A stretch of DNA of 64,000 nucleotides from a virus. The stretch is taken from IMG/VR virus record IMGVR_UViG_3300046820_004106, positions 58,088-122,087 of that record, one strand, 5' to 3'. Under the pieces are notes generated by a model. The model was not told the DNA's origin, did no database searches, and worked only from the letters and a program-made list of their open reading frames with translations. Of the stretch, positions 1 to 64,000 are shown in pieces (positions within the stretch are counted from its first letter, which is position 1; each line of letters starts with the position of its first letter). A program made the position numbers and the translations under genes.

Positions 1-24
1 GGCCAAAGTCAATAGGTGAAATAA

Positions 25-801
25 ATGCTTGAACGAGTTTATGATACCTTAAGAGGCATTTTGTTCTACGAATTACCAAAGAATACCAAAGGTGAAGCTG
101 TAATTTTTGATAGACCTGTATCAGGATTTTACATAGGAGAAGCAGCTGTAAGACCAAATGCAATTTCTATAATTTTCAAGGGTGCAAGTTCTCCCTTAAA
201 AGACATTTCATTTGGATTACAAGAATTTGAACACAACGTCAATATAGAAGTCAATGTTGGCGCAGATAATATTGAAACTACTGAAAGAGTTACCCAAGAA
301 GCTACAAGAATAATTTTATCTATCTTAAGAAAACATAGAAGAATTTGGGTTGTTGATATTTGTCCTATTTGTGAAAAGTTTACATTATCTCCAGCTCATT
401 TTACTGTAGATCACAGCAATATCTTAAGTTCGTATGCAACAACAGTGACAAACGAATTCAATAATCTTTGGTCAGAAACCCATCCTGCAAATTTAGCAGC
501 TCCAGCTTTACCTGATTCTGGTAAAGCTGCAGAAGCATTCATCAGAATGTATAACGATGTTGGAGCTGGAACTACAGTTGCAAATTTACCAACCAAAGCC
601 AGAAACAACATTCTTAGAATGCAAGCTGACAATGTAGAGCCTGTAAGAATGCTTTATGATGTTTTATGCAATGATAATAAATCATCTGATGATGCTACAG
701 GAAAGCAACTTTTTAGAAGTGGCACTATTACTATAACAGCTAAAGAATTAGTTAGACAAATTTACTTTGGTCCAGATAACGTTCCAACTACAGCATATTA
801 A
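25..801 (+). CDS. Virion-region protein, function unknown
   Basis: I do not recognise this 258-residue protein. It opens a run of eight tightly packed co-oriented genes that look like tail genes, so a head-tail joining or tail role is inferred from position only. An SD-like AGGTG lies about 9 bases before the ATG, and the stop is 2 bases before the next ATG. The middle has an acidic amphipathic stretch (about residues 65-90) followed by a basic helix ending KHRRIWVV, then a single CPIC pair at 113-116 with no partner cysteines. No signal peptide or membrane segment is visible. Bases 1-24 hold only the ribosome site and possibly the end of an upstream gene. Confidence 0.75.
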   Translation: MLERVYDTLRGILFYELPKNTKGEAVIFDRPVSGFYIGEAAVRPNAISIIFKGASSPLKDISFGLQEFEHNVNIEVNVGADNIETTERVTQEATRIILSILRKHRRIWVVDICPICEKFTLSPAHFTVDHSNILSSYATTVTNEFNNLWSETHPANLAAPALPDSGKAAEAFIRMYNDVGAGTTVANLPTKARNNILRMQADNVEPVRMLYDVLCNDNKSSDDATGKQLFRSGTITITAKELVRQIYFGPDNVPTTAY

Positions 802-803
802 AA

Positions 804-3800
804 ATGAGTCTCGTATCTAAAAAAGGCCTTGAATTTATCATAAATCAAGTCGGAAAAGCAAAATTTGCTTTTAAAGATTTGGTTGGTGATTTGTCCCTGA
901 AACACGGATATTTTTTAGATTATGAAAGAATAGTTGTAAAGTTTAGAGGATCAACAATTTTTCACGATTATGATTTAGCTGGAAAAACACCTCAAGGTCT
1001 AGTACTAAAACCTTATCAAACATTTGACACTACAGAAAACATTTCTTTTGGATTTCAAGGTGGTAAATATATTGTTGATCAAAAAATTTCTAGTTTCGCA
1101 AACACTGGTGGCTGGACTCCTCAATATTATAATCCGCCAACAACAGAAGGATGGGGAGTTTGGGATTACAATGCTTGGCAATATTTTATTCCACCATACA
1201 ATGCTGCTGGAAATGCAAATACAGCTTACATAATTTACAATATAAATTCTGAACCTGGAGATGGATATGACAGAACAAACTATGATTACCCTGTCAGATG
1301 GGATGGTAGTCTTTATAGAAGAGTAAATTTATTTAATTCTTCTAGATGGATTTCTGTCAAAAACACAGGCACAGTTTCTAACAATGAAGCGCATATTATA
1401 ATTCCAAAGTCTTATTTTGAAGGCGCACAATTTATAAATCCATACACAAATACACCAAAAGATTTAGGAATAGCTTCACATATATATCTTAAGACTCAAG
1501 GAATAGGATCAACCTTTTCTTTAGGTGGAAGTATGGCAGGATTAGCTCTAACTTATCTTGCCTTCAATGTTCTTGAAGTATCTTCTACTGGATCAACTAC
1601 AGAAAGAATTAAAGATCATTATTTATTCAAGGTAAAGACACCACCATCTTGGACTGCAAATTATTGGTATCATTTAGCATTTTATTGGGATACTCACGAT
1701 ACGAATTTTCTTCTTACTTATCCAACATACACAAGTGGAACTGCCTTAACTTTTGATTCTAATAACTTAACATCTACTTGGAATATTTACCCAAGAAAAA
1801 CTTATTTACAAAAAGATATTCAAAATTACATAGCATTTGATAAAACAGGTGTAAATGATACAAATGTTTATCTTTTTTCAAGAAATAAAACAAATCAAAA
1901 ATATTATGATGGCGATTATATAACAACTACAGAGCCATTCAGATATCTGTATCCAGAAACATTTAGTGCATATGGTGATACAAATTCCTTAGCAAACTAT
2001 GTTTCATTAAGTTCATTCGAATATTTACCTGTTATATTAGCAACTAAAAACATTATATCTGGTAATCAATATGAAAATGGAGATATAGACTTTTTCTTGT
2101 TTTTTGGAAAAGCTATGCCTCAAGAATCTGTACCTGTAGATTGGGAAGATTTTAAGAATTATCCAACAATTGAAAATGATTATGACATTGTTGCTAAAAT
2201 GATTCTTTCATATCCATCTTTTAAAACTTCAGGAACGATTAAAACAAAATCAAATACAACTTACAACTTAAATAATGCTTCAATAATATATATAAAAAGA
2301 GATGCTGATAATTTTGCAGTTCCTCCTATAGGCGATAGTGATTTAATTAACGAAACTTTGCAAGATGTAATCTCTATGACCACATTCTCTAGAAGTGATG
2401 AATATAAAAACATTTACGATAAACTAGGTGCAGATTTAGTTGCTCCATTTTCAAATTTTAAATCTTATGGAACAAGCAGCTATGTAGATATTAAAAATAA
2501 TAGTTTCAAAAAAACAAAACTACTACATAATTTATTAAAATACCCAATTGCTCCAGCCTTAAAATCAAATTTCCAAACAACTAAAGGAAGTGGAAAAATT
2601 TCAATAGCCTCTGGAAATAATATAGTAATTGGCAATGCTTCTAAATTTACAAAAGAAATTACTGAAGGTGATTTTCTTTATAGTACAGATGGCAAAATTC
2701 TATATGGACAAGTTCTTTCAATTGTTACTGACACATACTTGATCCTCGAAGAAAATTACAAATCTTCTGTTGACAGTCAGACATATGGAATCAAGAATAA
2801 TCCATTAGAAACAGAGCCAATTAACATAGAAGTTGAAGAATCTGGCGCAAACGCAATGATTTCTTGGCTCTCATCTCCTCCTACTAAAATTATCTTTAAG
2901 TACGATGAGAATGGAATGAATTTATATGATATTAATTTTGAAAGCGATACAGAATTTGAATTTTATCAAGAAATTTCAAATGTACCAGATTTATTAGATC
3001 AAGAAACTACTGGAATAAAATTGACTAAAGATTATTCTTTCTCAATAGTATTTCAAAATACTAAGAGTGATAAATTTATAAAGAATATAAAATTAAATTC
3101 TTCTAAGTTTTTTATTTCTGATGATGAATATCTTAATAGACAAAAGAAAAAATTATCAACATCCGGGTATTTCAAGCAAGGATCACAAACAGAAAGATCA
3201 AATAATGCTCCCGGAACCTTCAACTCAATAGAAGAATATCGGCTGTATGGTAATGCTGCAATAATTCCTAATATGCAAATGGGTGAAAGCAGAGTAATAT
3301 CAACTAAACAAGTACAACCTGTAGACTCCACAAAGCAAACCAAAACAGATTTTATTGCTAACTTAAAATCTTCTAATCCAAATATTACTGAAGCTCAAAT
3401 TCAAGATAATATTAGTGATTATGAATTAACAAAATCTTTTTACAATCCAGATTCAAATAAATTTACAAATTCATTTTCTTCTATTAAGGAAATGGGGATG
3501 AGCGTTTCAAATTATGCATATAATAGAAATACTCATTGGATTTCAAATTATGAAGAAATAATTGGTGGAGATAAAAATAGAAGAATTCACACAGCACAAA
3601 ATATTTTGGATTTAAGATCTGATTCTTTCATTATTTCTATTGCTGGATATTCAACATCAGATGCATCAATTAATAGTCTTGAAAATTTAAACAAACAACA
3701 AATATCAATATTTGAAGCTACTAATATCAATCAAACTGTTAAGGGCAGCTATAAGAGTGTAAATTACAACAGATTTGCTTTTAAAATTACACCAAACGAA

Positions 3801-5507
3801 TATCAAGATATCAAATCATTAAAAATAAGATTACAAAGTTTAGCAATTTGTAATAATCCTGATGCTTATATCCAAGTAAGTATTTGGGATAATTATAATA
3901 GTCTTCCTAATGCCAAACTTATCACGGGCTCTAAAGTTTTCTATACATCTATAAAGAATTATCTTGATGATGTTTATTTTTATGTAAATTATTCATTTAC
4001 TAAAGATAGAACATATTGGATTGTATTTGAATCTAATACAAACCCGCCAAATTATGATGAAAAAACTTCTGGATTAGTAAGCGTAAGTGGAACAGCAGTA
4101 AGTGGACTTTATAATCCTGTCAATAATACATATTCTAACTTTAATAAATATCAAAAGTATGCTTCTATAGGTTTCGGAAGTACTTTATCAAACAATATTT
4201 CTACTTGGTATGAAATTGCATCTATTGGCTCTTCATCTTATATGACTTTGGCTGGAAGTGCTGGTACAAGTGAAAATCAAAATTATGTTATAAAGTATGA
4301 CCTTAGATTACAAATTCAAGAATCTCTTTCTCCAACAGCACTTAATTTAGCATTTTATGATGGATATTCTTGGACATCATCTACAGGGACACCATACGTG
4401 ATGTTTTTCGGATTAGACGATGAAATTTATGCTGGATTTAATAGGGATTTCAAAGATTCATCTCTTATAATGCCATCACCGAATAAATCAAGAGAAAATG
4501 ATACTGATTATTTTGTTGATGAATTTTGGACCTTAAATAATCAAAATTTATTTACGCCTTCACAACTTTATATTTATCCAAGATCATTTCTGTCAAGAGT
4601 TGTCTCAATTGGAGCAACTGGAAGCTCTGGAACAAATTTACTTTATATGCCAGTTGAAAATTTTGATCCATCAGTTATGGTAGGTATAGCTGTCACATCA
4701 AATGTTTTAACAAGCGGAACTGCAATTACTAACTTGATTTATGATTCTGATATTGATTCATATAAAATTTATTTAAATAATAATTTATCAGGTACAGCTA
4801 ATACTTATTACTTTGGAGATAATTTGAATAGATTTATCAAAAGATCAAATGATATTCATTTATATCTCAAATACAATGTTGATAATCAATTGCAAACCAA
4901 ATATGTAAAATTAGACAAATCACCAACTTGGATTACTAATTGGTATAAGAAATCTTCTTGGAATTATCTTGAATTAGATAAAAATGAAATGAGCGACTTA
5001 ACTTCAGCAAATTATAATTTAAATTTTTATAATTTTACTGGATTAGGTCAAACAAATTATTTTAGTGGTTATTCTTTGGGAGATTTTACTGCATTATCTT
5101 CTATAGGTGCAACATTTGATTTCAGAGTGACTACAAACGGTGGTGTAAAACTATATATAAATAATCAAGAAAATCCTTATATAAGCGATTGGAATAATTC
5201 TTCAACAAATTCATATATAGCATCATACGTTGCCACAGGAGCTTCACAACCAATATCTTTAGAATTACAGTTTAATAATTATCAAAACTTACATAGCTTA
5301 AAATTAGAATGGAGAAAAACTGGCGAATCATCTTGGCAAGAAGTTAATAATTCTTTCTATCAAGATTTATCAGTGAGCCCTATATTAATTGATAGTAGTA
5401 AAATTGAAAATTTGACTTATTTAGTTGTAGGCAAAACTTTAGAAGAAATCAATGATCAATATTATGGTTTTCCAATTACTGACAAGATTGTGATTAGGAA
5501 CAAATAA
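804..5507 (+). CDS. Very large virion protein, probably tail or baseplate
   Basis: This 1567-residue protein is rich in Asn, Ser, Thr, Tyr and aromatics with few charged runs, the composition of beta-rich phage tail, baseplate or fibre proteins. Around residues 595-665 is a segment of the form GSGKISIASGNNIVIG followed by a G-D-x-L turn, typical of small beta domains in phage adsorption proteins. Residues about 985-1100 form a predicted beta-sandwich (RFAFKITPNE ... DRTYWIVFES) that recurs in the 816-residue protein two genes downstream. The stop overlaps the next ATG by one base, implying coupled translation. I cannot assign a specific tail part; a receptor-facing or baseplate role is inference. 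Confidence 0.8.
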   Translation: MSLVSKKGLEFIINQVGKAKFAFKDLVGDLSLKHGYFLDYERIVVKFRGSTIFHDYDLAGKTPQGLVLKPYQTFDTTENISFGFQGGKYIVDQKISSFANTGGWTPQYYNPPTTEGWGVWDYNAWQYFIPPYNAAGNANTAYIIYNINSEPGDGYDRTNYDYPVRWDGSLYRRVNLFNSSRWISVKNTGTVSNNEAHIIIPKSYFEGAQFINPYTNTPKDLGIASHIYLKTQGIGSTFSLGGSMAGLALTYLAFNVLEVSSTGSTTERIKDHYLFKVKTPPSWTANYWYHLAFYWDTHDTNFLLTYPTYTSGTALTFDSNNLTSTWNIYPRKTYLQKDIQNYIAFDKTGVNDTNVYLFSRNKTNQKYYDGDYITTTEPFRYLYPETFSAYGDTNSLANYVSLSSFEYLPVILATKNIISGNQYENGDIDFFLFFGKAMPQESVPVDWEDFKNYPTIENDYDIVAKMILSYPSFKTSGTIKTKSNTTYNLNNASIIYIKRDADNFAVPPIGDSDLINETLQDVISMTTFSRSDEYKNIYDKLGADLVAPFSNFKSYGTSSYVDIKNNSFKKTKLLHNLLKYPIAPALKSNFQTTKGSGKISIASGNNIVIGNASKFTKEITEGDFLYSTDGKILYGQVLSIVTDTYLILEENYKSSVDSQTYGIKNNPLETEPINIEVEESGANAMISWLSSPPTKIIFKYDENGMNLYDINFESDTEFEFYQEISNVPDLLDQETTGIKLTKDYSFSIVFQNTKSDKFIKNIKLNSSKFFISDDEYLNRQKKKLSTSGYFKQGSQTERSNNAPGTFNSIEEYRLYGNAAIIPNMQMGESRVISTKQVQPVDSTKQTKTDFIANLKSSNPNITEAQIQDNISDYELTKSFYNPDSNKFTNSFSSIKEMGMSVSNYAYNRNTHWISNYEEIIGGDKNRRIHTAQNILDLRSDSFIISIAGYSTSDASINSLENLNKQQISIFEATNINQTVKGSYKSVNYNRFAFKITPNEYQDIKSLKIRLQSLAICNNPDAYIQVSIWDNYNSLPNAKLITGSKVFYTSIKNYLDDVYFYVNYSFTKDRTYWIVFESNTNPPNYDEKTSGLVSVSGTAVSGLYNPVNNTYSNFNKYQKYASIGFGSTLSNNISTWYEIASIGSSSYMTLAGSAGTSENQNYVIKYDLRLQIQESLSPTALNLAFYDGYSWTSSTGTPYVMFFGLDDEIYAGFNRDFKDSSLIMPSPNKSRENDTDYFVDEFWTLNNQNLFTPSQLYIYPRSFLSRVVSIGATGSSGTNLLYMPVENFDPSVMVGIAVTSNVLTSGTAITNLIYDSDIDSYKIYLNNNLSGTANTYYFGDNLNRFIKRSNDIHLYLKYNVDNQLQTKYVKLDKSPTWITNWYKKSSWNYLELDKNEMSDLTSANYNLNFYNFTGLGQTNYFSGYSLGDFTALSSIGATFDFRVTTNGGVKLYINNQENPYISDWNNSSTNSYIASYVATGASQPISLELQFNNYQNLHSLKLEWRKTGESSWQEVNNSFYQDLSVSPILIDSSKIENLTYLVVGKTLEEINDQYYGFPITDKIVIRNK

Positions 5508-6361
5508 TGGCAATGAATTATGCTTCGGCAATCACAATGAATAATTTAGTACTTGCTCTTGATCAAACATTCAGAACAGTTGATATGGCATTAGCTTCTC
5601 AAGAATATGCACTTTCTTACAATACAGTTGAAAGAAATTTGCAACTTCTTTACGGTCTATCAGCAATCAAATCACAAAACTACAATATGGCACTAGATGT
5701 CTTAAGTTTTGGTAAAGGGCTTGTAAAAACAGCTTTATTGTCTAATAATATCGAACTCCCTGCTGGTAATGAGCAAGGATACACAATTCAACAAATATTA
5801 GGCAATATTGATACAATTTCGGATGGTTATATCTTTGGAAAAATATTCTTAACTTCCGACACAATAGATGGGCAAGAATTAATTTTTTCGTTAGCTAGAC
5901 CATCAAGTGACCCAAATGGAAGTCCGCTGATAATTAATAAAGACATTGATATCAACACTGCAGAAGAAATTATCAAAACATCACAAGAATTGTCTTTTGT
6001 AACTGATAAAACATATGATTTAGAATTATATAAATTTATTGCAGATGTTTCGTATTACGATCAAACTATTAAGAATTCAAGAGTATTTTTTAAGCTTATC
6101 GATGAAAGATTACCAAGAGGTTATTTTGGATACACAGAAGAGAACATTTCAAAGATAGTAGTTTCATCTATCATAAGAAATTATGCGTTAATTTCAGAAC
6201 AATATAATACGCAGAAAAATTTAACCAAAAGTATAATTTCAAATTGGGTTGGTAGTTCTTCTTGGGAACCTGATTTTGCAACATATTGGCAAAATTCAAG
6301 TCAATCATTACCAGCTAGACTTTTATCTTACCTATCATTAGAGTTGGGTGTAAATATATAA
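5507..6361 (+). CDS. Virion-region protein, function unknown
   Basis: This 284-residue protein is unrecognised. Its N-terminal half (residues about 10-80) looks helical and ends in a Leu/Ala-rich segment; the rest is mixed alpha/beta. It overlaps the upstream giant gene by one base and is followed 2 bases later by the next gene, so it belongs to the same tail-type transcription unit. No catalytic motif, signal peptide or membrane helix is seen. A tail-completion or baseplate-wedge role would fit the position, but the sequence itself does not show it. Confidence 0.72.
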   Translation: MAMNYASAITMNNLVLALDQTFRTVDMALASQEYALSYNTVERNLQLLYGLSAIKSQNYNMALDVLSFGKGLVKTALLSNNIELPAGNEQGYTIQQILGNIDTISDGYIFGKIFLTSDTIDGQELIFSLARPSSDPNGSPLIINKDIDINTAEEIIKTSQELSFVTDKTYDLELYKFIADVSYYDQTIKNSRVFFKLIDERLPRGYFGYTEENISKIVVSSIIRNYALISEQYNTQKNLTKSIISNWVGSSSWEPDFATYWQNSSQSLPARLLSYLSLELGVNI

Positions 6362-6363
6362 AA

Positions 6364-8814
6364 ATGGCAATATCATCAAAAGTAGAAGAGATCGTTCTTG
6401 AATTAACAAAAACAGTTGGTAATATTTATGATGCCTTGAATTATGGGATCGGTGATATTGATAAACCTGGATCTTCTATATTTGAAATCAATAATTTACT
6501 ATCAATGGCAAATACAGGATTCCCATATTTTGGAATTTTGGAAACTGCTCCATTAGGTTGCGATACAACTTATGATATTACTTATGATCCTTATTATGTA
6601 ACTGTGAGAAGTGGTCAATTAGCTTACAATGGATCTGTTATAAATTTACAACCACAGAAGATTCCATTAAAAAAAGAATGGTCAAAAAATTACTCAGTGG
6701 GTGGATTTGGTTCTAGTTATAAATATGGAGTAACTTTGGGCTTACCTATTACAGAAGCGCAAAAAGCAACTCAAACTTGGGCAACTACTGTAAGTGACAC
6801 TTGTTTGGCAGGGACATCTATTTTATTAGTCAAAGATGCATCTATAGCAGTAAATCTAGGATTTCCAATTCAAGCATTTGTAGGTAATTATTTGATCACT
6901 TTTTCAAATGTCACAGATGATTTGACAGGCTTGATTGTAGATCCTTCATACTACAATGGATCTTCTTTTGGAACATTACCAGCAACATACTATTTGGATA
7001 ATCCAGTAAGTTTTTTGTTTCAACCAAGAGTAAAATACATTACAGGTTTTCCAGTTTTAGAAACTTCTGAAAATGTAAATACTTTTGATTATTTTCCACC
7101 ATTACCTCAAAGTTGGATTCCAATCAGTAAGGTTATGGTCAAAAATCCTGAAAATCCAGTTGTTGTAGACTCAGGTACTGGTCTTACTAGAACTGTAATT
7201 GATATGCCTACAGATATATCAACATATCAAATTTTGGGCGATACTACTGATAAAAATTTAATTATTCAAAGTTGCAATGAAGCTAATAGTTCCTTGACAG
7301 CCTATAAATCAAATGATTATGTCAGGAATACAGTTTCAGCAGTGTATCGATACTTAAGTACAGTGTCTTCTAACTCTGGTCTTACGAACAGAGAATTGTT
7401 AGCTTCTCAACCATTTAGGAAAACAGAGTTCTATTCTAAGGGTACATCTTTTAGCGGTCTTGAAAGATTTGAATTACCTTATAATTTTTCTAAAGCATAT
7501 TTCGAAACAATTGGCTCTGATGTTCAACACACATTTGCAGTTTTTAGAGGTGATTTAATAACATATAATGCTGCAATTGGAAGTGACAATACTGCTTCTG
7601 CAACTGGATTTACAAATGTGGTAATTCCTTGTTCGAATTATATTTCATCACTTTCTTCTGGTACTCAAATTTATGGTGTGACAATTGTTTATAATATTTC
7701 AACTGACGAATATGTTGAAAGCATTCCAGTTTACAGTAATTTGATTTCTTCTAATTTTACTTCTAGCAATTATCTTGTTGAATTAAATTGGACAGGTGCT
7801 GGAATTACAAATCCGCTTTTTTATCACGTTTACAAAAAGCCTCAATTATGCAGCGACTTAATAGAAAGAAAGCTTACAAATATAAATGAAATTCAACATC
7901 CTTCATTTAATTCTATGACAAGTATTGAAGATAATTCTGATTTGTCTTTGAATAATGGATTGACAGCATTCAAGATTACTCCAAATGAAGATTGTTTCAT
8001 AGGAGGAGTTTCATTAAAATTAAAATACACAGCTGGCGGACAAATGACAGGATCAGGCTCTACAGGTCTTTCAATTTCAATTTATTCTGCCACAGGTTCT
8101 ACTCCTACGCCTAATGGTATGATTACAAGTTCATCTCTTATAAGAAATTCTGATATTCAACAAGGAACTAATGAATATACAATCAAATTTAGTTCAGGAG
8201 CTAACTTAAATCAAGGTTCTACATATTGGCTAGTCATCAATAAACCCTCAGATTTTACAACTGGTTTAGGTTCAACGGCTTTATATACCAGAATAATTAC
8301 AGGAGGATCAGGTCAAGGTTTAACTTCTGTAAACAATGGATCATCTTGGACTGGAACTGGTGGAACTGCGTATTATAAATTTAGAGGATATCTTGATGAC
8401 GGAAACATATCTGGTGAAGTATTAAGACGTGGAGTTAAGCTTACTAATAGAATAGCACTGCAGCCAAGTAAAATTTCTGTTTATGTACCTTATGTAGAAG
8501 ATTTGACATCATCAAATGTTGTTTTCAATGGATCAACAACAGGAATTGCAACAACTGATGATCAAACAATCAAGAATGATCTTATCGTTACTGTAATTGC
8601 TAAAAATGGTGAAAATGGTGAACCTACAACGTTAACTACTACAGTTCCAAAAGGTACACCAAGAAATCAAAGATTTGCTCTTGGAAATGATTTACAAGTG
8701 TTTGATAGAGTGATAGATGCTTATATTACTCCAGGAACAGACTTGACAAGAATAAACAATGGTCCAATTTTATGGGATATTTATGATCTTATAACTATTG
8801 AAACTACACCATAG
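6364..8814 (+). CDS. Large beta-rich virion protein, tail or baseplate type
   Basis: The protein has 816 residues rich in Ser, Thr, Asn, Gly and Tyr. Residues about 530-650 hold a domain that starts AFKITPNED and ends STYWLVINKPSDF. It matches in spacing and hydrophobic pattern a domain in the 1567-residue protein (RFAFKITPNE ... RTYWIVFES), suggesting a shared beta-sandwich, perhaps a carbohydrate- or surface-binding module. The N-terminus (KVEEIVLELTKTVGNIYDAL) is predicted helical and may anchor the protein. It sits 2 bases after the preceding gene. Tail fibre, baseplate or tail-tip identity remains open. Confidence 0.76.
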   Translation: MAISSKVEEIVLELTKTVGNIYDALNYGIGDIDKPGSSIFEINNLLSMANTGFPYFGILETAPLGCDTTYDITYDPYYVTVRSGQLAYNGSVINLQPQKIPLKKEWSKNYSVGGFGSSYKYGVTLGLPITEAQKATQTWATTVSDTCLAGTSILLVKDASIAVNLGFPIQAFVGNYLITFSNVTDDLTGLIVDPSYYNGSSFGTLPATYYLDNPVSFLFQPRVKYITGFPVLETSENVNTFDYFPPLPQSWIPISKVMVKNPENPVVVDSGTGLTRTVIDMPTDISTYQILGDTTDKNLIIQSCNEANSSLTAYKSNDYVRNTVSAVYRYLSTVSSNSGLTNRELLASQPFRKTEFYSKGTSFSGLERFELPYNFSKAYFETIGSDVQHTFAVFRGDLITYNAAIGSDNTASATGFTNVVIPCSNYISSLSSGTQIYGVTIVYNISTDEYVESIPVYSNLISSNFTSSNYLVELNWTGAGITNPLFYHVYKKPQLCSDLIERKLTNINEIQHPSFNSMTSIEDNSDLSLNNGLTAFKITPNEDCFIGGVSLKLKYTAGGQMTGSGSTGLSISIYSATGSTPTPNGMITSSSLIRNSDIQQGTNEYTIKFSSGANLNQGSTYWLVINKPSDFTTGLGSTALYTRIITGGSGQGLTSVNNGSSWTGTGGTAYYKFRGYLDDGNISGEVLRRGVKLTNRIALQPSKISVYVPYVEDLTSSNVVFNGSTTGIATTDDQTIKNDLIVTVIAKNGENGEPTTLTTTVPKGTPRNQRFALGNDLQVFDRVIDAYITPGTDLTRINNGPILWDIYDLITIETTP

Positions 8815-8822
8815 GTTTTTAT

Positions 8823-10295
8823 ATGAGAAAAGATATTAATGCAAGTTCTTCTCCAGCAGATATGAATGCTCTTGCTTTTGATCAAACCGTTATAGCTCCA
8901 AGCATAGGAAGTTCAGAAGCTTTTCCAAGTCAATATCTATATAAAGAAGCTTACAATAATTTCAGCTCTCATTTGTACGCTCCAGCATTTGAAACTGGAT
9001 ATTATGATATTTTTGCACTATCAAGAGAATATTCTGAAGATCCAGATTTTAATTTATCATTCAATAATATAAATACAAATTATCTGTTTTCTATAGATAA
9101 TTTTAATATTCAAGGCGCTCAAGAATCTGATGCTGGACAAAGATACGCTGGAGAGGGATCAAATCCCAATACCTTTCAATTAGGTCCAAAAGAATACAAT
9201 GTCAGCTTTACTTATCCATTCAAAGTAGACAGTTGGGGTTACTTAGATTTTTCTCTTGCTGCTTTCTTTGATTATTGCATTCAAGCATTTAAGGGATCAC
9301 CAACATCATTTATAGGAAGATTTACTACTGATAATGCATCAACCATAACTGCTGGAACTACACAACTTTACATAGATAATATTTCGGAATTTATGGGATT
9401 ATCTTTACCATTCAATGCAAAAATTAAATCTGATATTAATACGAATTATGATTTAGTAGAAGTTACTGCAATTGATAAAGCTAATAGATTGCTTACCATT
9501 GCTGCAGGAGTAAATGTTGCTTTCAGTAGAGATACTTCTTTTATATCAGCATATCCTCAATCTGCAGGAAGAGAAGCTTCTTTCTCATTATTCACTTTGA
9601 AACAGGGCTTGCTGAGTGGCTGTTTAGTAGAAAAGTTTGCAATAAATTTTAAACCTGGAGAACAAATAACAGCTTATATTGATTTGAAAGTTCTGAATGT
9701 AGACAGAACTTATCAAGTGCAAATGTATAACAATTTTACATCAATTATTGAAAATTACTTTAAGAAAAAACCTAGTTACATTCTTAACGGTTTTAATGTT
9801 AGAGTGTATAAAAGTGCACCAGAGTATGGTCTATTTGGTCTTGGCACTTTAATAGATTCCAAATTATTTAGAGGATTTCAACAATCACAATTAGACAGCA
9901 TTTATGTTACAGAAATGGACATAAGTATTGAAAATAACTTAAAACCTGTGTTTACCCTAAATTCAAAATCAAGTGATTCTAAACAAAATTTCTTTAAAAA
10001 TTCTTTACCATATGGATATTACTCAGAAGGACGTAAAATTTCTGGATCTATTACATACACTGGTCCTATAAAACCTTGGGCAATGGTTGAATTTTTATCT
10101 GGACCTAGCAGCATAAATAATGACGGTATAACTTTTGATATGGGTCCAATCAAATTAGAATTGCCTGAATTGGTTTGGTCAACTGTTTCTCAAGAACATT
10201 CTAGAATTGAATATCAAAAGAATAAAGTAAACTTTACAGTGGCAACACAAAACTATACTTTTGACCCAGTACTAAAATCAACAGGAAGTTATTAA
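8823..10295 (+). CDS. Virion structural protein, tail-tube-like
   Basis: This 490-residue protein has a beta-rich pattern with repeated statements of the type found in phage tail-tube proteins, for example NFKPGEQITAYIDLKVLN (about residues 277-294) and a later KISGSITYTG followed by a domain closed by KVNFTVATQNY. This suggests two tandem tube-type beta domains; that is inference by eye. It starts 8 bases after the previous gene and overlaps the next by one base. The 413-residue protein at 10682 has a similar GSL/INC pattern, so the two may be related tail components. Confidence 0.72.
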   Translation: MRKDINASSSPADMNALAFDQTVIAPSIGSSEAFPSQYLYKEAYNNFSSHLYAPAFETGYYDIFALSREYSEDPDFNLSFNNINTNYLFSIDNFNIQGAQESDAGQRYAGEGSNPNTFQLGPKEYNVSFTYPFKVDSWGYLDFSLAAFFDYCIQAFKGSPTSFIGRFTTDNASTITAGTTQLYIDNISEFMGLSLPFNAKIKSDINTNYDLVEVTAIDKANRLLTIAAGVNVAFSRDTSFISAYPQSAGREASFSLFTLKQGLLSGCLVEKFAINFKPGEQITAYIDLKVLNVDRTYQVQMYNNFTSIIENYFKKKPSYILNGFNVRVYKSAPEYGLFGLGTLIDSKLFRGFQQSQLDSIYVTEMDISIENNLKPVFTLNSKSSDSKQNFFKNSLPYGYYSEGRKISGSITYTGPIKPWAMVEFLSGPSSINNDGITFDMGPIKLELPELVWSTVSQEHSRIEYQKNKVNFTVATQNYTFDPVLKSTGSY

Positions 10296-10681
10296 TGAGT
10301 ATTTTTGTAGATGCTGGAAAGAGATTTGAATTAAAGATAAATTGCAATATCATCAAAAATGATAATGGCGAAATACTTTGTTACAAAATAGATCCTAATG
10401 GCAAATGTGAAATTTCTTGTGATGTCAAAGGAAGAAACTTCTCAGATATGTCAAATATTATAGAAGAAGCAACTATTATTAATTCAGTTACTGGAAATCC
10501 TCTCCTAAGAACGTCTGTACTTTGCAAGAGTATCATAACAAGTTTTTTTTCTGTAATCAAAATTAGAGAGGAAGATAATGAAGAAACGTATTATCCAGAT
10601 CCTCATAATGTTAATATGATTAGATATGAATTAGTTAAAGCTTTGTCAAAAAAATGGTTAGAAATGACGGGCGGAAAATAA
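10295..10681 (+). CDS. Small virion-region protein, function unknown
   Basis: This 128-residue protein overlaps the preceding stop (ATG within TTAATGA) and ends directly before the ATG of the next gene, so it is translationally coupled on both sides. It has four cysteines near the N-terminus (CNI, CYK, CEI, CDV) in no clear zinc-binding spacing, and a C-terminal amphipathic helix (VKALSKKWLEMTGGK). I do not recognise a family. Its place between two tail-tube-like genes suggests a tail component or assembly factor. Confidence 0.68.
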   Translation: MSIFVDAGKRFELKINCNIIKNDNGEILCYKIDPNGKCEISCDVKGRNFSDMSNIIEEATIINSVTGNPLLRTSVLCKSIITSFFSVIKIREEDNEETYYPDPHNVNMIRYELVKALSKKWLEMTGGK

Positions 10682-11923
10682 ATGCCAGATATCGTAAACA
10701 ATGTCATAAATGGAATATATCCAGCATCAGGACACAATATTTTTGTGTGTGAACTTGCTCCATTTAATGAAACAGGTTTATATACACAGCAATTGAAATC
10801 GTTTGGTGGTTTTAGAATTGCAAAAAACACAACTGGATCAAGATCACACCTATGGGATTTATATCTATTAAGCGCAAATATGACCAATCGTGCATCTTTA
10901 GGATATTATTTCACTAAAAGGTTTTCTTCAGACTATAAGCCATTATATTGTTCAAGTTTTACTGATAATGCAGGAGATAATGTTTATCAACCTGTTCAAA
11001 ACTTTTCAGGACTTTCGGTATTAAATCATCCTACATTTACAAATTATCAATATTCTGGAAATTTTTCTTTTAATCCAATACTTTCAACAAATATAAATCA
11101 ACAATACTCAGCAGAAATTATAATGTACAGAGCGTCATTCATACCTCTCTATCCTTTAATTTTTTGTTCCAGTATCCCAACTCATAAATCTTTTGGACCC
11201 GCATTTGTCAGCAACTTTCAAATTAGTGTCGATGGTACTAATCAATTAGGAGATGTTGAAATAAATTGCTCTTTAGTTGGAGGAAGATCTGTCATTTCTC
11301 CAGATAATGTAACTATATATAGACCATTTTTAAATAATAATTATATTCAAATGAAGTCTTTGAATGAGTCAGATAATCAATCTATAACAATAGAATCGAA
11401 TAATTTTCAAGACAAATATAGAGCTATAAATCTTTCTGACTGTGCATTTTATCCTGGATTGTTCACTGGAAACAATGCATTTAGAAATTTTGCAAAAGCA
11501 GTGCAAAGTTCCTACAGTTCAAATAATATGCCAATTCACAAAATTGTAAGTATGTCTTTATCAGTCCAACAATCTGTAGACTTTACATATACATACCCTG
11601 GTTATTCTTATGGAAATAACTTATATGAGTTTTTCGATATTGCTGGACCTAGATTTGCAGCATTAAGCAATAGAAGAGTAACAGGATCATTAAAATTATT
11701 TAGTCCACAAAATTATAGTTTCATTCAAACAAATGCATCAGCTTTGACATTATATTTTGGAAGTGTGTTTTTTTACAGTATGAAAAATGTAGATTGGCAA
11801 CAACCCACTATCACTATAAGTCCTGGAAATGGATTTTTTATTGAATATAATTTCACTGCTAGATTAACTGAATTTACTGCTTTTAATGGCTTGAACAATA
11901 CAAGAGTTTCGGAATTTTTATGA
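10682..11923 (+). CDS. Virion structural protein, beta-rich, tail type
   Basis: This 413-residue protein is rich in Asn, Ser, Phe and Tyr and appears largely beta. Segments such as NQLGDVEINCSLVGG and RRVTGSLKLFSP resemble strands of tail-tube or sheath-type domains and echo the organisation of the 490-residue protein just upstream. It follows the previous stop with no gap and its TGA overlaps the ATG of the next gene. That TGA is a genuine terminator here, which matters for judging another TGA at 40693. The specific tail role is inferred. Confidence 0.72.
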   Translation: MPDIVNNVINGIYPASGHNIFVCELAPFNETGLYTQQLKSFGGFRIAKNTTGSRSHLWDLYLLSANMTNRASLGYYFTKRFSSDYKPLYCSSFTDNAGDNVYQPVQNFSGLSVLNHPTFTNYQYSGNFSFNPILSTNINQQYSAEIIMYRASFIPLYPLIFCSSIPTHKSFGPAFVSNFQISVDGTNQLGDVEINCSLVGGRSVISPDNVTIYRPFLNNNYIQMKSLNESDNQSITIESNNFQDKYRAINLSDCAFYPGLFTGNNAFRNFAKAVQSSYSSNNMPIHKIVSMSLSVQQSVDFTYTYPGYSYGNNLYEFFDIAGPRFAALSNRRVTGSLKLFSPQNYSFIQTNASALTLYFGSVFFYSMKNVDWQQPTITISPGNGFFIEYNFTARLTEFTAFNGLNNTRVSEFL

Positions 11924-12507
11924 TGCAAGAATTTATTGAATTTTACGAAAGAAACAAATCTAACAAAGTACATATTATCGATATTGACAGTGTGAAGTTT
12001 ATTGTGCGAGAAATTACTTGGAAAGAGGGGCTTTTGATCGATGCTAAATCATTTAGAAAGAAAGATAATATTGTTTATCAAAATTCTGAATTTGAAAAAA
12101 GAGAAATCTTAAGTTTAGCTATATTAAGAGCATATGACTCATCCACAAATACAGATTATATGCCTAAATTTGAAATTTCATTATTGGAAAAGTTAGACTA
12201 TACAATAATAGAAAAGTTGTGGGTTGAATATCAAAATTATCTCTATCTAAATGCTGATGAAGCTAATTTTTATTATATTGCTACAAAAAAATATTACAAT
12301 CCAAACGATACAGAAACTTATCCCGTGCCACCTCTAATTGTTGAAATTGATTATATGACACGAGGATTAGTTTCTATGAGCAAAGAAGAATTTTCAAATT
12401 TGAGTATGAAAGAGTTTGAAACAATACAATTAATTTTAGCTACTAAGAATGAGGCTAAACCTGAATCTGCAGCTGATTTAGATATTGATTTAGAGAGAGA
12501 ATTTTAA
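11920..12507 (+). CDS. Possible tail assembly chaperone-like protein
   Basis: This 195-residue acidic protein begins MMQEFIEFYERN and contains VKFIVREITWKEGLLID (about residues 24-40), a layout seen in small proteins placed after tail-tube genes that chaperone tape-measure assembly. The rest is helical and ends in a strongly acidic tail (DLDIDLEREF). It overlaps the preceding gene by 4 bases. No tape-measure gene follows: the strand switches and this gene overlaps the convergent glycosyltransferase gene by 18 bases. No slippery frameshift site was identified. The chaperone call rests on position and size and is weak. Confidence 0.66.
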   Translation: MMQEFIEFYERNKSNKVHIIDIDSVKFIVREITWKEGLLIDAKSFRKKDNIVYQNSEFEKREILSLAILRAYDSSTNTDYMPKFEISLLEKLDYTIIEKLWVEYQNYLYLNADEANFYYIATKKYYNPNDTETYPVPPLIVEIDYMTRGLVSMSKEEFSNLSMKEFETIQLILATKNEAKPESAADLDIDLEREF

Positions 12508-13290
12508 GGTTTCTGATTCTTTCTTTATAAAATGATGAGCTAATTCAGTTCTATCCCATTGATGAAAAATACAATATGGTTCACCCTCTTTATTAGTAAC
12601 ATACTTTCCATCAAAATAAACTTCAACATTATCTCTCTTTATAGCTTCGCCTGTGCAAGCAAAAGTATCTTTGTATGGATGACAAAGCATATTTTTCGGA
12701 TTCTGCTTAAGAAATTGACTTAAGTATCCTAAAAACTGCTGATCCACAATGTTGAATTGAGTCAATCTGTTTGTATTCGAATACATCATTAAACAATGAT
12801 TTATTACGTGTTCTATCTTTCCACCAAATATTCCACCATTAATTACAAACTCATCTTCATATGGTGTGTTGTGAAATCTTAAAACTTTTCTTAGAGATTG
12901 TGACCACCAAAGATTACACTCGTTTTCTATTATTTTCATACCCTCAAGCGAATAAAACATATTGATTTCAGGATTTGATTCAAAGAAGACAAATGGATCT
13001 TTCTGAATTACAACATCACGCAGATCAGAATGCATAACATATTTGTAACTATCTATGTTTTCATTTAGCCATTTATATAAAATATAATAACCAGTCAACA
13101 TACTTTCATTATGAGGAATTATTTTATCAAAGTATCTGGACAACTTCTTTATATTATATTGGCTCACGCTATTTACAAAAATAACTTTTTCAAATGAATC
13201 AAATTTTGCAAGTGAATTTAAGAAAATATCTCCTTCAATAGAATCAATGCATTTATCTCCAATTGATATATTAACTAATAAATTTTTCAT
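12490..13290 (-). CDS. Putative GT-A type glycosyltransferase
   Basis: The 266-residue protein has features of GT-A glycosyltransferases: an N-terminal Rossmann-like half with VMHSDLRDVVIQKDPF (about residues 90-105), where the SD-x-RD acidic pair resembles a DxD metal and nucleotide-sugar site, then a central FVINGGIFGGK acceptor-loop motif and a C-terminal CIFHQWDRT segment. This pattern occurs in uncharacterised glycosyltransferases of plants and bacteria. It is the last gene of the glycan cluster and overlaps the epimerase gene by 20 bases. It may transfer the sugar made by the upstream enzymes to a virion or host-surface acceptor. Donor and acceptor are unknown. Confidence 0.78.
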   Translation of the reverse strand: MKNLLVNISIGDKCIDSIEGDIFLNSLAKFDSFEKVIFVNSVSQYNIKKLSRYFDKIIPHNESMLTGYYILYKWLNENIDSYKYVMHSDLRDVVIQKDPFVFFESNPEINMFYSLEGMKIIENECNLWWSQSLRKVLRFHNTPYEDEFVINGGIFGGKIEHVINHCLMMYSNTNRLTQFNIVDQQFLGYLSQFLKQNPKNMLCHPYKDTFACTGEAIKRDNVEVYFDGKYVTNKEGEPYCIFHQWDRTELAHHFIKKESETLKFSL

Positions 13291-14077
13291 TATTTTTATT
13301 CCTTAATTTTTTGTACGTTTCTGTTATACCAATTTGTAATCCTGATAAATTTACATCTATTGAATCTAAATTGTAATCACCAATATAACTCTGCCCAATC
13401 CCTTGAGTTTGTAATTCAACTTTCACACTATAGTCATTTAATTCATTTATCATACAAGCAATATCATTAAGTTTGAACTTTTCTTTATATGTAAAATTTA
13501 TTGATTTTGGACAATTTTCATTATCAATATAAAAATTAATAATATTTAAAAAATCATTCATATAAAAAAAATCCATGTACTTGTCTTGGTGAATTACAAT
13601 CTTAGAATTTTCGATATATCTTAAAATATTTGATTTTATAAATCTAGAATCTAACTCGTCATAATTAAAAAGAGCAAAAATATTAAGATTATAAAAATTT
13701 TCTGTATGCAAAATTGAATTTGCAATAATTTGTTTACTCAAACCGTAAGGTTTATCATTCGAGTAAAATTGAGCACCAGAACCAAAAGTAATAAGTTTTC
13801 TGAAGTGTTTATTTTTAAGTTGATGTAAGTTATAATACATTTTCAAATTATTGTCCATTTCATTATAACTATCAACTCTTAGCCTACTTCCTCCAACCAC
13901 AGCACAATGAATTATAATATCAAAGAACTTGTTCTCAAAATAAGCATTTACTTCAGAAGAAACTGATAAATCAAAATTTTGTCTTGTAACTAATGTAACA
14001 TTATGTAAATGTTTTAAAAAATTATAAATATTTCGAGCTACAAATCCATTACCGCCAGTTATTAATATAGATTTCAT
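13271..14077 (-). CDS. NAD-dependent sugar epimerase/dehydratase (extended SDR-like)
   Basis: This 268-residue protein begins ILITGGNGFVARNIYNFL, a GxxGxxA/G dinucleotide-binding motif, and has a Ser/Tyr/Lys set (FGSGAQFYSND ... PYGLSKQ, a YxxxK) like nucleotide-sugar epimerases such as GDP-fucose synthase. It is shorter than the usual 310-330 residues, so part of the C-terminal substrate domain is reduced. The region is very AT-rich. It lies between the kinase and glycosyltransferase genes of the cluster, overlapping the latter. It likely epimerises or reduces an activated sugar; the substrate cannot be read from the sequence. Confidence 0.8.
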   Translation of the reverse strand: MKSILITGGNGFVARNIYNFLKHLHNVTLVTRQNFDLSVSSEVNAYFENKFFDIIIHCAVVGGSRLRVDSYNEMDNNLKMYYNLHQLKNKHFRKLITFGSGAQFYSNDKPYGLSKQIIANSILHTENFYNLNIFALFNYDELDSRFIKSNILRYIENSKIVIHQDKYMDFFYMNDFLNIINFYIDNENCPKSINFTYKEKFKLNDIACMINELNDYSVKVELQTQGIGQSYIGDYNLDSIDVNLSGLQIGITETYKKLRNKNNEKFIS

Positions 14078-14089
14078 AATAATTTTATC

Positions 14090-15031
14090 TCAATAATCCA
14101 AATCTATAAGTTTCTTCATACCAAGATGAGTTTCTGGAATGTCACTTGATACAAGTGTTGCCGTTATATTAGTTTTTTGCTTGACATATTCTAAAATAAC
14201 TGGAATTTTTTTTGCAATTCCTCCAGATAAGTATATTTTATCTATTTCAGAAAAATCTATCTCACAAATATATTGATCAATGTAAGCCTTAAGTAATGAA
14301 CTTAAAAAGTTTATTTTTGTAAGGTTAAATTCATTGATATTTTTTATAAAACCAAAATTATCAAAGTTTCTTGATTGCTCAAAAATATTTATATTAAAAA
14401 TTAAAGATGAGTTGTTAATATCTTGCAATGAAACTGATTGTAACTCTTTGAAAAAATCTTTACCAAAACACTTAAAAAATCTTTCAAAAGCTAAAAACAT
14501 TCTGCCACTTGGGAAAAATGAAATAATTTTATTTTTATAAATTATTTGTGATCCAGTTCCAAGATTTATGAGAATTGATTTTTCATCTAATTCAACTGAT
14601 CTTTTTACGCAATCAGTATCTCCTAAACAACTTAAAAATACTTTATTATAAAAAACTCCCAATTTTTTTAAATTAAATATATTGCTTTTTGAATCATGAT
14701 CATTGTGCAAATGATAATTTTTTTGTTCTTTGAATAAACACCCTACTACACTCTCTTTCTTGTAATCAGAATTTGGGTTTAGTGCTTTCCAACTTACATA
14801 CTCATTGTTTTCAAATGATCCATTCTTGATTGAACAAGAAACTACCACATCATAATAATTATAAGAATTCATAATTTCAATCAAGCAAGTTTCAATTTCA
14901 GTGCAAGTTATTTTATTTTTTTCGCTCAATGGAGAATTATATTCTTTATAATCGGTAAAGACATTTAGTTCTTTATTGTAAATACTAGATTTTATAAAGG
15001 ATGCTCCAAAGTCAATAAGTAAAAATTTCAA
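14090..15031 (-). CDS. FGGY-family sugar kinase-like protein
   Basis: This 313-residue protein has the ASKHA nucleotide-binding pattern: an N-terminal LLIDFGASFIKSSIY phosphate-1 loop, a central INLGTGSQ phosphate-2 motif, PSGRMFLAFERF, and a C-terminal YLSGGIAKKIPVI adenosine motif. The order fits FGGY carbohydrate kinases, especially short sedoheptulose- or xylulose-kinase-like forms, though full FGGY kinases exceed 450 residues. Its start overlaps the sugar-phosphate cyclase gene by 20 bases. A natural inference is that it phosphorylates the sugar, or the cyclitol product, handled by that cyclase. The substrate is not determined. Confidence 0.8.
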   Translation of the reverse strand: MKFLLIDFGASFIKSSIYNKELNVFTDYKEYNSPLSEKNKITCTEIETCLIEIMNSYNYYDVVVSCSIKNGSFENNEYVSWKALNPNSDYKKESVVGCLFKEQKNYHLHNDHDSKSNIFNLKKLGVFYNKVFLSCLGDTDCVKRSVELDEKSILINLGTGSQIIYKNKIISFFPSGRMFLAFERFFKCFGKDFFKELQSVSLQDINNSSLIFNINIFEQSRNFDNFGFIKNINEFNLTKINFLSSLLKAYIDQYICEIDFSEIDKIYLSGGIAKKIPVILEYVKQKTNITATLVSSDIPETHLGMKKLIDLDY

Positions 15032-16031
15032 TTACTCTTTCCTCTAGTTTTTCATCAATGTCTGTTGGTAAAAATAATGATATACCTGGCTTTGGACTAT
15101 TAACAAAGTAAATTTTGTTATTGAAAACTTTTTTATCTGATACTATTCTATTGTAAATTTCCAATGGATTTAGATTTACAATTTTATCAATATCAACATT
15201 TTTCTTAACTATCTTGTCAATCTTTTGGTTATTATCAAATAGTCTGTTTATAATATAAATTCCTAATAAAACAGCTTCTCCGTGTAAAATCTCATAATTT
15301 GTCATTGATTCTATAATGTGACCAAAAGTATGCCCGTAATTTAGTACTTTTCTAATATTTTGCTCAAATTCGTCAACTTCGATAATACTTTTTTTAATAA
15401 TCAAGGAACTTTTGATTTTATCTTTCAAGGAAAAATTTTCAAAATTATCTACAAAAAAATCTCCACCAGTTATAAATAACTTTATAACTTCTCCAAATCC
15501 AGAATAAAGTTCTTTTTCAGGTAAAGATTGTAAAAAATTTGTGTCTATAACTACTTTTTTAGGAGATGAAAAAAGAGCAATTTGATTCTTAAAATCCCCA
15601 TAATTTAACGCTGTTTTTCCTCCAATACAACTATCACATTGAGACAACATTGTAGTTGGATAATAAACCCAGTCAATGCCTCTCTTGTAAATTTTTGCAG
15701 TAAACGCACAAAGATCTTGAATTACACCACCACCAATAACGTGCAAGATGTCTGATTTTGAGAATTTTCTATTCAACAAAAAGTCACAAATTTCCAAACT
15801 TTTGTATGGCGTTTTTATATCTTCTGTGGGATCTATCAAAAACATATTTGAACTTGTTATGCCATAGATGTCTGAAATATTTTTATCAATAATCAAAAAA
15901 TCATTTCTATTGATTTTTGGCATTTTGTCAAAAGTCACATCATAAGGACTAGGATGAGATTGAATCCAAAAATTATCATCTATTTCACTATTGACATTAA
16001 AAGAAAGATTATCTACAAAAAAATTATGCAT
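15012..16031 (-). CDS. Sugar-phosphate cyclase, 3-dehydroquinate synthase family
   Basis: The 339-residue protein carries the diagnostic NAD-binding and active-site blocks of the family: GGGVIQDLCAFTAKIYKRG, then YPTTMLSQCDSCIGGKT, GFGEVIK, LNYGHTFGH and LHGEAVLLG. The metal ligands Glu (GFGEVIK) and two His (GHTFGH, LHGEA) are all present, so it should be active. The family includes 3-dehydroquinate synthase (AroB) and cyclases of sedoheptulose 7-phosphate that make C7 cyclitols. Its place beside a sugar kinase in a glycan cluster, away from any shikimate gene, favours a cyclitol or specialised sugar role over aromatic synthesis. That choice is inference. Confidence 0.87.
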   Translation of the reverse strand: MHNFFVDNLSFNVNSEIDDNFWIQSHPSPYDVTFDKMPKINRNDFLIIDKNISDIYGITSSNMFLIDPTEDIKTPYKSLEICDFLLNRKFSKSDILHVIGGGVIQDLCAFTAKIYKRGIDWVYYPTTMLSQCDSCIGGKTALNYGDFKNQIALFSSPKKVVIDTNFLQSLPEKELYSGFGEVIKLFITGGDFFVDNFENFSLKDKIKSSLIIKKSIIEVDEFEQNIRKVLNYGHTFGHIIESMTNYEILHGEAVLLGIYIINRLFDNNQKIDKIVKKNVDIDKIVNLNPLEIYNRIVSDKKVFNNKIYFVNSPKPGISLFLPTDIDEKLEERVIEIFTY

Positions 16032-16651
16032 TATGGTAACAAGCAGCTATATCCACCATCAATTATTAAATTTTGTCCAGTTATAGCATTATTAGATTTA
16101 ATAAGGTACAAGCACATTTTAGCAATTTCATCAACGTCTGTCAATCCTAGTGGAATTATGTTTTCTAGTTCTTGAATTCTTTTTTTGGAATTATTTTTTC
16201 TTGTCAATTTAGTGTCAACAAATCCAGGAGAAATCATATTTACTTTAATTTTTTTTGGTGATAATTCAAGAGCTAACGTTTTAACAGACGCAATTAAAGC
16301 GTGTTTCGAAAAAGCATACATAATCCTTTCTGGCTTCACTAATGTAGCGTAAAGTGAACCTATTGCAATTATATTTGAATTATTGTTAAATTGAATTTTA
16401 TTGCAAAGTTTAATAAAACTTATGGTGTTGATTTGTAATAGTTCATCAAATTTTTTATAATCTATATCATTAAAATTACAAATATCATTAATGCCAGCAC
16501 AATGTATAAATCCATCAACATCATTTATTGTTAAGTCAAATTCATTAGAAAGATCTAACTTTAATTTGATTACTTCTATATCATTGCTTTCTAAAAGATC
16601 GCATATTTTTCGTCCAATTCCCCCAGTTGATCCTGTAATAACTACTTTCAT
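16031..16651 (-). CDS. Short-chain dehydrogenase/reductase
   Basis: This 206-residue classical SDR has TGSTGGIGR at the N-terminus (NAD(P) site), a shortened HCAGIND (NAG-like) motif, catalytic Ser in IAIGSLYA, YAFSK (YxxxK) and a PGFVDTKL segment, ending with the usual IDGGYS. It is about 40 residues shorter than most SDRs, mainly by trimming between the first strands. It overlaps both neighbours by one base, in tight translational coupling. Next to a ThDP carboligase it could reduce the keto group that enzyme would introduce, as in branched-sugar pathways, but this is inferred from position. Confidence 0.86.
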   Translation of the reverse strand: MKVVITGSTGGIGRKICDLLESNDIEVIKLKLDLSNEFDLTINDVDGFIHCAGINDICNFNDIDYKKFDELLQINTISFIKLCNKIQFNNNSNIIAIGSLYATLVKPERIMYAFSKHALIASVKTLALELSPKKIKVNMISPGFVDTKLTRKNNSKKRIQELENIIPLGLTDVDEIAKMCLYLIKSNNAITGQNLIIDGGYSCLLP

Positions 16652-18402
16652 TAAAATCCTTCTGTAACAGCCATGTCAGTTAATGATCCAGGAATAATTT
16701 TTCCTTGATCATCAATTCCCTTTGCAATAACTTTGGGTTCGTGTTTTTCATTCGGATGACAAAAAAGCTCAACAATACAAAGTTCTTTTAAGCATATTAT
16801 TTCTTCTAGTTTTTTATTTATTTCTTTATTATTTTTGATTGAAAAATATCTAATATTGAATGATTCAGCAATTTTTTCAAAGTTAGGTAAAGTCACACCA
16901 CTTTCACTACCAGAAGCAAACATTTCTCCATTAAAAAATGATTCTTGAGTCATCTTAATCGATAAATATCCGTCATTGTTTATGATAAAAATTACAATTG
17001 GAAGGTTGTGATGTTTTGCAGTTTGAAGCTCCTGTAAATTCATCATTATACTTCCATCACCCTCGAAACAAATGACTTGTTTTTTACTACCAATACACGC
17101 CCCAATTGAAGCAGGTAATCCATAACCCATACTTGCGCACCCAACATTTGTAAACATTCTTTGATTGTTGTTTAATCTATACATCTGCATCAATACAACA
17201 TGAGCAGTTCCATTTGATGTTACAATTGTTTGATCTCTCAAATGAGACTTAAGCATATAAGTAAAATAATACATACTCATAAAGTTATTCATATTTTCAT
17301 GCTTTGGATAGTAAAAAATTTGAGATAATCTTTTTGAAACAATATGTTCTTGCCAATCAGAAATAGATAATTTTTTGTTGTACTCATCCAAAGATAAAAT
17401 AAAATCTTTAATGTCATTATTTATTTTTAAGTTAACAAAAAAATTATGTTTATTTATTTCATTTTCATCAATATCAATAATAATTTTTTTCGATTCTGGT
17501 GAAAATCTCATTACATCGTAACCAGTCATTTTCACGGGACATCTTGAGCCAATAATTATTATCAAATCAGCTTCTTGAACTATTTGATTTGAAGTAATTT
17601 GTCCTAAAATACCTATTCTTCCAGCATAATATTTGTAATCATTGTCAATTACATCAACTCCTGAGTGTGGACCAGTCACTACAGGAATTTCAATTTTCTT
17701 TACCCATTCGTTAAAAATGTTATATGAATTTGACAGCCTAATTCCATTTCCAGCTATTATAAGTGGTTTCTTAGACTGCTCAAGCAATTTGATGAAATTA
17801 AATATTTTATTTTTATCATTTTCTTTATTCGAAATTATCTCATCACTTATTTGATTTTCTTTGCTTGGTTTCTTTTCATCAATAAAAGAAGCTTGGATGT
17901 CCAAAGGGATATCAACCCAAACAGGACCAGGTCTGCCAGAAATTGCAATATTGTAAGCTTTTTCTAATTCAAATACAATATTTTCTGCCTTAGTGATAGT
18001 TACAGAATATTTAGTGCAATTCTTTATAGTTTGAACAATATCAAATTCTTGATCTCCAATTTGTCTACATCCAGTTCCACGAGACAATTGGTTGCTTGGA
18101 ACTTGACCAGATATAATTATCCCAGGAATACTATCAAGCCATAAACCTAATAATCCAGTTATAGTATTTGTTCCACCGGGCCCAGTAGTAACAATGTTAA
18201 GTGATAAATTTCCAGTTTCTCTCGTGTAACCTTCACTTGCCATCAATGCAGCTTGTTCATGGTGCACACAATAAGTCTTTATTTGACTAGATTTTCTCAA
18301 GGAGTCTATTAAGTGAATACATCCTCCGCCAGAAACCGTAAATGCCGTATTTATATTTTTGTTTTCAAAAAAACTAATTACATAATCCGAAACTTTTATC
18401 AT
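16651..18402 (-). CDS. ThDP-dependent acetolactate synthase-like enzyme
   Basis: The 583-residue protein has the three-domain layout of acetolactate synthase-type ThDP enzymes. The catalytic Glu lies in CVHHEQAALMASEG near residue 50, followed by TTGPGGTNTITG. A middle domain (about 200-330) precedes the ThDP-binding motif EGDGSIMMNLQELQT ... INNDGY. Known relatives in surface-polysaccharide clusters, including YerE, transfer a two-carbon unit from pyruvate to a ketosugar. Here it lies in a cluster that also has a DdhC-like 3-dehydratase, which makes the 3,6-dideoxy-4-ketosugar used by YerE. A branched-sugar role is therefore plausible. A housekeeping branched-chain amino acid role is less likely, as no regulatory subunit is nearby. 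Confidence 0.85.
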   Translation of the reverse strand: MIKVSDYVISFFENKNINTAFTVSGGGCIHLIDSLRKSSQIKTYCVHHEQAALMASEGYTRETGNLSLNIVTTGPGGTNTITGLLGLWLDSIPGIIISGQVPSNQLSRGTGCRQIGDQEFDIVQTIKNCTKYSVTITKAENIVFELEKAYNIAISGRPGPVWVDIPLDIQASFIDEKKPSKENQISDEIISNKENDKNKIFNFIKLLEQSKKPLIIAGNGIRLSNSYNIFNEWVKKIEIPVVTGPHSGVDVIDNDYKYYAGRIGILGQITSNQIVQEADLIIIIGSRCPVKMTGYDVMRFSPESKKIIIDIDENEINKHNFFVNLKINNDIKDFILSLDEYNKKLSISDWQEHIVSKRLSQIFYYPKHENMNNFMSMYYFTYMLKSHLRDQTIVTSNGTAHVVLMQMYRLNNNQRMFTNVGCASMGYGLPASIGACIGSKKQVICFEGDGSIMMNLQELQTAKHHNLPIVIFIINNDGYLSIKMTQESFFNGEMFASGSESGVTLPNFEKIAESFNIRYFSIKNNKEINKKLEEIICLKELCIVELFCHPNEKHEPKVIAKGIDDQGKIIPGSLTDMAVTEGF

Positions 18403-19472
18403 TGAATGTCTCTCGATGTTAAAGGAGAATTTTTTTTCAAACTTTTATTCAAAATATAATAACTGTTACTAAACTCTCTTGATGTAATTTGATTAATTTC
18501 TTTCAAATAAGGAATTGCAGGATAAACATCATCTATTGTAATTTTATGACCTTCAGGAAGATCTTTATTCAAATATAGGCCTCTATATAATGAAAAAAGA
18601 TACTTCGCTTCATCATCATCAATAATTCTACGTTTATTTTCAAAACCACCACACATCAACTCTGCTCTAAGGAAAGCTTTAAACCAGATGTCAATTTGAT
18701 CAGGTAATGAACAATATTTACTTACACTTTTTTGCTCATGACCATCGGGATATGGAATGTCAATGTGACGTTCCCAAGTTCTTGCACCTTTAGCATAAGA
18801 AATGTGCATTGATGCTTCCCAATCATGATATTCATGAGTTGAAAATCCAATTATATTTCTAGGATATTTATTTCTTAAGTAGTCAATTTGATTTAATTCT
18901 AAATCAAAATCTTCTGTAGGATATTTTGATACACAATGATTTATAGCTAGAGGAATATTTCTATTTTTGAAAAATCTAACAACATCATCAATCTGTTTTT
19001 CATTTGCACCGCCCGTAGATATAATTACTGGCTTTTCTGTTTGTGCTATTTTATTCAATAAAATCCAATCATTAATATCTGAACTTGCAACTTTGATTAT
19101 TTCAATGCCTAATTGTACGCACCAATCAACTGATTTTTCATCAAATGGAGTTGCCATAGGAATGCAACCTAAATTTTTTATGTAACCTACCATCACCCTT
19201 AGATCTTCATATGAAAGTTTTGTTCTTAAGGTTTTTTGGATATATCTATCCTTTTTTTCTAATGATGATAAATCTTCATTTTGTCGATTGATAAATGAAT
19301 CAGGATGAATGAAACTGTCAACATCTCTAAATTGTAATTTTATAGCTGCTCTTACTTTATTTTTGACAACGACAAAGGCAAAGTCTTTGATAATTTGCTT
19401 GCCTCTTTCAAGGCTTCCCCAATGATTATTAGCAAGCTCCAAAACAAATAAATTATTAAAAATTTCGTTCAT
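18399..19472 (-). CDS. NeuB-like sialic acid synthase family protein
   Basis: The 357-residue protein matches the N-acetylneuraminate synthase family, which condenses phosphoenolpyruvate with a sugar aldehyde to make nonulosonic acids. Visible blocks are ELANNHWGS near the N-terminus, AIKLQFRD, MATPFDEKSVDW, IIKVASSD, PVIISTGGA, NHCVSKYPT and IIGFSTHE in the TIM barrel. A C-terminal antifreeze/SAF-like domain ends with SLKKNSPLTSRDIQ. It overlaps the ThDP gene by 4 bases. No CMP-sialic acid synthetase or NeuC-type epimerase is in the window, so the pathway is incomplete here; a non-sialic product is possible. Confidence 0.88.
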   Translation of the reverse strand: MNEIFNNLFVLELANNHWGSLERGKQIIKDFAFVVVKNKVRAAIKLQFRDVDSFIHPDSFINRQNEDLSSLEKKDRYIQKTLRTKLSYEDLRVMVGYIKNLGCIPMATPFDEKSVDWCVQLGIEIIKVASSDINDWILLNKIAQTEKPVIISTGGANEKQIDDVVRFFKNRNIPLAINHCVSKYPTEDFDLELNQIDYLRNKYPRNIIGFSTHEYHDWEASMHISYAKGARTWERHIDIPYPDGHEQKSVSKYCSLPDQIDIWFKAFLRAELMCGGFENKRRIIDDDEAKYLFSLYRGLYLNKDLPEGHKITIDDVYPAIPYLKEINQITSREFSNSYYILNKSLKKNSPLTSRDIQ

Positions 19473-19474
19473 AA

Positions 19475-20371
19475 TTAGTTTTTCTCAAAAATAAATTCTA
19501 GTAAAGGCATATCAAGACCAGATTGTACAATTCTTTTATGATTATATCCATATTTAGCTAAATGCTTAATACAAATATCATCACAAAATTTACCATCAAC
19601 GATGTGAGTTTCTACGATAATTTTTGGATTGAACTTTGAAAAAAAATCATCATCTTCAAATATGCAAGATTCAGCTCCCTCAATGTCACACTTAATAAAA
19701 TCAACTTTTTGCAAATTGTATTTTTTGCAAATATCATTCAGTGTATAACAGTCTACAGTTTTAATTCTACCTCTTTGTCCAACAATTGAAACTGCTGAAG
19801 AACCCATACTTTCCTCAGTTGAAAACTCCAAATCTCCACTATAATTCCAAACAGCGGCATTCAAACATTCAATATTTGCATTTTCTTTAAGTTTATTTAC
19901 ATTTTTCAACAAACAAGAAAAATTCAATTCATCAGCTTCTACAGCGATTACTTTTCCATTATTTCCAACTTTTTGTGCAAATAATATTGAAGTTAATCCA
20001 GAATATGCCCCCAAATCTAATACTACATCTCCACTGTCTAAATTTGCATAATCTAAATATTGAGAAGCTGTTTCATAAGTCTCAGCTAAACTTGGGCAAT
20101 ACAGATCAAATAAATCAAAACCTATTACTTTGTGTTCTTTTGGATAGGAAAAATCTACAACAAAATTTCCATCAATTAGTTCACTCTCTACAGCGTCAAA
20201 ATGAATTTCAAAAAATCTCATTAAAGTTTTTATATAAATTTTATGAGAAAAAGAAATTTTTATAATTTTATTATTTTTTTGAATATAGTAGAAATTTTCA
20301 TCATTATATAATTTAATTTTATTTTCTAAAATCAAATCATCTATAGTCTTTACAACTGGCTGAATATTCAT
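19475..20371 (-). CDS. FkbM-family methyltransferase
   Basis: The protein has a class I SAM-binding core: VLDLGAYSGLTSILFA (motif I), IAVEADELNFSCL, IECLNAAVW and the FkbM signature VDFIKCDIEGAESCIF, ending with PKIIVETHI. These enzymes O-methylate sugars or related small molecules. I chose the ATG at 20371 because an AAGGA ribosome site lies about 11 bases ahead; a longer reading from a TTG at 20431 overlaps the upstream gene and adds 20 residues. It sits between the RmlB-like and NeuB-like genes and probably caps a sugar of the glycan made by this cluster. Confidence 0.86.
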   Translation of the reverse strand: MNIQPVVKTIDDLILENKIKLYNDENFYYIQKNNKIIKISFSHKIYIKTLMRFFEIHFDAVESELIDGNFVVDFSYPKEHKVIGFDLFDLYCPSLAETYETASQYLDYANLDSGDVVLDLGAYSGLTSILFAQKVGNNGKVIAVEADELNFSCLLKNVNKLKENANIECLNAAVWNYSGDLEFSTEESMGSSAVSIVGQRGRIKTVDCYTLNDICKKYNLQKVDFIKCDIEGAESCIFEDDDFFSKFNPKIIVETHIVDGKFCDDICIKHLAKYGYNHKRIVQSGLDMPLLEFIFEKN

Positions 20372-20424
20372 ATTGAGTGTTTTCCTTAAAGAAATAACGA
20401 ATCGCTTAAACAAAAGTTTAATTA

Positions 20425-21378
20425 TTACCAAACAAACTTTTCTTTGTAATACTTGACAATATGCTTAATTTCTTCATCAAAAACACATTCAGGTACCCAT
20501 CCCAATGCTCTAATTTTTGAATCATCAAGGGCATATCTAACATCCTGACCTGGTCTATGAACATCAAAGTTAATATAATCTGAATGTAAATATTCAGCTT
20601 CAGGATAAAACTCTTCAATAATTTTATAAACAGTATCCAAATTAGATTGCTCAAAACCACCAGCAATATTAAAAGTTTCGTTCTTGACACCTGCTTCGAT
20701 TATAGTTAATACTGCTCTGGCTGTATCTTTTGCATGAAGCCAATTTCTAACAGGTGTTCCATTGTTATGTAATGGAATTTTTCTACCTAATGACAAAAAT
20801 TTACAAGCTTTAGGAATTAATTTTTCAACATATTGACCTATACCGTAGTTATTAGTAGGCCTCAATATCACGTAAGGTAATTTATAAGTACGAGACCAAG
20901 CTGTTATTAATTGATCTGCTGCTGCCTTAGTGGCAGAATAAGGATTTGATGGTCTGAGTAAATCAGTTTCATTGTGAGCACCATCAGAAATATCACCATA
21001 AACCTCATCAGTACTAAAGTGAAGAAAAGTAGGCAAAACATAACCTTCTTTTTTATAATCTTTTAAAAGTTCAAGAATGTTATATACGCCAACTACATTA
21101 CTCTGCAAAAAATCTTCACTTTTACGAATCGAATTATCAACATGAGTTTCAGCAGCAATATTTATAAAATAGTCACAATCTACAAGTCTATCAATCTGAC
21201 AAATGTTTTTCTTTTCAAATTTAAATTTTGAATAAGTATTGAAAATTTTTAAGCAATCAGAATCAGATGCATATGTACAATCATCTATTCCATATACATA
21301 CCAACCTTTATCAAGTAATAATTGAGTAACATATCTTCCTATAAAACCTAAACAACCTGTCACATAAACTATTTTCAT
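20425..21378 (-). CDS. dTDP-glucose 4,6-dehydratase-like (RmlB family)
   Basis: This extended SDR has TGCLGFIGRYVTQLL at the N-terminus, then the RmlB-type sites AAETHVDNSI, HFSTDEVYGD (catalytic Thr-Asp-Glu), YSATKAAAD (YxxxK), RPTNNYGIGQYVEKLIP and a closing HRPGQDVRYALD. It should convert a nucleotide-diphosphoglucose to the 4-keto-6-deoxy sugar. The motifs fit dTDP-glucose enzymes better than the CDP-glucose type. I start it at 21378 because AAGGAAAT stands just before the double ATG there; upstream in-frame codons back to 21414 overlap the preceding gene. The product could feed the DdhC-like enzyme encoded just upstream. Confidence 0.9.
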   Translation of the reverse strand: MKIVYVTGCLGFIGRYVTQLLLDKGWYVYGIDDCTYASDSDCLKIFNTYSKFKFEKKNICQIDRLVDCDYFINIAAETHVDNSIRKSEDFLQSNVVGVYNILELLKDYKKEGYVLPTFLHFSTDEVYGDISDGAHNETDLLRPSNPYSATKAAADQLITAWSRTYKLPYVILRPTNNYGIGQYVEKLIPKACKFLSLGRKIPLHNNGTPVRNWLHAKDTARAVLTIIEAGVKNETFNIAGGFEQSNLDTVYKIIEEFYPEAEYLHSDYINFDVHRPGQDVRYALDDSKIRALGWVPECVFDEEIKHIVKYYKEKFVW

Positions 21379-21400
21379 CATATTTCCTTGATATGCCAAT

Positions 21401-22717
21401 TTACTGCTTTTCACTTACAAAATGATCAACAATTTCGCCAATGTAAGCTATTTGTTCTTCCGTTATTACAGGAGAAGTACCTAAGAAGAAAGTATCTGTT
21501 GTAATTTTCTTAGCTATAGGAAAATCATTTAAATCCATATCACCAACTAAATGACTATAAGCAGGTTGCATTAATATATTGCCAGCAAAATATGGTCTTG
21601 TTTGAATTTTTCTTGATTCTAAATATTGACAAAATTCACTACGCTTAAAAGGAGCATTGTTTTTGATTGTGATAGGAAAAGCAAACCAATTAACATCTGA
21701 ATTCTTTTGAGCAATTGGAAGAATAAAATAATCATCGTACTTACTGAAAATATCAAATAATAACTTATAATTTCTTTGACGTAAATTCTTTATCTCTTTA
21801 AGTTTTTCAATTTGAGCTAGTAACATTGATGCCTGTACTTCTATTGGCTTTAAGTTATATCCAATTTCTTCATAAACATATTTATGATCAAATACTTCCC
21901 CTGGCATACTTGGAAGCCATTCAGAAAATCTTTTATTACAAGCACCACACTCTGTAATATTTTGTTTGCCAATACAAAAACAACCACGACCCCAATCACG
22001 AATGGAACGAATGACTTTTTCCAATCCTTCATCATTACAAACAACTAAGCCGCCCTCTCCACAAGTAATATGGTGAGCTGGATAAAAGGAACAAGAAGCC
22101 ATCGTACCAAAACTACCCAAAGGATTACCGTCAAAAGTAGATCCTAAAGCGTCACAACAATCCTCAAGTAAAATTAAACCATAATGATCAATAATATCTA
22201 AAAGCCTGTACATATCAGGAGGATTTCCTAATACATGAGCGAAAGTAATAATTTTAATTTCTGGATCCGCTTGTAATGTAGCCTCAACATCATCTAAATT
22301 TAAATTCAAACCATCTAAACAAATATCTACAAATACTGGCTTAAATCTACATTGAAAAATAGGGTTAATTGTTGTGGGAAAACCAGCAATAGGAGTAAGT
22401 ACCTTAGTTCCTTCAGGCAAATTCAAGTATCTTTTTGATTTTAAAGCAGACATCATCAAAAGATTTGAACTACTACCAGAATTAGTAAGCAAAGCATGGT
22501 TTCTGCCAAATAATGCAGCTAATTTGTTTTCAGCTTTATATGCTTCTGAACCTAAAACTAACCAGCCATCTAATAAAGTAGAGATAGATCTTGTAATTTC
22601 TGCTTGATCAAAATAAGGACCAGCATAATGAACATAATCTTTACCTGGTTTCCATTTTTTCTTCGGCTCAGATTTTATATACTCTTCAATAAGTTTTAAA
22701 AGATCTTCTTTTGACAT
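21401..22717 (-). CDS. DdhC/RfbH-like nucleotide-sugar 3-dehydratase
   Basis: This 438-residue PLP-fold (DegT/DnrJ/EryC1) protein has SFYPAHHITCGEGGLVV, where His replaces the usual PLP-binding Lys. That is the mark of CDP-4-keto-6-deoxyglucose 3-dehydratase (E1), which uses PMP and an iron-sulfur cluster. A cysteine cluster (GRGCFCIGKQ ... ECGACNKRF) in the expected position supports the [2Fe-2S] site. Length matches the family. The product would be a 3-deoxy sugar precursor. The partner reductase (E3) is not in the window. A TATAAT box lies 6 bases before the ATG, predicting a leaderless transcript that probably starts the glycan operon running to 12490. Confidence 0.9.
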   Translation of the reverse strand: MSKEDLLKLIEEYIKSEPKKKWKPGKDYVHYAGPYFDQAEITRSISTLLDGWLVLGSEAYKAENKLAALFGRNHALLTNSGSSSNLLMMSALKSKRYLNLPEGTKVLTPIAGFPTTINPIFQCRFKPVFVDICLDGLNLNLDDVEATLQADPEIKIITFAHVLGNPPDMYRLLDIIDHYGLILLEDCCDALGSTFDGNPLGSFGTMASCSFYPAHHITCGEGGLVVCNDEGLEKVIRSIRDWGRGCFCIGKQNITECGACNKRFSEWLPSMPGEVFDHKYVYEEIGYNLKPIEVQASMLLAQIEKLKEIKNLRQRNYKLLFDIFSKYDDYFILPIAQKNSDVNWFAFPITIKNNAPFKRSEFCQYLESRKIQTRPYFAGNILMQPAYSHLVGDMDLNDFPIAKKITTDTFFLGTSPVITEEQIAYIGEIVDHFVSEKQ

Positions 22718-22723
22718 AAAATA

Positions 22724-22729
22724 ATTATA
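22724..22729 (-). promoter_or_regulatory. -10 box TATAAT of a predicted leaderless promoter
   Basis: The minus strand reads TGGTATAAT, an extended -10, ending 6 bases before the ATG of the DdhC-like gene. Transcription normally starts 6-8 bases after the -10 hexamer, so the mRNA would begin at or next to the start codon. No ribosome site and no -35 match is visible; the -35 region falls in the adjacent terminator. Confidence 0.65.
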
Positions 22730-22735
22730 CCAAAT

Positions 22736-22763
22736 AAAAAAGGAGCTTCACAGCTCCTTTTTT
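22736..22763 (-). terminator. Strong intrinsic terminator after the methyltransferase gene
   Basis: A perfect 12-bp stem (AAAAAAGGAGCT / AGCTCCTTTTTT on the minus strand) with a 4-base loop starts inside the stop codon of the upstream methyltransferase gene. The A and T runs make it work in either direction. It separates that gene from the glycan operon, whose promoter follows directly. Confidence 0.85.
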
Positions 22764-23457
22764 ATTTTATAGGCAAATCATCTTCTTCAAAAATAAGAGG
22801 ATATTTAGCTTCTGTATGACAACCAATTACCTCACCACTATGATAAAACTTGTAATCAAAATTATCTTCCCACATAAAACCTATCTCTGTAAAATGACCC
22901 TGGGGACGATCTATTCTTGAATCACTCAAATGCTCCCAATAACTGCCTTTTTCAAATCCACGAAAAACATTATCCTTCAAAGAATAAATCCACTTATGAT
23001 GAAAAAATCCACGATAACCCTTAACACCATACCATTGCTCAAAACGTAAATACTCTGCATACTTTGAAGGAACAGATACGAAACCTCTCTTAGCAATCTT
23101 CTGCAACATATCGCAAACTAAAGATGGATTACTAATATCCTCCAATGTGTGAGTGCAAATAACATAATCAAACTTGCCATTTTCTGCAACATAATCTAAA
23201 ACTTGATGCCAATTATCCCTCTGAGTTATATCAAAATCAAAGAAAATTCTGTCTGGATGAGATTGAACAAATTCATCCTTACTACCTGGATCAACAAATA
23301 TATCTACAACATGAGTAGTATGCTTACACCAAGAATTAATTCCACCACCAACATCAATTACAGTAAGATTAGGCTTACTTTCTTTAAGTTCTTCAATATA
23401 TAGGTCAACAAAAGTCCTTGGTTTTGTAAAATTTCTTATCGATTTATGAGTTATCAT
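22762..23457 (-). CDS. Class I SAM-dependent methyltransferase-like protein
   Basis: The 231-residue protein has a SAM-binding motif I (LTVIDVGGGINSWCK), an acidic motif II (VVDIFVDPGSK), and a post-core DYVICTHTLEDISNPSLV segment like those of class I methyltransferases in polysaccharide clusters. The second half contains an aromatic-rich GYRGFFHHKWIYSL segment that I cannot assign. Its start is preceded by a TATAAT box at 6 bases and it ends in a strong terminator, so it looks like a single-gene unit between the homing endonuclease and the glycan operon. Substrate unknown; sugar methylation is likely from context. Confidence 0.8.
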   Translation of the reverse strand: MITHKSIRNFTKPRTFVDLYIEELKESKPNLTVIDVGGGINSWCKHTTHVVDIFVDPGSKDEFVQSHPDRIFFDFDITQRDNWHQVLDYVAENGKFDYVICTHTLEDISNPSLVCDMLQKIAKRGFVSVPSKYAEYLRFEQWYGVKGYRGFFHHKWIYSLKDNVFRGFEKGSYWEHLSDSRIDRPQGHFTEIGFMWEDNFDYKFYHSGEVIGCHTEAKYPLIFEEDDLPIK

Positions 23458-23463
23458 AAAAAT

Positions 23464-23469
23464 ATTATA
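23464..23469 (-). promoter_or_regulatory. -10 box TATAAT before the methyltransferase gene
   Basis: GGTATAAT on the minus strand ends 6 bases before the ATG at 23457. The TAA stop of the homing endonuclease gene is embedded in the box (GTA TAA T). A leaderless mRNA is predicted. Confidence 0.62.
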
Positions 23470-24610
23470 CCTTCAACGCTTCTTCAATACACATACCCAA
23501 CTTTAATAACCTAAAACGCAACTTCTGATAATTTATCTCACAACGGATATCCTGAGACCAAGCTAATATACTTTTTTCCTCACCCTGATAAGTAAATAAA
23601 TGAGTCTTTTTCTTTGCATCAGGATTTGCCCATAAAGTTTTACCTTTGTCAGGAATAACAGTCATAGCAATCTCAGGTGGAACATTTCTTTTAAATAATC
23701 TGTCATAAAGAGTGTTTTTATCTACAATACATCTTTCATCTTTTAACCAATCAAGATAGTGCTTGTTTTCTCCCCAAGCTTCAACATATAATTGAGAACG
23801 AACATCTCTATTGTCTTTTTGAGTATGAGTTAAGTTATCTAAAATTGGTTTTATGCTACATCTGTTTACATTGTATTTCAAAGATAATTCATTTGAGTTT
23901 AAACCGTTTTTATAGTCATTTCTAATCTTTTCTGCTAAAACAAAATCAACTTTGACAGTTTGTTCCAAGTAATCTTCTTTGTTGATAAATTCATTGTATA
24001 TATCAAATTTTCTCTTAAGTCTAGTTTCTTCAGTGCTGTCCTTATAGATCCAATCTAAAAATGATTTAGTGTGATTTGAGCCAGTGTATATCAATTCATA
24101 ATATGTGTCATTGTTTTTGATTGAGCCACATTCAGAGCCATAATGTTTTTCAAATTCTGATTTCAATCTTTCAATGAATGGCAACGTACTGACAAGCTTT
24201 ACTACTAAATTTTTATTATTGGGATTATGCGCTTGAGCTAATCCAATATGACCATCACCATCAAAATAACCTCTTACAAAATGAGTTACAAATTCTTCTG
24301 GTATTTGTTCAATCCATTTAAGTTCTTGAGATTTATGTCTTGTAAGCCCAAAATTCATTAAGTCTTGAGTAATCTCTTTGGAAACAACCCACAAGTTGGC
24401 GCTTGGCAAATTTTTTCTCAAATAAATATTTCCATCATAATTTAAAAAATTCTTAAAATTTTCTAAAATATATTTATCTTTAGTATGTAGTTGTATTGAT
24501 AGCATATTTCTATGAGTAGCTAAATGACCATCTGCACATATAAATCCCAAGAAATATGCCATTTCTATTGACCAAGTCTGAAAATACTTTTCGTTTTTAG
24601 TTCTTTTCAT
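23465..24610 (-). CDS. LAGLIDADG homing endonuclease, free-standing
   Basis: The 381-residue protein has two LAGLIDADG helices, AYFLGFICADG (residues 18-28) and FVRGYFDGDG (111-120), each with its catalytic acidic residue. A C-terminal DNA-recognition part follows: a helix-turn-helix-like segment NSNELSLKYNVNRCSIKPIL (about 226-245) and two copies of a short Trp-containing repeat (HYLDWLKDERCIVD ... and SILAWSQDIRCEIN ...) found in homing-endonuclease tails. It lies directly after the capsid gene's terminator. That capsid gene carries an ORF-less group I intron 140 bases upstream of this start, so it may be the mobility enzyme for that intron. Confidence 0.9.
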   Translation of the reverse strand: MKRTKNEKYFQTWSIEMAYFLGFICADGHLATHRNMLSIQLHTKDKYILENFKNFLNYDGNIYLRKNLPSANLWVVSKEITQDLMNFGLTRHKSQELKWIEQIPEEFVTHFVRGYFDGDGHIGLAQAHNPNNKNLVVKLVSTLPFIERLKSEFEKHYGSECGSIKNNDTYYELIYTGSNHTKSFLDWIYKDSTEETRLKRKFDIYNEFINKEDYLEQTVKVDFVLAEKIRNDYKNGLNSNELSLKYNVNRCSIKPILDNLTHTQKDNRDVRSQLYVEAWGENKHYLDWLKDERCIVDKNTLYDRLFKRNVPPEIAMTVIPDKGKTLWANPDAKKKTHLFTYQGEEKSILAWSQDIRCEINYQKLRFRLLKLGMCIEEALKV

Positions 24611-24618
24611 TTGATTAA

Positions 24619-24624
24619 ATTATA
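24619..24624 (-). promoter_or_regulatory. -10 box TATAAT before the homing endonuclease gene
   Basis: AGGTATAAT on the minus strand lies 8 bases before the ATG at 24610, between the capsid terminator and the gene. No ribosome site is visible, so a leaderless or near-leaderless mRNA is predicted. Confidence 0.6.
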
Positions 24625-24652
24625 CCTTTCAAAATACTTCAGTTTTTTTGTC

Positions 24653-24687
24653 AAAATAATAGGAGGAGAATAAATCTCCCCCTACTA
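24653..24687 (-). terminator. Intrinsic terminator after capsid exon 2
   Basis: A 13-bp stem (TAGTAGGGGGAGA / TCTCCTCCTATTA on the minus strand, two G-U pairs, 5-base loop) is followed by TTTT. It stands 20 bases after the exon 2 stop codon, which supports the view that the capsid transcript really continues through the intron to here. Confidence 0.8.
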
Positions 24688-24707
24688 TAGTAAACCAGAC
24701 TATCGTC

Positions 24708-24747
24708 TCAACTCACGGAAATGCGACTGACAGCGTAATCGTTGATG
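24708..24747 (-). CDS. Major capsid gene, exon 2 (after group I intron)
   Basis: After removal of the intron at 24748-25035 the capsid reading frame continues here for 40 bases and ends at TGA. The ligated exons read ...GFAL then INDYAVSRISVS. Without splicing the frame instead reads ...GFALIQDYAVSRISIN and stops at 24996. Both products are 284 residues long. A terminator 20 bases downstream and the match of the exon junction to the intron guide sequence support this exon. Confidence 0.82.
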
Positions 24748-25035
24748 CTCCTGTTCGGTTTAGGCTCTTTATCCTAAACTTACCTCCTCATTTCTAAGGA
24801 GTGTCGGACTATATCTTCATCTACTAGAGATGCTTCGCACTCTTGGAAATTTCATCCGTTCTGGATTACTTTTTCTAGTCTCTGAACCTTCTAAATATTC
24901 CTATTTAGCTTGGTTGCTGATTGCCATATCTTTCGACTTAGGTTTCCAGCAATTCACGAAGTTTGTTCTATAATGTCGCCATTATAGAGCCCCCATTAAT
25001 TAATACTGATTCTACTTACAGCGTAATCTTGGATA
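24748..25035 (-). ncRNA. Self-splicing group I intron in the major capsid gene
   Basis: This 288-nt element shows the conserved group I core in order on the minus strand: P at 24940-24954 (AATTGCTGGAAACCT), Q at 24907-24922 (AATCAGCAACCAAGCT), R at 24875-24886 (TTCAGAGACTAG) and S at 24806-24817 (AAGATATAGTCC). A P2 hairpin with a GCGA tetraloop lies at 24968-24987, and P9-type hairpins precede the 3' end. The guide ATGGGGGC (24989-24996) pairs with the ligated exons GCCCU|CAU over all 8 positions, with the required U-G wobble at the 5' splice site and G as the last intron base. It has no internal protein gene, but its first 40 nt encode a mimic of exon 2. Confidence 0.92.
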
Positions 25036-25850
25036 AGGGCGAATCCGAGCTCTTCATAAACAACCCAGCCTAATCTCAATCTCTTTGGATCGTCAGCTGG
25101 AAGAACTGTGATGTCTTGGCGAACTGGCATTGCACCAACAAATTGGGCAGGTGCGAGAACGTAAACACTGTTCTTAGGAACCATTGTGGAAACGTGGATG
25201 TCTGCGGAATAAATATGTCCGTAGAGACCAGTCATAAGAATATCTCTTTGAGTTGCCTCATCGAAGAATTCCTTACCCCAGTTTCTGATATCCTTGTAGC
25301 GTTGTGGGTGAAGAACAACCTTAGCACCGATCAACTCGTGCTCTTCAATGAGGGTCAACGCAAGGTTGACGTTCTCTGGTTGGAGAGTACCGGAAACGGA
25401 AATTGCTTGGTCAGTTGGAACGCCAGCGTTGATAACCTTGAAGACTTCGGTATCTTCTTGTCTTTGGAGGGAGTCCTTAGCACGAACTTGAGCTCTATCG
25501 ACAATGTAGAATCTTCTTTGGCGAATTTCGTTCAAGCGGATTTGTGGGTGTGCAGCTAATTCAACTGTAGGAACGAGAAGCTCTTCAGCCTCAACTTCTG
25601 CAGTAGGAACAGCACCACGCTTAGGAATGACGTATGACTTGACAGCAACGTCTCTCTCGTAGCGAGCAAGAGCGCCTTGTGGGAGCTCATCAACCATCAA
25701 AAGCTTTCGACCGATGGCTTGGTACATGAGGGAGGTCTTGATTGGCTCAACCATTGCTTGTGCAAGAGCTGTGCGTCCCTCTGGAGTCTCGAGAGCCATT
25801 GCAATAATGGATTCTCTTTGCTCATTTGTGTTTCTCTTAATCATTGACAT
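24996..25850 (-). CDS. Major capsid protein, HK97-fold type (exon 1 plus readthrough end)
   Basis: The 284-residue product looks like an HK97-fold major capsid protein: an N-arm helix, a long beta-hairpin region near YVIPKRGAVPTAEVEAEEL, then VYVLAPAQFVGAMPVRQDI and a P-domain end GWVVYEELGFAL. Its place after the portal, protease and core genes agrees. The true exon 1 is 25036-25850; the coordinates given follow the unspliced frame to its TAA. Splicing replaces the last 12 residues with a near-identical set. Start: AAGGAG lies 11 bases before the ATG. Codons use more C and G at third positions than neighbouring glycan genes, as expected for a highly expressed gene. Confidence 0.92.
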   Translation of the reverse strand: MSMIKRNTNEQRESIIAMALETPEGRTALAQAMVEPIKTSLMYQAIGRKLLMVDELPQGALARYERDVAVKSYVIPKRGAVPTAEVEAEELLVPTVELAAHPQIRLNEIRQRRFYIVDRAQVRAKDSLQRQEDTEVFKVINAGVPTDQAISVSGTLQPENVNLALTLIEEHELIGAKVVLHPQRYKDIRNWGKEFFDEATQRDILMTGLYGHIYSADIHVSTMVPKNSVYVLAPAQFVGAMPVRQDITVLPADDPKRLRLGWVVYEELGFALIQDYAVSRISIN

Positions 25851-25883
25851 TTGAATAATTCTCCTTAAAAAATTCTTTACCGA

Positions 25884-26537
25884 TTAGACGCCACTAAGTT
25901 GGGTGAAGTAAAGAAGGCCAGCTGCAGAGTCATAAGAATCAACTCTACCAACGATAACGCCGTCTGTTCCAACAGTGCCTAACTTGACAAGCTTACCAGC
26001 ATTTGCAACACCAGCTGCAACGGTAAGAAGATCACCTACAGCAGGTGTCCAGCCAGCAGCAACACCATCAGTGGTGATGTTTGTGGATGCAACTGATGCA
26101 AATCTGTCGGTAATAAATTGTGCGCCTGGGGTATTGAAAACGCCAACACCTCTTCTTGGACCTTCGTATCCTGAAGAACCAGCAGTTGGGTTTGTAACAC
26201 CATTGACGTTCTCAGCCAAGAAGTCGCCAATAGCTCTCTTTGAAACAACATAAAAACCGTTGTTGTTTGCTTGAAGAACACCAGAAGCGTCGGTGTATGA
26301 AGATCCAACTGGATCAGCAAGAATCATAGTGTTGCCGGTTCTAGCTGTATCATCAGCTGAGAAGCCAACAAACTTACCTAATTGTTGTTGAAGTGTTGTA
26401 AAACCAGTTGCTGATCTGTATGCAGCAGCTACAGTTCCGTCAGATTGAAGGAAAAGAGCATCACCTGCAAGCCATGAGCCAGAAGCAGCTGTGTTGTAGT
26501 TTGCAACTACGAGTGTGTTTAATGCACGAATAGCCAT
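25884..26537 (-). CDS. Small head protein, probable capsid decoration protein
   Basis: The 217-residue protein is rich in Ala, Gly, Thr and Val with few charges, predicted all-beta, and sits between the core-type gene and the major capsid gene, the usual place of a decoration or head-stabilising protein. Repeating turns such as GDALFLQSDGTVA and TVGTDGVIVGRVDSYD fit a beta-barrel or fibre-like fold. A strong TAGGAG ribosome site precedes the ATG, and codon use resembles that of the capsid gene, suggesting high expression. There is no direct family match by eye; the role is inferred from order and composition. Confidence 0.76.
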   Translation of the reverse strand: MAIRALNTLVVANYNTAASGSWLAGDALFLQSDGTVAAAYRSATGFTTLQQQLGKFVGFSADDTARTGNTMILADPVGSSYTDASGVLQANNNGFYVVSKRAIGDFLAENVNGVTNPTAGSSGYEGPRRGVGVFNTPGAQFITDRFASVASTNITTDGVAAGWTPAVGDLLTVAAGVANAGKLVKLGTVGTDGVIVGRVDSYDSAAGLLYFTQLSGV

Positions 26538-26570
26538 TGTTTATGTCTCCTAATTATTTGTGTGAGGAAA

Positions 26571-28241
26571 TTAGTCCTCGATTTTTGGCATTGTCCAAGT
26601 ACCCTTGAGAGCGCCTTGGATGTCAAGAGCTGCACTATTGTTGGATAAACCACCACTTAATGCAGGAGATGTAGATACGCCTAATGTTGAAGCGGTTCTA
26701 GTACTCATTCTTTCAGCTGCAGCAGCTGCAACTCTTTCGGTTGAAGACTGTGCGGACTTAAGTAAGAGTTTGGTTTGTCTGATCATAGAATCAGACTTAA
26801 GACCATCGTTGATCATTTGTTCTGCATATGAATCAACTTCTTCGGAAGTAATAATTCCAGCTAAAGCTAACTTTGTAGCACAGCTATAAGAAGTTTTGAC
26901 TCTTGCAAGATCAACTGCAGATGACTTGAGTTGATTTACAGTGTTGTATGCATCATTCAACTCAACTTGAGTGTCATTGATTTTCTTTTGTGTATTAACA
27001 TGTTGTCTTGTGTCAACATTTTGTGCTTCAACTTCCTTGTCTTTAGACTCAGCATTTGTTGGGCAATCCTTGTTTGCACACTTGGTGTTTGGATCTTCCA
27101 TAGCTGCTTCTGACAATCTCATAGAAGCGCCACAAGTTGTACACTCTACATCATGCTCATCTTTTGAAGCACCAACTGTTCTGGTGGTCTTATGTGGCAT
27201 TGAAGGCATTTGAGTTGGAATTTCTGGTTGATCAGCATCTTCAAGTCCTTCGGAAGGATTCTCTAGCTTGTTCCAATCAACTGTATACTCTAATGAGCCA
27301 TCTCCAGAACCTTCAAACTTACTAGGCTTTGTGACTGAAGGGAATTCTAATGAATCTGGATTCATTGTAGGAACTCTTTGTTCAGCCCAAGTTGGATTTT
27401 GTTCCTTGAGTGAGTTACCCTCACTGTTTTCCATTGTCATGCTTGGGTAATCAACTTCACCCATCATGTCAACCAAATCTTCGTTATACTTAAATGAGGC
27501 TGACGCTGGATAAGTTTCTTCTTCTGAAGCAATCTTCTTGAGAATTTCTTCTCTTTCAGCTCTTCTTAAGAGAGCTTCTCTCTGTGCCTTGCGCTCAGCC
27601 AATGCTTGTTTAGTCATTGATCTAACCTCGTTGCTTTTTTTCATAAATTGTGTTTCATTGTCTTCGTCATCATCTGACTCATCTTCTGAATCCATATCAT
27701 CTTCGTCATCGTTAAAATGGGTGATATCTTCATCATCATCTTCGTCAGAATCATCATCTCCGCCAAGAAGATTATCTAGCGCCTCTTGCACAGCTTTTTG
27801 TGCTTGGTCTACCATATCAGCGGGAACTTCAATCTCAAAAGTGGCGACATCATCACTATCTTCTACTTCGTCTTCGTCTTCCATATCTTTATCAGACATG
27901 TCATCGTCATCTACATCTTCTGAATCTTCATCACTCTCAAAGTGATGAAATTCCATATCATCGTCATCATCATCAGAATTATCGTTTGCGAAGTCAACAG
28001 TCTCTTTACCATGATCAAGGTTCAAGTTAGAAACATCAAGACCAGCTTCTCTTGCAATGTTTGGAAGATACTTTGCTCTAATTGCTTTTGCGACAACAAC
28101 AGCTTCATTTGTTTCCAAAGATGCTGTCTTTTCCATGTCGGAAACGCAGTTCATAAGATCTTCCTTATCAGTTGCATTAATTTCAGCTAATCTCATTGCT
28201 GCATATCTTTCTTGATTGGCTTTATTCGAATTTTTATTCAT
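26571..28241 (-). CDS. Acidic head-core or scaffold-like protein with zinc ribbon
   Basis: This 556-residue protein has a very acidic middle (about residues 85-210, runs of Asp and Glu) flanked by helical, Lys/Arg-containing segments. That composition fits a prohead core or scaffold, and it lies just before the decoration and capsid genes. A small zinc-ribbon motif, CTTCGASM ... CANKDCP, occurs around residues 368-393. The C-terminal third (DTRQHVNTQKKINDTQ onward) looks coiled-coil and Ala-rich. SD-like GGAAGC precedes the ATG. The 170-base gap upstream (28242-28410) contains the terminator of the protease gene and no gene I can support. Confidence 0.74.
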   Translation of the reverse strand: MNKNSNKANQERYAAMRLAEINATDKEDLMNCVSDMEKTASLETNEAVVVAKAIRAKYLPNIAREAGLDVSNLNLDHGKETVDFANDNSDDDDDDMEFHHFESDEDSEDVDDDDMSDKDMEDEDEVEDSDDVATFEIEVPADMVDQAQKAVQEALDNLLGGDDDSDEDDDEDITHFNDDEDDMDSEDESDDDEDNETQFMKKSNEVRSMTKQALAERKAQREALLRRAEREEILKKIASEEETYPASASFKYNEDLVDMMGEVDYPSMTMENSEGNSLKEQNPTWAEQRVPTMNPDSLEFPSVTKPSKFEGSGDGSLEYTVDWNKLENPSEGLEDADQPEIPTQMPSMPHKTTRTVGASKDEHDVECTTCGASMRLSEAAMEDPNTKCANKDCPTNAESKDKEVEAQNVDTRQHVNTQKKINDTQVELNDAYNTVNQLKSSAVDLARVKTSYSCATKLALAGIITSEEVDSYAEQMINDGLKSDSMIRQTKLLLKSAQSSTERVAAAAAERMSTRTASTLGVSTSPALSGGLSNNSAALDIQGALKGTWTMPKIED

Positions 28242-28367
28242 TTTATGCTGCTTCCATTAATGTTTGTTTCGATTTACATTTAATTATTCAATTCAATGTA
28301 AATTTACTATTTTGTTATAGTAATAACTTTTTTTATCTTCTAGATAAGTTGTTTTTACACCTTTTTT

Positions 28368-28404
28368 TAAAGAAAATAGTGGGAGAAATAATCCCCCACT
28401 ATTT
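28368..28404 (-). terminator. Intrinsic terminator after the protease gene
   Basis: On the minus strand a 10-bp stem AAATAGTGGG / CCCACTATTT with an 11-base loop is followed by TCTTT, just after the stop at 28411. Confidence 0.7.
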
Positions 28405-28410
28405 ATCAAA

Positions 28411-31400
28411 CTAATCTATCCAAGTAATGGATACATCGAGCTTTGATGGATCTTTCTTTGAAGCTTGTACAGTTGTTCTTGAATAATTTCCACACTTGTA
28501 GCAGAAAGTATTATTCTTGACTTTATGTGCTTCTCTGTCACCACAAGATGGACAAATCATACCTACAGGAAGCATTGCTTCTGATGTTCTGTCAAATGAT
28601 GGTAATGCGGTCTTCAAATAAACATCAGAATCAACTGTTGCTGATAACCTAACCATAGTTTTAATTTCAGATGCTACTGGACCCATACCAGGAGCAGCAG
28701 GTGATTGAGCAGGAAGCTCTGCAGGTGCAGTAGCTGCGCCTAAACCAGTTTCAGGTCCAAGACCCATTGGCTCTTCTTCTGGTGAACTCTTGCCCTTATC
28801 TCCCATTGAAACTAATTCAATTTGTTGAAGAATCTTATAGGTTGTTCCACAGCTTTGACAATCAGCATTAGATTCTGAAATATTTACATCATCTGATCCA
28901 CATACAGGACATACTGAGCCCCAAGGCTTTTTCTCACCTGGTTCAGCAATAGCATCCATATCAGCTGATTCGTTCATATCAGCTCCACCAGTTAATGAAG
29001 AAATTCCTAAATCACCACCAGCAGGAGCGCCAGCGCCTAAACCTGGATCAACAGGACCCGCTGCTGGACCAGCAGGAGCAGGTGCACCTGCAGCAGGAGC
29101 ACCCATTCCTGGCATAGCTTGTGCGTATTTTGACAAAATATTGTCTCTTCTAGCCTTTCTAGCTAATCTTGCACCTTCGGTCATAATAACAGGCATTTCT
29201 GCACTTTCTTCAGAGTGCATTTCAGAAGATTCATCGTCAGTTCTGAATGTTTTTGAAGAGGCAGTTGAAACTGTGGCAGTTACATCACCATTTTCAGAAA
29301 CAATCAAGTCTGTGAATGAGAATGTATTTGGATCTACTTGGAATCCGTGACCTTGAAGAACTTCAATTGCTTTCTGCTTGAATGACTCATCAAAATTGCT
29401 ATCACTTGGTTTTACTCCGTCTAAGTCTTCAGCTCTACACATAAATCTAATACAATCAGACTTGCTTTGTGTAACGGTCATACCAGCTGTTCTTTCAGAA
29501 GCAACAACTGCTTTAGCAACTAATTTTTCAGCAACTTCAAATTCTTCACAAAGTCTCTTTGCTGCTTTAGCAATTCTTCTTGTGCTGATACCAAAGTTTG
29601 TTGAGTAGTCTGCAAACCAACCAATTACATTTTCAGAAATATTTTTAGTAGATGCAGTCTTTACACCATAGAATTCTCTTCTTGCTCTGGATCTCAATCT
29701 TCCATCAGTTGCTGTTGCTGTCTTAGCTCTATCAATTGCAGCCATCAATTGCTTTTCAGGCATTGCATCAACAGAATCTACAACTTCATCAGGAGTTGTG
29801 CCGGTTTCTTTAGCAGACATAGCCATAGCAGAAATAGCAGACTTAAGATCATCTTTAGAAATAAGATCAGCGTCAGCATCTACAGCAGACATAAGTGCAG
29901 ACTTAAGTTCTTCATTCTTTGAAGGTGCAGCGTCAACATCCAATCCCTCAACAGGAACATTTGCTTGACCCATAAGAAGTTCGGCAATTCTTGAAACGCC
30001 TTCCTTGGTCATTTCGCCTTCTTCAACTGCAACTGAAAGAGCGTCAGCAAGATCCTTTGCAGTGATTTCAGAATTTACAGCAGCTCCAAGCTCCTTAAGA
30101 ACAGCAGAGACTGAATTTTCTGGCTTAGCGTCTCCACCAAAGAAATCTGCCTTTTCTGCCTTATCAGCTTCCATACCAGCACCAGCAGCTGCAGTACCAA
30201 TCATTTCAGGAAGCATTGGTTCTGATGCTAATGTTTGAGCAACACGAACGATAGTTTTTGGTGTTTCAAGTGAAGAAATTACAGCCTTGCCTAATGCATT
30301 GATAGTAGCTGCCATAATTTCGTGTGCAGATGCAGAACCCTCTGCACGATGGTTAGATAATTGCATCTCTAAAACTTCAGTAGGAACACCGTGTGTGACT
30401 TCATCAACAAGTTCAGTTAAGGATTTACGAACTTCTACATCCTTGATTCTTCTGCCGTAAAGTCCAGCATCTCCAAGAAGAATTTCTCTTACCGCATCCT
30501 GGCTTTCACCTGTTTGCTTTGGTGCTAATTGCTTTTCACGAACTTCATTTACAACGCCAGTGTTTTTTGACTTGACACCTTCGTATAAATTATCATATGA
30601 TTCACCACTTCTGACTTCATCAAGTTGTCTCTCTCTGTCATCAAGTCTTTCTTTGACATCAAGTAAAGCAGTCTTGACAAATTGTGAATAATCCTTGAGC
30701 AATTCAGCAGCAACTCTTGTACCTTGTCCGTTTTCCATCAAGCCAAGTTGATTTTCATTAAGGATAGGTTCCCAAGCAGTTCTTTTTCCATTTGTGTAAC
30801 CTGTGATTGAACCATCAGTAGAAAGAACAACTCTATTACCTGCATTGTCCTCGACTTTAAAATCGATTGTAACTGCAGCAGCAAGTTTTTTTCTTTGCTC
30901 TGATGCAATCTTTGCAAAGTGATCCATTTGATTTCTGCTCCCCGCCACGAAAGGCGTATTTGTTTTTATATTTTTGCTTCTTTCATTAGCAATTCTAATG
31001 ACATTATCAATACTTTTTTGAATTTGAGCACTATTATTTAAATTTTCTTTTAAATTTAAGATACTTTGTGTTAAATTCAAAATTTTATTGGAAGATGAAC
31101 CGTTTTGAGTGCTAGCAAAAACTTCTCTTTTACCATCTCTTGAAGCCCATACCAAATTGTGATTGCTAGAGGCTAATGCAACACCGCCTCCAACTTGCGT
31201 ACCTTGATCTCCGGAATAAGTAAGATCCATAATTTTTCCGACAGATTCAGTTGGTGCGTAATTTGCCAGACCAATATTGGCGTTCATTGGAGAAGCTTGT
31301 GGTGCTTGTCCCTGTTGCATATTTTGTGGCTGATTAATTTGTTGTGGTCTTTGTCCTGACCCAACATCTATACCATCATCAATCATATCTTGCATTGTAG

Positions 31401-32562
31401 ATTGAAGTTCTGCCATTGATTTAGTAACTTTTCCTACGTGTCCCAAATCAACATTATCTTTTCTTGCAAACATATTCATCACTGCAACTTCTAAGAAATT
31501 CAATGATAAATTGATCAAGTCAAGAATATTAAGACCAGATCTAGGATCAATTCCTAATGCTGTTAATACTGCTTGAACTGTAGAATTTTGATTTGCTCCT
31601 GCTCCAGCCAATAAAGGACCACCAACAAGAGTACCTGCTTGTTGCGCCAATCTTACTGCAGTTTTTGCTGTGGAATTCGCTACTCTTAAGCAGTTTTCGT
31701 ATTCTGTTCTAGATGAAGATTCTTGTGGAGATCCTTGTAATGCTAAAACAATATTTGCAGAAATTTCATTAGCTTTTTTCTCTAAATTCATTGCAGCATC
31801 AAGAACATCATCTACATCATAAATTTCTTGAATTTCGCAAGATTCAAAAGCTCCATCACCTACACAGCTAAGTTCAATAAATTTGACACCATAGTTTTTT
31901 TCATAAGCTTTCTTGCCAGTTTCAGGATAAATTTTACCTTTATATCTCTTAAGGTGATCACAATAATCTCTTTCAGTATATGCTTTATTGCCACACACTG
32001 AACAAACACCCCATTCAACACTCGCACCCATCGAAACATCGTGAATTACGCCTGTTCGAATATTTCTTGCAATGTCTGGGTAAGCTTCTTCATCTACAAA
32101 GAAAGTACAATAAACACAATCTTCTTCTTCATCCCATTCAGCGTAAACAACCATTCCTTTGGCTTGTTCAATATCATCATTTTTGTGATTTGTATAAATT
32201 GGAACGCCTTCAAAGGTTTTATAAGATGGGATTTTTTTGCCTTTGATTTCAACTTCTTTAAGTAATTCTTCCTTAGAAAAAAGATCACCATTAGCGTTGA
32301 CGACATCTGCATCAATAGCTCTAGCTCTTACCCATAAAAGTTTTGCACCCTTACGAGCTTGCATTTCTTTCACGATGTCGAAATCTTTGTATTTTTCTAG
32401 GACTTCTTTCGGATCAGCATAGAGAGATTGAAGACCAATCTTAGCTGCTTCTCTCATATTTGATGAAGCGGTCTTAATAATATAATCTCTAGCTATATTT
32501 CGGTCATTTTCGTTGAGGAAACTATTAATTGTAATAGCACCTCCTTTTGCAACCTTGTACAT
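28411..32562 (-). CDS. Prohead maturation protease domain in a 1383-residue head protein
   Basis: Residues about 75-260 look like the caudoviral prohead protease family: LWVRARAIDADVVNANGD, then a strand-loop with PIYTNHKND (candidate catalytic His) and VIHDVSMGASVEW (candidate catalytic Ser), with an inserted CSVCGNKAYTERDYCDHL zinc-like motif common in large phages. The remaining 1100 residues are helical and Ala/Glu-rich, scaffold-like, with two C-terminal zinc ribbons (CPVCGSDD ... CQSCG and CPSCGDRE ... CYKCG). A protease fused to a core-like protein suggests self-processing during head maturation. AAGGAT precedes the ATG. The role of the long C-terminal part is inferred. Confidence 0.8.
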   Translation of the reverse strand: MYKVAKGGAITINSFLNENDRNIARDYIIKTASSNMREAAKIGLQSLYADPKEVLEKYKDFDIVKEMQARKGAKLLWVRARAIDADVVNANGDLFSKEELLKEVEIKGKKIPSYKTFEGVPIYTNHKNDDIEQAKGMVVYAEWDEEEDCVYCTFFVDEEAYPDIARNIRTGVIHDVSMGASVEWGVCSVCGNKAYTERDYCDHLKRYKGKIYPETGKKAYEKNYGVKFIELSCVGDGAFESCEIQEIYDVDDVLDAAMNLEKKANEISANIVLALQGSPQESSSRTEYENCLRVANSTAKTAVRLAQQAGTLVGGPLLAGAGANQNSTVQAVLTALGIDPRSGLNILDLINLSLNFLEVAVMNMFARKDNVDLGHVGKVTKSMAELQSTMQDMIDDGIDVGSGQRPQQINQPQNMQQGQAPQASPMNANIGLANYAPTESVGKIMDLTYSGDQGTQVGGGVALASSNHNLVWASRDGKREVFASTQNGSSSNKILNLTQSILNLKENLNNSAQIQKSIDNVIRIANERSKNIKTNTPFVAGSRNQMDHFAKIASEQRKKLAAAVTIDFKVEDNAGNRVVLSTDGSITGYTNGKRTAWEPILNENQLGLMENGQGTRVAAELLKDYSQFVKTALLDVKERLDDRERQLDEVRSGESYDNLYEGVKSKNTGVVNEVREKQLAPKQTGESQDAVREILLGDAGLYGRRIKDVEVRKSLTELVDEVTHGVPTEVLEMQLSNHRAEGSASAHEIMAATINALGKAVISSLETPKTIVRVAQTLASEPMLPEMIGTAAAGAGMEADKAEKADFFGGDAKPENSVSAVLKELGAAVNSEITAKDLADALSVAVEEGEMTKEGVSRIAELLMGQANVPVEGLDVDAAPSKNEELKSALMSAVDADADLISKDDLKSAISAMAMSAKETGTTPDEVVDSVDAMPEKQLMAAIDRAKTATATDGRLRSRARREFYGVKTASTKNISENVIGWFADYSTNFGISTRRIAKAAKRLCEEFEVAEKLVAKAVVASERTAGMTVTQSKSDCIRFMCRAEDLDGVKPSDSNFDESFKQKAIEVLQGHGFQVDPNTFSFTDLIVSENGDVTATVSTASSKTFRTDDESSEMHSEESAEMPVIMTEGARLARKARRDNILSKYAQAMPGMGAPAAGAPAPAGPAAGPVDPGLGAGAPAGGDLGISSLTGGADMNESADMDAIAEPGEKKPWGSVCPVCGSDDVNISESNADCQSCGTTYKILQQIELVSMGDKGKSSPEEEPMGLGPETGLGAATAPAELPAQSPAAPGMGPVASEIKTMVRLSATVDSDVYLKTALPSFDRTSEAMLPVGMICPSCGDREAHKVKNNTFCYKCGNYSRTTVQASKKDPSKLDVSITWID

Positions 32563-32585
32563 ATATTCAATCCTTAAAAAATAAA

Positions 32586-32614
32586 GTTATCAATAGGGTT
32601 TGTTCTATTTTCAA
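32586..32614 (-). promoter_or_regulatory. Possible sigma-70 type promoter before the protease gene
   Basis: The minus strand shows TTGAAA, a 17-base spacer and GATAAC, about 24 bases before the ATG at 32562. It lies between the portal terminator and the gene's AAGGAT ribosome site. The -10 match is only partial. Confidence 0.3.
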
Positions 32615-32629
32615 CATATTAAAACCTGT

Positions 32630-32660
32630 AAAATTTAAACCCGTCGAAATCGACGGGTTT
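32630..32660 (-). terminator. Intrinsic terminator after the portal gene
   Basis: A perfect 10-bp stem AAACCCGTCG / CGACGGGTTT with a 4-base loop is followed by AAATTTT on the minus strand, about 28 bases after the portal stop codon. Confidence 0.72.
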
Positions 32661-32687
32661 ATTGTACAGTGACAAACTATTCTTCAA

Positions 32688-35048
32688 TTACAAATATTCT
32701 GAATTTCCCTCACCCATACCTGTTCGCTTCTTGATTGCTTTTATCAACACGTTTAAACAATCTTGAGGGTGATCATTAATTTCCTTATCAGTAAATCTAA
32801 CAATTATCCATCCATTTGCAGCTAATTCTGAATCTCTACGTTTGTCTTTTGCAATCTTATCTGGATTATTGTGCCAAATTTCTCCATCAGCTTCTATGCC
32901 TATTTTAAGATTTGGAATTGCAGCATCTAATTGATAATCCATAGTAGGTCCTGCAGAATATTGAGCATAAAGAGGGTATGGCATATTCAAGGACATAGTT
33001 AATCCATATAATTTCTTTTCAAGACTTGTAAACATCTTAGGTTGCTGAGTGATATCTATTTTCTTCTTTGCATATTTCTTGATAGATTCGTTTTCATTAT
33101 TTGCAACTTGATAAATTTCTTGCAAAGCATAATTATTTAGTGGATGAGAGTTGTCTCCTCCGCATATAGGCATTTGTAAAGAGCCAAATAAGCCATCATA
33201 TTCGCTTGGAAGAGGACCAAGAGAACCTCTGCCTGTTACTGGTGTTAAGGACATAAGGAAGCCTTCGTGAGCAGCAGATTTGATTCTTTTACTTGCAGTT
33301 CTTACACCAGAATTTTTTGCATTAATTCTTTCATCATAAATTTGATTAATTACTGAACTAGCAAATTTATAGTTTTTCGTCATTATTTCTGCAGTAGGAG
33401 TAGGGCCAGCATTTGGAACTGGAGGAGGAGCGCCTGCTAATCCTTGAGCACCACCTCCAACAGCTAAGTCAGCTGGTGGAGGAGCCATTCCTGCACCAGA
33501 CATATCAGGAGCACCAAAGCCTTGACCTGTAACTCCTCCACTTTGAAAACTTAGAGAAATATTAGGAGTTCCAAAAGATTGATCATTTACAAAGTTTGCA
33601 CCTTGTTCAAAACGTAATCTTTCAATTTCTTGATCTGAATCTAATCCAAAAGCTTCTATAAGTGAAACATTTGAAATTACGCCATTTTGATTAGCGGTGA
33701 CAAGCATCTGTAATTTTCCAGTATCATCACGCAATTGAAGATCATCGAATTTAATTTTTGGATAAACTAATTCGTCTTGCCCTCTCTCGCCTTCAATTAC
33801 AAAACCATTCCACTTTGCAACTGGCATAAAAACATTTTGTTCAATCCAATGGGCAACTTCTCTTCTAAATGTTTCTAATCTTTGAGCCATAGCAAGAAGA
33901 CCAACTTGAGCATTGCCATAAGTTGGGCCCTCACCATTTAACAGAGCTTTATTTAGCATTACGCCATCTAAAATCTCTTGTTCAATCAATTCAAATTCAC
34001 CAGTCAAAGGATGAATTTTTCCAGTTGCACCATACCATTCCAAATCAAAATTGTGGTGTGTTACAAGAGTTAAGTTTGGATCATTAGCAATAGATGCCAA
34101 TTCATCTTGAACATTGTCAATATCTTCTTGTGATGCTGGTCTTGTATCGCTACCAATTTTTACAACCTTGATTGGCAAGATAAGTCTTTCAGCTATCATA
34201 TATTGAGCTTGGCGAAGTTTATCTTTGTAAGTTAAAATTGGAAACAATGGTCTGATCATAGAAATTCCATAATCTTCCCAAGGGTTTGATCCATATTTGA
34301 AATGATGAATTGAAATTGGATTTAATTTGATTGGATTTCCCTGAATAATCATTTTTTTGATATCATCAGGAATTTTGTCATAAATCTCTTTAGGATGTCT
34401 TTCATTTACAATTCTAATTTCTTCAGCAGAAGGTCGGTAAGCATAGCTACCTGGTTGATCAATCATACCAGGGCTTTTAATTACAGAATCAGGATTTAGA
34501 ATTGAAATTGATTTCCAAGTGGCTCCATCGTGCTCACATTCTTTATTTTTGTCATTGTCCCAGTTTGAACCGTGACAATGTGGGCAGTCAAGCGAAAGAA
34601 GAACAAAAGAGTCGCCCAATAAGTGATATGTTTTAGAGATTTCAGGAAGCCATTTTTGAAAATTAAGTGATTCTACTAACTTTTCAAAATAATCCTTAAC
34701 ATAAGAAGAAGAACATTCTAACTTCCAACCAGAGAAAGGATAGTTGGTGTAAAAATTGACAGCTGCTGCAATTTTTGGCTCATTATTTCTCCACCAGTTT
34801 GCCCAAAGATAAACTTCACGACGAGCATTAGGTATTTGGAACGAAGATGGAGTTAAGAATGGCGAATAGAAATTAGGAGATGTTGTTACTGTATTTACAC
34901 TAGCAGTTCTTGTTACACTCGGACCTAAACCAAGACCAATTCTACTACTTGCATAATTTTTATCTACAGAAGCTGTTGAAGAGGTTGTTCCTGATACTTG
35001 TGTTGCTGCTGTTCTGATAGCAGAAGCCAATGATGTTCTATTTGCCAT
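32688..35048 (-). CDS. Portal protein with C-terminal PD-(D/E)XK nuclease-like domain
   Basis: The 786-residue protein has a portal layout: a clip/wing region with REVYLWANWWRNNEPKIAAA, KTYHLLGDSFVLL, an HxxG-type CPHCHG ... CEHDG zinc-like insert, a stem with NPWEDYGISMIRPLFPILTY and a long helix KALLNGEGPTYGNAQVGLLAMAQ. A low-complexity Gly/Pro/Ala linker (about 505-550) follows. The last 80 residues resemble DUF559/Vsr-type endonucleases: LDAAIPNLKIG, IEADGEIWHN (Glu719, Asp721) and RDSELAANGWIIVRFTDKEI, with Asp708 as the first acidic site. A TATAAT box lies 7 bases before the ATG. The portal call is firm from order and motifs; nuclease activity is inferred. Confidence 0.86.
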   Translation of the reverse strand: MANRTSLASAIRTAATQVSGTTSSTASVDKNYASSRIGLGLGPSVTRTASVNTVTTSPNFYSPFLTPSSFQIPNARREVYLWANWWRNNEPKIAAAVNFYTNYPFSGWKLECSSSYVKDYFEKLVESLNFQKWLPEISKTYHLLGDSFVLLSLDCPHCHGSNWDNDKNKECEHDGATWKSISILNPDSVIKSPGMIDQPGSYAYRPSAEEIRIVNERHPKEIYDKIPDDIKKMIIQGNPIKLNPISIHHFKYGSNPWEDYGISMIRPLFPILTYKDKLRQAQYMIAERLILPIKVVKIGSDTRPASQEDIDNVQDELASIANDPNLTLVTHHNFDLEWYGATGKIHPLTGEFELIEQEILDGVMLNKALLNGEGPTYGNAQVGLLAMAQRLETFRREVAHWIEQNVFMPVAKWNGFVIEGERGQDELVYPKIKFDDLQLRDDTGKLQMLVTANQNGVISNVSLIEAFGLDSDQEIERLRFEQGANFVNDQSFGTPNISLSFQSGGVTGQGFGAPDMSGAGMAPPPADLAVGGGAQGLAGAPPPVPNAGPTPTAEIMTKNYKFASSVINQIYDERINAKNSGVRTASKRIKSAAHEGFLMSLTPVTGRGSLGPLPSEYDGLFGSLQMPICGGDNSHPLNNYALQEIYQVANNENESIKKYAKKKIDITQQPKMFTSLEKKLYGLTMSLNMPYPLYAQYSAGPTMDYQLDAAIPNLKIGIEADGEIWHNNPDKIAKDKRRDSELAANGWIIVRFTDKEINDHPQDCLNVLIKAIKKRTGMGEGNSEYL

Positions 35049-35055
35049 AACATAT

Positions 35056-35061
35056 ATTATA
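35056..35061 (-). promoter_or_regulatory. -10 box TATAAT before the portal gene
   Basis: CGGTATAAT on the minus strand ends 7 bases before the portal ATG at 35048, in the 33-base gap after the upstream gene. No ribosome site is seen, so a leaderless mRNA is predicted. Confidence 0.6.
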
Positions 35062-35081
35062 CCGTTCTAAAAATAAAGAAC

Positions 35082-35624
35082 TTAGTACCAAGTTTGATTA
35101 GAAGGTTTGTTGCCAAAAAGTATAGGATCTTGTTTACCTTTAAGCGCTTGATAATATCCTTCACCATTTTTAAAATGCTGAAAACTATTTCCCTTTTCAA
35201 TCGATGCCATACTTTGAGGGTCTCTATTGTTATTTTGTTGTCTAGAGCCTTCTAATTGTTCTTCAATAGATGTGTTTTCTGGAGCTTCGTGATAAGGTGA
35301 GTGTCTACGTGCTTCATTTGCTGCTGATTGAGGAGAAACTATATAATTACCATCATCGTCCATATTCATTCTGTGAGGACGATCAACTAATAAATTCCAA
35401 ATTTCTTTTTGCTGTTCTTGATTCATTTGGTAATAATCATCAAGATTTTTGCCCATTTTTTCAAGAATTCCAGCTAATTCGTCATACAATTCAGCAGGTT
35501 TGACATCTACAATTTCAGCCTTATCAATTTCAGATTGAGTAGTGCCAGAAGCCATAGTTGCGTCTTGCTCTTTTTGTTGTACTGCACCACCACCGAATTG
35601 AGCTAAAACTTGTTTATACCACAT
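35082..35624 (-). CDS. Head-region protein with MWY N-terminus, function unknown
   Basis: This 180-residue hydrophilic protein begins MWYKQVLAQFGGG. The opening MWY is shared with four + strand proteins at 51270, 60888, 62446 and 62918, although the rest of each differs. The remainder is Gln, Asn and Glu-rich with little predicted fold (ELYDELAGILEKMGKNLDDYY is the clearest helix). It overlaps the upstream gene by 11 bases and lies one gene before the portal. A virion-internal or assembly role is inferred from position. Confidence 0.7.
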   Translation of the reverse strand: MWYKQVLAQFGGGAVQQKEQDATMASGTTQSEIDKAEIVDVKPAELYDELAGILEKMGKNLDDYYQMNQEQQKEIWNLLVDRPHRMNMDDDGNYIVSPQSAANEARRHSPYHEAPENTSIEEQLEGSRQQNNNRDPQSMASIEKGNSFQHFKNGEGYYQALKGKQDPILFGNKPSNQTWY

Positions 35625-37275
35625 CGTCGTATTCTTCTCTTTTAGATTCCATTACATAATCTAAGCCAAGTTCATCAGCAAATTTTTTAAGATCTTCATC
35701 TGAAAATTGATGACCAAAACTATCTTCATCATCTTCACTCAAGAGAGCTTCAATATTTTTGGTGATTTTTGTGTTGTGTCTTGTATCTTCTAATTGTTCA
35801 TCTTTAGGCACATCAACAACATTTTTCTTTCTAGTTTCATTTAGAATCTGTTCTTGATTCATTTCTTTTTTTGATGCGGTAATATTTTTATCTAATTGAT
35901 GAATAATCGATTCTTTTGGTTCATCTTTATCCTTATTCAATTCATCTCTGTAATTAACAACATCTTTGTCATTTACATTTAGTTGATCAGCATAAGAGTT
36001 TTCCATTTCACCACGGCGAGAATAAAGATCATCAGAATCAAGTTGTTTTTCTCTTGTTTCATCTGTTTCAGAAACTTGTTGATTAAGTCTTCTCAACAAT
36101 ATTTCTAAATAATCTGTACCTTTTTGATCTTTTCTTGGCAATTGAGAATCTATAGTTTTATTAGCATCAGTTTGGGCTTGTTTTGGGCGCATAACTGGCT
36201 TATCACCTTGTTGATGCCCATAATTTGATTGCTTAATTTCAGACAATTGTTTTTCTCTAGAATCATCGACATTTTGTTTGCCTCTGATTTTGTTTGCACC
36301 TCTATCTGAATTATCAAATCTAGCTTCATATCCAATTTCACCTTCGGTCAATTTTTGGGATCTTTCGCCTTCTTTGAGTTCTAGAGCGTTTGCTTCATTA
36401 TCAGGGTGCTTATGAACATCCAATCTTGCCATCACTTCATCGTGGGACTGGAATGCAACCTTAAGCCAATCTTGATACGCACAAGATACGTGTCCATCTT
36501 TATCAACACGGGAATCGATGCAGTTTTCACGGCACTTAGAAATTTCCATAGGAATTGGAGCTTTGAATCCTTGAAATTTACCTTTAGGGCAAAGTAAGTA
36601 AGGTTCATTTGCTTGCGTTGATAATGATGTGTAAGCTACTCTTCTATTTTCTTTTGGTGTAATCTCTGAATACCAATTGTGTAAATAGTTTGAAACCTTG
36701 GTTGATTGAAGCTTATTGCCTGATAATACAATGTTTCTAGCACTTTGAAGTTTAGAAATTCTCAGTGATGTAGAAGCAAACTTCTGTAGTTTATCTAATG
36801 AATCTATAGCTTCTATTTGCCAATAACCGGCTGAATTATCTGATGTTTTATATGCAGTTCTTTCAAGTCTAGCAGCTTCATTATTTTTATTGATAAAGTT
36901 TTGTAAAGCCATATACGCATAGCGAAGAATATTTCTTTCTTCTGCTAACTTGACGTTATTTAATTTATTGTAAGCGTGATGTAAATGATGATGAGCATCT
37001 TTTCCAGGAAGAGCTACAATTTTAATAATGTGCTCAGGGCCACCCATATTTTTAAATGCTGAAATTACAGGATCATCACCAAAATCATTCATATCTAATA
37101 CGTGGAAAGGAGAAGACATCGGCATAGAATCACCATCTCCAAGTCCAGCAATTGTGTCTTGAAGCATACTGAGCAATCCAGTTCCGCCAATTAATGGTTT
37201 CTTTTCCATAATCTCGTGAATTTTTTTAGGATCGTGAGTTTCGTATGTTGCTTTGATCTTATAACCTTTATCCAT
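35614..37275 (-). CDS. Head-region protein with short REKQL repeats, function unknown
   Basis: This 553-residue protein is unrecognised. The N-terminal half is compact (an LCPKGKFQGFKAPIPME segment followed by CRENCID ... CAYQDW, a four-cysteine set likely to bind metal, near residues 230-270). The C-terminal half is charged and disordered-looking, and contains spaced copies of a short motif, SREKQLSEI and TREKQLDSDDLYSRR. A related VREKQLAPK ... LYGRR pair occurs in the 1383-residue protease/core protein. The start is preceded by the next gene's stop at 2 bases. A head-assembly or packaged-protein role is inferred. Confidence 0.72.
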   Translation of the reverse strand: MDKGYKIKATYETHDPKKIHEIMEKKPLIGGTGLLSMLQDTIAGLGDGDSMPMSSPFHVLDMNDFGDDPVISAFKNMGGPEHIIKIVALPGKDAHHHLHHAYNKLNNVKLAEERNILRYAYMALQNFINKNNEAARLERTAYKTSDNSAGYWQIEAIDSLDKLQKFASTSLRISKLQSARNIVLSGNKLQSTKVSNYLHNWYSEITPKENRRVAYTSLSTQANEPYLLCPKGKFQGFKAPIPMEISKCRENCIDSRVDKDGHVSCAYQDWLKVAFQSHDEVMARLDVHKHPDNEANALELKEGERSQKLTEGEIGYEARFDNSDRGANKIRGKQNVDDSREKQLSEIKQSNYGHQQGDKPVMRPKQAQTDANKTIDSQLPRKDQKGTDYLEILLRRLNQQVSETDETREKQLDSDDLYSRRGEMENSYADQLNVNDKDVVNYRDELNKDKDEPKESIIHQLDKNITASKKEMNQEQILNETRKKNVVDVPKDEQLEDTRHNTKITKNIEALLSEDDEDSFGHQFSDEDLKKFADELGLDYVMESKREEYDDVV

Positions 37276-37277
37276 TA

Positions 37278-38258
37278 TTATTTACCCAATCCTAAATTTG
37301 ATAATTCTTCTTTATCAAAACCTCTATCATTAAGTGCTGATTTGATTTGTTTCAATTCTTCATTGATACCTTTCTTATCAACAGCATCTTTGAAATCTCC
37401 TTGCTTAGTTGTTTTTGAATAATCTTGTAAATCCATAAGAAAACAAGCTCTCATAATTAATTCAGCAGTTGATCTTTTTTCAAAGTTGGGTTTTGAATCA
37501 TAATTTAAAGCAGCAATTTTAACTGAGGCATTCTTGTTGCCTTTTTCTTCAGTGTCATTAATTTGCTCAATTGTTTCTTCGACATCTTTAGTTTTCTTTT
37601 CAACATCTTTTTTTTCTCTAACTAATTTGTCCAAATCAACAGTTTCTGCAGTCTTTTCTGACTTGTCGTCTTTATCTTTGCCTTGCTCTAATTTTTTATT
37701 ATATTCTTTAACAATATCAATAGCACGTTCGATTGTTTCTTTATTCCAATACTTGAGCTTTGAAATGTATCTGACAATATCGTTTTTTTCGACACCGTGA
37801 TCAAGCAACTTTCCTACTTTTCCCATCAAAACACGGAAAGGATTGCCTCTAGTTTTCTTTTTCTTTTTGACCTGTGCGGTTTTGGAATTGTTGTACACGT
37901 TCTTAGCCTCGGATAAATAAGTTTCTTCAATCTTATTAGCTATATCAGAATAGCTTGGATCCAACTCTTTAGTAATAGGATCTTTTGTTCTAGTTCGATT
38001 GTCATTTGACATAATAAGTGCTTTAGATAACTTATATAATTGATGTCTTAAGTTTTTATCTTGAACCTTGTCTGCTATGATGGTAACTTCGTTGGATAAC
38101 TCACCAAAATTTTCATTAGCAGATCTTACTTTGTTCATCAATTGTCTCATTTCGTCTTTAGTTACACCTTCGACATTTTCACCGTTCAAAGGAATATTAT
38201 TAATTCCATTTGCAGGATTAGATGCTAAAGGCGGAGCCATTTGAGACAATTTATTCAT
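37278..38258 (-). CDS. Head-region helical protein, function unknown
   Basis: This 326-residue protein is strongly charged and helical. Residues about 185-245 form a Lys/Glu-rich coiled-coil-like stretch (KEYNKKLEQGKDKDDKSEK ... VEKKTKDVEETIEQIND). A basic KKKKKTRGNPFRVLMG segment sits near residue 135. It overlaps the upstream gene by one base and ends 2 bases before the next. I recognise no family. It belongs to the head operon between terminase and portal, so a packaged DNA-binding or scaffold-associated role is possible. Confidence 0.7.
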   Translation of the reverse strand: MNKLSQMAPPLASNPANGINNIPLNGENVEGVTKDEMRQLMNKVRSANENFGELSNEVTIIADKVQDKNLRHQLYKLSKALIMSNDNRTRTKDPITKELDPSYSDIANKIEETYLSEAKNVYNNSKTAQVKKKKKTRGNPFRVLMGKVGKLLDHGVEKNDIVRYISKLKYWNKETIERAIDIVKEYNKKLEQGKDKDDKSEKTAETVDLDKLVREKKDVEKKTKDVEETIEQINDTEEKGNKNASVKIAALNYDSKPNFEKRSTAELIMRACFLMDLQDYSKTTKQGDFKDAVDKKGINEELKQIKSALNDRGFDKEELSNLGLGK

Positions 38259-39073
38259 TAATCAATATCGTCAAAATTAATATCAATACTGTTATAAATT
38301 TCATTAACAGTTTTTGCTCTTGATTGAGCTTTGTTGTTCATATCGCTTTGAATATTCTTCTTAATTGCCATTCTTTCATTTCTATTCTTCTCTTGATTGG
38401 CAATTCTCATTGATTCACGATTGTCCAGAGCAGATGGATCAATCATTCCAAATGTTGAATTAAATTCATTGTCTGAAGAAGTTCTTAAGATAGAATGTGC
38501 TCTTGAAGAAACAACAGAAGATTGTCTCAGATTATTAATTTGGCTATCTTCCCAAGCTTTATGACGAGATGCTTTGGCTTCTCTGGCTCTTTGATTCTCA
38601 ACAATTGATTGTTCACTTGTAGAAGATTGTGAGTTTAAAAATTCTTCTGAAATTGCAATCATATCTGGATTGAAAATTGATGCTGATCTAGACAGCATAG
38701 CGTTCATATATTCGTCTGCTGAAAACGCTCTCAAACCACTTGTAGTTGTTCTAGCATTTTCACCTTGATCATATTGTGAACCAGCTCTTCTGATAGCACC
38801 AAAATCTTGAGAAAGAATTCTATCTTCGATTGTGGTATCTCTTAAGTCTTGATAAGTGGAAGCACTTTGGATCTTTTCCCAAGATTTATTAATTGTGTTT
38901 GCTTCTTTTGTGAAACCAATATTTTGTTTAGAAATTGATTGTCTGTTTGCAGTTGAATTTCTCTTTAACTCAGCGTATGGATCTTCTTCAACTTCAACTT
39001 GAGCGCCAATAAATCTCTTTTCCAAAAATGATGGAATATTTTCGATTTCTGATACTTTTCTAAATCTGCTCAT
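38258..39073 (-). CDS. Head-region protein, function unknown
   Basis: This 271-residue protein is rich in Arg, Ser, Gln and Asn with scattered short helices and no obvious domain. It begins MSRFRKVSEIENIPSFLEKRF after a GCAGGAAAA ribosome site and is preceded by a GAAA-loop hairpin at 39123. It is co-directional with and overlaps the next gene by one base. Composition is like phage internal or scaffold proteins. No family recognised. Confidence 0.7.
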   Translation of the reverse strand: MSRFRKVSEIENIPSFLEKRFIGAQVEVEEDPYAELKRNSTANRQSISKQNIGFTKEANTINKSWEKIQSASTYQDLRDTTIEDRILSQDFGAIRRAGSQYDQGENARTTTSGLRAFSADEYMNAMLSRSASIFNPDMIAISEEFLNSQSSTSEQSIVENQRAREAKASRHKAWEDSQINNLRQSSVVSSRAHSILRTSSDNEFNSTFGMIDPSALDNRESMRIANQEKNRNERMAIKKNIQSDMNNKAQSRAKTVNEIYNSIDINFDDID

Positions 39074-39122
39074 GTTTATTTTCCTGCTCTTACTTTTATT
39101 TCATCCTCAAATTTTAGAATGT

Positions 39123-39142
39123 CCCAGGGCTTTCGCCCTGGG
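39123..39142 (-). terminator. Stable hairpin, terminator-like or processing site
   Basis: The minus strand reads CCCAGGGC GAAA GCCCTGGG, an 8-bp GC-rich stem closed by a GAAA tetraloop, about 24 bases after the stop of the 355-residue gene. The U-rich tail is poor on this strand (ACATTCT) but good on the opposite strand (ATTTTTC), so it may be a bidirectional terminator or an RNA-stabilising hairpin. Confidence 0.5.
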
Positions 39143-39165
39143 ATTTTTCTTGAGGAGTGTAATTA

Positions 39166-40233
39166 CTACTTGTCGTACTTCTTGGTGAATAGAGCATCAA
39201 TCCACTCTTGATCACCGTATCCGAGTTCATTCTTCCAATAATCAATAATTCTTGAATAATCAGCATCGGAAAGAGTTGCAACCTTGATCATTGAAGAAGC
39301 AGCAGCAACCTTAACAGTAGTGTCTAGATCAGAAGCAAGAACATTCTTGATATCAGACAAATTGTCAACTGCAGGAGTTGATGTCTCACCTAACCTAGCA
39401 TTTACATATTCAATCGGAAAACCTTCTGCCAATGCTTTTGCTGCAAATGCTTGTCTTGCTGCAGATGAGAATGCTTTTACTTCTTTCATTTCTGATTTTT
39501 CGGCTGTTTCTTTTTCATCTTCCATTTCAGCTGCTTCTTTTTCATCATCCATCTTTTCAGCAACTTTTTGAACTAATGCTTCTCTGTAAGCTCTTCTTTG
39601 TGCAAGCTTAAGATTAGTTTCTTGTTGTGCTTGTACTTGACGCTCAATCTTGCTAGCTAAACGAACTCTTCTTTCGTGGCGAGCTGCAAGAATAGCATCC
39701 TTAAGATCTTCATCACCAGCTGCAATTGCAGCTTCAACTGCTTCAGCTGATAATTGCGATGCGTGGTTGAAATGAAATGCCTTCTTGTCGGATTTGGATT
39801 TAGGACCCTTTCTTGTCATTGGACCCTTATCTTCCTTATCTTCCTTGTCATTTTTGTCATCGCATTCGCAAGGATCACATTCACAAGCTGGGCATTCTTT
39901 TGAATCTTCAGATTCAGCTTTCTTTCCCTTACCATTCTCTTCCATCCACTTTCTCAAGCCTTCTGGAAGACCTTTCTTAGCTTCTTTCATATGACTGTCA
40001 GACTTATGATACATGGAAGACTTTTCATCATGATCATCATGATCTTCACCTTGCATCTCATCAATCTTTTCGTCACCAATAGCATCAATAAGAGCCTTCA
40101 AGCCCTTGTTCTCTTTTGGTTCTTTTGCTTCAGCTAATCTTTGGTTAAAGTTATCCCAATCGATTCCTTGAAATACCAAGTCAGAATCAAGAGGATCTTC
40201 TTGAAATCTGTTTGGGAAAATTCTATCTGCCAT
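39166..40233 (-). CDS. Acidic scaffold-like head protein with Cys cluster
   Basis: The 355-residue protein has an acidic N-terminal third (GEDHDDHDEKSS and similar), a compact cysteine cluster ECPACECDPCECDD near residue 118, a long helical Ala/Arg-rich middle (about 155-230: SAEAVEAAIAAGDEDLKDAI, then a coiled coil) and a small C-terminal helical domain. A good ribosome site GAGGAG precedes the ATG. The charge pattern resembles prohead core proteins, and the gene is alone between two gaps, consistent with separate, higher expression. Scaffold identity is inferred, not shown. The 78-base gap upstream holds no gene I can support. Confidence 0.72.
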   Translation of the reverse strand: MADRIFPNRFQEDPLDSDLVFQGIDWDNFNQRLAEAKEPKENKGLKALIDAIGDEKIDEMQGEDHDDHDEKSSMYHKSDSHMKEAKKGLPEGLRKWMEENGKGKKAESEDSKECPACECDPCECDDKNDKEDKEDKGPMTRKGPKSKSDKKAFHFNHASQLSAEAVEAAIAAGDEDLKDAILAARHERRVRLASKIERQVQAQQETNLKLAQRRAYREALVQKVAEKMDDEKEAAEMEDEKETAEKSEMKEVKAFSSAARQAFAAKALAEGFPIEYVNARLGETSTPAVDNLSDIKNVLASDLDTTVKVAAASSMIKVATLSDADYSRIIDYWKNELGYGDQEWIDALFTKKYDK

Positions 40234-40311
40234 AATTAATTTTTCTCCTCAAGAAAAAATACATTAAGAAAATTTCTAAATTTAATGCTCAAATTCCTTT
40301 AATGCATCCAT

Positions 40312-40617
40312 TTATGTTTTTTTACTGAAAATTACTTTCTTGCCCTTCAAAAGCAATTTATCTCCAATGCTAATGCCAAGTTTTTTGAACAATCCTTTAT
40401 TTGCTTCTACAACAAATACAATACTGTTTGAGTCTGGAGATACAGATTTAGGGTCATCTGCTTCCATATCCTTAATGTCAACTATTTTGTAATTTTTATC
40501 TAAAAATGCTAAAGAAAGTGGAAAAGAAACATTTTTATTCCAAAACGAATAGCAATCTGGATAATCAAAAGTAAAAAACACTACTTCAAAATCGTCCAAA
40601 GGTTCAGCATTCATCAA
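40312..40617 (-). CDS. DUF192 domain protein (start uncertain; possible UGA readthrough product)
   Basis: The sequence matches the DUF192 family: GLMNAEPLDDFEVVFFTFD, then CYSFWNKNVSFPLSLAFLD, and VFVVEANKGLFKKLGISIGD. From the first ATG (40617) the protein has 101 residues, but the domain clearly begins earlier: the same open frame upstream encodes FNVRFVADTEKLRTKG, the usual first strand and helix. That upstream stretch has no ATG, GTG or usable TTG, and runs back to the TGA stop of the 163-residue gene, in the same frame. Either the protein is made by readthrough of that TGA, or it starts truncated. The family's function is poorly known. Confidence 0.7.
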   Translation of the reverse strand: MMNAEPLDDFEVVFFTFDYPDCYSFWNKNVSFPLSLAFLDKNYKIVDIKDMEADDPKSVSPDSNSIVFVVEANKGLFKKLGISIGDKLLLKGKKVIFSKKT

Positions 40618-40692
40618 ACCTTTTGTTCGCAGCTTTTCAGTATCCGCTACAAACCTAACATTGAATTCATCACGGAATTCTTTGCTAGTGAG

Positions 40693-41184
40693 TCAAGAAC
40701 CTACTTTTTTAAATTTATTTGATGAAGCTTGAACACTTCTTGCTTCTTCAAGATCAAATCTATCTTTTGTTCTTTGCTTTCTAAACTCATTAACATTGTC
40801 GGTACTTAAGTAATGGTCACGCAATGCTAATTTTGCTCTTTCAGTAAGTTCTACAGATCTTCCATAACCAGTAAGTAATCCAGCAGTTTTTAAGGCTAAA
40901 AGATCATTGTCAGAAATTTCAGTTGGAACACCACACACTTTGCTGTCTTTATGTAAAGCAACATAGCTTGCTGCAGTAACTAAAGCATCTGTATTTGCAT
41001 CAATTGACTTTAACATATCAAGATATTTATCACTTAGTTTAGCAGCCTCAATTTTCTTAGGAGTTTGTGAAACACCAAGAAGTTGAATTTGGATATCTGA
41101 AAGACCAAGGCCTTCCATTGATGGCCCGTCAAAAAGCTCTGCATGTAAATCTAAAGAATGAACTGGTTTAATAGGTATTGGCAT
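40693..41184 (-). CDS. Head-region protein, function unknown
   Basis: This 163-residue protein starts after AAGGAAAT. The middle contains a winged-helix-like pattern (ISDNDLLALKTAGLLTGYGRSVELTERAKLAL, about 92-123) that could be a small DNA-binding or protein-binding fold. It ends SNKFKKVGS and TGA; the base after TGA is C, the leakiest context known in E. coli, and the frame stays open for another 126 codons through a DUF192 domain. It belongs to the head operon between terminase and portal. No family recognised. Confidence 0.7.
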   Translation of the reverse strand: MPIPIKPVHSLDLHAELFDGPSMEGLGLSDIQIQLLGVSQTPKKIEAAKLSDKYLDMLKSIDANTDALVTAASYVALHKDSKVCGVPTEISDNDLLALKTAGLLTGYGRSVELTERAKLALRDHYLSTDNVNEFRKQRTKDRFDLEEARSVQASSNKFKKVGS

Positions 41185-41196
41185 AATTTTATTTCC

Positions 41197-41655
41197 TTAT
41201 CTGATTGGTATTCTGTTTTTCCAAGAATTTCCTTCGTCAACATTTTTTTGATATGTTTCTTCCCAGGAAAATTTATCATTTAAATCTTCACCACTGTGAA
41301 TTCCCATAGAAGGACTTGAAGCTGGATTACCTGGATCAACATAAGCTGGTCCGGGAACATTGTCTGGTCCGTGAAGCATACCCTCTATATTCTGACCATC
41401 AGCTTCACCACCCAAATCTCTATATTCTGGAACTCTTTTTCTTGGGTTAATTTTTTGTCGCCAGAAATCGTTTTGTTTAGTTTCTTCTTCAATCTCTTCA
41501 TAAGGCACTAAAGATACATTTGGAGATTGAGTTACTGATTGTTGAGGATAATATTGAGCAATCTTTTCAAATAAATTATCGGACTCAAAATAATGCCCAG
41601 TTTTATCTAATTTTGAGCAAATTTTAATAATTTTATGAATTGATTTTACGTTCAT
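41197..41655 (-). CDS. Small head-region protein, function unknown
   Basis: This 152-residue protein begins with a basic helix (NVKSIHKIIKICSKLDKTGHYFESDNLF), followed by a Pro, Gln and acidic low-complexity body with little predicted structure. The N-terminal helix pattern of a small helical domain with following disordered tail is repeated in other short proteins here (for example the 208-residue protein at 53976). It is co-directional and 12 bases before the next gene. No family recognised. Confidence 0.66.
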   Translation of the reverse strand: MNVKSIHKIIKICSKLDKTGHYFESDNLFEKIAQYYPQQSVTQSPNVSLVPYEEIEEETKQNDFWRQKINPRKRVPEYRDLGGEADGQNIEGMLHGPDNVPGPAYVDPGNPASSPSMGIHSGEDLNDKFSWEETYQKNVDEGNSWKNRIPIR

Positions 41656-41690
41656 AATTTGTTCTTTGTTTACTATTCCTATATTTACCT

Positions 41691-42683
41691 TTACAAACTA
41701 TGACCGCTAATTCCATAAAAGGCAGATCCATCATAAACTTCTTCAATACCTTTGTCTTCTTTAAGGGATTGATCGTTATAGTCTAAATATGTTGTAAACT
41801 TTTTATTTGGATGCATTTGCCCCTCTAAAGACATAAAAACATTAACATCTTTCATTCGATCTGATTGTGGGGCTATATCTTTTGGAGCGTGAACATTTGC
41901 TTTGGTATCAGGATTAGGAAAAGAAAGCACAGTATCTTTCAGTTCGTATTCTCGAAATCCATCATGATCTGGAGTATTGACAGTCATCAAGTCTTGAATA
42001 TATCCATCAAACTCTTCACCATGAGTCAAGATTGGAGTTTTACCAATTGGAGCGTATGAAAATTGTTTTTCATCAAACTCATTTCTTTGTTCCGGATATT
42101 CTTTGGTTATCCTATTTCTTCTTGCAATTTCATAATCTTCTGCAACACGATTTAATGCTTTATCAGAAATTGCAAAATGTAATCTTTCTGGCTTGTCAGG
42201 AGCTTTATAATCTTCTCTTGGATATTTAAAATCTTTGTTGTATTTATGTCTTTCCTCTAAAGATTGTTCCATAGTCATCATATGCTCATCTTTAGGTCGA
42301 TAATGTTCTTTTATGTATGCTGGGCTATTTTTTAATAAGCTATTAGCAGCATTTTCCAAAGATTGTTTATAATTATGAAGTTGTGCTCTGAATTTTGCTC
42401 TCATTCTTTCTTCGGGAGTAAGTTCATAAGAAATTAATTCTTCATAATTTTTATGTTGAGGAGTAAGTCTAGATTCAATATTGACATCTCTGTTATCTGG
42501 CTCTAAATGGGTTCTTCTCAGTAATTTGTCAAAACTAGCATCTTCATCAACATAAATATTGATTTCGTGCCCACCTCTGTTACTGCCACCACGGCCAATG
42601 GGACTTCCACCAGGTTGATATGGTGAACCATTGCCCCCACCGCCTACACCACCAAATTGAGCTGTTCTGATATTGTTAGACAT
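41691..42683 (-). CDS. Head-region protein, function unknown, follows terminase
   Basis: This 330-residue protein starts with a Gly-rich low-complexity segment (TAQFGGVGGGGNGSPYQPGG) and then a charged, Tyr-rich, mostly helical body with repeated K/H-Y-x-x-P phrases (HYRPKDEH, KYNKDFKYPRED). It lies directly downstream of the large terminase gene. No enzymatic motif is seen. It may be a packaging accessory or an internal head protein; neither is shown by the sequence. Confidence 0.68.
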   Translation of the reverse strand: MSNNIRTAQFGGVGGGGNGSPYQPGGSPIGRGGSNRGGHEINIYVDEDASFDKLLRRTHLEPDNRDVNIESRLTPQHKNYEELISYELTPEERMRAKFRAQLHNYKQSLENAANSLLKNSPAYIKEHYRPKDEHMMTMEQSLEERHKYNKDFKYPREDYKAPDKPERLHFAISDKALNRVAEDYEIARRNRITKEYPEQRNEFDEKQFSYAPIGKTPILTHGEEFDGYIQDLMTVNTPDHDGFREYELKDTVLSFPNPDTKANVHAPKDIAPQSDRMKDVNVFMSLEGQMHPNKKFTTYLDYNDQSLKEDKGIEEVYDGSAFYGISGHSL

Positions 42684-42717
42684 AATGATTTGTTCTTATT
42701 AATTAAAAAAATTACCT

Positions 42718-45700
42718 TTATCGTCTATTTAAATTGACCATTTTTGATCTAGGCAATCTAACCATAATTTTTGATGTCAGACATTCGTAAGCTACAGCAG
42801 CAACAGCATCACATATGTCATCTTTATATCCAGAAAGTGCTTCTATGTAATATCTTTTACCCTTCCATTTTTTTTGCAAGAATAAAAATTGAATTTTAGC
42901 TTCTTGTATTTCATTTAGTGAAATTAATTTTTTATCTTGGTCATAATATTCACCGCCTGATAAATCATAAATGTCAATTCGATCATCACGTATCAATTGC
43001 GATAATTCTGTGTAAATATTTTCTTTATATTCTTTGTTGAATTGACGCTCTACAATTGGAATTCTCATAGATTGTAATTTGATTATGGAAGATTGCGAAT
43101 TCCATTGATCAATACTGACTTGCTTAAACTTAAACCTATTATGCAAATCAATTACGTAATCTTCAACTTCACTTTCTTTAACAGGTTGATTTTTAGATTT
43201 TGGATTCCAAAAATGAATATGATCTATGACTACTCTTTTTAATGGCTTGAAGTCAGGTCCAATTTCTCCATACATATTTTCAGTGTGAGCTATCACAAGA
43301 GCATAATAGTCAGAAGTACGAGCTGGATCAAGGTGACAAAAATACTCAAAATTACCTTCAGCTCTTTCTTTTCTTTTAACCATTGTCATTGATGAAAACA
43401 TTCTATCTATATCATCGGAAACAAACATAGGGTCAGATGAAGAGGCTCCAAATTCAGCACCATATTGCATCTGAAATTCTTGAGGATCCTTCTTTTTTTG
43501 ACCATCTAACCATTCTTTATCGATATTTGGATTGGTAAGCCAAGTTGGAAGTCTCATAACAAGAGTGGTAGGATCTTCTTGTCTGTTTTCATGTAAATCA
43601 TAAAGCAGACCTAATGGACCTTTTGGGTTAGAAAGTAACATCATTTTCCCATCTTTGCCAAACGTAGCAAGAGATGGTTTTAGATCATCATAAAGGGCAT
43701 AGTCAACACCAGAATCAGGATTATCTCCAGCCATAGCAGCAACTTCGTCCATAATAATTGTCCAACAAGTTAAACCAACAAGTCCAGAAGCGTTACTAGA
43801 ACCACAACGTAATACTAAAGAGCCAGCAAAAGGATTGATATTTTGCTCTTTTCTTCTAACATTCTCTTCTCGGTCGTGCTCAGTATAAAACCGCATTTCA
43901 AGCTCAGTATCTTTGCCAATATAAGGCGCAAAAAATGGAGAACCTAAAACTGTTTGCTTAATTTTAGAGAAGATTGCCTTTTTAGCCTGTTCTTCATTTC
44001 GAGCAACATTAAGAATAACAACTTCATCAAATTCCATCAAACCATATCTTGCTTGAGGATGACCCATAGAAATCAATCTATATAATTCATAAAGAGCCAT
44101 AGCAGACACTAGGAATGAATTGTGTGTAGGGATCATACTTCTACCACACAAATACATATGTGATGGGTGTTCTACTTGTATACATTGCATCCCAGGATTA
44201 GGCACAGGATTGCATTCTTTTATAAAAATCCTATATTTGTCAGATTTATCAATTGAAGTTTTATTATCAAGTACTGATTGTTTTCTAGATAAATTGAAAA
44301 CTTTGTCACCAGGGCGAACAGAATAAGTGATACGCCAACGATCAGATGTTTTTCTTCCATACAATTTAGCATCTGATTTTTTTATTGAAGCTTTATATCC
44401 CAATCCACAAACAAGTTCATAATAATCATATGCAAGAGTTTCATTGGTATTACAAAACTCCACTGTAAATTTCTTGGGATCTACATAACCATCTGTATCA
44501 TTTAAACCTCGGACTAATTCTAATCTTTGCTCAATAGAAGCTTGTTTATAAATTGATGGAATATGCTTGTTTTTAAATACACCTATCTCTTTAATTAAAT
44601 GTAAGAATATTTTATCTGATTCATTGTTTGGTTTTATATAATGACAAACTTGATTATATTCAGAATGTTTAATTGCATGATTACAAGTTGATTCAATGTA
44701 ATCAAAAATTTCCATATCAATTCCAGCAATTTGTCCATTATTATGTGATCCATCTCCTAACCATGCTCCAAGAAGATAAGGATGAATTAAAAGATCTTGT
44801 TCTGGAAATTGAAGAGGTTTTGTAATATCTATGGCATGATTATATTCAACAGTAAATTTCTCATTTCTTTCAGTTTGCGAGCCTTTTTTAAGCATCTGTC
44901 TAGGCTTACCATATGTTAATGATTCATAGATTTGCTTTGTGGTAAATACCTGAGGCACAGGATCTTTCGAGTATTTGCCTCTGGATGCATTTTTTCTCTG
45001 AGCTTTTGTAAGAGTTACCCATTCATGATCTTCACAGGCAACAATCTTATCTCCATTACTAAATACTAATTCATAAGCTTGTTTTTCATAATCTACATCT
45101 GATTTAGCAATAATCTTAGTAGGAGTTCCATCAGGTGCAAATACATATTCTCCCACTTTTAATTCACCCATTGTAGACCATCCTCCCATAGTATATACTG
45201 GTGTAGATAACCGGGTCGCTTTACCGCTCCTTCTCCCAAGTACTAAAACAAGCTCTTCAAATTTAAATCTTTTTGAACATTTTTCCTTTACTTGCATTCT
45301 TAATTTTGGATCAAATTCTTCAGAATAAAGTAAATCAAATTCACTTTGAAAACCATCAATAATTGGTCTTGCTTCTAGTAATTCTACTTGTCTTTCAGCA
45401 TCAGGATTAGTGGCTTCTTCTTTAGCAAACTTATATCTACTCTCTCTAACATTATTGTCCAATCTTTTACATTGCAAACAAGGAGAATTAACTACATTGA
45501 AAAAAGTTTTAAATTGCTTACCTTCTGAACGGGCTTTTAAGAAATCATTTTCATTTTTTTGGATATAATGCCAGACACATCCTTTACAATCATCTTGATT
45601 ATTAGATTCATCAATGACAAGGTTAGTGTTGCCTTCTTGTCCCATATAAAAACATTTTAATATCAATCTTTGCCAAGGATAAGGTCTTAGATTGCAAAAA

Positions 45701-45930
45701 TATGGATGCTCAATAAATGTGATGATATCTACAATTTGATCAGGATTAAATCTATCTTTCGAAGGTTTGGATGGAGGAGCAACTTCTGATCTTGTGGCAG
45801 GAACAATTTCATCAACAAAGTCATTAGCATATTCAGTGTCTTTGAATAATTCTGTTACAGAGTTCGCTTGTTGTAGTAATTGTGTTCGTAATTCTGCAGG
45901 GGATTTAGGAACTTGTGTTTGTTTTCTCAT
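42718..45930 (-). CDS. Terminase large subunit, interrupted by an intein
   Basis: The mature protein (703 residues after removal of a 367-residue intein) is the DNA-packaging ATPase and nuclease. The Walker A motif GRRSGK/S is split by the intein (residues 238-604). Downstream are IIMDEVAAMAG (Walker B and catalytic Glu), LLSNPKG (coupling motif), and an RNase H-like nuclease with HLDPARTSDYYALVIAH, SIDQWNS and KDDICDAVAAVAYE acidic sites. The N-terminal 160 residues contain a CKGC ... CLQC set, probably a zinc site. The upstream gene overlaps by one base (ATGA-type), as usual for small/large terminase pairs. Confidence 0.93.
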   Translation of the reverse strand: MRKQTQVPKSPAELRTQLLQQANSVTELFKDTEYANDFVDEIVPATRSEVAPPSKPSKDRFNPDQIVDIITFIEHPYFCNLRPYPWQRLILKCFYMGQEGNTNLVIDESNNQDDCKGCVWHYIQKNENDFLKARSEGKQFKTFFNVVNSPCLQCKRLDNNVRESRYKFAKEEATNPDAERQVELLEARPIIDGFQSEFDLLYSEEFDPKLRMQVKEKCSKRFKFEELVLVLGRRSGKATRLSTPVYTMGGWSTMGELKVGEYVFAPDGTPTKIIAKSDVDYEKQAYELVFSNGDKIVACEDHEWVTLTKAQRKNASRGKYSKDPVPQVFTTKQIYESLTYGKPRQMLKKGSQTERNEKFTVEYNHAIDITKPLQFPEQDLLIHPYLLGAWLGDGSHNNGQIAGIDMEIFDYIESTCNHAIKHSEYNQVCHYIKPNNESDKIFLHLIKEIGVFKNKHIPSIYKQASIEQRLELVRGLNDTDGYVDPKKFTVEFCNTNETLAYDYYELVCGLGYKASIKKSDAKLYGRKTSDRWRITYSVRPGDKVFNLSRKQSVLDNKTSIDKSDKYRIFIKECNPVPNPGMQCIQVEHPSHMYLCGRSMIPTHNSFLVSAMALYELYRLISMGHPQARYGLMEFDEVVILNVARNEEQAKKAIFSKIKQTVLGSPFFAPYIGKDTELEMRFYTEHDREENVRRKEQNINPFAGSLVLRCGSSNASGLVGLTCWTIIMDEVAAMAGDNPDSGVDYALYDDLKPSLATFGKDGKMMLLSNPKGPLGLLYDLHENRQEDPTTLVMRLPTWLTNPNIDKEWLDGQKKKDPQEFQMQYGAEFGASSSDPMFVSDDIDRMFSSMTMVKRKERAEGNFEYFCHLDPARTSDYYALVIAHTENMYGEIGPDFKPLKRVVIDHIHFWNPKSKNQPVKESEVEDYVIDLHNRFKFKQVSIDQWNSQSSIIKLQSMRIPIVERQFNKEYKENIYTELSQLIRDDRIDIYDLSGGEYYDQDKKLISLNEIQEAKIQFLFLQKKWKGKRYYIEALSGYKDDICDAVAAVAYECLTSKIMVRLPRSKMVNLNRR
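44119..45219 (-). other. Class 3-type intein with LAGLIDADG endonuclease in the terminase
   Basis: The 367-residue intein lies between GRRSGK and SFLVS. It begins with Ala instead of Cys or Ser and ends IPTHN with Ser at +1. The block B Trp (EDHEW, position 67), block F Cys (GMQCIQVEHP, position 346) and block G Thr (PTHN, position 365) form the WCT set that marks class 3 inteins, which start splicing at the block F Cys rather than residue 1. The middle holds two LAGLIDADG helices (PYLLGAWLGDGSHN and LVRGLNDTDGYV), so the homing endonuclease is likely intact. The insertion point in the ATP-binding loop is a very conserved target. Confidence 0.9.
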
Positions 45931-46610
45931 TAATTATCTTGTTGAATTTTTTCTCTCAAGGCAACAATTTCTTCTCTGATAATTCTCTTATCATTTTCAG
46001 AATCCATCTTTTCGTGCAATTTAGCAAGAATTTCAAAAATGTTGATATTGTAAATTCCTTGGTTATCTCTTACTTCTTTAAGATGCAGAATTTTAGAAAT
46101 TAACTTTTCTACCATTGCTGCTCTCTTAAGTTTCATATCATTGTTCTTAGAGCAGTCAATTCCTCTTACATCATCAAGTTCCACAAGTAAAGCGGTGAGA
46201 GCAAGATGGTGTTCACGGAAAATCCAAGGGGCAATAAGTTCTTCTCTTTGTTCGTAATTCTTAAGACCTGAAGTAGAGATCTTTTTAAAATCACAGTGTT
46301 GTTCCATATGAGTATTAATCTGCATCCAGTTCATCTGTGCATCAAAATACTGTTGGAAGAATCTAATTACTGATTGATTTTTACGACCAGAATCAAGATA
46401 TACGTGTTCTACCAAATCTCTGAAAGGCGAAGTACAAATTGCACACCTTGGTTCCAAAAATTGAGGATAAGATATATCACTCATATTATCAGGCGGAAGA
46501 GGCATCAATGGTTTATCGCCTTCTTTCAAATCCCTGAACATTTTAGATGGCTTTTTTGGCCCTTCATCGGGAACAATTAGTGCATCTACAGTTTCTTTTT
46601 TTGATTCCAT
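45930..46610 (-). CDS. Probable terminase small subunit
   Basis: The gene directly precedes the large terminase gene and shares one base with it. The 226-residue product (start at the ATG at 46610) has a zinc-type motif CAICTSPFRDLVEHVY ... THMEQHC (about residues 55-105) enclosing a helical DNA-binding-like segment, followed by a helical oligomerisation-like region and a coiled-coil end. This fits the DNA-recognition subunit of the packaging motor. A longer reading from 46631 would start inside the preceding terminator, so I prefer 46610. A TATAAC box stands 7 bases before the ATG. Confidence 0.76.
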   Translation of the reverse strand: MESKKETVDALIVPDEGPKKPSKMFRDLKEGDKPLMPLPPDNMSDISYPQFLEPRCAICTSPFRDLVEHVYLDSGRKNQSVIRFFQQYFDAQMNWMQINTHMEQHCDFKKISTSGLKNYEQREELIAPWIFREHHLALTALLVELDDVRGIDCSKNNDMKLKRAAMVEKLISKILHLKEVRDNQGIYNINIFEILAKLHEKMDSENDKRIIREEIVALREKIQQDN

Positions 46611-46617
46611 TTCTTTA

Positions 46618-46623
46618 GTTATA
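46618..46623 (-). promoter_or_regulatory. -10 box TATAAC before the small terminase gene
   Basis: TTGTATAAC on the minus strand ends 7 bases before the ATG at 46610 and directly follows the terminator of the preceding gene. It matches the spacing of five TATAAT boxes in the window that also lie 6-8 bases before start codons. Confidence 0.5.
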
Positions 46624-46656
46624 CAAAACAAACAAGCCGCTCGAAAGCGGCTTGTT
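46624..46656 (-). terminator. Intrinsic terminator upstream of the terminase genes
   Basis: A perfect 11-bp stem AACAAGCCGCT / AGCGGCTTGTT with a TTCG loop on the minus strand is followed by TGTTTTG. It ends the transcript of the 46676-47389 gene. Confidence 0.85.
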
Positions 46657-46675
46657 CAATAGTTTAGAGAAAGAA

Positions 46676-47389
46676 TTAGTCTTTGAGGGCTCTTTTTAAT
46701 CTCTGATATGGGGAAACTGTATCAGCAGCTTTTACCATATATTCATCAGCAAGTCCAAAATCAACATAATTTCCACCAATAAATTTGTCGCTTGATGAGG
46801 TTGCATTCATTAAATCAACTTCAGCAGATCCCTTCTTCATAGATACAACATATTTATTCTTTGAAGCAGTCTTAATTTGTGCTTCTTGAGATTGTGCCAA
46901 AAGAACATTATTTAATAATGTCTCTTCAATAAAAGGTTTCAAAGATGCGTGAAGATGATTCTTGCCAGCATTATTATCCTTTGCAGCCTCAGTAATTCTC
47001 AACCAGTATCCTAAGCCCTTATCATCTGTTTTTACAATTGAATGAGGACCAGTGCAAAGTCTCTTAACAAATTCCTTAGCTGAAAATTTTGTCAATGATC
47101 TTTCAATAATAGGAGCACAATCAGAATATTTTGTTGGAACGACAGCAACTTCAACAGCAGTATTTTGTTCAACTTCTTCAGTAGAATCAAACAACTTTGA
47201 AGCAACTCTATTAGCAATGTCTAAATCAAAATTTTCAGCTGCAAGTAATTCTACAACTTCTGACTTATCGAAACCTTGATTTTTATATTTTTGAGCTTGA
47301 CTATTAGCTACAACGAGTACACCATCATGATGTGAACGTAATTCGTTGCGCCAGTTGTAAATCATGTCATTTGTGTTGTTTTCAGACAA
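46676..47389 (-). CDS. Virion-type protein, function unknown
   Basis: The protein of about 237 residues is mixed helical with segments LLAAENFDLDIANRVASKLF and a C-terminal SPYQRLKRALKD. I start it at the TTG at 47389 because AAGGGAG lies 9 bases ahead; an ATG at 47365 is the alternative. A longer frame from 47458 would overlap the preceding terminator and is unlikely. It is flanked by terminators on both sides, so it is an independent unit. No family recognised; phage-internal or head-accessory role is only a guess from nearby genes. Confidence 0.66.
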   Translation of the reverse strand: MSENNTNDMIYNWRNELRSHHDGVLVVANSQAQKYKNQGFDKSEVVELLAAENFDLDIANRVASKLFDSTEEVEQNTAVEVAVVPTKYSDCAPIIERSLTKFSAKEFVKRLCTGPHSIVKTDDKGLGYWLRITEAAKDNNAGKNHLHASLKPFIEETLLNNVLLAQSQEAQIKTASKNKYVVSMKKGSAEVDLMNATSSSDKFIGGNYVDFGLADEYMVKAADTVSPYQRLKRALKD

Positions 47390-47447
47390 TTCTCTAATCT
47401 CCCTTAGATTTTTTATCCCCACCAATTGAAAGGACTTATTTAAATAG

Positions 47448-47487
47448 AAAAACCTCAAGACGTACTTATAATGTCTTAGAGGTTTTT
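47448..47487 (-). terminator. Bidirectional intrinsic terminator after the sigma gene
   Basis: The arms AAAAACCTCTAAGAC and GTCTTGAGGTTTTT on the minus strand pair with a single mismatch or bulge around an 11-base loop, with T runs on both strands. It follows the sigma factor gene stop by about 45 bases. Confidence 0.8.
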
Positions 47488-47533
47488 AGTGGAACATATT
47501 TATATAATACGAGAAATAAAAAAATATATTCCA

Positions 47534-48100
47534 TCAATCAAAAAGAAAATCTTTACCTAATATATTTTTCATCTGATCAAGAGCTTTAGATAATCTTTTT
47601 GAAAATGCTCCTTGAGTTATTCCAAGCTTTTCCGATGCTTCTTTTTGATCTAATTGTTCAAAGAAATATACTTGTATCACTTCTTTACTTTTGCCATTCA
47701 ATTTTTCAAAAGCTTGATGAATACAAATTACATTGTCAATTTTGTTAAATGGATCATCATATTGTTCAGTAAATTCTAATTCTTCTGCAGATTCTTCTTT
47801 TGGAAAATATTTGTCAGAAATATAACGAAATAAATTAATATCAATTCTGGTAGATAAGAAATAAGAAAAATAAGACAACTTAGGGTCATACTGATCTATA
47901 AGCTTAATAAAAACAAATAATGTATCTCCTAAAATATCTTCTCTATAAGGTGAAAGTCTAGGTTCTTTGTAGATAATTCTTTTTACCGATGAAATGAATA
48001 AAGGTTTGTAAAATTCGTATAGTTCATATAAAGCTGAATCATCACCAGCTTTGTACTTGTGTAGTAATTTATTAATTTCGTCGTAGTTCTGATCAGCCAT
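47534..48100 (-). CDS. Sigma-70 family RNA polymerase sigma factor
   Basis: The 188-residue protein (from the ATG at 48100) has a region 2 pattern, YREDILGDTLFVFIKLIDQYDPKLSYFSYFLSTRI, and a region 4 helix-turn-helix, LNGKSKEVIQVYFFEQLDQKEASEKLGITQGAFSKRLSKAL. It lacks regions 1.1 and 3, like ECF-type and other small sigma factors. It should redirect host RNA polymerase to phage promoters. A TATAAT box 6 bases before the ATG predicts a leaderless mRNA; a longer start at 48115 would read through that box. It follows the delta-like gene directly. Confidence 0.88.
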   Translation of the reverse strand: MADQNYDEINKLLHKYKAGDDSALYELYEFYKPLFISSVKRIIYKEPRLSPYREDILGDTLFVFIKLIDQYDPKLSYFSYFLSTRIDINLFRYISDKYFPKEESAEELEFTEQYDDPFNKIDNVICIHQAFEKLNGKSKEVIQVYFFEQLDQKEASEKLGITQGAFSKRLSKALDQMKNILGKDFLFD

Positions 48101-48106
48101 ATAAAA

Positions 48107-48112
48107 ATTATA
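48107..48112 (-). promoter_or_regulatory. -10 box TATAAT before the sigma factor gene
   Basis: TTGTATAAT on the minus strand ends 6 bases before the ATG at 48100. The TAA stop of the upstream delta-like gene is embedded in it (GTA TAA T), the same arrangement as at 23464. Confidence 0.6.
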
Positions 48113-49109
48113 CAAAGGCGAGTTTTGAAATTAATATTGGCACAGAATGATTTACAGAACCATTAGTACGCAAATCAATTATGCTATCTACTACCATAGT
48201 AATCATTTTAGAAAACTGGGCTGAATTATATAGATTCTCTTTACTTGATTGTATACGGATTCTTATGGGATTTTGAGCCTTTACAGTGAATGTAGGCTCT
48301 TTGTATTCATCATTTAAATACTTGCCCAAAAGATCCCGTAATTCAACAATTTCTTGAACTTTTGTTAATGAAAGATCTGTCTTGTTTGTTTCTGATATTA
48401 CAAGCATAAAGTTCAATTGGCTCAAGAGAACTAACAAAAATCCTTGTTCACCCATAGAATCGATAAGAAGATCTATCTTAGTTAAACAATAATCAAGATC
48501 TTTATTCATTAGTTTGTCGATAAATTCGAATATGTCACATTCTTCATTGAAAGAAGCATTTGAGATGTCACGCAAAAATATCTTGTCGGTGTAAGAAATG
48601 ATCTTTTCTAATTCTTTAAACAAAATATCAATGTCATAGCACAAGATTTCTTTCTTACTGCCAGATTGTTTTGATTTGATACGTAAAATAGGGCAAATTT
48701 CAACAAGATAATTCAAAGTCTCGCCATTTATATTCGCATTATTTTTCATAACAAAATTATTGATATGGCGCTTTAAAGAATTTGAATCACCAACCAAAGG
48801 ATAACTACAATCAAAAATTAAGTTATTCTTTTTGGCTTTAGCAATTAAGGACAATCTACCATCAAAACTATCATCCTCGTATAAGATGATGTGTTTAATA
48901 CCAAACTTTTCACTCTTTTCTTGGATTAGCTTTACGTCTTCATTTGAAATATTGGTATGGATATAAATGTTACTGCTATCAAAAAATTTAGAATAACCAT
49001 TGATAATCTTTTCAACATTATTATCAATACAAAGAATAAGACCAGGGAATTCTTCCTTGATCTTATTCAATGCTAATGTAGTTGATCCGTAGTAAATTCT
49101 TGGGAACAT
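48108..49109 (-). CDS. DNA polymerase III delta subunit-like clamp loader protein
   Basis: The 333-residue protein follows the layout of HolA: an N-terminal alpha/beta part with IYYGSTTLALNKIKEEF and LIFDCSYPLVGDSNSLKRHI, then helical domains including NNANINGETLNYLVEICP and a C-terminal collar domain with DYCLTKIDLLIDSMGEQGFLLVLLSQLNFML and FSKMITMVVDSIIDLRTNG. It lacks an ATP site, as delta does. It is 1 base downstream of the sliding clamp gene, so it probably opens that clamp. The call is from pattern and context; no single diagnostic motif exists. Confidence 0.76.
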   Translation of the reverse strand: MFPRIYYGSTTLALNKIKEEFPGLILCIDNNVEKIINGYSKFFDSSNIYIHTNISNEDVKLIQEKSEKFGIKHIILYEDDSFDGRLSLIAKAKKNNLIFDCSYPLVGDSNSLKRHINNFVMKNNANINGETLNYLVEICPILRIKSKQSGSKKEILCYDIDILFKELEKIISYTDKIFLRDISNASFNEECDIFEFIDKLMNKDLDYCLTKIDLLIDSMGEQGFLLVLLSQLNFMLVISETNKTDLSLTKVQEIVELRDLLGKYLNDEYKEPTFTVKAQNPIRIRIQSSKENLYNSAQFSKMITMVVDSIIDLRTNGSVNHSVPILISKLAFV

Positions 49110-49110
49110 A

Positions 49111-50208
49111 TTAATCCATCGGAAACAGTAAATGCTTAAAGTTTTCTGCTTCTAGCATCAATAGAATAAAATCATTGTGCCTAATAAAATTAAGTTTTAT
49201 CTTTTTACTATCAAGCAAATCTAAGGCTCTAATTAAGTGAGCAGAAACATATGACACTGAAAACAGTTCATAATTATCTATATCAATCGTATCTACCACT
49301 GCATTCTTCTCATTACTATTACCTGAAATGACAAGTTTATTGATATCTAAATTCAAGCTTATCATATGGGAATTTGCGATGCTAGACACAAACTTAACTG
49401 ACTTGACTAATACATCTTTCTCTAATTGAAGAGATAAAAAGAAACTATCACTGAAGAACTGATTAAAATTTGAGAATATTTTTTCAAAAGTATTCTTCTC
49501 AAGATTGCAAAACAATTCTCCACCATCCCAAGTTAGATAAAGCTTGCTGTTATGTAGCGAAAAAACTACTCCTGATACTTTTTCGACATAATATAAAACA
49601 ATATCAGAAATGGTTTTTGAAATTAGATAAGATGGCTGTAATTCATATTTCTTGCCAAATACACTAATCCTGTGCTTGTCTGAAGATTGAGTGTTGATTT
49701 TTCCATCTTCAATAAACCAAAGAATTGAAGTATAAGGATGCTCATCAAAATCAGGCGCACAAGAAAATGAAGTCATCTTGATACTGTGGACAAAATCATC
49801 AACAGTTATATCTAATGGTTCTAAATTACTAGAAAAATCTACTGTAAAGTTATCGACAGGAGCAGAAGATAAAGATACTCTGGTTTTCTTATTGCCAAAG
49901 ATAAGTATATTTTCTTCAGCATTGTATATAAATTGAATTTCTTCTGTAGGGAAATTATTTACAGCATTATAGAAAGAAGATATATCTAAACCAAAAGTAC
50001 CATCTTCTGTAGGTTCAACATTCTTAAGTAAAAATTTAGAGCAGCAGAAATTATTTTCTGATTGAACATAAAGTTTGCCATCAGAAGAATGAAAAATAAG
50101 ACTACTCGATGATGTTTTGTTTTCACGCATCGACAGTTTAGATTTCTCAATTTTATTAAGTAAGGCAAAACATACAAGATGTTCTGCCTTATTCAACTTA
50201 AATTTCAA
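49111..50208 (-). CDS. DNA polymerase sliding clamp, beta (DnaN-like)
   Basis: The 365-residue protein has the three-domain length and patterns of the bacterial beta clamp: KLSMRENKTSSSSLIFHSSDGKLYVQSEN (domain 1), VDDFVHSIKMTSFSCA ... NTQSSDKHRISVFGK (the ATDGHR-like turn of domain 2) and a domain 3 ending LIRALDLLDSKKIKLNF ... FKHLLFPMD, where the final PM matches the family end. It would tether the phage or host DNA polymerase. It overlaps the purA stop by 4 bases and is followed by the delta-like gene, giving a clamp/clamp-loader pair. Sequence is divergent from cellular DnaN. Confidence 0.82.
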   Translation of the reverse strand: MKFKLNKAEHLVCFALLNKIEKSKLSMRENKTSSSSLIFHSSDGKLYVQSENNFCCSKFLLKNVEPTEDGTFGLDISSFYNAVNNFPTEEIQFIYNAEENILIFGNKKTRVSLSSAPVDNFTVDFSSNLEPLDITVDDFVHSIKMTSFSCAPDFDEHPYTSILWFIEDGKINTQSSDKHRISVFGKKYELQPSYLISKTISDIVLYYVEKVSGVVFSLHNSKLYLTWDGGELFCNLEKNTFEKIFSNFNQFFSDSFFLSLQLEKDVLVKSVKFVSSIANSHMISLNLDINKLVISGNSNEKNAVVDTIDIDNYELFSVSYVSAHLIRALDLLDSKKIKLNFIRHNDFILLMLEAENFKHLLFPMD

Positions 50209-51200
50209 TGTAATTGCCCTTGGAATTCTACTTCAGTGTTAGGGAGATAGATCTTTATTTCTTTCAAGATATTTGAAATGAATGTATCCTCATCAGAGCA
50301 AGAAATCAACATTCCATTCTCATAATAATTCCAAGCACTAATAACTTGTCGAAGAACATCCATTTTGTTAATAATAAGCTTTGTAACACCATTCATTTGG
50401 CAAGCAGTTATAACTTCTTGGATATTTAGCCAGTCAATTTGTCTTGGTCGTCCTGTCGTGGCTCCATATTCCTGACCAATTTCTCTGAGTTGCTCAAATC
50501 GCTCGTCATCTTTTTGGTATCCTTTAGCTCCAACATAGGTAGAATAACATTTGATAACCCCGACAACATTCCGTACTTGCTTAAAATTGAAACCATTATT
50601 TAATACTGCTCCTACTCCAGTGTTTGAAGAAGTGACATAAGGATAATCACCAAAGTCAATGTCAAGCCAATATCCTTGAGCACCTTCAGCTAAAAACTTC
50701 TTTGGCTCTGAATGAATTAAGTCGTGCATATTGACAAGATATGGTGCTAATTCAGGTACATCTTTAGCACGAAGACCAGTTCGACCAACTTTGTCTTTAT
50801 AACAAGGGCCATTTCCAGTTCGTGTTGTTCCAATAGTTGTGTCTTTGGAATCTTCTTCGATATGCTCTAAGGTAATAATATGGGCGTTTTCTGCAATCTT
50901 TAAAAGCGATGTGTCAAATCCAAATCCTTCAAGATACTCAAGTTCGTCAAATAATTTTTGCGTATTGATAACACAACCATTACCGATGACACTAGGAACA
51001 CCATGCAAAATGCCGCAAGGAACAAGGTGTGTAACAATTTTCTCTCCATTGAGGTAAATTGTATGACCAGCATTGCCTCCTCCATTAAAGCGGACAACAT
51101 AGTCATAATTACCAGTACTTACCATTTGATTGGCAATTTTACCTTTGCCTTCATCTCCATACTGCATACCAATAACTACATCAACAATTGAAGTTTCCAT
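50205..51200 (-). CDS. purA: Adenylosuccinate synthetase (PurA family), short form
   Basis: The 331-residue protein has the PurA signatures: GMQYGDEGKGKIANQM at the GTP/IMP site, GGGNAGHTIYLNGEKIVTHLVP, GTTRTGNGPCYKDKVGR, EGAQGYWLDIDFGDYPYVTSSN and TGRPRQIDWL. It makes adenylosuccinate from IMP, Asp and GTP. At 331 residues it is close to archaeal PurA and to phage PurZ and lacks insertions of the ~430-residue bacterial enzyme. The Asp at position 16 is kept, which favours PurA chemistry over the diaminopurine enzyme PurZ. A GGTAATAT box 6 bases before the ATG could be a leaderless promoter. Confidence 0.9.
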   Translation of the reverse strand: METSIVDVVIGMQYGDEGKGKIANQMVSTGNYDYVVRFNGGGNAGHTIYLNGEKIVTHLVPCGILHGVPSVIGNGCVINTQKLFDELEYLEGFGFDTSLLKIAENAHIITLEHIEEDSKDTTIGTTRTGNGPCYKDKVGRTGLRAKDVPELAPYLVNMHDLIHSEPKKFLAEGAQGYWLDIDFGDYPYVTSSNTGVGAVLNNGFNFKQVRNVVGVIKCYSTYVGAKGYQKDDERFEQLREIGQEYGATTGRPRQIDWLNIQEVITACQMNGVTKLIINKMDVLRQVISAWNYYENGMLISCSDEDTFISNILKEIKIYLPNTEVEFQGQLH

Positions 51201-51206
51201 AAAAGA

Positions 51207-51212
51207 ATATTA
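51207..51212 (-). promoter_or_regulatory. Weak -10 box before purA
   Basis: GGTAATAT on the minus strand has the same GG prefix and 6-base gap to the ATG as the TATAAT boxes elsewhere, but matches the hexamer at only four positions. The 69-base gap to the divergent + strand gene at 51270 would hold both promoters. Confidence 0.35.
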
Positions 51213-51269
51213 CCAAGCTACCCATTCAAAATCAAGGGCTTATGGGGATAAATGTAAAATATACTAAAT

Positions 51270-53984
51270 ATGTGGTACTCAAGAATTATCGAATCAGCAA
51301 CTGCCTGGGATGTCCTTTCAACTAAAGAAGTTGTTTGGAGTGGCTCTTTTTCTAGAACATTTAAAGATTTTTCATTTTATAGCTCAACTAATATGCCTAC
51401 TATGACTGCTATGCTAAAGTTCTTAGCTGAAATAGAAAAAGGTAAAAATAACGATTCTATACTAGATAAATATTTTGAAAAAGCTAAAAGTGATTATGTT
51501 TCAATGGGGGACATAATGAATTTTGCTAGCGGATTATCAAAATTTATTGATAATGAAATGAAAAAGCAAGGTAGTTCTGCCAATACAGATATGATGAAAG
51601 TGCTTGATTTTTTGGGTAAATTAAATAGTTTCGCAAAATCTCAAGGTCAAAAAGGCAATAAATTAGGAGACGAAATTCCTGATGCCGAAAAAGCAAAAGC
51701 ATATGTCAATTCTACTTTAGGTATTGGATTTACGACACTCAATTTATTAGTTAGAAAAGGCACCGAAATAAGTGATTCTCTAGCTCTTTTTATGATGCGT
51801 GGTGATGACAAAGCATTATTGGGAATACCTGATTCTGAACAAAGAGATATATTGATAGATCAATTAAAACAAAAGAAACCTGAACTGGAAAAGTTTGAAA
51901 GCTACGAAGCTGCTATAGAAACAATTTGGAGTGGTGAAATAAAGAATTATCTGCCCCTATTGAAAAGTTTTCTTTTTTCAGGAATTGATCCACCTCAAAT
52001 TTTACATATGATCATTCAAATATTAAATCAATCTGATGTGGAACAAAAAGACGTTGTTAACATGGTTATGGGATTACCTACAGATTCTTTAGTTGACACA
52101 CTTACTAATTTAGAACAATATTCCCAATATGATGAATTTACTTCTCCTTTAGCTAAAAGATTATATAACGCAATTGGTGAATATGAACTTGGCTCAAATC
52201 CTGTGCTTGTTGGAAAACTTAAAAGAAGCAAAACATTTACTGATTATGTAGATTCATTGGGTGATAATTGTCAACCTATGTACATCATAAAAGGAATTGC
52301 AAAGCCTGAAGTGATCATCAGGTATTTGGAAAAAAATCCAGAAGATTTTGAAAAATTTGATACCAATCTCTTAAGTAGTTTAGGCGATGATGTTAAAAAA
52401 CAAATTATTGCTCGTGGAAATGCAGCAAAAGCAAGAATACAATCTGATGGTTTAGCTTTGTTAGAAAAAGCTGCACAAAAAGGTGTAATTACAATCACTA
52501 AAGCATCAGATGCTTCTTTCAATTATGCATATGGAAAAGGTGCTAAAAATCAACCTGTTCAAGAAGGTATGTCTGAAAGTGAATTAAGACAAAAAGGCAA
52601 ATCAGACGAAATTTTTGGAAAGCTTTACCAATCTTATGAAGATCGTATGAAACAAGAGGCTCCTTTTTCTGGTGTCAGTGAAGGAGATATCGAAAAATAT
52701 GCTGATTCAATGGTTATTATAGAGTTTAGTACATACAGCTTACAAAGTTTCTTAAAAGAAAACAATGCACCAAAAATGAAAATTGGTCCTGTAGATATGC
52801 TTGATGAAAAATGGGGCGGATTATTTGTACCTAGATTTCCAACAAAAGATAGAGGTCCTGTACCAGCTATCTTGATCAAAACAGATATTTGGAATCAACT
52901 TGCATATCATCAAGCATTAGCACAAAATATTGGTATGAGTGATCAACATTATGTTGAAGCTACTAGAAGACACGAAGTTGCTCACGCATTACAATATTTG
53001 CAATCTGGTGATTTGACAATGCAAGACTCAATTGCACTAAATCCTGAATTGACACCAGAAGAAGCATATATTTCAAACCCATCAGAGCTATATGCAAGAA
53101 TTCACGGAGACATTCCTTATCTATCTAAAATATTTGATGCTCATATTGGCAACTTAATGTCTGACAGAAAAATCTATGAAGCTGCAAAAGAACAATGGAT
53201 TTTAGATATTCAAGATGAAATGGTTCACTTAATGTCAGGTGGAACTAATGCTACAAGATTGCTTGCAGATATGGAAGCTGGAAGATTTGGAACTTTCACT
53301 ACTGATTCTGGTCAAACTATAAAATTATCAGACCCACTTGAAGCAATTAATAAAAAATTACAGCGTCAAAGAAACAAACTTGAGATGATTTTTCACGAAA
53401 CATTTCAAATTCAAGGCAGAAAAGATTTTAGAAGAGGCTTGATTGCAAAGAAAAATCAATTAGCCCAACAAATACAATCTACCCCTATTTATTCTTCAGA
53501 AAGAACACATCTTGAAGAAGAACTAAAAGATGTAGAAACCCAATTAGTAGAATCTGGAAAAATGTTAATCTTTGATGTAAAAGATGTATCTGAAGCTGTA
53601 GTTGAAGGGTATATGTCTGATTATTATTCAAAAATTGCTGAGGCTGTAGCTAATGGTTTACTTACTACTGATATTGTAAATCCAGAAGGCGCAGACAGAA
53701 GATTAGAAAATGAGCAATTAAAAGAAGAGGCCAAAAAGCAAGATCCTCCAACAGCTCAAGACATCAGACAACATTCTAGATTCCAAATTCAACAAACAGA
53801 ACCAATTCCAAGTGGTAGAAAAATTGATGTTATTATTCCTAGATTTAAAGGACCAGGAAGACCATCAGGCAATTTTCCAGGATTTGATGATTCTGAACAA
53901 GATGACCAACAAGTTGATCTTACAGTTGAGAGAGATGAAGATAAAACTGCTAAAGTTTATAATTTTAGAAAAAGTTTAGGTTAA
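51270..53984 (+). CDS. Large MWY-family protein with zinc metallopeptidase motif
   Basis: This 904-residue protein begins MWYSRIIES, sharing the MWY start of four other proteins in the window. Residues 568-572 form HEVAH within TRRHEVAHALQYLQSG, and Glu606 in NPSELYARIHGD is well placed as a third zinc ligand, so it is probably a zincin metallopeptidase. The first 500 residues are helical and unrecognised; the last 150 are coiled-coil and then disordered. It runs divergently from purA with TATACT and TAAAAT boxes just ahead, but no clear ribosome site. It may be a virion-packaged protease; that role is inferred. Confidence 0.78.
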   Translation: MWYSRIIESATAWDVLSTKEVVWSGSFSRTFKDFSFYSSTNMPTMTAMLKFLAEIEKGKNNDSILDKYFEKAKSDYVSMGDIMNFASGLSKFIDNEMKKQGSSANTDMMKVLDFLGKLNSFAKSQGQKGNKLGDEIPDAEKAKAYVNSTLGIGFTTLNLLVRKGTEISDSLALFMMRGDDKALLGIPDSEQRDILIDQLKQKKPELEKFESYEAAIETIWSGEIKNYLPLLKSFLFSGIDPPQILHMIIQILNQSDVEQKDVVNMVMGLPTDSLVDTLTNLEQYSQYDEFTSPLAKRLYNAIGEYELGSNPVLVGKLKRSKTFTDYVDSLGDNCQPMYIIKGIAKPEVIIRYLEKNPEDFEKFDTNLLSSLGDDVKKQIIARGNAAKARIQSDGLALLEKAAQKGVITITKASDASFNYAYGKGAKNQPVQEGMSESELRQKGKSDEIFGKLYQSYEDRMKQEAPFSGVSEGDIEKYADSMVIIEFSTYSLQSFLKENNAPKMKIGPVDMLDEKWGGLFVPRFPTKDRGPVPAILIKTDIWNQLAYHQALAQNIGMSDQHYVEATRRHEVAHALQYLQSGDLTMQDSIALNPELTPEEAYISNPSELYARIHGDIPYLSKIFDAHIGNLMSDRKIYEAAKEQWILDIQDEMVHLMSGGTNATRLLADMEAGRFGTFTTDSGQTIKLSDPLEAINKKLQRQRNKLEMIFHETFQIQGRKDFRRGLIAKKNQLAQQIQSTPIYSSERTHLEEELKDVETQLVESGKMLIFDVKDVSEAVVEGYMSDYYSKIAEAVANGLLTTDIVNPEGADRRLENEQLKEEAKKQDPPTAQDIRQHSRFQIQQTEPIPSGRKIDVIIPRFKGPGRPSGNFPGFDDSEQDDQQVDLTVERDEDKTAKVYNFRKSLG

Positions 53985-54602
53985 GTCTATATCTTTTTCT
54001 TCATCAAAAAATTCCCTGTCGTCCACACCATTCATTTGATAGTCAATGTGGGCATCAGGGAATTTTTGTCTTATTCTGCTTATTGCTTCGTCTTTGCTGT
54101 AATCTTCTAAAGGTAAATTAGTTGTGAAAACAACCTCGTGATGAATTTCTTCTGCATCTTCTTCATCACTATATAATTCTTCTAAACCAGGAATAGATAA
54201 TTGATCTGTAATTAATTTGCCTTCTTTATCAGATCCTGCTGATAATGCCTTGAGTGACAAAGGATCCATAAAGAAAAATTTCCAAACACCGCTTTCAGGA
54301 AATAATAAAATTTGTGGGTAAAGCTCAAAATGTTTTCTTGTGCCTTTATGTTTGTCAGCAATTTGTTCGACAGGATCTTTTGAACGATCAAAAATAAATT
54401 TATCATCACCTAAAACTTCGATAGGATCTTTGCCTTCTTTTCTTGCTCTAGTCAATGCAAAGTCAGAAAATGTTTCAGGGTTTTTATAAACTTGATCAAA
54501 ATCTAAATCAGAAGCGTCAATTGCCACTTTGGTGAATTTATCTGCTAGTTTAAAACAACCTAAATTATCCAAAATAGATGCTGTGCGAAGAAAGTTAAAC
54601 AT
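53976..54602 (-). CDS. Protein of unknown function, helical N-terminus
   Basis: The 208-residue protein begins MFNFLRTASILDNLGCFKLADKFTKVA, a short helical segment like those opening other small phage proteins here, followed by an alpha/beta body with HFELYPQILLFPESGVWKFFFMDPLSL and a C-terminal acidic part. It overlaps the convergent + strand MWY gene by 9 bases and ends within it. It is 2 bases downstream of the second sigma factor gene, so it is probably cotranscribed with it. No family recognised. Confidence 0.68.
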   Translation of the reverse strand: MFNFLRTASILDNLGCFKLADKFTKVAIDASDLDFDQVYKNPETFSDFALTRARKEGKDPIEVLGDDKFIFDRSKDPVEQIADKHKGTRKHFELYPQILLFPESGVWKFFFMDPLSLKALSAGSDKEGKLITDQLSIPGLEELYSDEEDAEEIHHEVVFTTNLPLEDYSKDEAISRIRQKFPDAHIDYQMNGVDDREFFDEEKDIDLT

Positions 54603-54604
54603 AC

Positions 54605-55288
54605 TTACTTCTTTGGCATTTTGTGAGAGGCATCCTTTTTCTCATCATCTTTGAATTGAACATAAACTTCGGATGCTTTTTTTCTGATACGAGTAAGTGC
54701 ATTATCAACACATTTAGCTGGAACATTCAAAGTATATGAAATTTCTTTATATGATGAATTATGACCATACTCTACAAATATATCTGCTTCTAATGGCGTG
54801 AGTTTATCCATCAACATTTCAGAGTTTAATTCTAATTCTTCTCTGACAATAAGATCTTCTACTAAATTTACTTCTGGAGATTCATCATAAGGATTTTTCT
54901 TATCAGGAATATAATCTCCCAAGGAATGAAAATTGCCATCATCATTTAAAATAAAAGGAGCATCTAACGAAATAGAATCATTCAACGCTGAATTCTTCAT
55001 TCTTTTCGCAGATGCTATAGCTGTGGCTAGATGTCTTTTACAAACTAAATTTACGCAAAAGTTCTTAAATGTTGTGTCTTTGGTACAATCGTAGGAATTT
55101 ACTGCTTTAAATACACCCAATCTCAATTCTTGCATTACATCTTCTCTGTCTCCACCGACAATGAAAAAGTGAGGTGCAATCTTCTTGAGATCTGGTTCTA
55201 CCATTTTAAGCAGCTTTTTAAAGGCTGCTTCATTACCTGCTTTTGCTCTATTAACTATTCTTACTATTCTGAAATCTTCGGTTGCCAT
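54605..55288 (-). CDS. Sigma-70 family sigma factor, SigH-like
   Basis: The protein (227 residues from the ATG at 55288) has region 2 in GGDREDVMQELRLGVFKAVNSYDCTKDTTFKNFCVNLVCKR (about residues 45-85), resembling sporulation-type SigH factors, and a region 4 helix-turn-helix LTPLEADIFVEYGHNSSYKEISYTLNVPAKCVDNALTRIRKK. The start at 55288 is preceded by GGGAG at 5 bases. It is distinct from the smaller sigma factor at 47534, so this phage encodes at least two. It probably drives a class of phage promoters. It lies between a DnaX-like gene and an unknown gene. Confidence 0.87.
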   Translation of the reverse strand: MATEDFRIVRIVNRAKAGNEAAFKKLLKMVEPDLKKIAPHFFIVGGDREDVMQELRLGVFKAVNSYDCTKDTTFKNFCVNLVCKRHLATAIASAKRMKNSALNDSISLDAPFILNDDGNFHSLGDYIPDKKNPYDESPEVNLVEDLIVREELELNSEMLMDKLTPLEADIFVEYGHNSSYKEISYTLNVPAKCVDNALTRIRKKASEVYVQFKDDEKKDASHKMPKK

Positions 55289-55327
55289 CAAAACTCCCGA
55301 AGGCACAATTCATCACAAAACTTCTTT

Positions 55328-56389
55328 TTACGCCTTTTCCCTATTTGCGTACTTTTCTATAATTTTGAGAACACCTGTAGTTGCAACAATGTCCTCGGAA
55401 ACAGTTTGCCTTATGTCTTTTGAAATGTTATACAATTGTTCTGCGATATCTATAAGCAACAAAGTATCAACAGACTTGGCTATATTTTCTATATCTTCAT
55501 CTCTTTCGACCTTTTTTGTTTTAATAACAACATATCTGAAGGCTGTAATGAATATATTTGATGTTTCTGCTAATAAATTACCTAAATTTCTTCCCTCTGC
55601 GTTGGCTGATTGAATTAATCTAAATGCATTAGCAAAATCTTCGTTGATAATTGTGTAAGAAAGGTCAATTGCAAGCTGTTTTGGTGATCTATCAAGTAAT
55701 TCTCTAATGTTTTCTTCAGATATATCTTTGTAAGAAGCTTGCTCAAGAATAGATAATGCAGTTCTAGCACTACCTTCAGCATCAGTAGAAATAAGACTTA
55801 ATGCTTCTTCTTCATATGTAAGATTTTCTTTCTCGCAAACATCTGAAAGCAGTTCAACTAAATTTTGTTTAGTCAATTTCTTCATCATAAATGTTTGACA
55901 ACGAGTATGGATAGCACGAAGAATTTTATGTGGGTCTGTTGTGCAAAAGAAAAACTTTACATATGCTGGTGGTTCTTCAGTAAGTTTAATAAGAGATGTC
56001 TGTGCTTGAGTGGTAAGCATTTGAGCCTCATCAAGAATAAAAATCTTGTATTTTCCTAATGTTGGAGCAAGACGAGATAATTGAACTACATTTTCTCGAA
56101 TATGATCAACGCCATTATTTACAGCACAATTGATTTCATAAACATCAGGATGCTCATCATTTAAGACCATATCTTTTAAGTCATCTTGGCCATCATTGCA
56201 AAGAAGATGAGCTGAAGCAACACGAGCAAGAGTTGTCTTACCAGTACCAGGAGGGCCAGCAAAAATATATGCGTGAGTAGTTCTGTTATTCTTAATCTGA
56301 ATTTCAAGAATTTCTGCTGATTTACTACCCTTTATATCTTTAAATGTTTTAGGGCGATATTTATTGTAATAGCTTTGACTAATCATCAT
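55328..56389 (-). CDS. DnaX-like clamp loader ATPase (gamma/tau family)
   Basis: The 353-residue AAA+ protein has YYNKYRPKTFKDIKGSK, Walker A AGPPGTGKTTLARVA, ILDEAQMLTTQAQTSLIKLTEEPP (Walker B and following helix), FFFCTTDPHKILRAIHTRCQTF (sensor 1 and SRC arginine finger) and a GSARTALSILEQ sensor 2 helix. It should load the beta-like clamp encoded at 49111, with the delta-like protein at 48108. It lacks the zinc-binding cysteines of bacterial DnaX and is short, without a tau extension. It overlaps the next gene by 11 bases. Confidence 0.92.
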   Translation of the reverse strand: MMISQSYYNKYRPKTFKDIKGSKSAEILEIQIKNNRTTHAYIFAGPPGTGKTTLARVASAHLLCNDGQDDLKDMVLNDEHPDVYEINCAVNNGVDHIRENVVQLSRLAPTLGKYKIFILDEAQMLTTQAQTSLIKLTEEPPAYVKFFFCTTDPHKILRAIHTRCQTFMMKKLTKQNLVELLSDVCEKENLTYEEEALSLISTDAEGSARTALSILEQASYKDISEENIRELLDRSPKQLAIDLSYTIINEDFANAFRLIQSANAEGRNLGNLLAETSNIFITAFRYVVIKTKKVERDEDIENIAKSVDTLLLIDIAEQLYNISKDIRQTVSEDIVATTGVLKIIEKYANREKA

Positions 56390-56861
56390 CTTCCATCGGT
56401 AATATAAGAGGTAAGGCGTGAGTACCTTCTAAAAGAGAGGGTAAACCTTCCTTCGACATCCAATAAGGACCAAATCCAGTTCTAACAAAATATTCTGTAA
56501 TAAAGCCATAATCTTGAACATCGAATGTACGAATTTTACCATCTAGTGAGGGACTTATCGAATACAAGCAACGGAAAATAATCCATTCCTTTTTAGATTG
56601 TTCTAATTCTTCCCACAAGTCAGACCACACACCAAGGCAGTAAACTTTTCCATTACCAAGAGATTGCAAAATTCCCCTAGCCCAAGATTGAGTTAACCCC
56701 GACATAATATATGGCGGGGCATTCTTTCCTTTATATCCATCCATCTCTACAAAATGAACTAGATCTAAATTTACATATCCTAAAAATGGATAATATTTAG
56801 AAACTAGCTTTTCTGCAATTTCTTGGCACTCAATGGATTCTATAAATTCTGGATCACTCAT
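56379..56861 (-). CDS. Protein of unknown function, possible inactive phage metallopeptidase-like fold
   Basis: This 160-residue protein has CQEIAEKLVSKYYPFLGYVNLDLVHFVEM at the start and KVYCLGVWSDLWEELEQSKKEWIIFRCLYSI ... FDVQDYGFITEYFVRTGFGPYW. This order resembles small phage metallopeptidase-type proteins (a helix, a strand pair, a W-x-x-L stretch and a C-terminal D-V-x-D-Y/F-x-x-x-x-x-x-x-G-x-x-W), but the expected HExxH is replaced by FRCLYSI. If related, it would be catalytically dead. The link is weak; otherwise unrecognised. It overlaps the next gene by 4 bases and the DnaX-like gene by 11. Confidence 0.62.
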   Translation of the reverse strand: MSDPEFIESIECQEIAEKLVSKYYPFLGYVNLDLVHFVEMDGYKGKNAPPYIMSGLTQSWARGILQSLGNGKVYCLGVWSDLWEELEQSKKEWIIFRCLYSISPSLDGKIRTFDVQDYGFITEYFVRTGFGPYWMSKEGLPSLLEGTHALPLILPMEDDD

Positions 56862-57193
56862 AATGATAATTGTGTCACTGCTACAACTTGGCCATTCTCG
56901 TCACGAACTGCTGTTGGGCCTGTATCAACGCAAAAAACATCCTCACGATCAAATGGTATAAACTCCATTGTCACTCTACTAACAATGTAATACACACCCT
57001 CTTCAGGATCAGGCAAGTTTACAATCTTTTCAAAATGCGTTTCAGCAATAGGAATATTAGCAACTTTTCCAATAATTCTTTGCTTAGTTTCAACAAAGCA
57101 AGGTTTATCTGCCTTTGATAAAGTTCCATATCCTGAAACAGTGATATCGTGTCCAATGAGGTTAACAAATTTCTTAAACTCTGAATACATCAT
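56858..57193 (-). CDS. Small conserved phage-type protein (NLTPH-like family), function unknown
   Basis: The 111-residue protein begins with FVNLIGHDITVSGYG, contains VNLPDPEEGVYYIVSRVTME and FDREDVFCVDTGPTAVRDENGQVVAVTQLSL. The order of an N-terminal NL-x-x-H-x-I/V-x-V, a central LP-x-P-x-x-G-x-x-Y-I-V-S and a C-terminal R-x-D-V ... D-x-x-G-x-V-x-x is that of a widespread small family of unknown function in phages and bacteria. It is coupled to its neighbours by 4-base overlaps on both sides. The role is unknown. Confidence 0.72.
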   Translation of the reverse strand: MMYSEFKKFVNLIGHDITVSGYGTLSKADKPCFVETKQRIIGKVANIPIAETHFEKIVNLPDPEEGVYYIVSRVTMEFIPFDREDVFCVDTGPTAVRDENGQVVAVTQLSL

Positions 57194-57567
57194 AATTCAA
57201 TACCTGAAATTCCCTCATTACGGGCTGGCTGGTAAACAAAAGCTGATTGATCACCATTGTCTCTTAAATCATTAATAAGAACTCTTGATCCACCACCAAT
57301 GCCCATAACCAATTGATCATAAACAATTCCAGCATAAGAAAGTTGTTTAACTGTTACATCACGCAAGCTTTCTTTTCGCCCAGTAGTGAGAATGATCTTA
57401 AAGCCCTTGCTATCCCACTCACGAATCTTGTCTACAGTTCCGTGAATAATTTTAGGTTGATATCCAGGCTTAGCAATTTCAGTAGGATCACCTTGCTCCC
57501 AAAGTGTTCCATCTAAATCACAAAAAATAGTGTAATTTTTTGTGGCTTGATCAATATTATGTTCCAT
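57190..57567 (-). CDS. HAD-superfamily phosphatase-like protein
   Basis: The 125-residue protein has FCDLDGTLWEQG (motif I, nucleophile Asp and general acid Asp), IILTTGRKESLRD (motif II region), and LINDLRDNGDQSA (motif IV-like acidic residues). This is a compact HAD hydrolase without a large cap, similar to small phage polynucleotide 3'-phosphatases and sugar-phosphate phosphatases. It overlaps the next gene by one base. The substrate cannot be read; nucleic acid 3'-phosphate or a nucleotide is possible from the neighbouring dUTPase and replication genes. Confidence 0.83.
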   Translation of the reverse strand: MEHNIDQATKNYTIFCDLDGTLWEQGDPTEIAKPGYQPKIIHGTVDKIREWDSKGFKIILTTGRKESLRDVTVKQLSYAGIVYDQLVMGIGGGSRVLINDLRDNGDQSAFVYQPARNEGISGIEL

Positions 57568-58907
57568 TACTTATTACTGCTCCCAAATCCACCATCATTT
57601 CTAGATGTTTCTTCAAAACTATCTACTTCTACCAAATCTACATTAACAATTTGTCTAGGAATCATTTGAGCAATTCTACAAGGTAATTCTAAATCTTTAG
57701 CATCATCATCTACTTTTATTAAAGCTACAAGAATTTCTCCCGTGTATGTCCTATCGATAATACCAACATTATTTGCTAACATATAACCAGTTTTAGAAAT
57801 TGAACTTCTGGGCACTACATCTAAATACCAGCCAAACTCAGGTACTACTTTAATACCAGTAGAATACAAAGTCGTTTTTCCAAAAGATTTTACTGGCTCT
57901 AAAATTGTTAAATCGTATCCGCTGTCCGAAGCTCTTTCTTTTGAAGGCTTAATTGCATCTGGACGAGTCTTCATCCATCTGAATTCAATAGATTTACCAG
58001 ATCTTTCTCTATGTTTCAAAGAGATACAAGGCATCCAAGTAGACCAATCCACATAGTTATTTCTTTTTCTTGGAAGATAATAATTTGCATCTTCATAAAT
58101 CTTACCTAAAAAATCTAAAGCATTATTTCCTGTCCATTTCAAGCTTATGACAGAATTTGAGCAAGGAATCTTACAAAAATCTATTATACTTTGGCGAAAA
58201 GAATCAGAAGAACTAGAAACACCACAACTAGGAGAGTGTGAAGAATCAACATAAGACACGTATCCATCTCCGTCAAAATATCCTCGTAAAAATGCCCATT
58301 GTAATTTTTCATTTTCTAAAACAGGCCAAGATATTGTATGACTTTTCTTCCCTGGGTTTATTCCTAATAAATTACACAAATCATTGGTAATAGTTTTAGA
58401 ATTAATTGACAAACTTTTTAAGTTTTCATCTTTGTTGGTTATCTTCAAATCTTTATCTATAATATTTCTTAAAGATTCAAGTGTTGACAAATCTTTTTCG
58501 TGTATTGCAATCGTAAAGCCTGACTTGTTTATCGTTCCATCGCTTGCAATCCAGCCAAGTAAATACGCTTTTGCTTCAGAGTCAATATGTTTAAAAAAAT
58601 TATCGTCCAAGTTCATATACCTAGTATTTGGATTTGATCGACCTGTAAATTTGAGTTTTCTTGAGCAATAAAGACAAATTATCTTATTATTATTTCTTAA
58701 AAGTGTTCGTTCTAAAAATCTTCTTGATACAGTCCAATTTTTTTTACATTTCTCAGAAATTATAAAATCACAACTTACTTCAACTCTTTCTTCTCTGATA
58801 GATTTATGAGGTCTAATTGAAACAGAACAGTCTCTAGAGCAACAAATTTGAATTTTTGACTTTGGTGTAAAAAGAATTTTACAACCAGGGCACATTTTAT
58901 TTTCCAT
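57567..58907 (-). CDS. Homing endonuclease fused to a dUTPase
   Basis: Residues 1-300 form a LAGLIDADG homing endonuclease: zinc-type N-terminus (CPGC ... CCSRDC), AYLLGWIASDG (114-123) and WAFLRGYFDGDG (204-215). Residues 307-446 are a complete dUTPase with motif 1 ASDSGYDL, motif 2 PRSSISKTGY, motif 3 GIIDRTYTGE, motif 4 RIAQ and motif 5 RNDGGFGSS, which hydrolyses dUTP to dUMP. No intein splice blocks are present (no THN/HNC end, no nucleophile start) and no group I core was found here. The protein may be a true fusion, or the dUTPase may start internally at Met312. It overlaps the HAD gene by one base. Confidence 0.88.
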   Translation of the reverse strand: MENKMCPGCKILFTPKSKIQICCSRDCSVSIRPHKSIREERVEVSCDFIISEKCKKNWTVSRRFLERTLLRNNNKIICLYCSRKLKFTGRSNPNTRYMNLDDNFFKHIDSEAKAYLLGWIASDGTINKSGFTIAIHEKDLSTLESLRNIIDKDLKITNKDENLKSLSINSKTITNDLCNLLGINPGKKSHTISWPVLENEKLQWAFLRGYFDGDGYVSYVDSSHSPSCGVSSSSDSFRQSIIDFCKIPCSNSVISLKWTGNNALDFLGKIYEDANYYLPRKRNNYVDWSTWMPCISLKHRERSGKSIEFRWMKTRPDAIKPSKERASDSGYDLTILEPVKSFGKTTLYSTGIKVVPEFGWYLDVVPRSSISKTGYMLANNVGIIDRTYTGEILVALIKVDDDAKDLELPCRIAQMIPRQIVNVDLVEVDSFEETSRNDGGFGSSNK

Positions 58908-58977
58908 AAAAACTTAATTCAATTAAATTTACAATAGTTCCTGCTTCATTTATTTTTATCGATAGTTCCATTGTTAT

Positions 58978-59349
58978 TTAGTAAATTTTTACAAAATAAA
59001 ATGATCCTATTTTTTGATTATGTTTTAGAGAAAATGGAATTTTGTTATGATTAATTAAATTAACATACAATTCTCCTTCTTCATTAACGGAAATATTCAT
59101 ACAACAAACAGCATATTTATTTACAATTTCAGAATCAATCCTACATTGAATTTCGTATCCATTTGGAATATTTACATTAAGACCAGTTGGGACGATTAAA
59201 GTTGAATGAGGTGCAATCAAAGTTTGCTCATCATAAGAATCTTTCAACCAAGCGCACAGATCATATCCTGCAGCACTTTCTGTAGCCTTCTTGGGAACAA
59301 TTGCACCCTCACGAAAAGCTTTAACTTCAACCTTTGCAACGATATCCAT
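58978..59349 (-). CDS. Degenerate dUTPase-like protein
   Basis: This 123-residue protein has the dUTPase fold pattern at its start, IVPKKATESAAGYDLCAWL (motif 1) and LIVPTGLNVNIPNGYEIQCRIDS, where motif 2 Pro-Arg-Ser is altered to CRIDS. The Tyr-bearing motif 3 is not recognisable (MNISVNEEGELYVNLIN) and motif 5 is absent; KIGSFYFVK fits motif 4 weakly. It is therefore probably a non-catalytic paralogue of the complete dUTPase next door. Such copies can serve as regulators, but that is not shown here. The 70-base gap to the next gene holds no well-supported gene. Confidence 0.8.
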   Translation of the reverse strand: MDIVAKVEVKAFREGAIVPKKATESAAGYDLCAWLKDSYDEQTLIAPHSTLIVPTGLNVNIPNGYEIQCRIDSEIVNKYAVCCMNISVNEEGELYVNLINHNKIPFSLKHNQKIGSFYFVKIY

Positions 59350-59351
59350 AA

Positions 59352-59669
59352 CTAAATACCTTCCTCATTCTTAATCATATCTGCAGTAATTTCTTCGGCT
59401 TCTGGGTTAAATATTAGAGACAAAGGATGTTCACGATTCTTAAGGGCAATGCTAAAATTAATTAGTTCACGACCTTCTAGGTAACGGTCCATCTTTGTTA
59501 ATTCTTTGATATCTTCCAGTGATAATACAGCAGTATACACTCTTTCAGATTTTACATCTTGAAGTTGAAGCCAAATAAATTGAACAATTGTAGGCTCATC
59601 TTCAGTGCCTTCATCTTCCTTAAGTACTGCATCTAAAATTTTTACTTCTCTAACTACTGATTTTGCCAT
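59352..59669 (-). CDS. Small protein of unknown function
   Basis: This 105-residue acidic protein begins MAKSVVREVKILDAVLKEDEGTEDEPTIVQFIWLQLQDVKSERVYTAVLSLEDIKEL, a beta-hairpin-rich start followed by a helix, and ends with an acidic tail. No family recognised. It lies 2 bases upstream of the degenerate dUTPase gene, so the two are probably cotranscribed. A TAAAAT box 6 bases before the ATG may be its promoter. Confidence 0.68.
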   Translation of the reverse strand: MAKSVVREVKILDAVLKEDEGTEDEPTIVQFIWLQLQDVKSERVYTAVLSLEDIKELTKMDRYLEGRELINFSIALKNREHPLSLIFNPEAEEITADMIKNEEGI

Positions 59670-59675
59670 ACAAGG

Positions 59676-59681
59676 ATTTTA
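59676..59681 (-). promoter_or_regulatory. -10 box TAAAAT before the 105-residue gene
   Basis: GGGTAAAAT on the minus strand ends 6 bases before the ATG at 59669, just past the TnpB element. It follows the same spacing as the TATAAT boxes at 22724, 23464 and 48107. Confidence 0.45.
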
Positions 59682-59721
59682 CCCGATTTTAGAGTAAAAG
59701 TAAAGATATGTGGTGATTGCT

Positions 59722-60870
59722 GCTTATGTAAAATAAGCCTTCTAAGGATTTTCACCTAGAGAATATAACCCTATTCTCAATATGTTTTTAGCTGCATTTA
59801 AATCTCTATCTATTATCAATCCACAATTGGGACAATTGTGGATTCTGTCTGATAGTTTTTTCTTAACTCTATATGAACAATTAGAGCAATCTTGACTTGT
59901 ATATGCAGGATTTATTAATTTAATTACCCTACCAGCATCTTCCGCTTTGTAGATTAAATTATTTATAAAAAGATTCCAAGAAGCGTCATTTATACTTTTG
60001 GATAAATACTTCATATCTTCTTTCATTGCATTGATATTCAAATCTTCAACAAATATTTTTGAATATTTGTTTACAATTTTTCTTGAAAGTTTATGACAAA
60101 AATCTTTTCTTTTGTTTTTAATTTTATTGTGTCGTTTACGTATAACTTTGTTTAATTTTTTGTTTTTAGTTTTATCTCTTCTTGATTGAAGTTTTGCAAT
60201 TTTCTTTTCTTCTTCCTTGAAAAATTTTGGATTATGAATAATTGTTTCATCAGAAAAAATGGCAAAATTTGATAATCCTACATCTATTCCTATTGCTTCA
60301 TCTGTTTCTGGAACTGTTTCGTTATACTCAGTTTCATAAACAAAAATTACATACCATTTATCGGCTTCTTTTTTGACTGTGCAGGTCTTGATGTTGCCTT
60401 CTATGTGTTTATGAATAACTGATTTGATTTTTCCAAATTTTGAGAGCAGTATATTCTTTTCTTCAATTTTCCATCCTCTTTGTGGATAAGTGAAAGAATC
60501 GTATCTATCTTTGCTTTTAAATCTAGGATACCCAGGTTTTTCTCCATTTTTCAATCTTCTGAAAAAAGCTTTATAGGCTAGATCAATTCTTACTGCAACA
60601 TTTTGAATTACCTGGGCATAAATGTCATATTCTGTTTTATCAAGAAAATCTTTATTTATTTTTTGTTGTTCAAAGCAAGTGTGATGTTTTTTGTAATTTT
60701 CCCAACTATCTTTTCTTTGAGATAAAAGATGATTATAATAAAGCCTACAGCCCTCTAAAGTATTATTTAATAAATGAATTTGACTTTTAGAAGGATAAAT
60801 TCTATATTTTATAGACCTTGTTGTAAGCATATTTTATTATTCTGCTTACAAAAGGTTTTCACCTTTTTTA
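59722..60870 (-). mobile_element. IS200/IS605-type element, TnpB only (IS1341-like)
   Basis: A tnpB gene with no tnpA is flanked by subterminal hairpins. On the minus strand the left side has AAAAGGT-GAAA-ACCTTTT (60850-60867) and GTAAGCA ... TGCTTAC (60823-60849), the latter including the tnpB start codon. The right side has GCTTAT-TTTAC-ATAAGC (59722-59738), preceded by CTAGGTGAAAATCCTTAG over the tnpB stop. The phrase AGGTGAAAA recurs at both ends. The 3' end of tnpB and following bases are where TnpB guide RNA (omega RNA) is normally encoded. Exact ends were not fixed and no target duplication is expected for this family. Confidence 0.7.
59742..60830 (-). CDS. tnpB: TnpB RNA-guided nuclease (IS605 OrfB family)
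   Basis: The 362-residue protein is a full-length TnpB: N-terminal RSIKYRIYPSKSQIHLLNNTL and helix-turn-helix region, YPRFKSKDRYDSFTYPQ, RuvC I GIDVGLSNFAIFSD (Asp), RuvC II KIFVEDLNINAMK (Glu), four-cysteine zinc finger CSNCSYRVKKKLSD ... CPNCG, and RuvC III IDRDLNAAKNIL (Asp). All three catalytic acids are present, so it should be active as an omega-RNA guided DNA endonuclease. No transposase TnpA is present in the window. The ATG lies within the left hairpin stem, which could limit its translation. Confidence 0.93.
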   Translation of the reverse strand: MLTTRSIKYRIYPSKSQIHLLNNTLEGCRLYYNHLLSQRKDSWENYKKHHTCFEQQKINKDFLDKTEYDIYAQVIQNVAVRIDLAYKAFFRRLKNGEKPGYPRFKSKDRYDSFTYPQRGWKIEEKNILLSKFGKIKSVIHKHIEGNIKTCTVKKEADKWYVIFVYETEYNETVPETDEAIGIDVGLSNFAIFSDETIIHNPKFFKEEEKKIAKLQSRRDKTKNKKLNKVIRKRHNKIKNKRKDFCHKLSRKIVNKYSKIFVEDLNINAMKEDMKYLSKSINDASWNLFINNLIYKAEDAGRVIKLINPAYTSQDCSNCSYRVKKKLSDRIHNCPNCGLIIDRDLNAAKNILRIGLYSLGENP

Positions 60871-60887
60871 AATGTAAAAATTATTTT

Positions 60888-62456
60888 ATGTGGTATCGAA
60901 CTGCTCTAACTACAATAGATCCAACAGGTCAAATTAATTTTCCTGATATGGGCGGACATAAATTTAACTTAGATGATTTAAAATTTAATGTTAAGGACAA
61001 GAATTATGCAAGCACAAGAGGTGTCACAATCTTTGCTTATATTCCAGCTAGAAAAAACCCAATTGGAGAACTTACATTTACATTTGATAGAAATACAAAT
61101 GCTATTGATATTGAGGGAGTTCTTGTTCAAAAAATAGGAAAAATACCCTTAGAAAAACTACAACAACAACACAATGATCAAGTGCAATTAAAAACAACTG
61201 GTATTGGAATTGGAAAAAAACTTTATGAAAAATTTTTAGAAGTTGTTCAGAATGATGAAGAATTTTCTAAAGCAGATTATATAAGAGGTTTAGTTCATTC
61301 ACAACAAGCATATAGAGCGAAAAACAATGCATTTGGTAGACCTTTTGAGGCAACTAGTAAATTTGGTATTCCTGAAGAAAGACAAGAAATACAAGATAAA
61401 ATTTTTGATCTAAACGATGAATTAAACGAACCTTATATAACTTTTGAAAGAAAAAGACAAATTTTACAATTTATAAACGCACTTACATATGAAATGGAAA
61501 AATCTAAACCTGTTTCTCACGAAGAGTCTATGGGTATATTAGTACCCGCAAGCTGGTCTAGAGATGGAGCATATTCAGATCGTCTTTTTGATTTCCCAAG
61601 TGTTGAAACAAAACATAGAATTCCTCCTAAAAGTGAAGAACAACCAAAAAGAAAACTATATCAAGACCCAAGACAATTAAGTTTAGATGTTGTTGCTAAT
61701 AAAAAAAATTATAAGATTGCTGTAACTAAAGTTGATCCTTCTGGGCAAATTAATATGGATTTTCCAGGTATTAGACCTAAGCCATTCAATATAAACAAAG
61801 ATGTTGATTTTAAAATTAAATACGATGAATATTGGCAATCATATACCATTACTGCCTACTTAAAAGATGGAAGAGATTTGGGACATATTACGATTGAAGC
61901 TCCCGAAGGTATGAATACAGCTAAGATTGAGTTTGTCACCCTAAACGAATATCCAATTAGTAAGGGGACAGAGGAATGGGAAAAACCTAGAAATCTTGAA
62001 GACAAATTAAGACCGGACGTAATGAATGAATTGAAACAAGCTGGATATGATGTAGATGAATCTTCTTACACTAGATTGAAATGGGGTATAGGAAGAAAAC
62101 TGTATGAAGAAGCTAAAAAATTCCTACAAAAGAATAAACCAGATGTTGAATTTGTCGAAGGAACTGTTCATAGCAGAGATGCATACAATAGCAGAAATTC
62201 AGTATTTGGATTACCCAACTCTGCTTATGATCCAGATGGGAGCACTTGGTATAGAATTCATCAAGATCATTCTCCGGAAGAAAGAGAAGATTTATCCAAA
62301 AAAATCTCATATGAATTATTTCCTTCTAGATTTCAAAACTCTGGAGAATCTGAAATTCCACCAAGTATGTTCAGCGTCAAGCATAAATTAGACAGATTAC
62401 CAGCCAAAAAGGATAAACAAGATCAATCTGGAGGACTTTTCGACGATGTGGTATAG
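60888..62456 (+). CDS. MWY-family protein with two GNAT-like domains
   Basis: The 522-residue protein (start at the ATG at 60888, opening MWYRTALTT) is an internal duplication. Each half begins with TTIDPTGQINFPDMGG / TKVDPSGQINMDFPG and contains a GNAT-type acetyl-CoA loop, TGIGIGKKLYEKFLEVV and WGIGRKLYEEAKKFL, followed by RGLVHSQQAYRAKNNAFGRP / GTVHSRDAYNSRNSVFGLP. It resembles an acetyltransferase fold, perhaps without activity. A longer frame from 60774 would overlap the TnpB element and is rejected. It ends inside the start of the next MWY gene (ATG at 62446 in another frame). Confidence 0.78.
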   Translation: MWYRTALTTIDPTGQINFPDMGGHKFNLDDLKFNVKDKNYASTRGVTIFAYIPARKNPIGELTFTFDRNTNAIDIEGVLVQKIGKIPLEKLQQQHNDQVQLKTTGIGIGKKLYEKFLEVVQNDEEFSKADYIRGLVHSQQAYRAKNNAFGRPFEATSKFGIPEERQEIQDKIFDLNDELNEPYITFERKRQILQFINALTYEMEKSKPVSHEESMGILVPASWSRDGAYSDRLFDFPSVETKHRIPPKSEEQPKRKLYQDPRQLSLDVVANKKNYKIAVTKVDPSGQINMDFPGIRPKPFNINKDVDFKIKYDEYWQSYTITAYLKDGRDLGHITIEAPEGMNTAKIEFVTLNEYPISKGTEEWEKPRNLEDKLRPDVMNELKQAGYDVDESSYTRLKWGIGRKLYEEAKKFLQKNKPDVEFVEGTVHSRDAYNSRNSVFGLPNSAYDPDGSTWYRIHQDHSPEEREDLSKKISYELFPSRFQNSGESEIPPSMFSVKHKLDRLPAKKDKQDQSGGLFDDVV

Positions 62457-62916
62457 ATTGGCCCAAGAAAATCTTGATATTCATCCAAAAGAACAAGAAG
62501 CTTTAAGTTTTTATGGTGAAACTAAAAATCCATCAAAAGCTGGTTATATTTTAAGCAGTGGAAAACTTTTAGATTTTTCAGAAGGTGGCGATGAAAGATC
62601 TTTAGATCATAGAAATATAGAAAATGTTATCGGAGCGCCTGAAAATTCATATGGTGATAGATATAGAGATTATGTTGTGCCTTTTATGAATTTAACTGGA
62701 GCAATAAGAATGCATTTTGATGGAGTCTGGAATGTTGATATTTATGCCAGACCTACAAATGAACAAATAACAGCTATTGCAAAACATCACAGGAATGGCA
62801 GAGATTTTGTTTATGAATGTGATCCTTTAGATGATTATGGTGTTATTGAAAATGCATCTAAATCAGCTGTTTTCAATAAGTTAAAAGAAATTCAAAAACT
62901 ATTTGGGTCGAATTAA
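62446..62916 (+). CDS. MWY-family small protein, function unknown
   Basis: This 156-residue protein begins MWYRLAQENLDIHPKEQEA. The start overlaps the end of the previous gene by 11 bases in a different frame, so the two are coupled. The body has ALSFYGETKNPSKAGYILSSGKLLDF and DRYRDYVVPFMNLTGAIRMHF, with an aromatic-rich central fold I do not recognise. It ends 1 base before the next MWY gene. Its companions are a tandem GNAT-like protein and a GNAT protein. Confidence 0.72.
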   Translation: MWYRLAQENLDIHPKEQEALSFYGETKNPSKAGYILSSGKLLDFSEGGDERSLDHRNIENVIGAPENSYGDRYRDYVVPFMNLTGAIRMHFDGVWNVDIYARPTNEQITAIAKHHRNGRDFVYECDPLDDYGVIENASKSAVFNKLKEIQKLFGSN

Positions 62917-62917
62917 A

Positions 62918-63280
62918 ATGTGGTACAAATTTGCCCAAGAACAAAATGATATTCAAGAATTAATCAATTTCTTTTTGAATAAATATCCAGAAATTGTTTT
63001 AAGAATCAATGAATTTGAAAACAAAATCAAATTAGATAAAATATTTATTCCAAAAGAGATGAGAGGTATGGGTATAGGAACAGAAATCATCTCTGCTCTC
63101 AAGGAATATAGTCAAAGAGTGGGCAAACCAATTGTTCTTAATCCTGAACCTGAAAAAGGCAAAAAGGGAGCGCTTCAAAGATTCTATGAGCGAAATGAAT
63201 TTGTAGATAATGCTGGAAGAAGAAAAGATTACGATTTGACAGATACATTTTCCAGAACTATGTACTACAAACCGAAATAA
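62918..63280 (+). CDS. GNAT-family acetyltransferase-like protein with MWY start
   Basis: The protein of 120 residues (ATG at 62918, MWYKFAQEQND) has a GNAT core: LDKIFIPKEMRGMGIGTEIISALKEYSQRVG, with the R-x-x-G-x-G/A acetyl-CoA loop, and QRFYERNEFVDNAGR near the end as the C-terminal strand/helix. It is short for the family, missing the first two helices or having them altered. A frame from 62903 adds five residues but the MWY start matches its neighbours and is preferred. It closes this + strand cluster and is followed by a strong terminator. Acceptor unknown. Confidence 0.82.
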   Translation: MWYKFAQEQNDIQELINFFLNKYPEIVLRINEFENKIKLDKIFIPKEMRGMGIGTEIISALKEYSQRVGKPIVLNPEPEKGKKGALQRFYERNEFVDNAGRRKDYDLTDTFSRTMYYKPK

Positions 63281-63308
63281 AAAAGAGGGGATTTCTCCCC
63301 TCTTTTTT
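63279..63308. terminator. Bidirectional terminator between the GNAT gene and the reductase gene
   Basis: A 13-bp stem of six A-T pairs plus GAGGGGA / TCCCCTC with a TTTC loop has T runs on both strands. It lies between the convergent stops at 63280 and 63311 and serves both genes. Confidence 0.85.
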
Positions 63309-63310
63309 AT

Positions 63311-64000
63311 TCAACTGCCACAAACAAGGCAGTCCGGATCATCAAGTCTGCATTGTGGAACATCATCAGCAAATTCTAAAGGTTTCATTTGCTCCACTTC
63401 TTTAGGTTTTTCTACCTCTTGAATAGATGCACTTGAAAGATCAATTCCAAGTCCCTTTAATGCTTGTGCTTTTGGTTTGACACGCAAGTAATACATACCT
63501 GTCTTCAAACCCAATTTCCAACCATACATATGAGCAGAAGATAATTTGCTTGCAGTAGGTTCAGCCATAAACATATTCAATGATTGTGATTGATCAATAA
63601 AGTATGAACGATCACGAGCCATTTCTAGAATAGTCTTACCCTTCATTTCCCAAACTGTCTTGTAAACTTCTTTGATATCAGTTGGAATTTCAGGAATGTT
63701 TTGAACTGAACCATTCTCATTGAACAATTTCAACCTAACATTGTCACTCCAAATACCAAGGTTCACTAGATCTTCTACTAAGTGCTTGTTAATAACAGCA
63801 TATTCACCACTCAAAGTATTACGCTTATAGAGATTGGTAGTGAAAGGCTCAAAACACTCGTTATTTCCAAGAATTTGTGCAGTTGAAGCAGTAGGCATTG
63901 GAGCAACGAGCAGTGAATTTCTCAAACCAAATTGCTTGATTTCTTCTTTGAGTGCTGAAAAATCCCACATACCGGAAAGATCATTCTCAGTAAGTCCCCA
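63311..64000 (-). CDS. Ribonucleotide reductase large subunit, C-terminal part (runs off the window)
   Basis: The reading frame is open to the right edge, so only the C-terminal 229 residues are seen. They contain [36 protein letters not shown], a hallmark of class I large subunits (NrdA), followed by the usual helical end [25 protein letters not shown] and [22 protein letters not shown]. The end [13 protein letters not shown] keeps the C-terminal CxxC that passes electrons from thioredoxin or glutaredoxin. This enzyme makes deoxynucleotides for phage DNA. The small subunit is not in the window. Confidence 0.93.

Follow-up and report, generated by a model that had tools for sequence, protein, structure and literature searches.

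A predicted group I intron in a phage major capsid gene carries at its 5′ end a diverged copy of the following exon

How does a phage major capsid gene come to possess two ends, one of them inside an intron? The question is raised by a locus in the window, which in the present study denotes the whole analysed stretch of 64 kb, part of a 122,087-base viral record. Exon 1 of the gene (25036-25850, minus strand, 815 nt, ending in ...GCCCT) was recognized by its ORF, by tblastn relatives and by HK97-type fold matches. The protein was assigned to the major head protein family phrog_2522 (E 2.5e-67), and its best named match was Bacillus phage G, with 48% identity. The structure model of the capsid protein, based on 56 sequences, had a mean pLDDT of 65.7 and matched encapsulins (E 8.4e-7) and, at E 4.3e-6, HK97; the TM-scores were modest, at about 0.3-0.5. 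Sequence family and fold together indicated a major capsid protein of the HK97 fold. Exon 1 contributes 272 residues, and its last codon is split, being completed by exon 2 or, in unspliced RNA, by the first base of the intron. Another 12 residues are added either by exon 2 or by a copy of it, giving a total of 284 both ways. The unspliced ORF (24996-25850, minus strand) is complete and ends in ...GFALIQDYAVSRISIN; the frame obtained by removal of 25035-24748 ends in ...GFALINDYAVSRISVS.

The 288-nt insertion (24748-25035, minus strand) was examined with the covariance-model search that the first-pass annotation had proposed. It was observed that the Rfam group I intron model RF00028 (Intron_gpI) matched 24784-25012 on the minus strand over its entire length (model positions 1-253 of 253), with a score of 93.7 bits against a gathering score, used as the cut-off, of 50 and an E-value of 8.1e-23. 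These results agreed with the intron coordinates that had been annotated and supplied the strand that had not been given. No other RF00028 match was found in the 122,087-base record, in which the capsid intron is the sole one. The internal guide AUGGGGGC (24989-24996, minus strand; intron nt 40-47) is complementary to GCCCU, the last bases of exon 1 (P1), and to CAU, with which exon 2 opens (P10), with a single U.G pair, which falls at the splice site, so the annotated eight-position pairing was recovered as well. The intron closes with ...GGAG before CAU, and this 3′ end, AACA-N4 with a terminal G, resembled that of L147 and others when compared by eye (loci and introns other than the window's are cited by number). 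There is no ORF for a homing endonuclease gene (HEG) within the 288 nt. The intron is intact in core and splice-site features, and splicing is predicted on the strength of the core together with the family ending that removal of the intron restores. An assembly artefact was considered and judged unlikely, because the core, the guide and both exons fit one another.

Exon 2 (24708-24747, minus strand) consists of C followed by ATC...TGA and encodes the peptide INDYAVSRISVS. The copy (24996-25034, minus strand), which lies in the P1 loop, encodes IQDYAVSRISIN followed by a stop codon. When 25034-24996 was aligned with 24746-24708, 26/39 nt and 9/12 residues were identical, and the stop was common to both (10/13 codons matching in meaning, stop included); the differences amounted to 13/39 nt and to three residues (Q/N, I/V and N/S). 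When the bases of the copy were shuffled 200,000 times, 26/39 nt or 9/13 codons was never reached, and nowhere else in the whole window, on either strand, did a segment match exon 2 at 24/39 positions or more. Copy and exon 2 were taken as homologous by sequence, with chance excluded. The near-copy, the two frames of 284 residues with three differences and the position of the stop at the guide were all described in the first-pass annotation and were confirmed here, the last A of the TAA being common to the stop and the guide.

To decide which of the two ends is native, the relatives of the capsid gene were compared. The best 80 of 142 viral loci were included, 79 of them with the capsid 3′ end (L041 breaks off earlier), and phage G and two genome contigs brought the number of native ends to 82. 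In all 82 relatives compared (best 80 of 142 loci plus 3), the capsid ORF runs through the site without an intron, and a blastn search of the intron against L001-L082 (E 0.01; best 80 of 142 loci included) returned only the window's own locus. None of the 82 intronless relatives (best 80 of 142 loci plus 3) ended like the unspliced frame, an ending that the first-pass annotation had named as evidence against its own reading. In the same set of 82 (best 80 of 142 loci plus 3), residue 2 of the exon 2 peptide is Asn without exception, and every residue of exon 2 was seen among the members of the set. The copy carries two residues seen in 0/82, namely Gln in place of this Asn (residue 274) and a C-terminal Asn. 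As a measure of ordinary variation, 45 of the 54 distinct native 12-mers (best 80 of 142 loci plus 3) contained no unseen residue and 9 contained one. According to blastn, the 3′ flank of exon 2 also occurs in L003, L018, L024 and L023, all intronless; the match to L003 was 84% over 94 nt, exon 2 included, and that to L023 covered 51 nt. The shared flank after the stop and the residue conservation together indicate that exon 2 is the native end and that the 5′ copy is the added piece.

These comparisons also bear on the reading in which the intron is irrelevant: all capsid would come from the unspliced frame, and exon 2 would be a remnant stranded behind a downstream element. Such a reading would suit the completeness of the unspliced ORF, and cDNA of Tremella fuciformis is reported to identify cox1-i2 and nad3-i1 as downstream sequence and not introns (PMC7315562). 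It sits badly with a core of 93.7 bits and a guide that still fits both exons, and the invariant Asn and the lack of unseen residues, found in exon 2 and not in the copy, point to stronger constraint on exon 2. We regard it as highly improbable.

The divergence of the copy was then compared with that of exon 2. The best native match was L003 for both, at 29/39 nt each (best 80 of 142 loci plus 3). Relative to the native end with the fewest nonsynonymous differences (L003, among 24 distinct ends), the copy showed 5 nonsynonymous and 4 synonymous differences and exon 2 showed 2 and 8. The copy's distance therefore looks like that between phage lineages, and the copy seems coding-like and less constrained than exon 2. 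The first-pass annotation had taken the synonymous codon differences between copy and exon 2 as a sign of selection on the peptide. This part of its interpretation was not supported, because the copy is as far from native ends as exon 2 is and silent differences of such size are normal between two capsid lineages, so they are no proof of peptide selection; an end that had served another phage's gene until its capture would differ in the same way, and the two residues unseen in the 82 relatives speak against it too. What stood was the near-copy, the intron with the splice sites predicted for it, and the full length of both mRNAs' products. A pN/pS of about 0.43 for copy versus exon 2 (Nei-Gojobori-style; 7.5/28.7 versus 4.5/7.3 sites) was likewise rejected as proof of selection, since divergence before capture and selection after it are inseparable in this ratio.

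The structure model suggested what the second end may do for the protein. The last two blocks of the model had pLDDT values of 82 and 92 and include the last strand (residues 278-283), for which exon 2 or the copy supplies the codons. A truncated capsid would lose this strand, and rescue of unspliced translation by the copy is therefore plausible. It is conceivable that the copy has been kept for that purpose, as a selected safeguard by which the capsid gene, expected to be highly expressed, would give a full-length product spliced or unspliced, perhaps in a regulated ratio. The intact 12-codon frame and stop, the identical protein length, the structural cost of truncation and a pN/pS below 1 would all agree with such selection, yet a copy that had worked as a gene end before capture would show a low pN/pS in any case, and the Gln at the invariant Asn, the unseen C-terminal Asn and the excess of nonsynonymous differences from the nearest native end argue against it. 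Selective retention of this kind is in our estimate unlikely; tolerance of unspliced RNA as such is plausible.

The RNA fold was predicted for the precursor. P1 consisted of eight pairs between GCCCUUAU and AUGGGGGC (pair probabilities 0.80-1.00), and the copy occupied its loop; P10 was absent from this predicted fold. The first bases of the intron, UAU, pair with the guide bases that exon 2 CAU needs for P10, so the P1 extension and P10 are mutually exclusive. Such mutual exclusion is usual in group I introns. The 53-nt P1 hairpin, with an inner stem inside the copy, had a folding energy of -13.4 kcal/mol and was unexceptional by itself (z -1.46; 18/200 shuffles folded equally well); the 86-nt piece comprising P1 and P2 was exceptional (z -3.24; 0/200 shuffles as good). 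From these features one might suppose that the likeness of the intron's 5′ end to exon 2 reflects an RNA or DNA constraint and not coding, acting through guide pairing, the P1 extension or a DNA site. The competition of UAU with CAU and the inner stem of the hairpin are in line with this, and PMC11855218 reports that a 5′ end closely similar to the sequence just 3′ of the insertion site has been noted in many group I introns, perhaps since both have to contact the guide, citing a crystal structure paper of 2004. The guide, however, pairs with only the first 3 bases of exon 2 and the similarity extends to the stop, the P1 hairpin alone is ordinary, and a peptide-level scan, judged partly by eye, yielded no convincing long in-frame copy among 284 other viral cores in the matches listed. 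We consider a purely non-coding constraint very unlikely.

That scan was based on 285 deduplicated viral group I cores among the matches listed, the window included, which were collected by three pattern scans and of which 260 had at least 300 nt on both sides; two of the pattern scans listed at least 120 matches each and the third gave 28 stretches, and any statement on rarity applies to this sample. A first scan for copies had covered 131 cores. A score of at least 46, which is the window's score, was reached by 18 of the 285 cores among the matches listed (window included) and by 20 of 850 mismatched pairs. Mismatched pairs thus score alike, and the score alone fails to single out the window. 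The other high scorers were set aside. For three of them the DNA was inspected: in L220 and L235 the match arises from repeated 3′ portions of tandem introns, whereas in L244 it resembles a paralogue 2.6 kb downstream. Fourteen more were judged from their peptides as core motifs of tandem introns, membrane proteins, shared stretches with stops, or biased composition; some of them we take to be NCW core motifs at tandem introns and photosystem-like membrane proteins. Near a group I core, L244 also has an in-frame stop (4244, plus strand) that occupies the same position in each of two similar gene copies and is possibly a recoded stop codon.

The position of the copy's stop was compared with that in other introns. 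In 150 cores with a host ORF of at least 100 codons, the median distance from the ORF stop to P7 was 122 nt, and in the window it was 109 nt. A stop ahead of the core is the usual arrangement, and the oddity of the window is what precedes that stop. Such stops are viewed in a review as evidence that ribosome stalling aids intron folding (PMC3984707). A dual-coding switch could be imagined along these lines, with ribosomes at the copy's stop sitting on the guide and delaying splicing, so that two capsid isoforms would be made in a ratio set by growth state. Strong translation would then favour the Gln-ended capsid and weak translation would favour splicing and the Asn-ended capsid, and an intron in an essential gene would be cost-free. 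We think this quite unlikely.

Recombination between phages was considered next as the source of the copy. Identity between exon 1 and L002, L010 and L005 was 96-98% in the first 680 nt and dropped to 88-89% in the final 136 nt, a region in which these three are 96-99% identical to one another. Within gene nt 720-792, the window matched L001, L004 and L009 at 47/48 positions in both steps (720-768 and 744-792), compared with 44/48 and 40/48 between L002 and the window. We read gene nt about 744-801 (25050-25107, minus strand) as a recombination tract, nearly identical to L001, L004 and L009 and unlike the otherwise closest relatives. For the last 24 nt of exon 1, and for the copy, the best match was not of the L001 type. 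Capsid genes of this group are mosaic in general: in an equal-length comparison of 35 sequences (best 28 of 35 shown; L203 repeats L024), the identity of L029 to the window was 99% at nt 544-680 but 76% over the final 136 nt. Because of this general mosaicism, the identity switch by itself shows recombination near the intron and not homing as its cause, although it may be a trace of homing. Between L003 (4001-4855), which has an HEG homologue, and L002 (380-1234), identity falls as it does in the window, through 97, 96, 87 and 69% in successive bins towards the end of the capsid gene, which suggests repeated gene-end replacement near the HEG.

Downstream of exon 2 lies a free-standing LAGLIDADG homing endonuclease gene (23465-24610, minus strand, 381 aa), identified by PF14528 (E 1.2e-8), PF00961 (E 6.1e-6) and the endonuclease family phrog_4645 (E 1.9e-46). 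LAGLIDADG homologues were found behind the capsid gene in 12/83 distinct loci (best 80 of 142 included; L041 breaks off earlier and L203 repeats L024), among them L001, L004, L009, L003 and L024. The slot behind the capsid gene is variable, being filled by LAGLIDADG homologues or by other ORFs in the window, L001, L002, L003, L018, L024 and L029. A HEG-less intron beside a free-standing HEG is the arrangement of collaborative homing, which is described for phages in PMC2988022 and PMC3984707, and in T4 homing brings with it the co-conversion of exon sequence on either side (PMC2988022). In the window's group, unlike those systems, HEG homologues adjoin intronless capsid genes, and the role of the HEG here is putative.

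Recombination linked to homing fits the origin of the copy best, an explanation favoured by the exon 1 identity switch, the adjoining LAGLIDADG gene and the fungal parallels described below. A relic of homing or recombination had been offered in the first-pass annotation only as the alternative, and it emerged as the better supported of its two readings. On this basis we hold it somewhat probable that homing-linked recombination joined a foreign capsid end to the intron, where splicing, the order of events and partial function of the unspliced protein are inferred parts of the proposal; for the anatomy of the locus our confidence is greater. In the proposed sequence of events, homing-type repair between related phages would have joined the complete capsid 3′ end of one phage ahead of the intron guide, and the guide-bearing part of the intron would have arrived with the other phage's exon 2 and the downstream endonuclease gene. 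The longer P1 loop would still permit splicing, with P1 forming between GCCCU and the guide and P10 then aligning exon 2. Spliced RNA would give the capsid with the exon 2 peptide, and unspliced RNA, or a ribosome that reads on first, would give a capsid of equal length with the copy's peptide. Failure to splice would then still yield a full-length capsid, and the usual cost of an intron in an essential gene would be relieved. It counts against such a join that the copy ends exactly at the guide and preserves protein length, which at random would require luck or later selection.

Searches for a donor and for similar introns covered the viral and genome collections, from which records very near the window may be omitted, so that the negatives concern relatives other than sister strains. 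Among IMG/VR viral contigs searched on these terms, 0 encoded A-L-I-Q-D-Y-A-V-S-R. Two gapped patterns for other introns at the capsid site gave 0 matches and 1 match in IMG/VR, the latter (L204) without a capsid match; these patterns fix one P4 form and one exon 1 end, and introns of other design could escape them. The pattern scan of genome_contigs gave 20 matches, 2 of them capsid relatives with an ORF through the site in both. A second intron-bearing capsid gene was not found by these searches. Four further RF00028 matches in the records of relatives, two of them below the cut-off, were without a copy; some lie apparently at tRNA, where none would be expected. All four are outside the capsid gene: L207 and L210 (in the record of L001, 105190-105386 and 108407-108603), L208 and L209. 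L209 and L210 are those below the cut-off, and L208, L209 and L210 appeared by eye to lie at tRNA sequence.

Previous studies have reported comparable layouts in fungal mitochondria. Introns of Tremella fuciformis nad4, cox1, nad3, nad5 and cob carry a copy of the downstream exon at the 5′ end (PMC7315562), as do atp6-173 and nad3-282 of Ophiostoma, in which cob-201 has an 18-nt piece (PMC12308204). As in the window, a diverged near-copy of the exon that follows is encoded, in frame, at the 5′ end of the intron or predicted intron (in the window, 9/12 residues plus the stop), and gene-end exchange and intron mobility are invoked in these reports. In what they state, two of the fungal introns measure 2.1-2.2 kb, the type is unclear for two of those in Ophiostoma, and in T. 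fuciformis a real intron was verified by cDNA in only 1/6 cases (PMC7315562). In contrast, the window has a 288-nt phage intron, HEG-less inside and with a complete core, a copy confined to the P1 loop and an HEG behind exon 2. C-terminal duplication with a HEG is described in Glomus atp6, atp9, cox2 and nad3, as well as in atp6 of Allomyces (PMC3630166), and PMC4019555 likewise describes genes in which a HEG lies between two C-termini, one inserted and one native. The Glomus and Allomyces genes resemble the window in having a mobile LAGLIDADG element (GIY-YIG in atp9) beside two diverged ends, one native and one inserted, but the inserted end and the element stay in their transcripts, as reported there, and no group I intron removes the extra end.

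Among phages, mycobacteriophage LittleE likewise has a group I intron in its major capsid gene, and its splicing was demonstrated (PMC3706429). Unlike the window, the LittleE intron contains its endonuclease, and the excerpts of PMC3706429 on this intron describe no copy of the next exon; a stop 30 bp into it would truncate the capsid (PMC11855218). In the methylase insertion of ShiLan, the first 11 translated residues resemble the 11 residues past the insertion site (PMC11855218), as in the window, but no intron core was detected, and the insertion, in which an HNH endonuclease is concealed, is translated through in frame. In the portions of the open-licence literature that were searched, a long copy of the following exon is not described for any phage group I intron; against this stands the general remark in PMC11855218 that resemblance of this sort at group I intron 5′ ends is a frequent observation. 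Judged by core and splice-site features, the window's insertion is a group I intron, predicted to splice, that would work like the fungal case; the layout is already known from fungal mitochondria and the 288-nt phage form is, at the sequence level, the new variant. The locus would be a small-scale phage example of an arrangement known mainly from fungal mitochondria, in which an exchange of gene ends leaves a gene with two ends, one of them intronic. It suggests a route by which an intron may enter an essential gene without first needing good splicing, and it points to swaps of capsid gene ends close to an endonuclease gene in phages whose capsid genes are otherwise 96-98% identical.

Other genes of the window were also noted. 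An ORF of 1383 aa at 28411-32562 (minus strand) matches the head maturation protease family phrog_18299 at residues 82-242 and has a very long remainder. Downstream of the capsid region, the ORFs at 19475-23457 (minus strand) presumably resemble a sugar-nucleotide epimerase, an aminotransferase and a methyltransferase, and the ORF at 22762-23457 (minus strand) gave a Methyltransf_23 match.

Follow-up and report, generated by a model that had tools for sequence, protein, structure and literature searches.

A portal protein with a C-terminal Vsr/DUF559-type nuclease domain, inherited throughout a clade of huge phages and possibly serving genome processing during packaging

The window, i.e. the whole stretch of 64,000 nucleotides of viral DNA that was analysed, carries on its minus strand a head cassette in which the portal protein is extended by a nuclease domain. 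The relevant genes and protein segments are as follows:

32688..35048, minus strand: gene for the portal-nuclease fusion (786 aa, beginning with ATG; coordinates include the stop codon)
33591..35048, minus strand: portal part, residues 1-486
33390..33551, minus strand: Gly/Pro/Ala-rich linker of variable length, residues ~500-553 (from sequence and alignment)
33054..33371, minus strand: lineage-specific segment, residues ~560-665, fast-evolving and unrecognisable in distant members
32721..33047, minus strand: DUF559/Vsr-like PD-(D/E)XK nuclease domain, residues 668-776 (from profiles and model)
28411..32562, minus strand: adjacent downstream gene, 1383 aa, with a prohead-protease-like N-terminus (residues 52-242; phrog_18299, 3.2e-20)
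24996..25850, minus strand: major head protein (MCP), part of the conserved head cassette
42718..45930, minus strand: large terminase (TerL); an intein interrupts its Walker A region, and acidic motifs of its own C-terminal nuclease can be read by eye

The synteny of the cassette (TerL..portal-protease..MCP) is conserved. The protease-like protein ends in two Cys4 zinc-ribbon-like motifs and also matches phrog_27806, which is labelled DNA methyltransferase; like a 553-aa protein of the head cassette (35614-37275, minus strand), it contains repeated (R)EKQL-like motifs within low-complexity stretches. The intein of TerL is of the LAGLIDADG type, and a LAGLIDADG endonuclease gene (23465-24610, minus strand) lies just downstream of the gene for the major head protein. 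Further away, a single ORF (57567-58907, minus strand) combines an endonuclease-like part (phrog_4645) with a dUTPase-like part, which may reflect a dUTPase invaded by an intein or a homing element.

The portal part was recognised by the Pfam family Portal_Mu (residues 234-467, E 3.4e-8, above the cut-off) and by PHROG portal families, which match residues ~49-482 with a best E-value of 3.7e-33. This core is homologous to the portal annotated in Bacillus phage G (28.8% identity, E 4e-55), and a weak profile match (E 0.0019) links the portal part to the solved structure of the SPbeta portal YonE (9pha). A conserved Cys-x2-Cys...Cys-x-His cluster in the core (C155, C158, C171, H173; 34530-34586, minus strand) is likely to form a small metal site. 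The mean pLDDT of the full-length portal model was 53.8, which is too low for placing the nuclease domain.

For the C-terminal domain, three lines of evidence were compared. Residues 703-772 match the Pfam families REase_MTES_1575 (PF18741; E 1.6e-9, 38.2 bits at a cut-off of 38.2) and DUF559 (PF04480; E 1.5e-6, 28.5 bits at a cut-off of 20.6), and relatives score up to 43.7 bits. A profile of 45 members of the domain matches, far above chance, the solved structures 3hrl (DUF559 protein NGO0050; E 4e-9) and 3r3p (catalytic domain of I-Bth0305I, a homing endonuclease from a phage; E 2e-7); among the solved structures, PvuRts1I was matched by this profile at chance level only. In an AlphaFold2 model of residues 560-786, the pLDDT of the nuclease is mostly 70-90 (blocks mostly 77-90), and Foldseek returned 3r3p and 3hrl as the best specific PDB matches (target-normalised TM 0.83 each, probability 1.00); the accompanying E-values of 0.002-0.02 result from the additional non-nuclease segment that the query includes. 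Mitoribosomal proteins, which we take to be bearers of related RAP domains, are also among the PDB matches. The viral matches of the domain are DUF559 and Vsr-like endonucleases. Because family profiles, solved-structure profiles and predicted fold agree, we regard it as confirmed, at the level of sequence and model, that the gene product is a portal protein with a C-terminal Vsr/DUF559-type PD-(D/E)XK nuclease domain. The identity assigned in the sequence-only reading, which had suggested a structure prediction against DUF559 and Vsr as a check, is thus fully supported. Its interpretation as a whole is supported in part: among the functions it considered, namely trimming or nicking of DNA at packaging or ejection and an attack on host DNA, the evidence favours a function in packaging. 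The reading had further described an 80-residue domain following a Gly/Pro linker: The nuclease assignment stands, but the domain comprises ~109 residues, and it does not adjoin the linker, from which it is separated by the ~100-residue lineage-specific segment.

The putative active site is formed by the following residues, identified by means of an alignment:

33018..33020, minus strand: Glu677, the first acidic residue (helix 1), invariant
32925..32927, minus strand: Asp708, invariant
32886..32894, minus strand: Glu719-x-Asp721 motif; the glutamate is invariant, the second position is Asp in 70/72 and Glu in 2/72 domains
32871..32873, minus strand: His726, invariant
32832..32846, minus strand: Asp735, Arg738 and Asp739, invariant
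32796..32798, minus strand: Arg751, invariant

Among 72 distinct domains, whose pairwise identity is as low as 20%, residues E677, D708, E719, G722, H726, D735, R738, D739, G746, W747, and R751 do not vary at all, and the catalytic-type positions (E677, D708, E719, D/E721, H726, D735, R738, D739, R751) are essentially invariant. Asp708, Glu719, Asp721 and the stretch RDSELAANGWIIVRFTDKEI (738-757) were found exactly where they had been noticed earlier from the sequence; Glu677 and His726 are additional invariant residues. For the closest pairs, the dN/dS ratios, which are approximate as dS is close to saturation in many pairs, were 0.006-0.022 for the nuclease, 0.012-0.025 for the portal core, and 0.05-0.14 for the joining segment, which evolves 4-10x faster than both the core and the nuclease domain. 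Inteins characteristically sit in the active sites of essential proteins; in three relatives (L319, L333, L354) an intein is inserted exactly between the equivalent of E719 and the next residue (719/720), splitting the E-x-D motif. Taken together, the conserved active site, the low dN/dS values and these inteins fit an enzyme of the essential type that works and is passed on together with the portal, as judged from sequence. In distant relatives (L133, L135-L137, L139, L303-L362), the number of inteins in the portal gene is one to three, and several insertion sites are used.

The clade is a large, uncultured group of huge phages to which nothing in 50,697 phage records is closely related; a scan with the portal profile likewise found no relative among 84,980 species genomes. 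An initial scan of viral contigs yielded 68 loci; every one codes for the portal of the fusion, and wherever the C-terminus is reached, the nuclease is present. With profiles made from the domain and from the portal core, the set grew to portals only ~45% identical in the core, all of them with the nuclease. Altogether, 123 of 123 distinct intact portals recovered from the clade bear the domain, with core identities down to 37%; this number counts distinct fused ORFs, and nine further portals are cut by contig ends. The check suggested earlier, a look for the fusion in related phages, has thereby come out overwhelmingly in its favour. Only two clade members lack a fused domain, L060 with an in-frame TGA and L361 with a frameshifted portal, and in both the nuclease lies directly downstream. 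The TGA of L060 (9681-9683; the same contig as L131/L343/L435) falls within the Gly/Pro linker and parts portal from nuclease; a natural split, readthrough or a sequencing error are candidate causes. In the tested clade members, with contigs of up to 379 kb, exactly one DUF559 domain was found each, namely the one in the portal.

Outside the clade, the portals of Bacillus phage G and of LR745208-like phages have a homologous core (22-31% identity) but no nuclease domain (0/5 phage G-like and 0/63 LR745208-like portals), and a search for DUF559 anywhere in the genomes of phage G, Tunturi_5, and Rctr197k gave no match. Phage G has the downstream protease-like gene in common with the clade. In a portal-core tree of 45 representatives, which was computed with a quick method and contains two long outgroup branches, a single change explains the fused state (SH-aLRT 99). 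Pairwise identities of core and nuclease are correlated in 108 portals (r 0.88; reached in 0/2000 permutations), and more weakly (0.37) among distant pairs with core identities below 60%. These sequence comparisons show that the nuclease was gained once and has been inherited as part of the portal. As it is intact in essentially every member, a basic role in assembly or infection is suggested rather than a stray insertion.

For such a role, phage T4 provides close functional precedents. When branched DNA stalls during packaging there, the portal-bound resolvase gp49 releases it (PMC9958956), and the head nuclease gp4, which has an REase fold, is required for packaging (PMC7824862). Given these precedents and a pattern typical of a core virion function, we favour a packaging role: The domain would be a portal-tethered, metal-dependent nuclease, gained once and functional, and most likely an assembly enzyme that processes the genome during packaging, a reading based on sequence analysis to which we assign slightly less than an even chance. 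A flexible Gly/Pro-rich tether would hold the predicted endonuclease on the portal, and up to twelve tethered copies would surround the DNA channel. Their work would consist in nicking, trimming or debranching the replicating genome during its passage through the portal, or in dressing the ends, and would spare packaging from stalling. That the domain cuts DNA and acts during packaging is what we infer from the observations above, as is the side of the portal on which it would sit; portal C-termini normally point into the capsid, as in phage P22 (PMC4992974). Such an inward orientation, opposite the terminase, would be awkward for resolving branches that stall outside.

Debranching is, moreover, not left to the portal alone, as a RusA resolvase is clearly encoded in at least two huge relatives (with sub-threshold matches in two more) and endonuclease VII in one. 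RuvC is absent from nine clade contigs and present in phage G. The idea that the portal domain stands in for a missing Holliday resolvase is not supported: RusA and endonuclease VII occur in relatives, and there is no consistent gap. Searches for TnsA-like and Pox_A22 domains gave no match anywhere, controls included, and are hence uninformative.

A less probable but serious alternative is that the nuclease is a weapon or entry factor carried by the virion, which would reside inside the head, enter with the genome and destroy unprotected DNA of the host or of competing phages, perhaps once the adjacent prohead protease has released it from the portal. The capsid-facing C-termini of the P22 portal (PMC4992974) would suit a head-packed nuclease equally well, and DUF559/PvuRts1I-like folds are of the restriction type. 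Predicted effectors (PBECR RNase, 2H, InPase) are on record as fusions to portal/MuF proteins (PMC5512222), another case of an enzyme joined to a portal-terminase head protein. The effectors described there have other folds and are not DNA endonucleases; here, a single domain is universal in the clade. Conflict effectors are usually swapped and turned over, whereas this domain has one origin and is constrained like the portal core. The protease-like gene adjoining the portal gene recalls the processing of giant-phage portals by such proteases, as in SPN3US gp81, but there the N-terminus is removed and not the C-terminus (PMC5694885). An AHE-G-like motif, a candidate cleavage site of the prohead protease, occurs in near relatives only; no cleavage-like site between portal and nuclease is conserved clade-wide, the segment being unalignable in distant members.

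Alternatively, the fold may have been retained without cutting, the domain serving as a DNA-binding grip, a sensor or a structural module of the portal. Inactive Vsr-like domains do exist, and the mitoribosomal proteins matched by Foldseek presumably belong to this wider inactive kind; in FASTKD4, mutation of a putative active-site Asp is without effect (PMC11879112). We nevertheless regard a non-cutting domain as unlikely, as all catalytic-type residues are invariant in the 72 distinct domains despite their divergence. Even more improbable is that the portal nuclease makes the headful or end-generating cut instead of the terminase nuclease. The head-full signal is sensed at the portal (P22/SPP1), to which the nuclease is joined. 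Still, the TerL of the window retains acidic terminase-nuclease motifs, which were read by eye as DPARTSDYY, SIDQW, and GYKDDICDA, so that there is no missing terminase nuclease for which the portal domain would stand in, and a portal C-terminus normally points inward, away from the motor.

The sequence-only reading had considered a domain captured from a mobile endonuclease. That a selfish homing nuclease became joined to the portal gene or trapped in it is largely refuted and very hard to believe: I-Bth0305I is among the closest solved relatives and the lineage is rich in inteins, but no intron or intein surrounds the domain, the patchy occupied and empty sites of EDxHD homing endonucleases are not seen in the clade, every intact member has the domain, and single gain, vertical inheritance and intense purifying selection rule out a recent capture. 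An ancient capture from a mobile endonuclease may have taken place.

The domain can thus be compared with several known systems. With DUF559/REase_MTES_1575 proteins such as NGO0050 it shares the fold and the pattern E...D...E-x-D...D/R...R-F, with significant profile and structure matches; the DUF559 proteins named in our searches either stand alone or are linked to helicases and other enzymes, whereas the domain described here forms the C-terminus of a portal and has His726 as an extra invariant residue. The Vsr-like catalytic fold is common to it and to Vsr and the EDxHD homing endonucleases, including I-Bth0305I; unlike these, the portal domain is not mobile, lacks DNA-binding modules and is fixed in a virion protein. 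The nucleases gp49 and gp4 of T4 likewise act at the portal or head in packaging, the role proposed here, but both are separate proteins, gp49 being of unrelated fold and gp4 a TnsA-like REase (PMC9958956, PMC7824862).

We found no description of a portal-nuclease fusion in the open-access papers searched, and no isolate with the fusion among the 50,697 phage records, where distant matches to the portal core only were examined in part. The domain matches in annotated phages, for which one query was a home-made consensus, are helicases and free-standing endonucleases, including proteins of Lak phages outside the portal. In Prevotella phage Lak-B2 (L364), 8 kb hold three ORFs of the EDxHD/DUF559-like endonuclease type, the best of which is open only with TAG readthrough. 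Portals with added enzyme domains have been described before, as have nucleases that act at portals; a DNA endonuclease built in universally is new within the literature and records searched.

Few machines of tailed phages and herpesviruses are as conserved as the portal. The packaging nucleases of T4 are separate and loosely bound; in the clade described here, each of the twelve portal subunits would have a predicted endonuclease built into it. This raises the question of what keeps a portal nuclease from destroying the phage's own genome, which is within its reach. The active site is constrained like the portal itself, and the clade makes the action of a nuclease at the portal directly testable. 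The chances are even, in our estimate, that a restriction-type DNA endonuclease has been made an obligatory, integral part of the portal in an entire lineage and that a previously undescribed step of genome processing takes place there.
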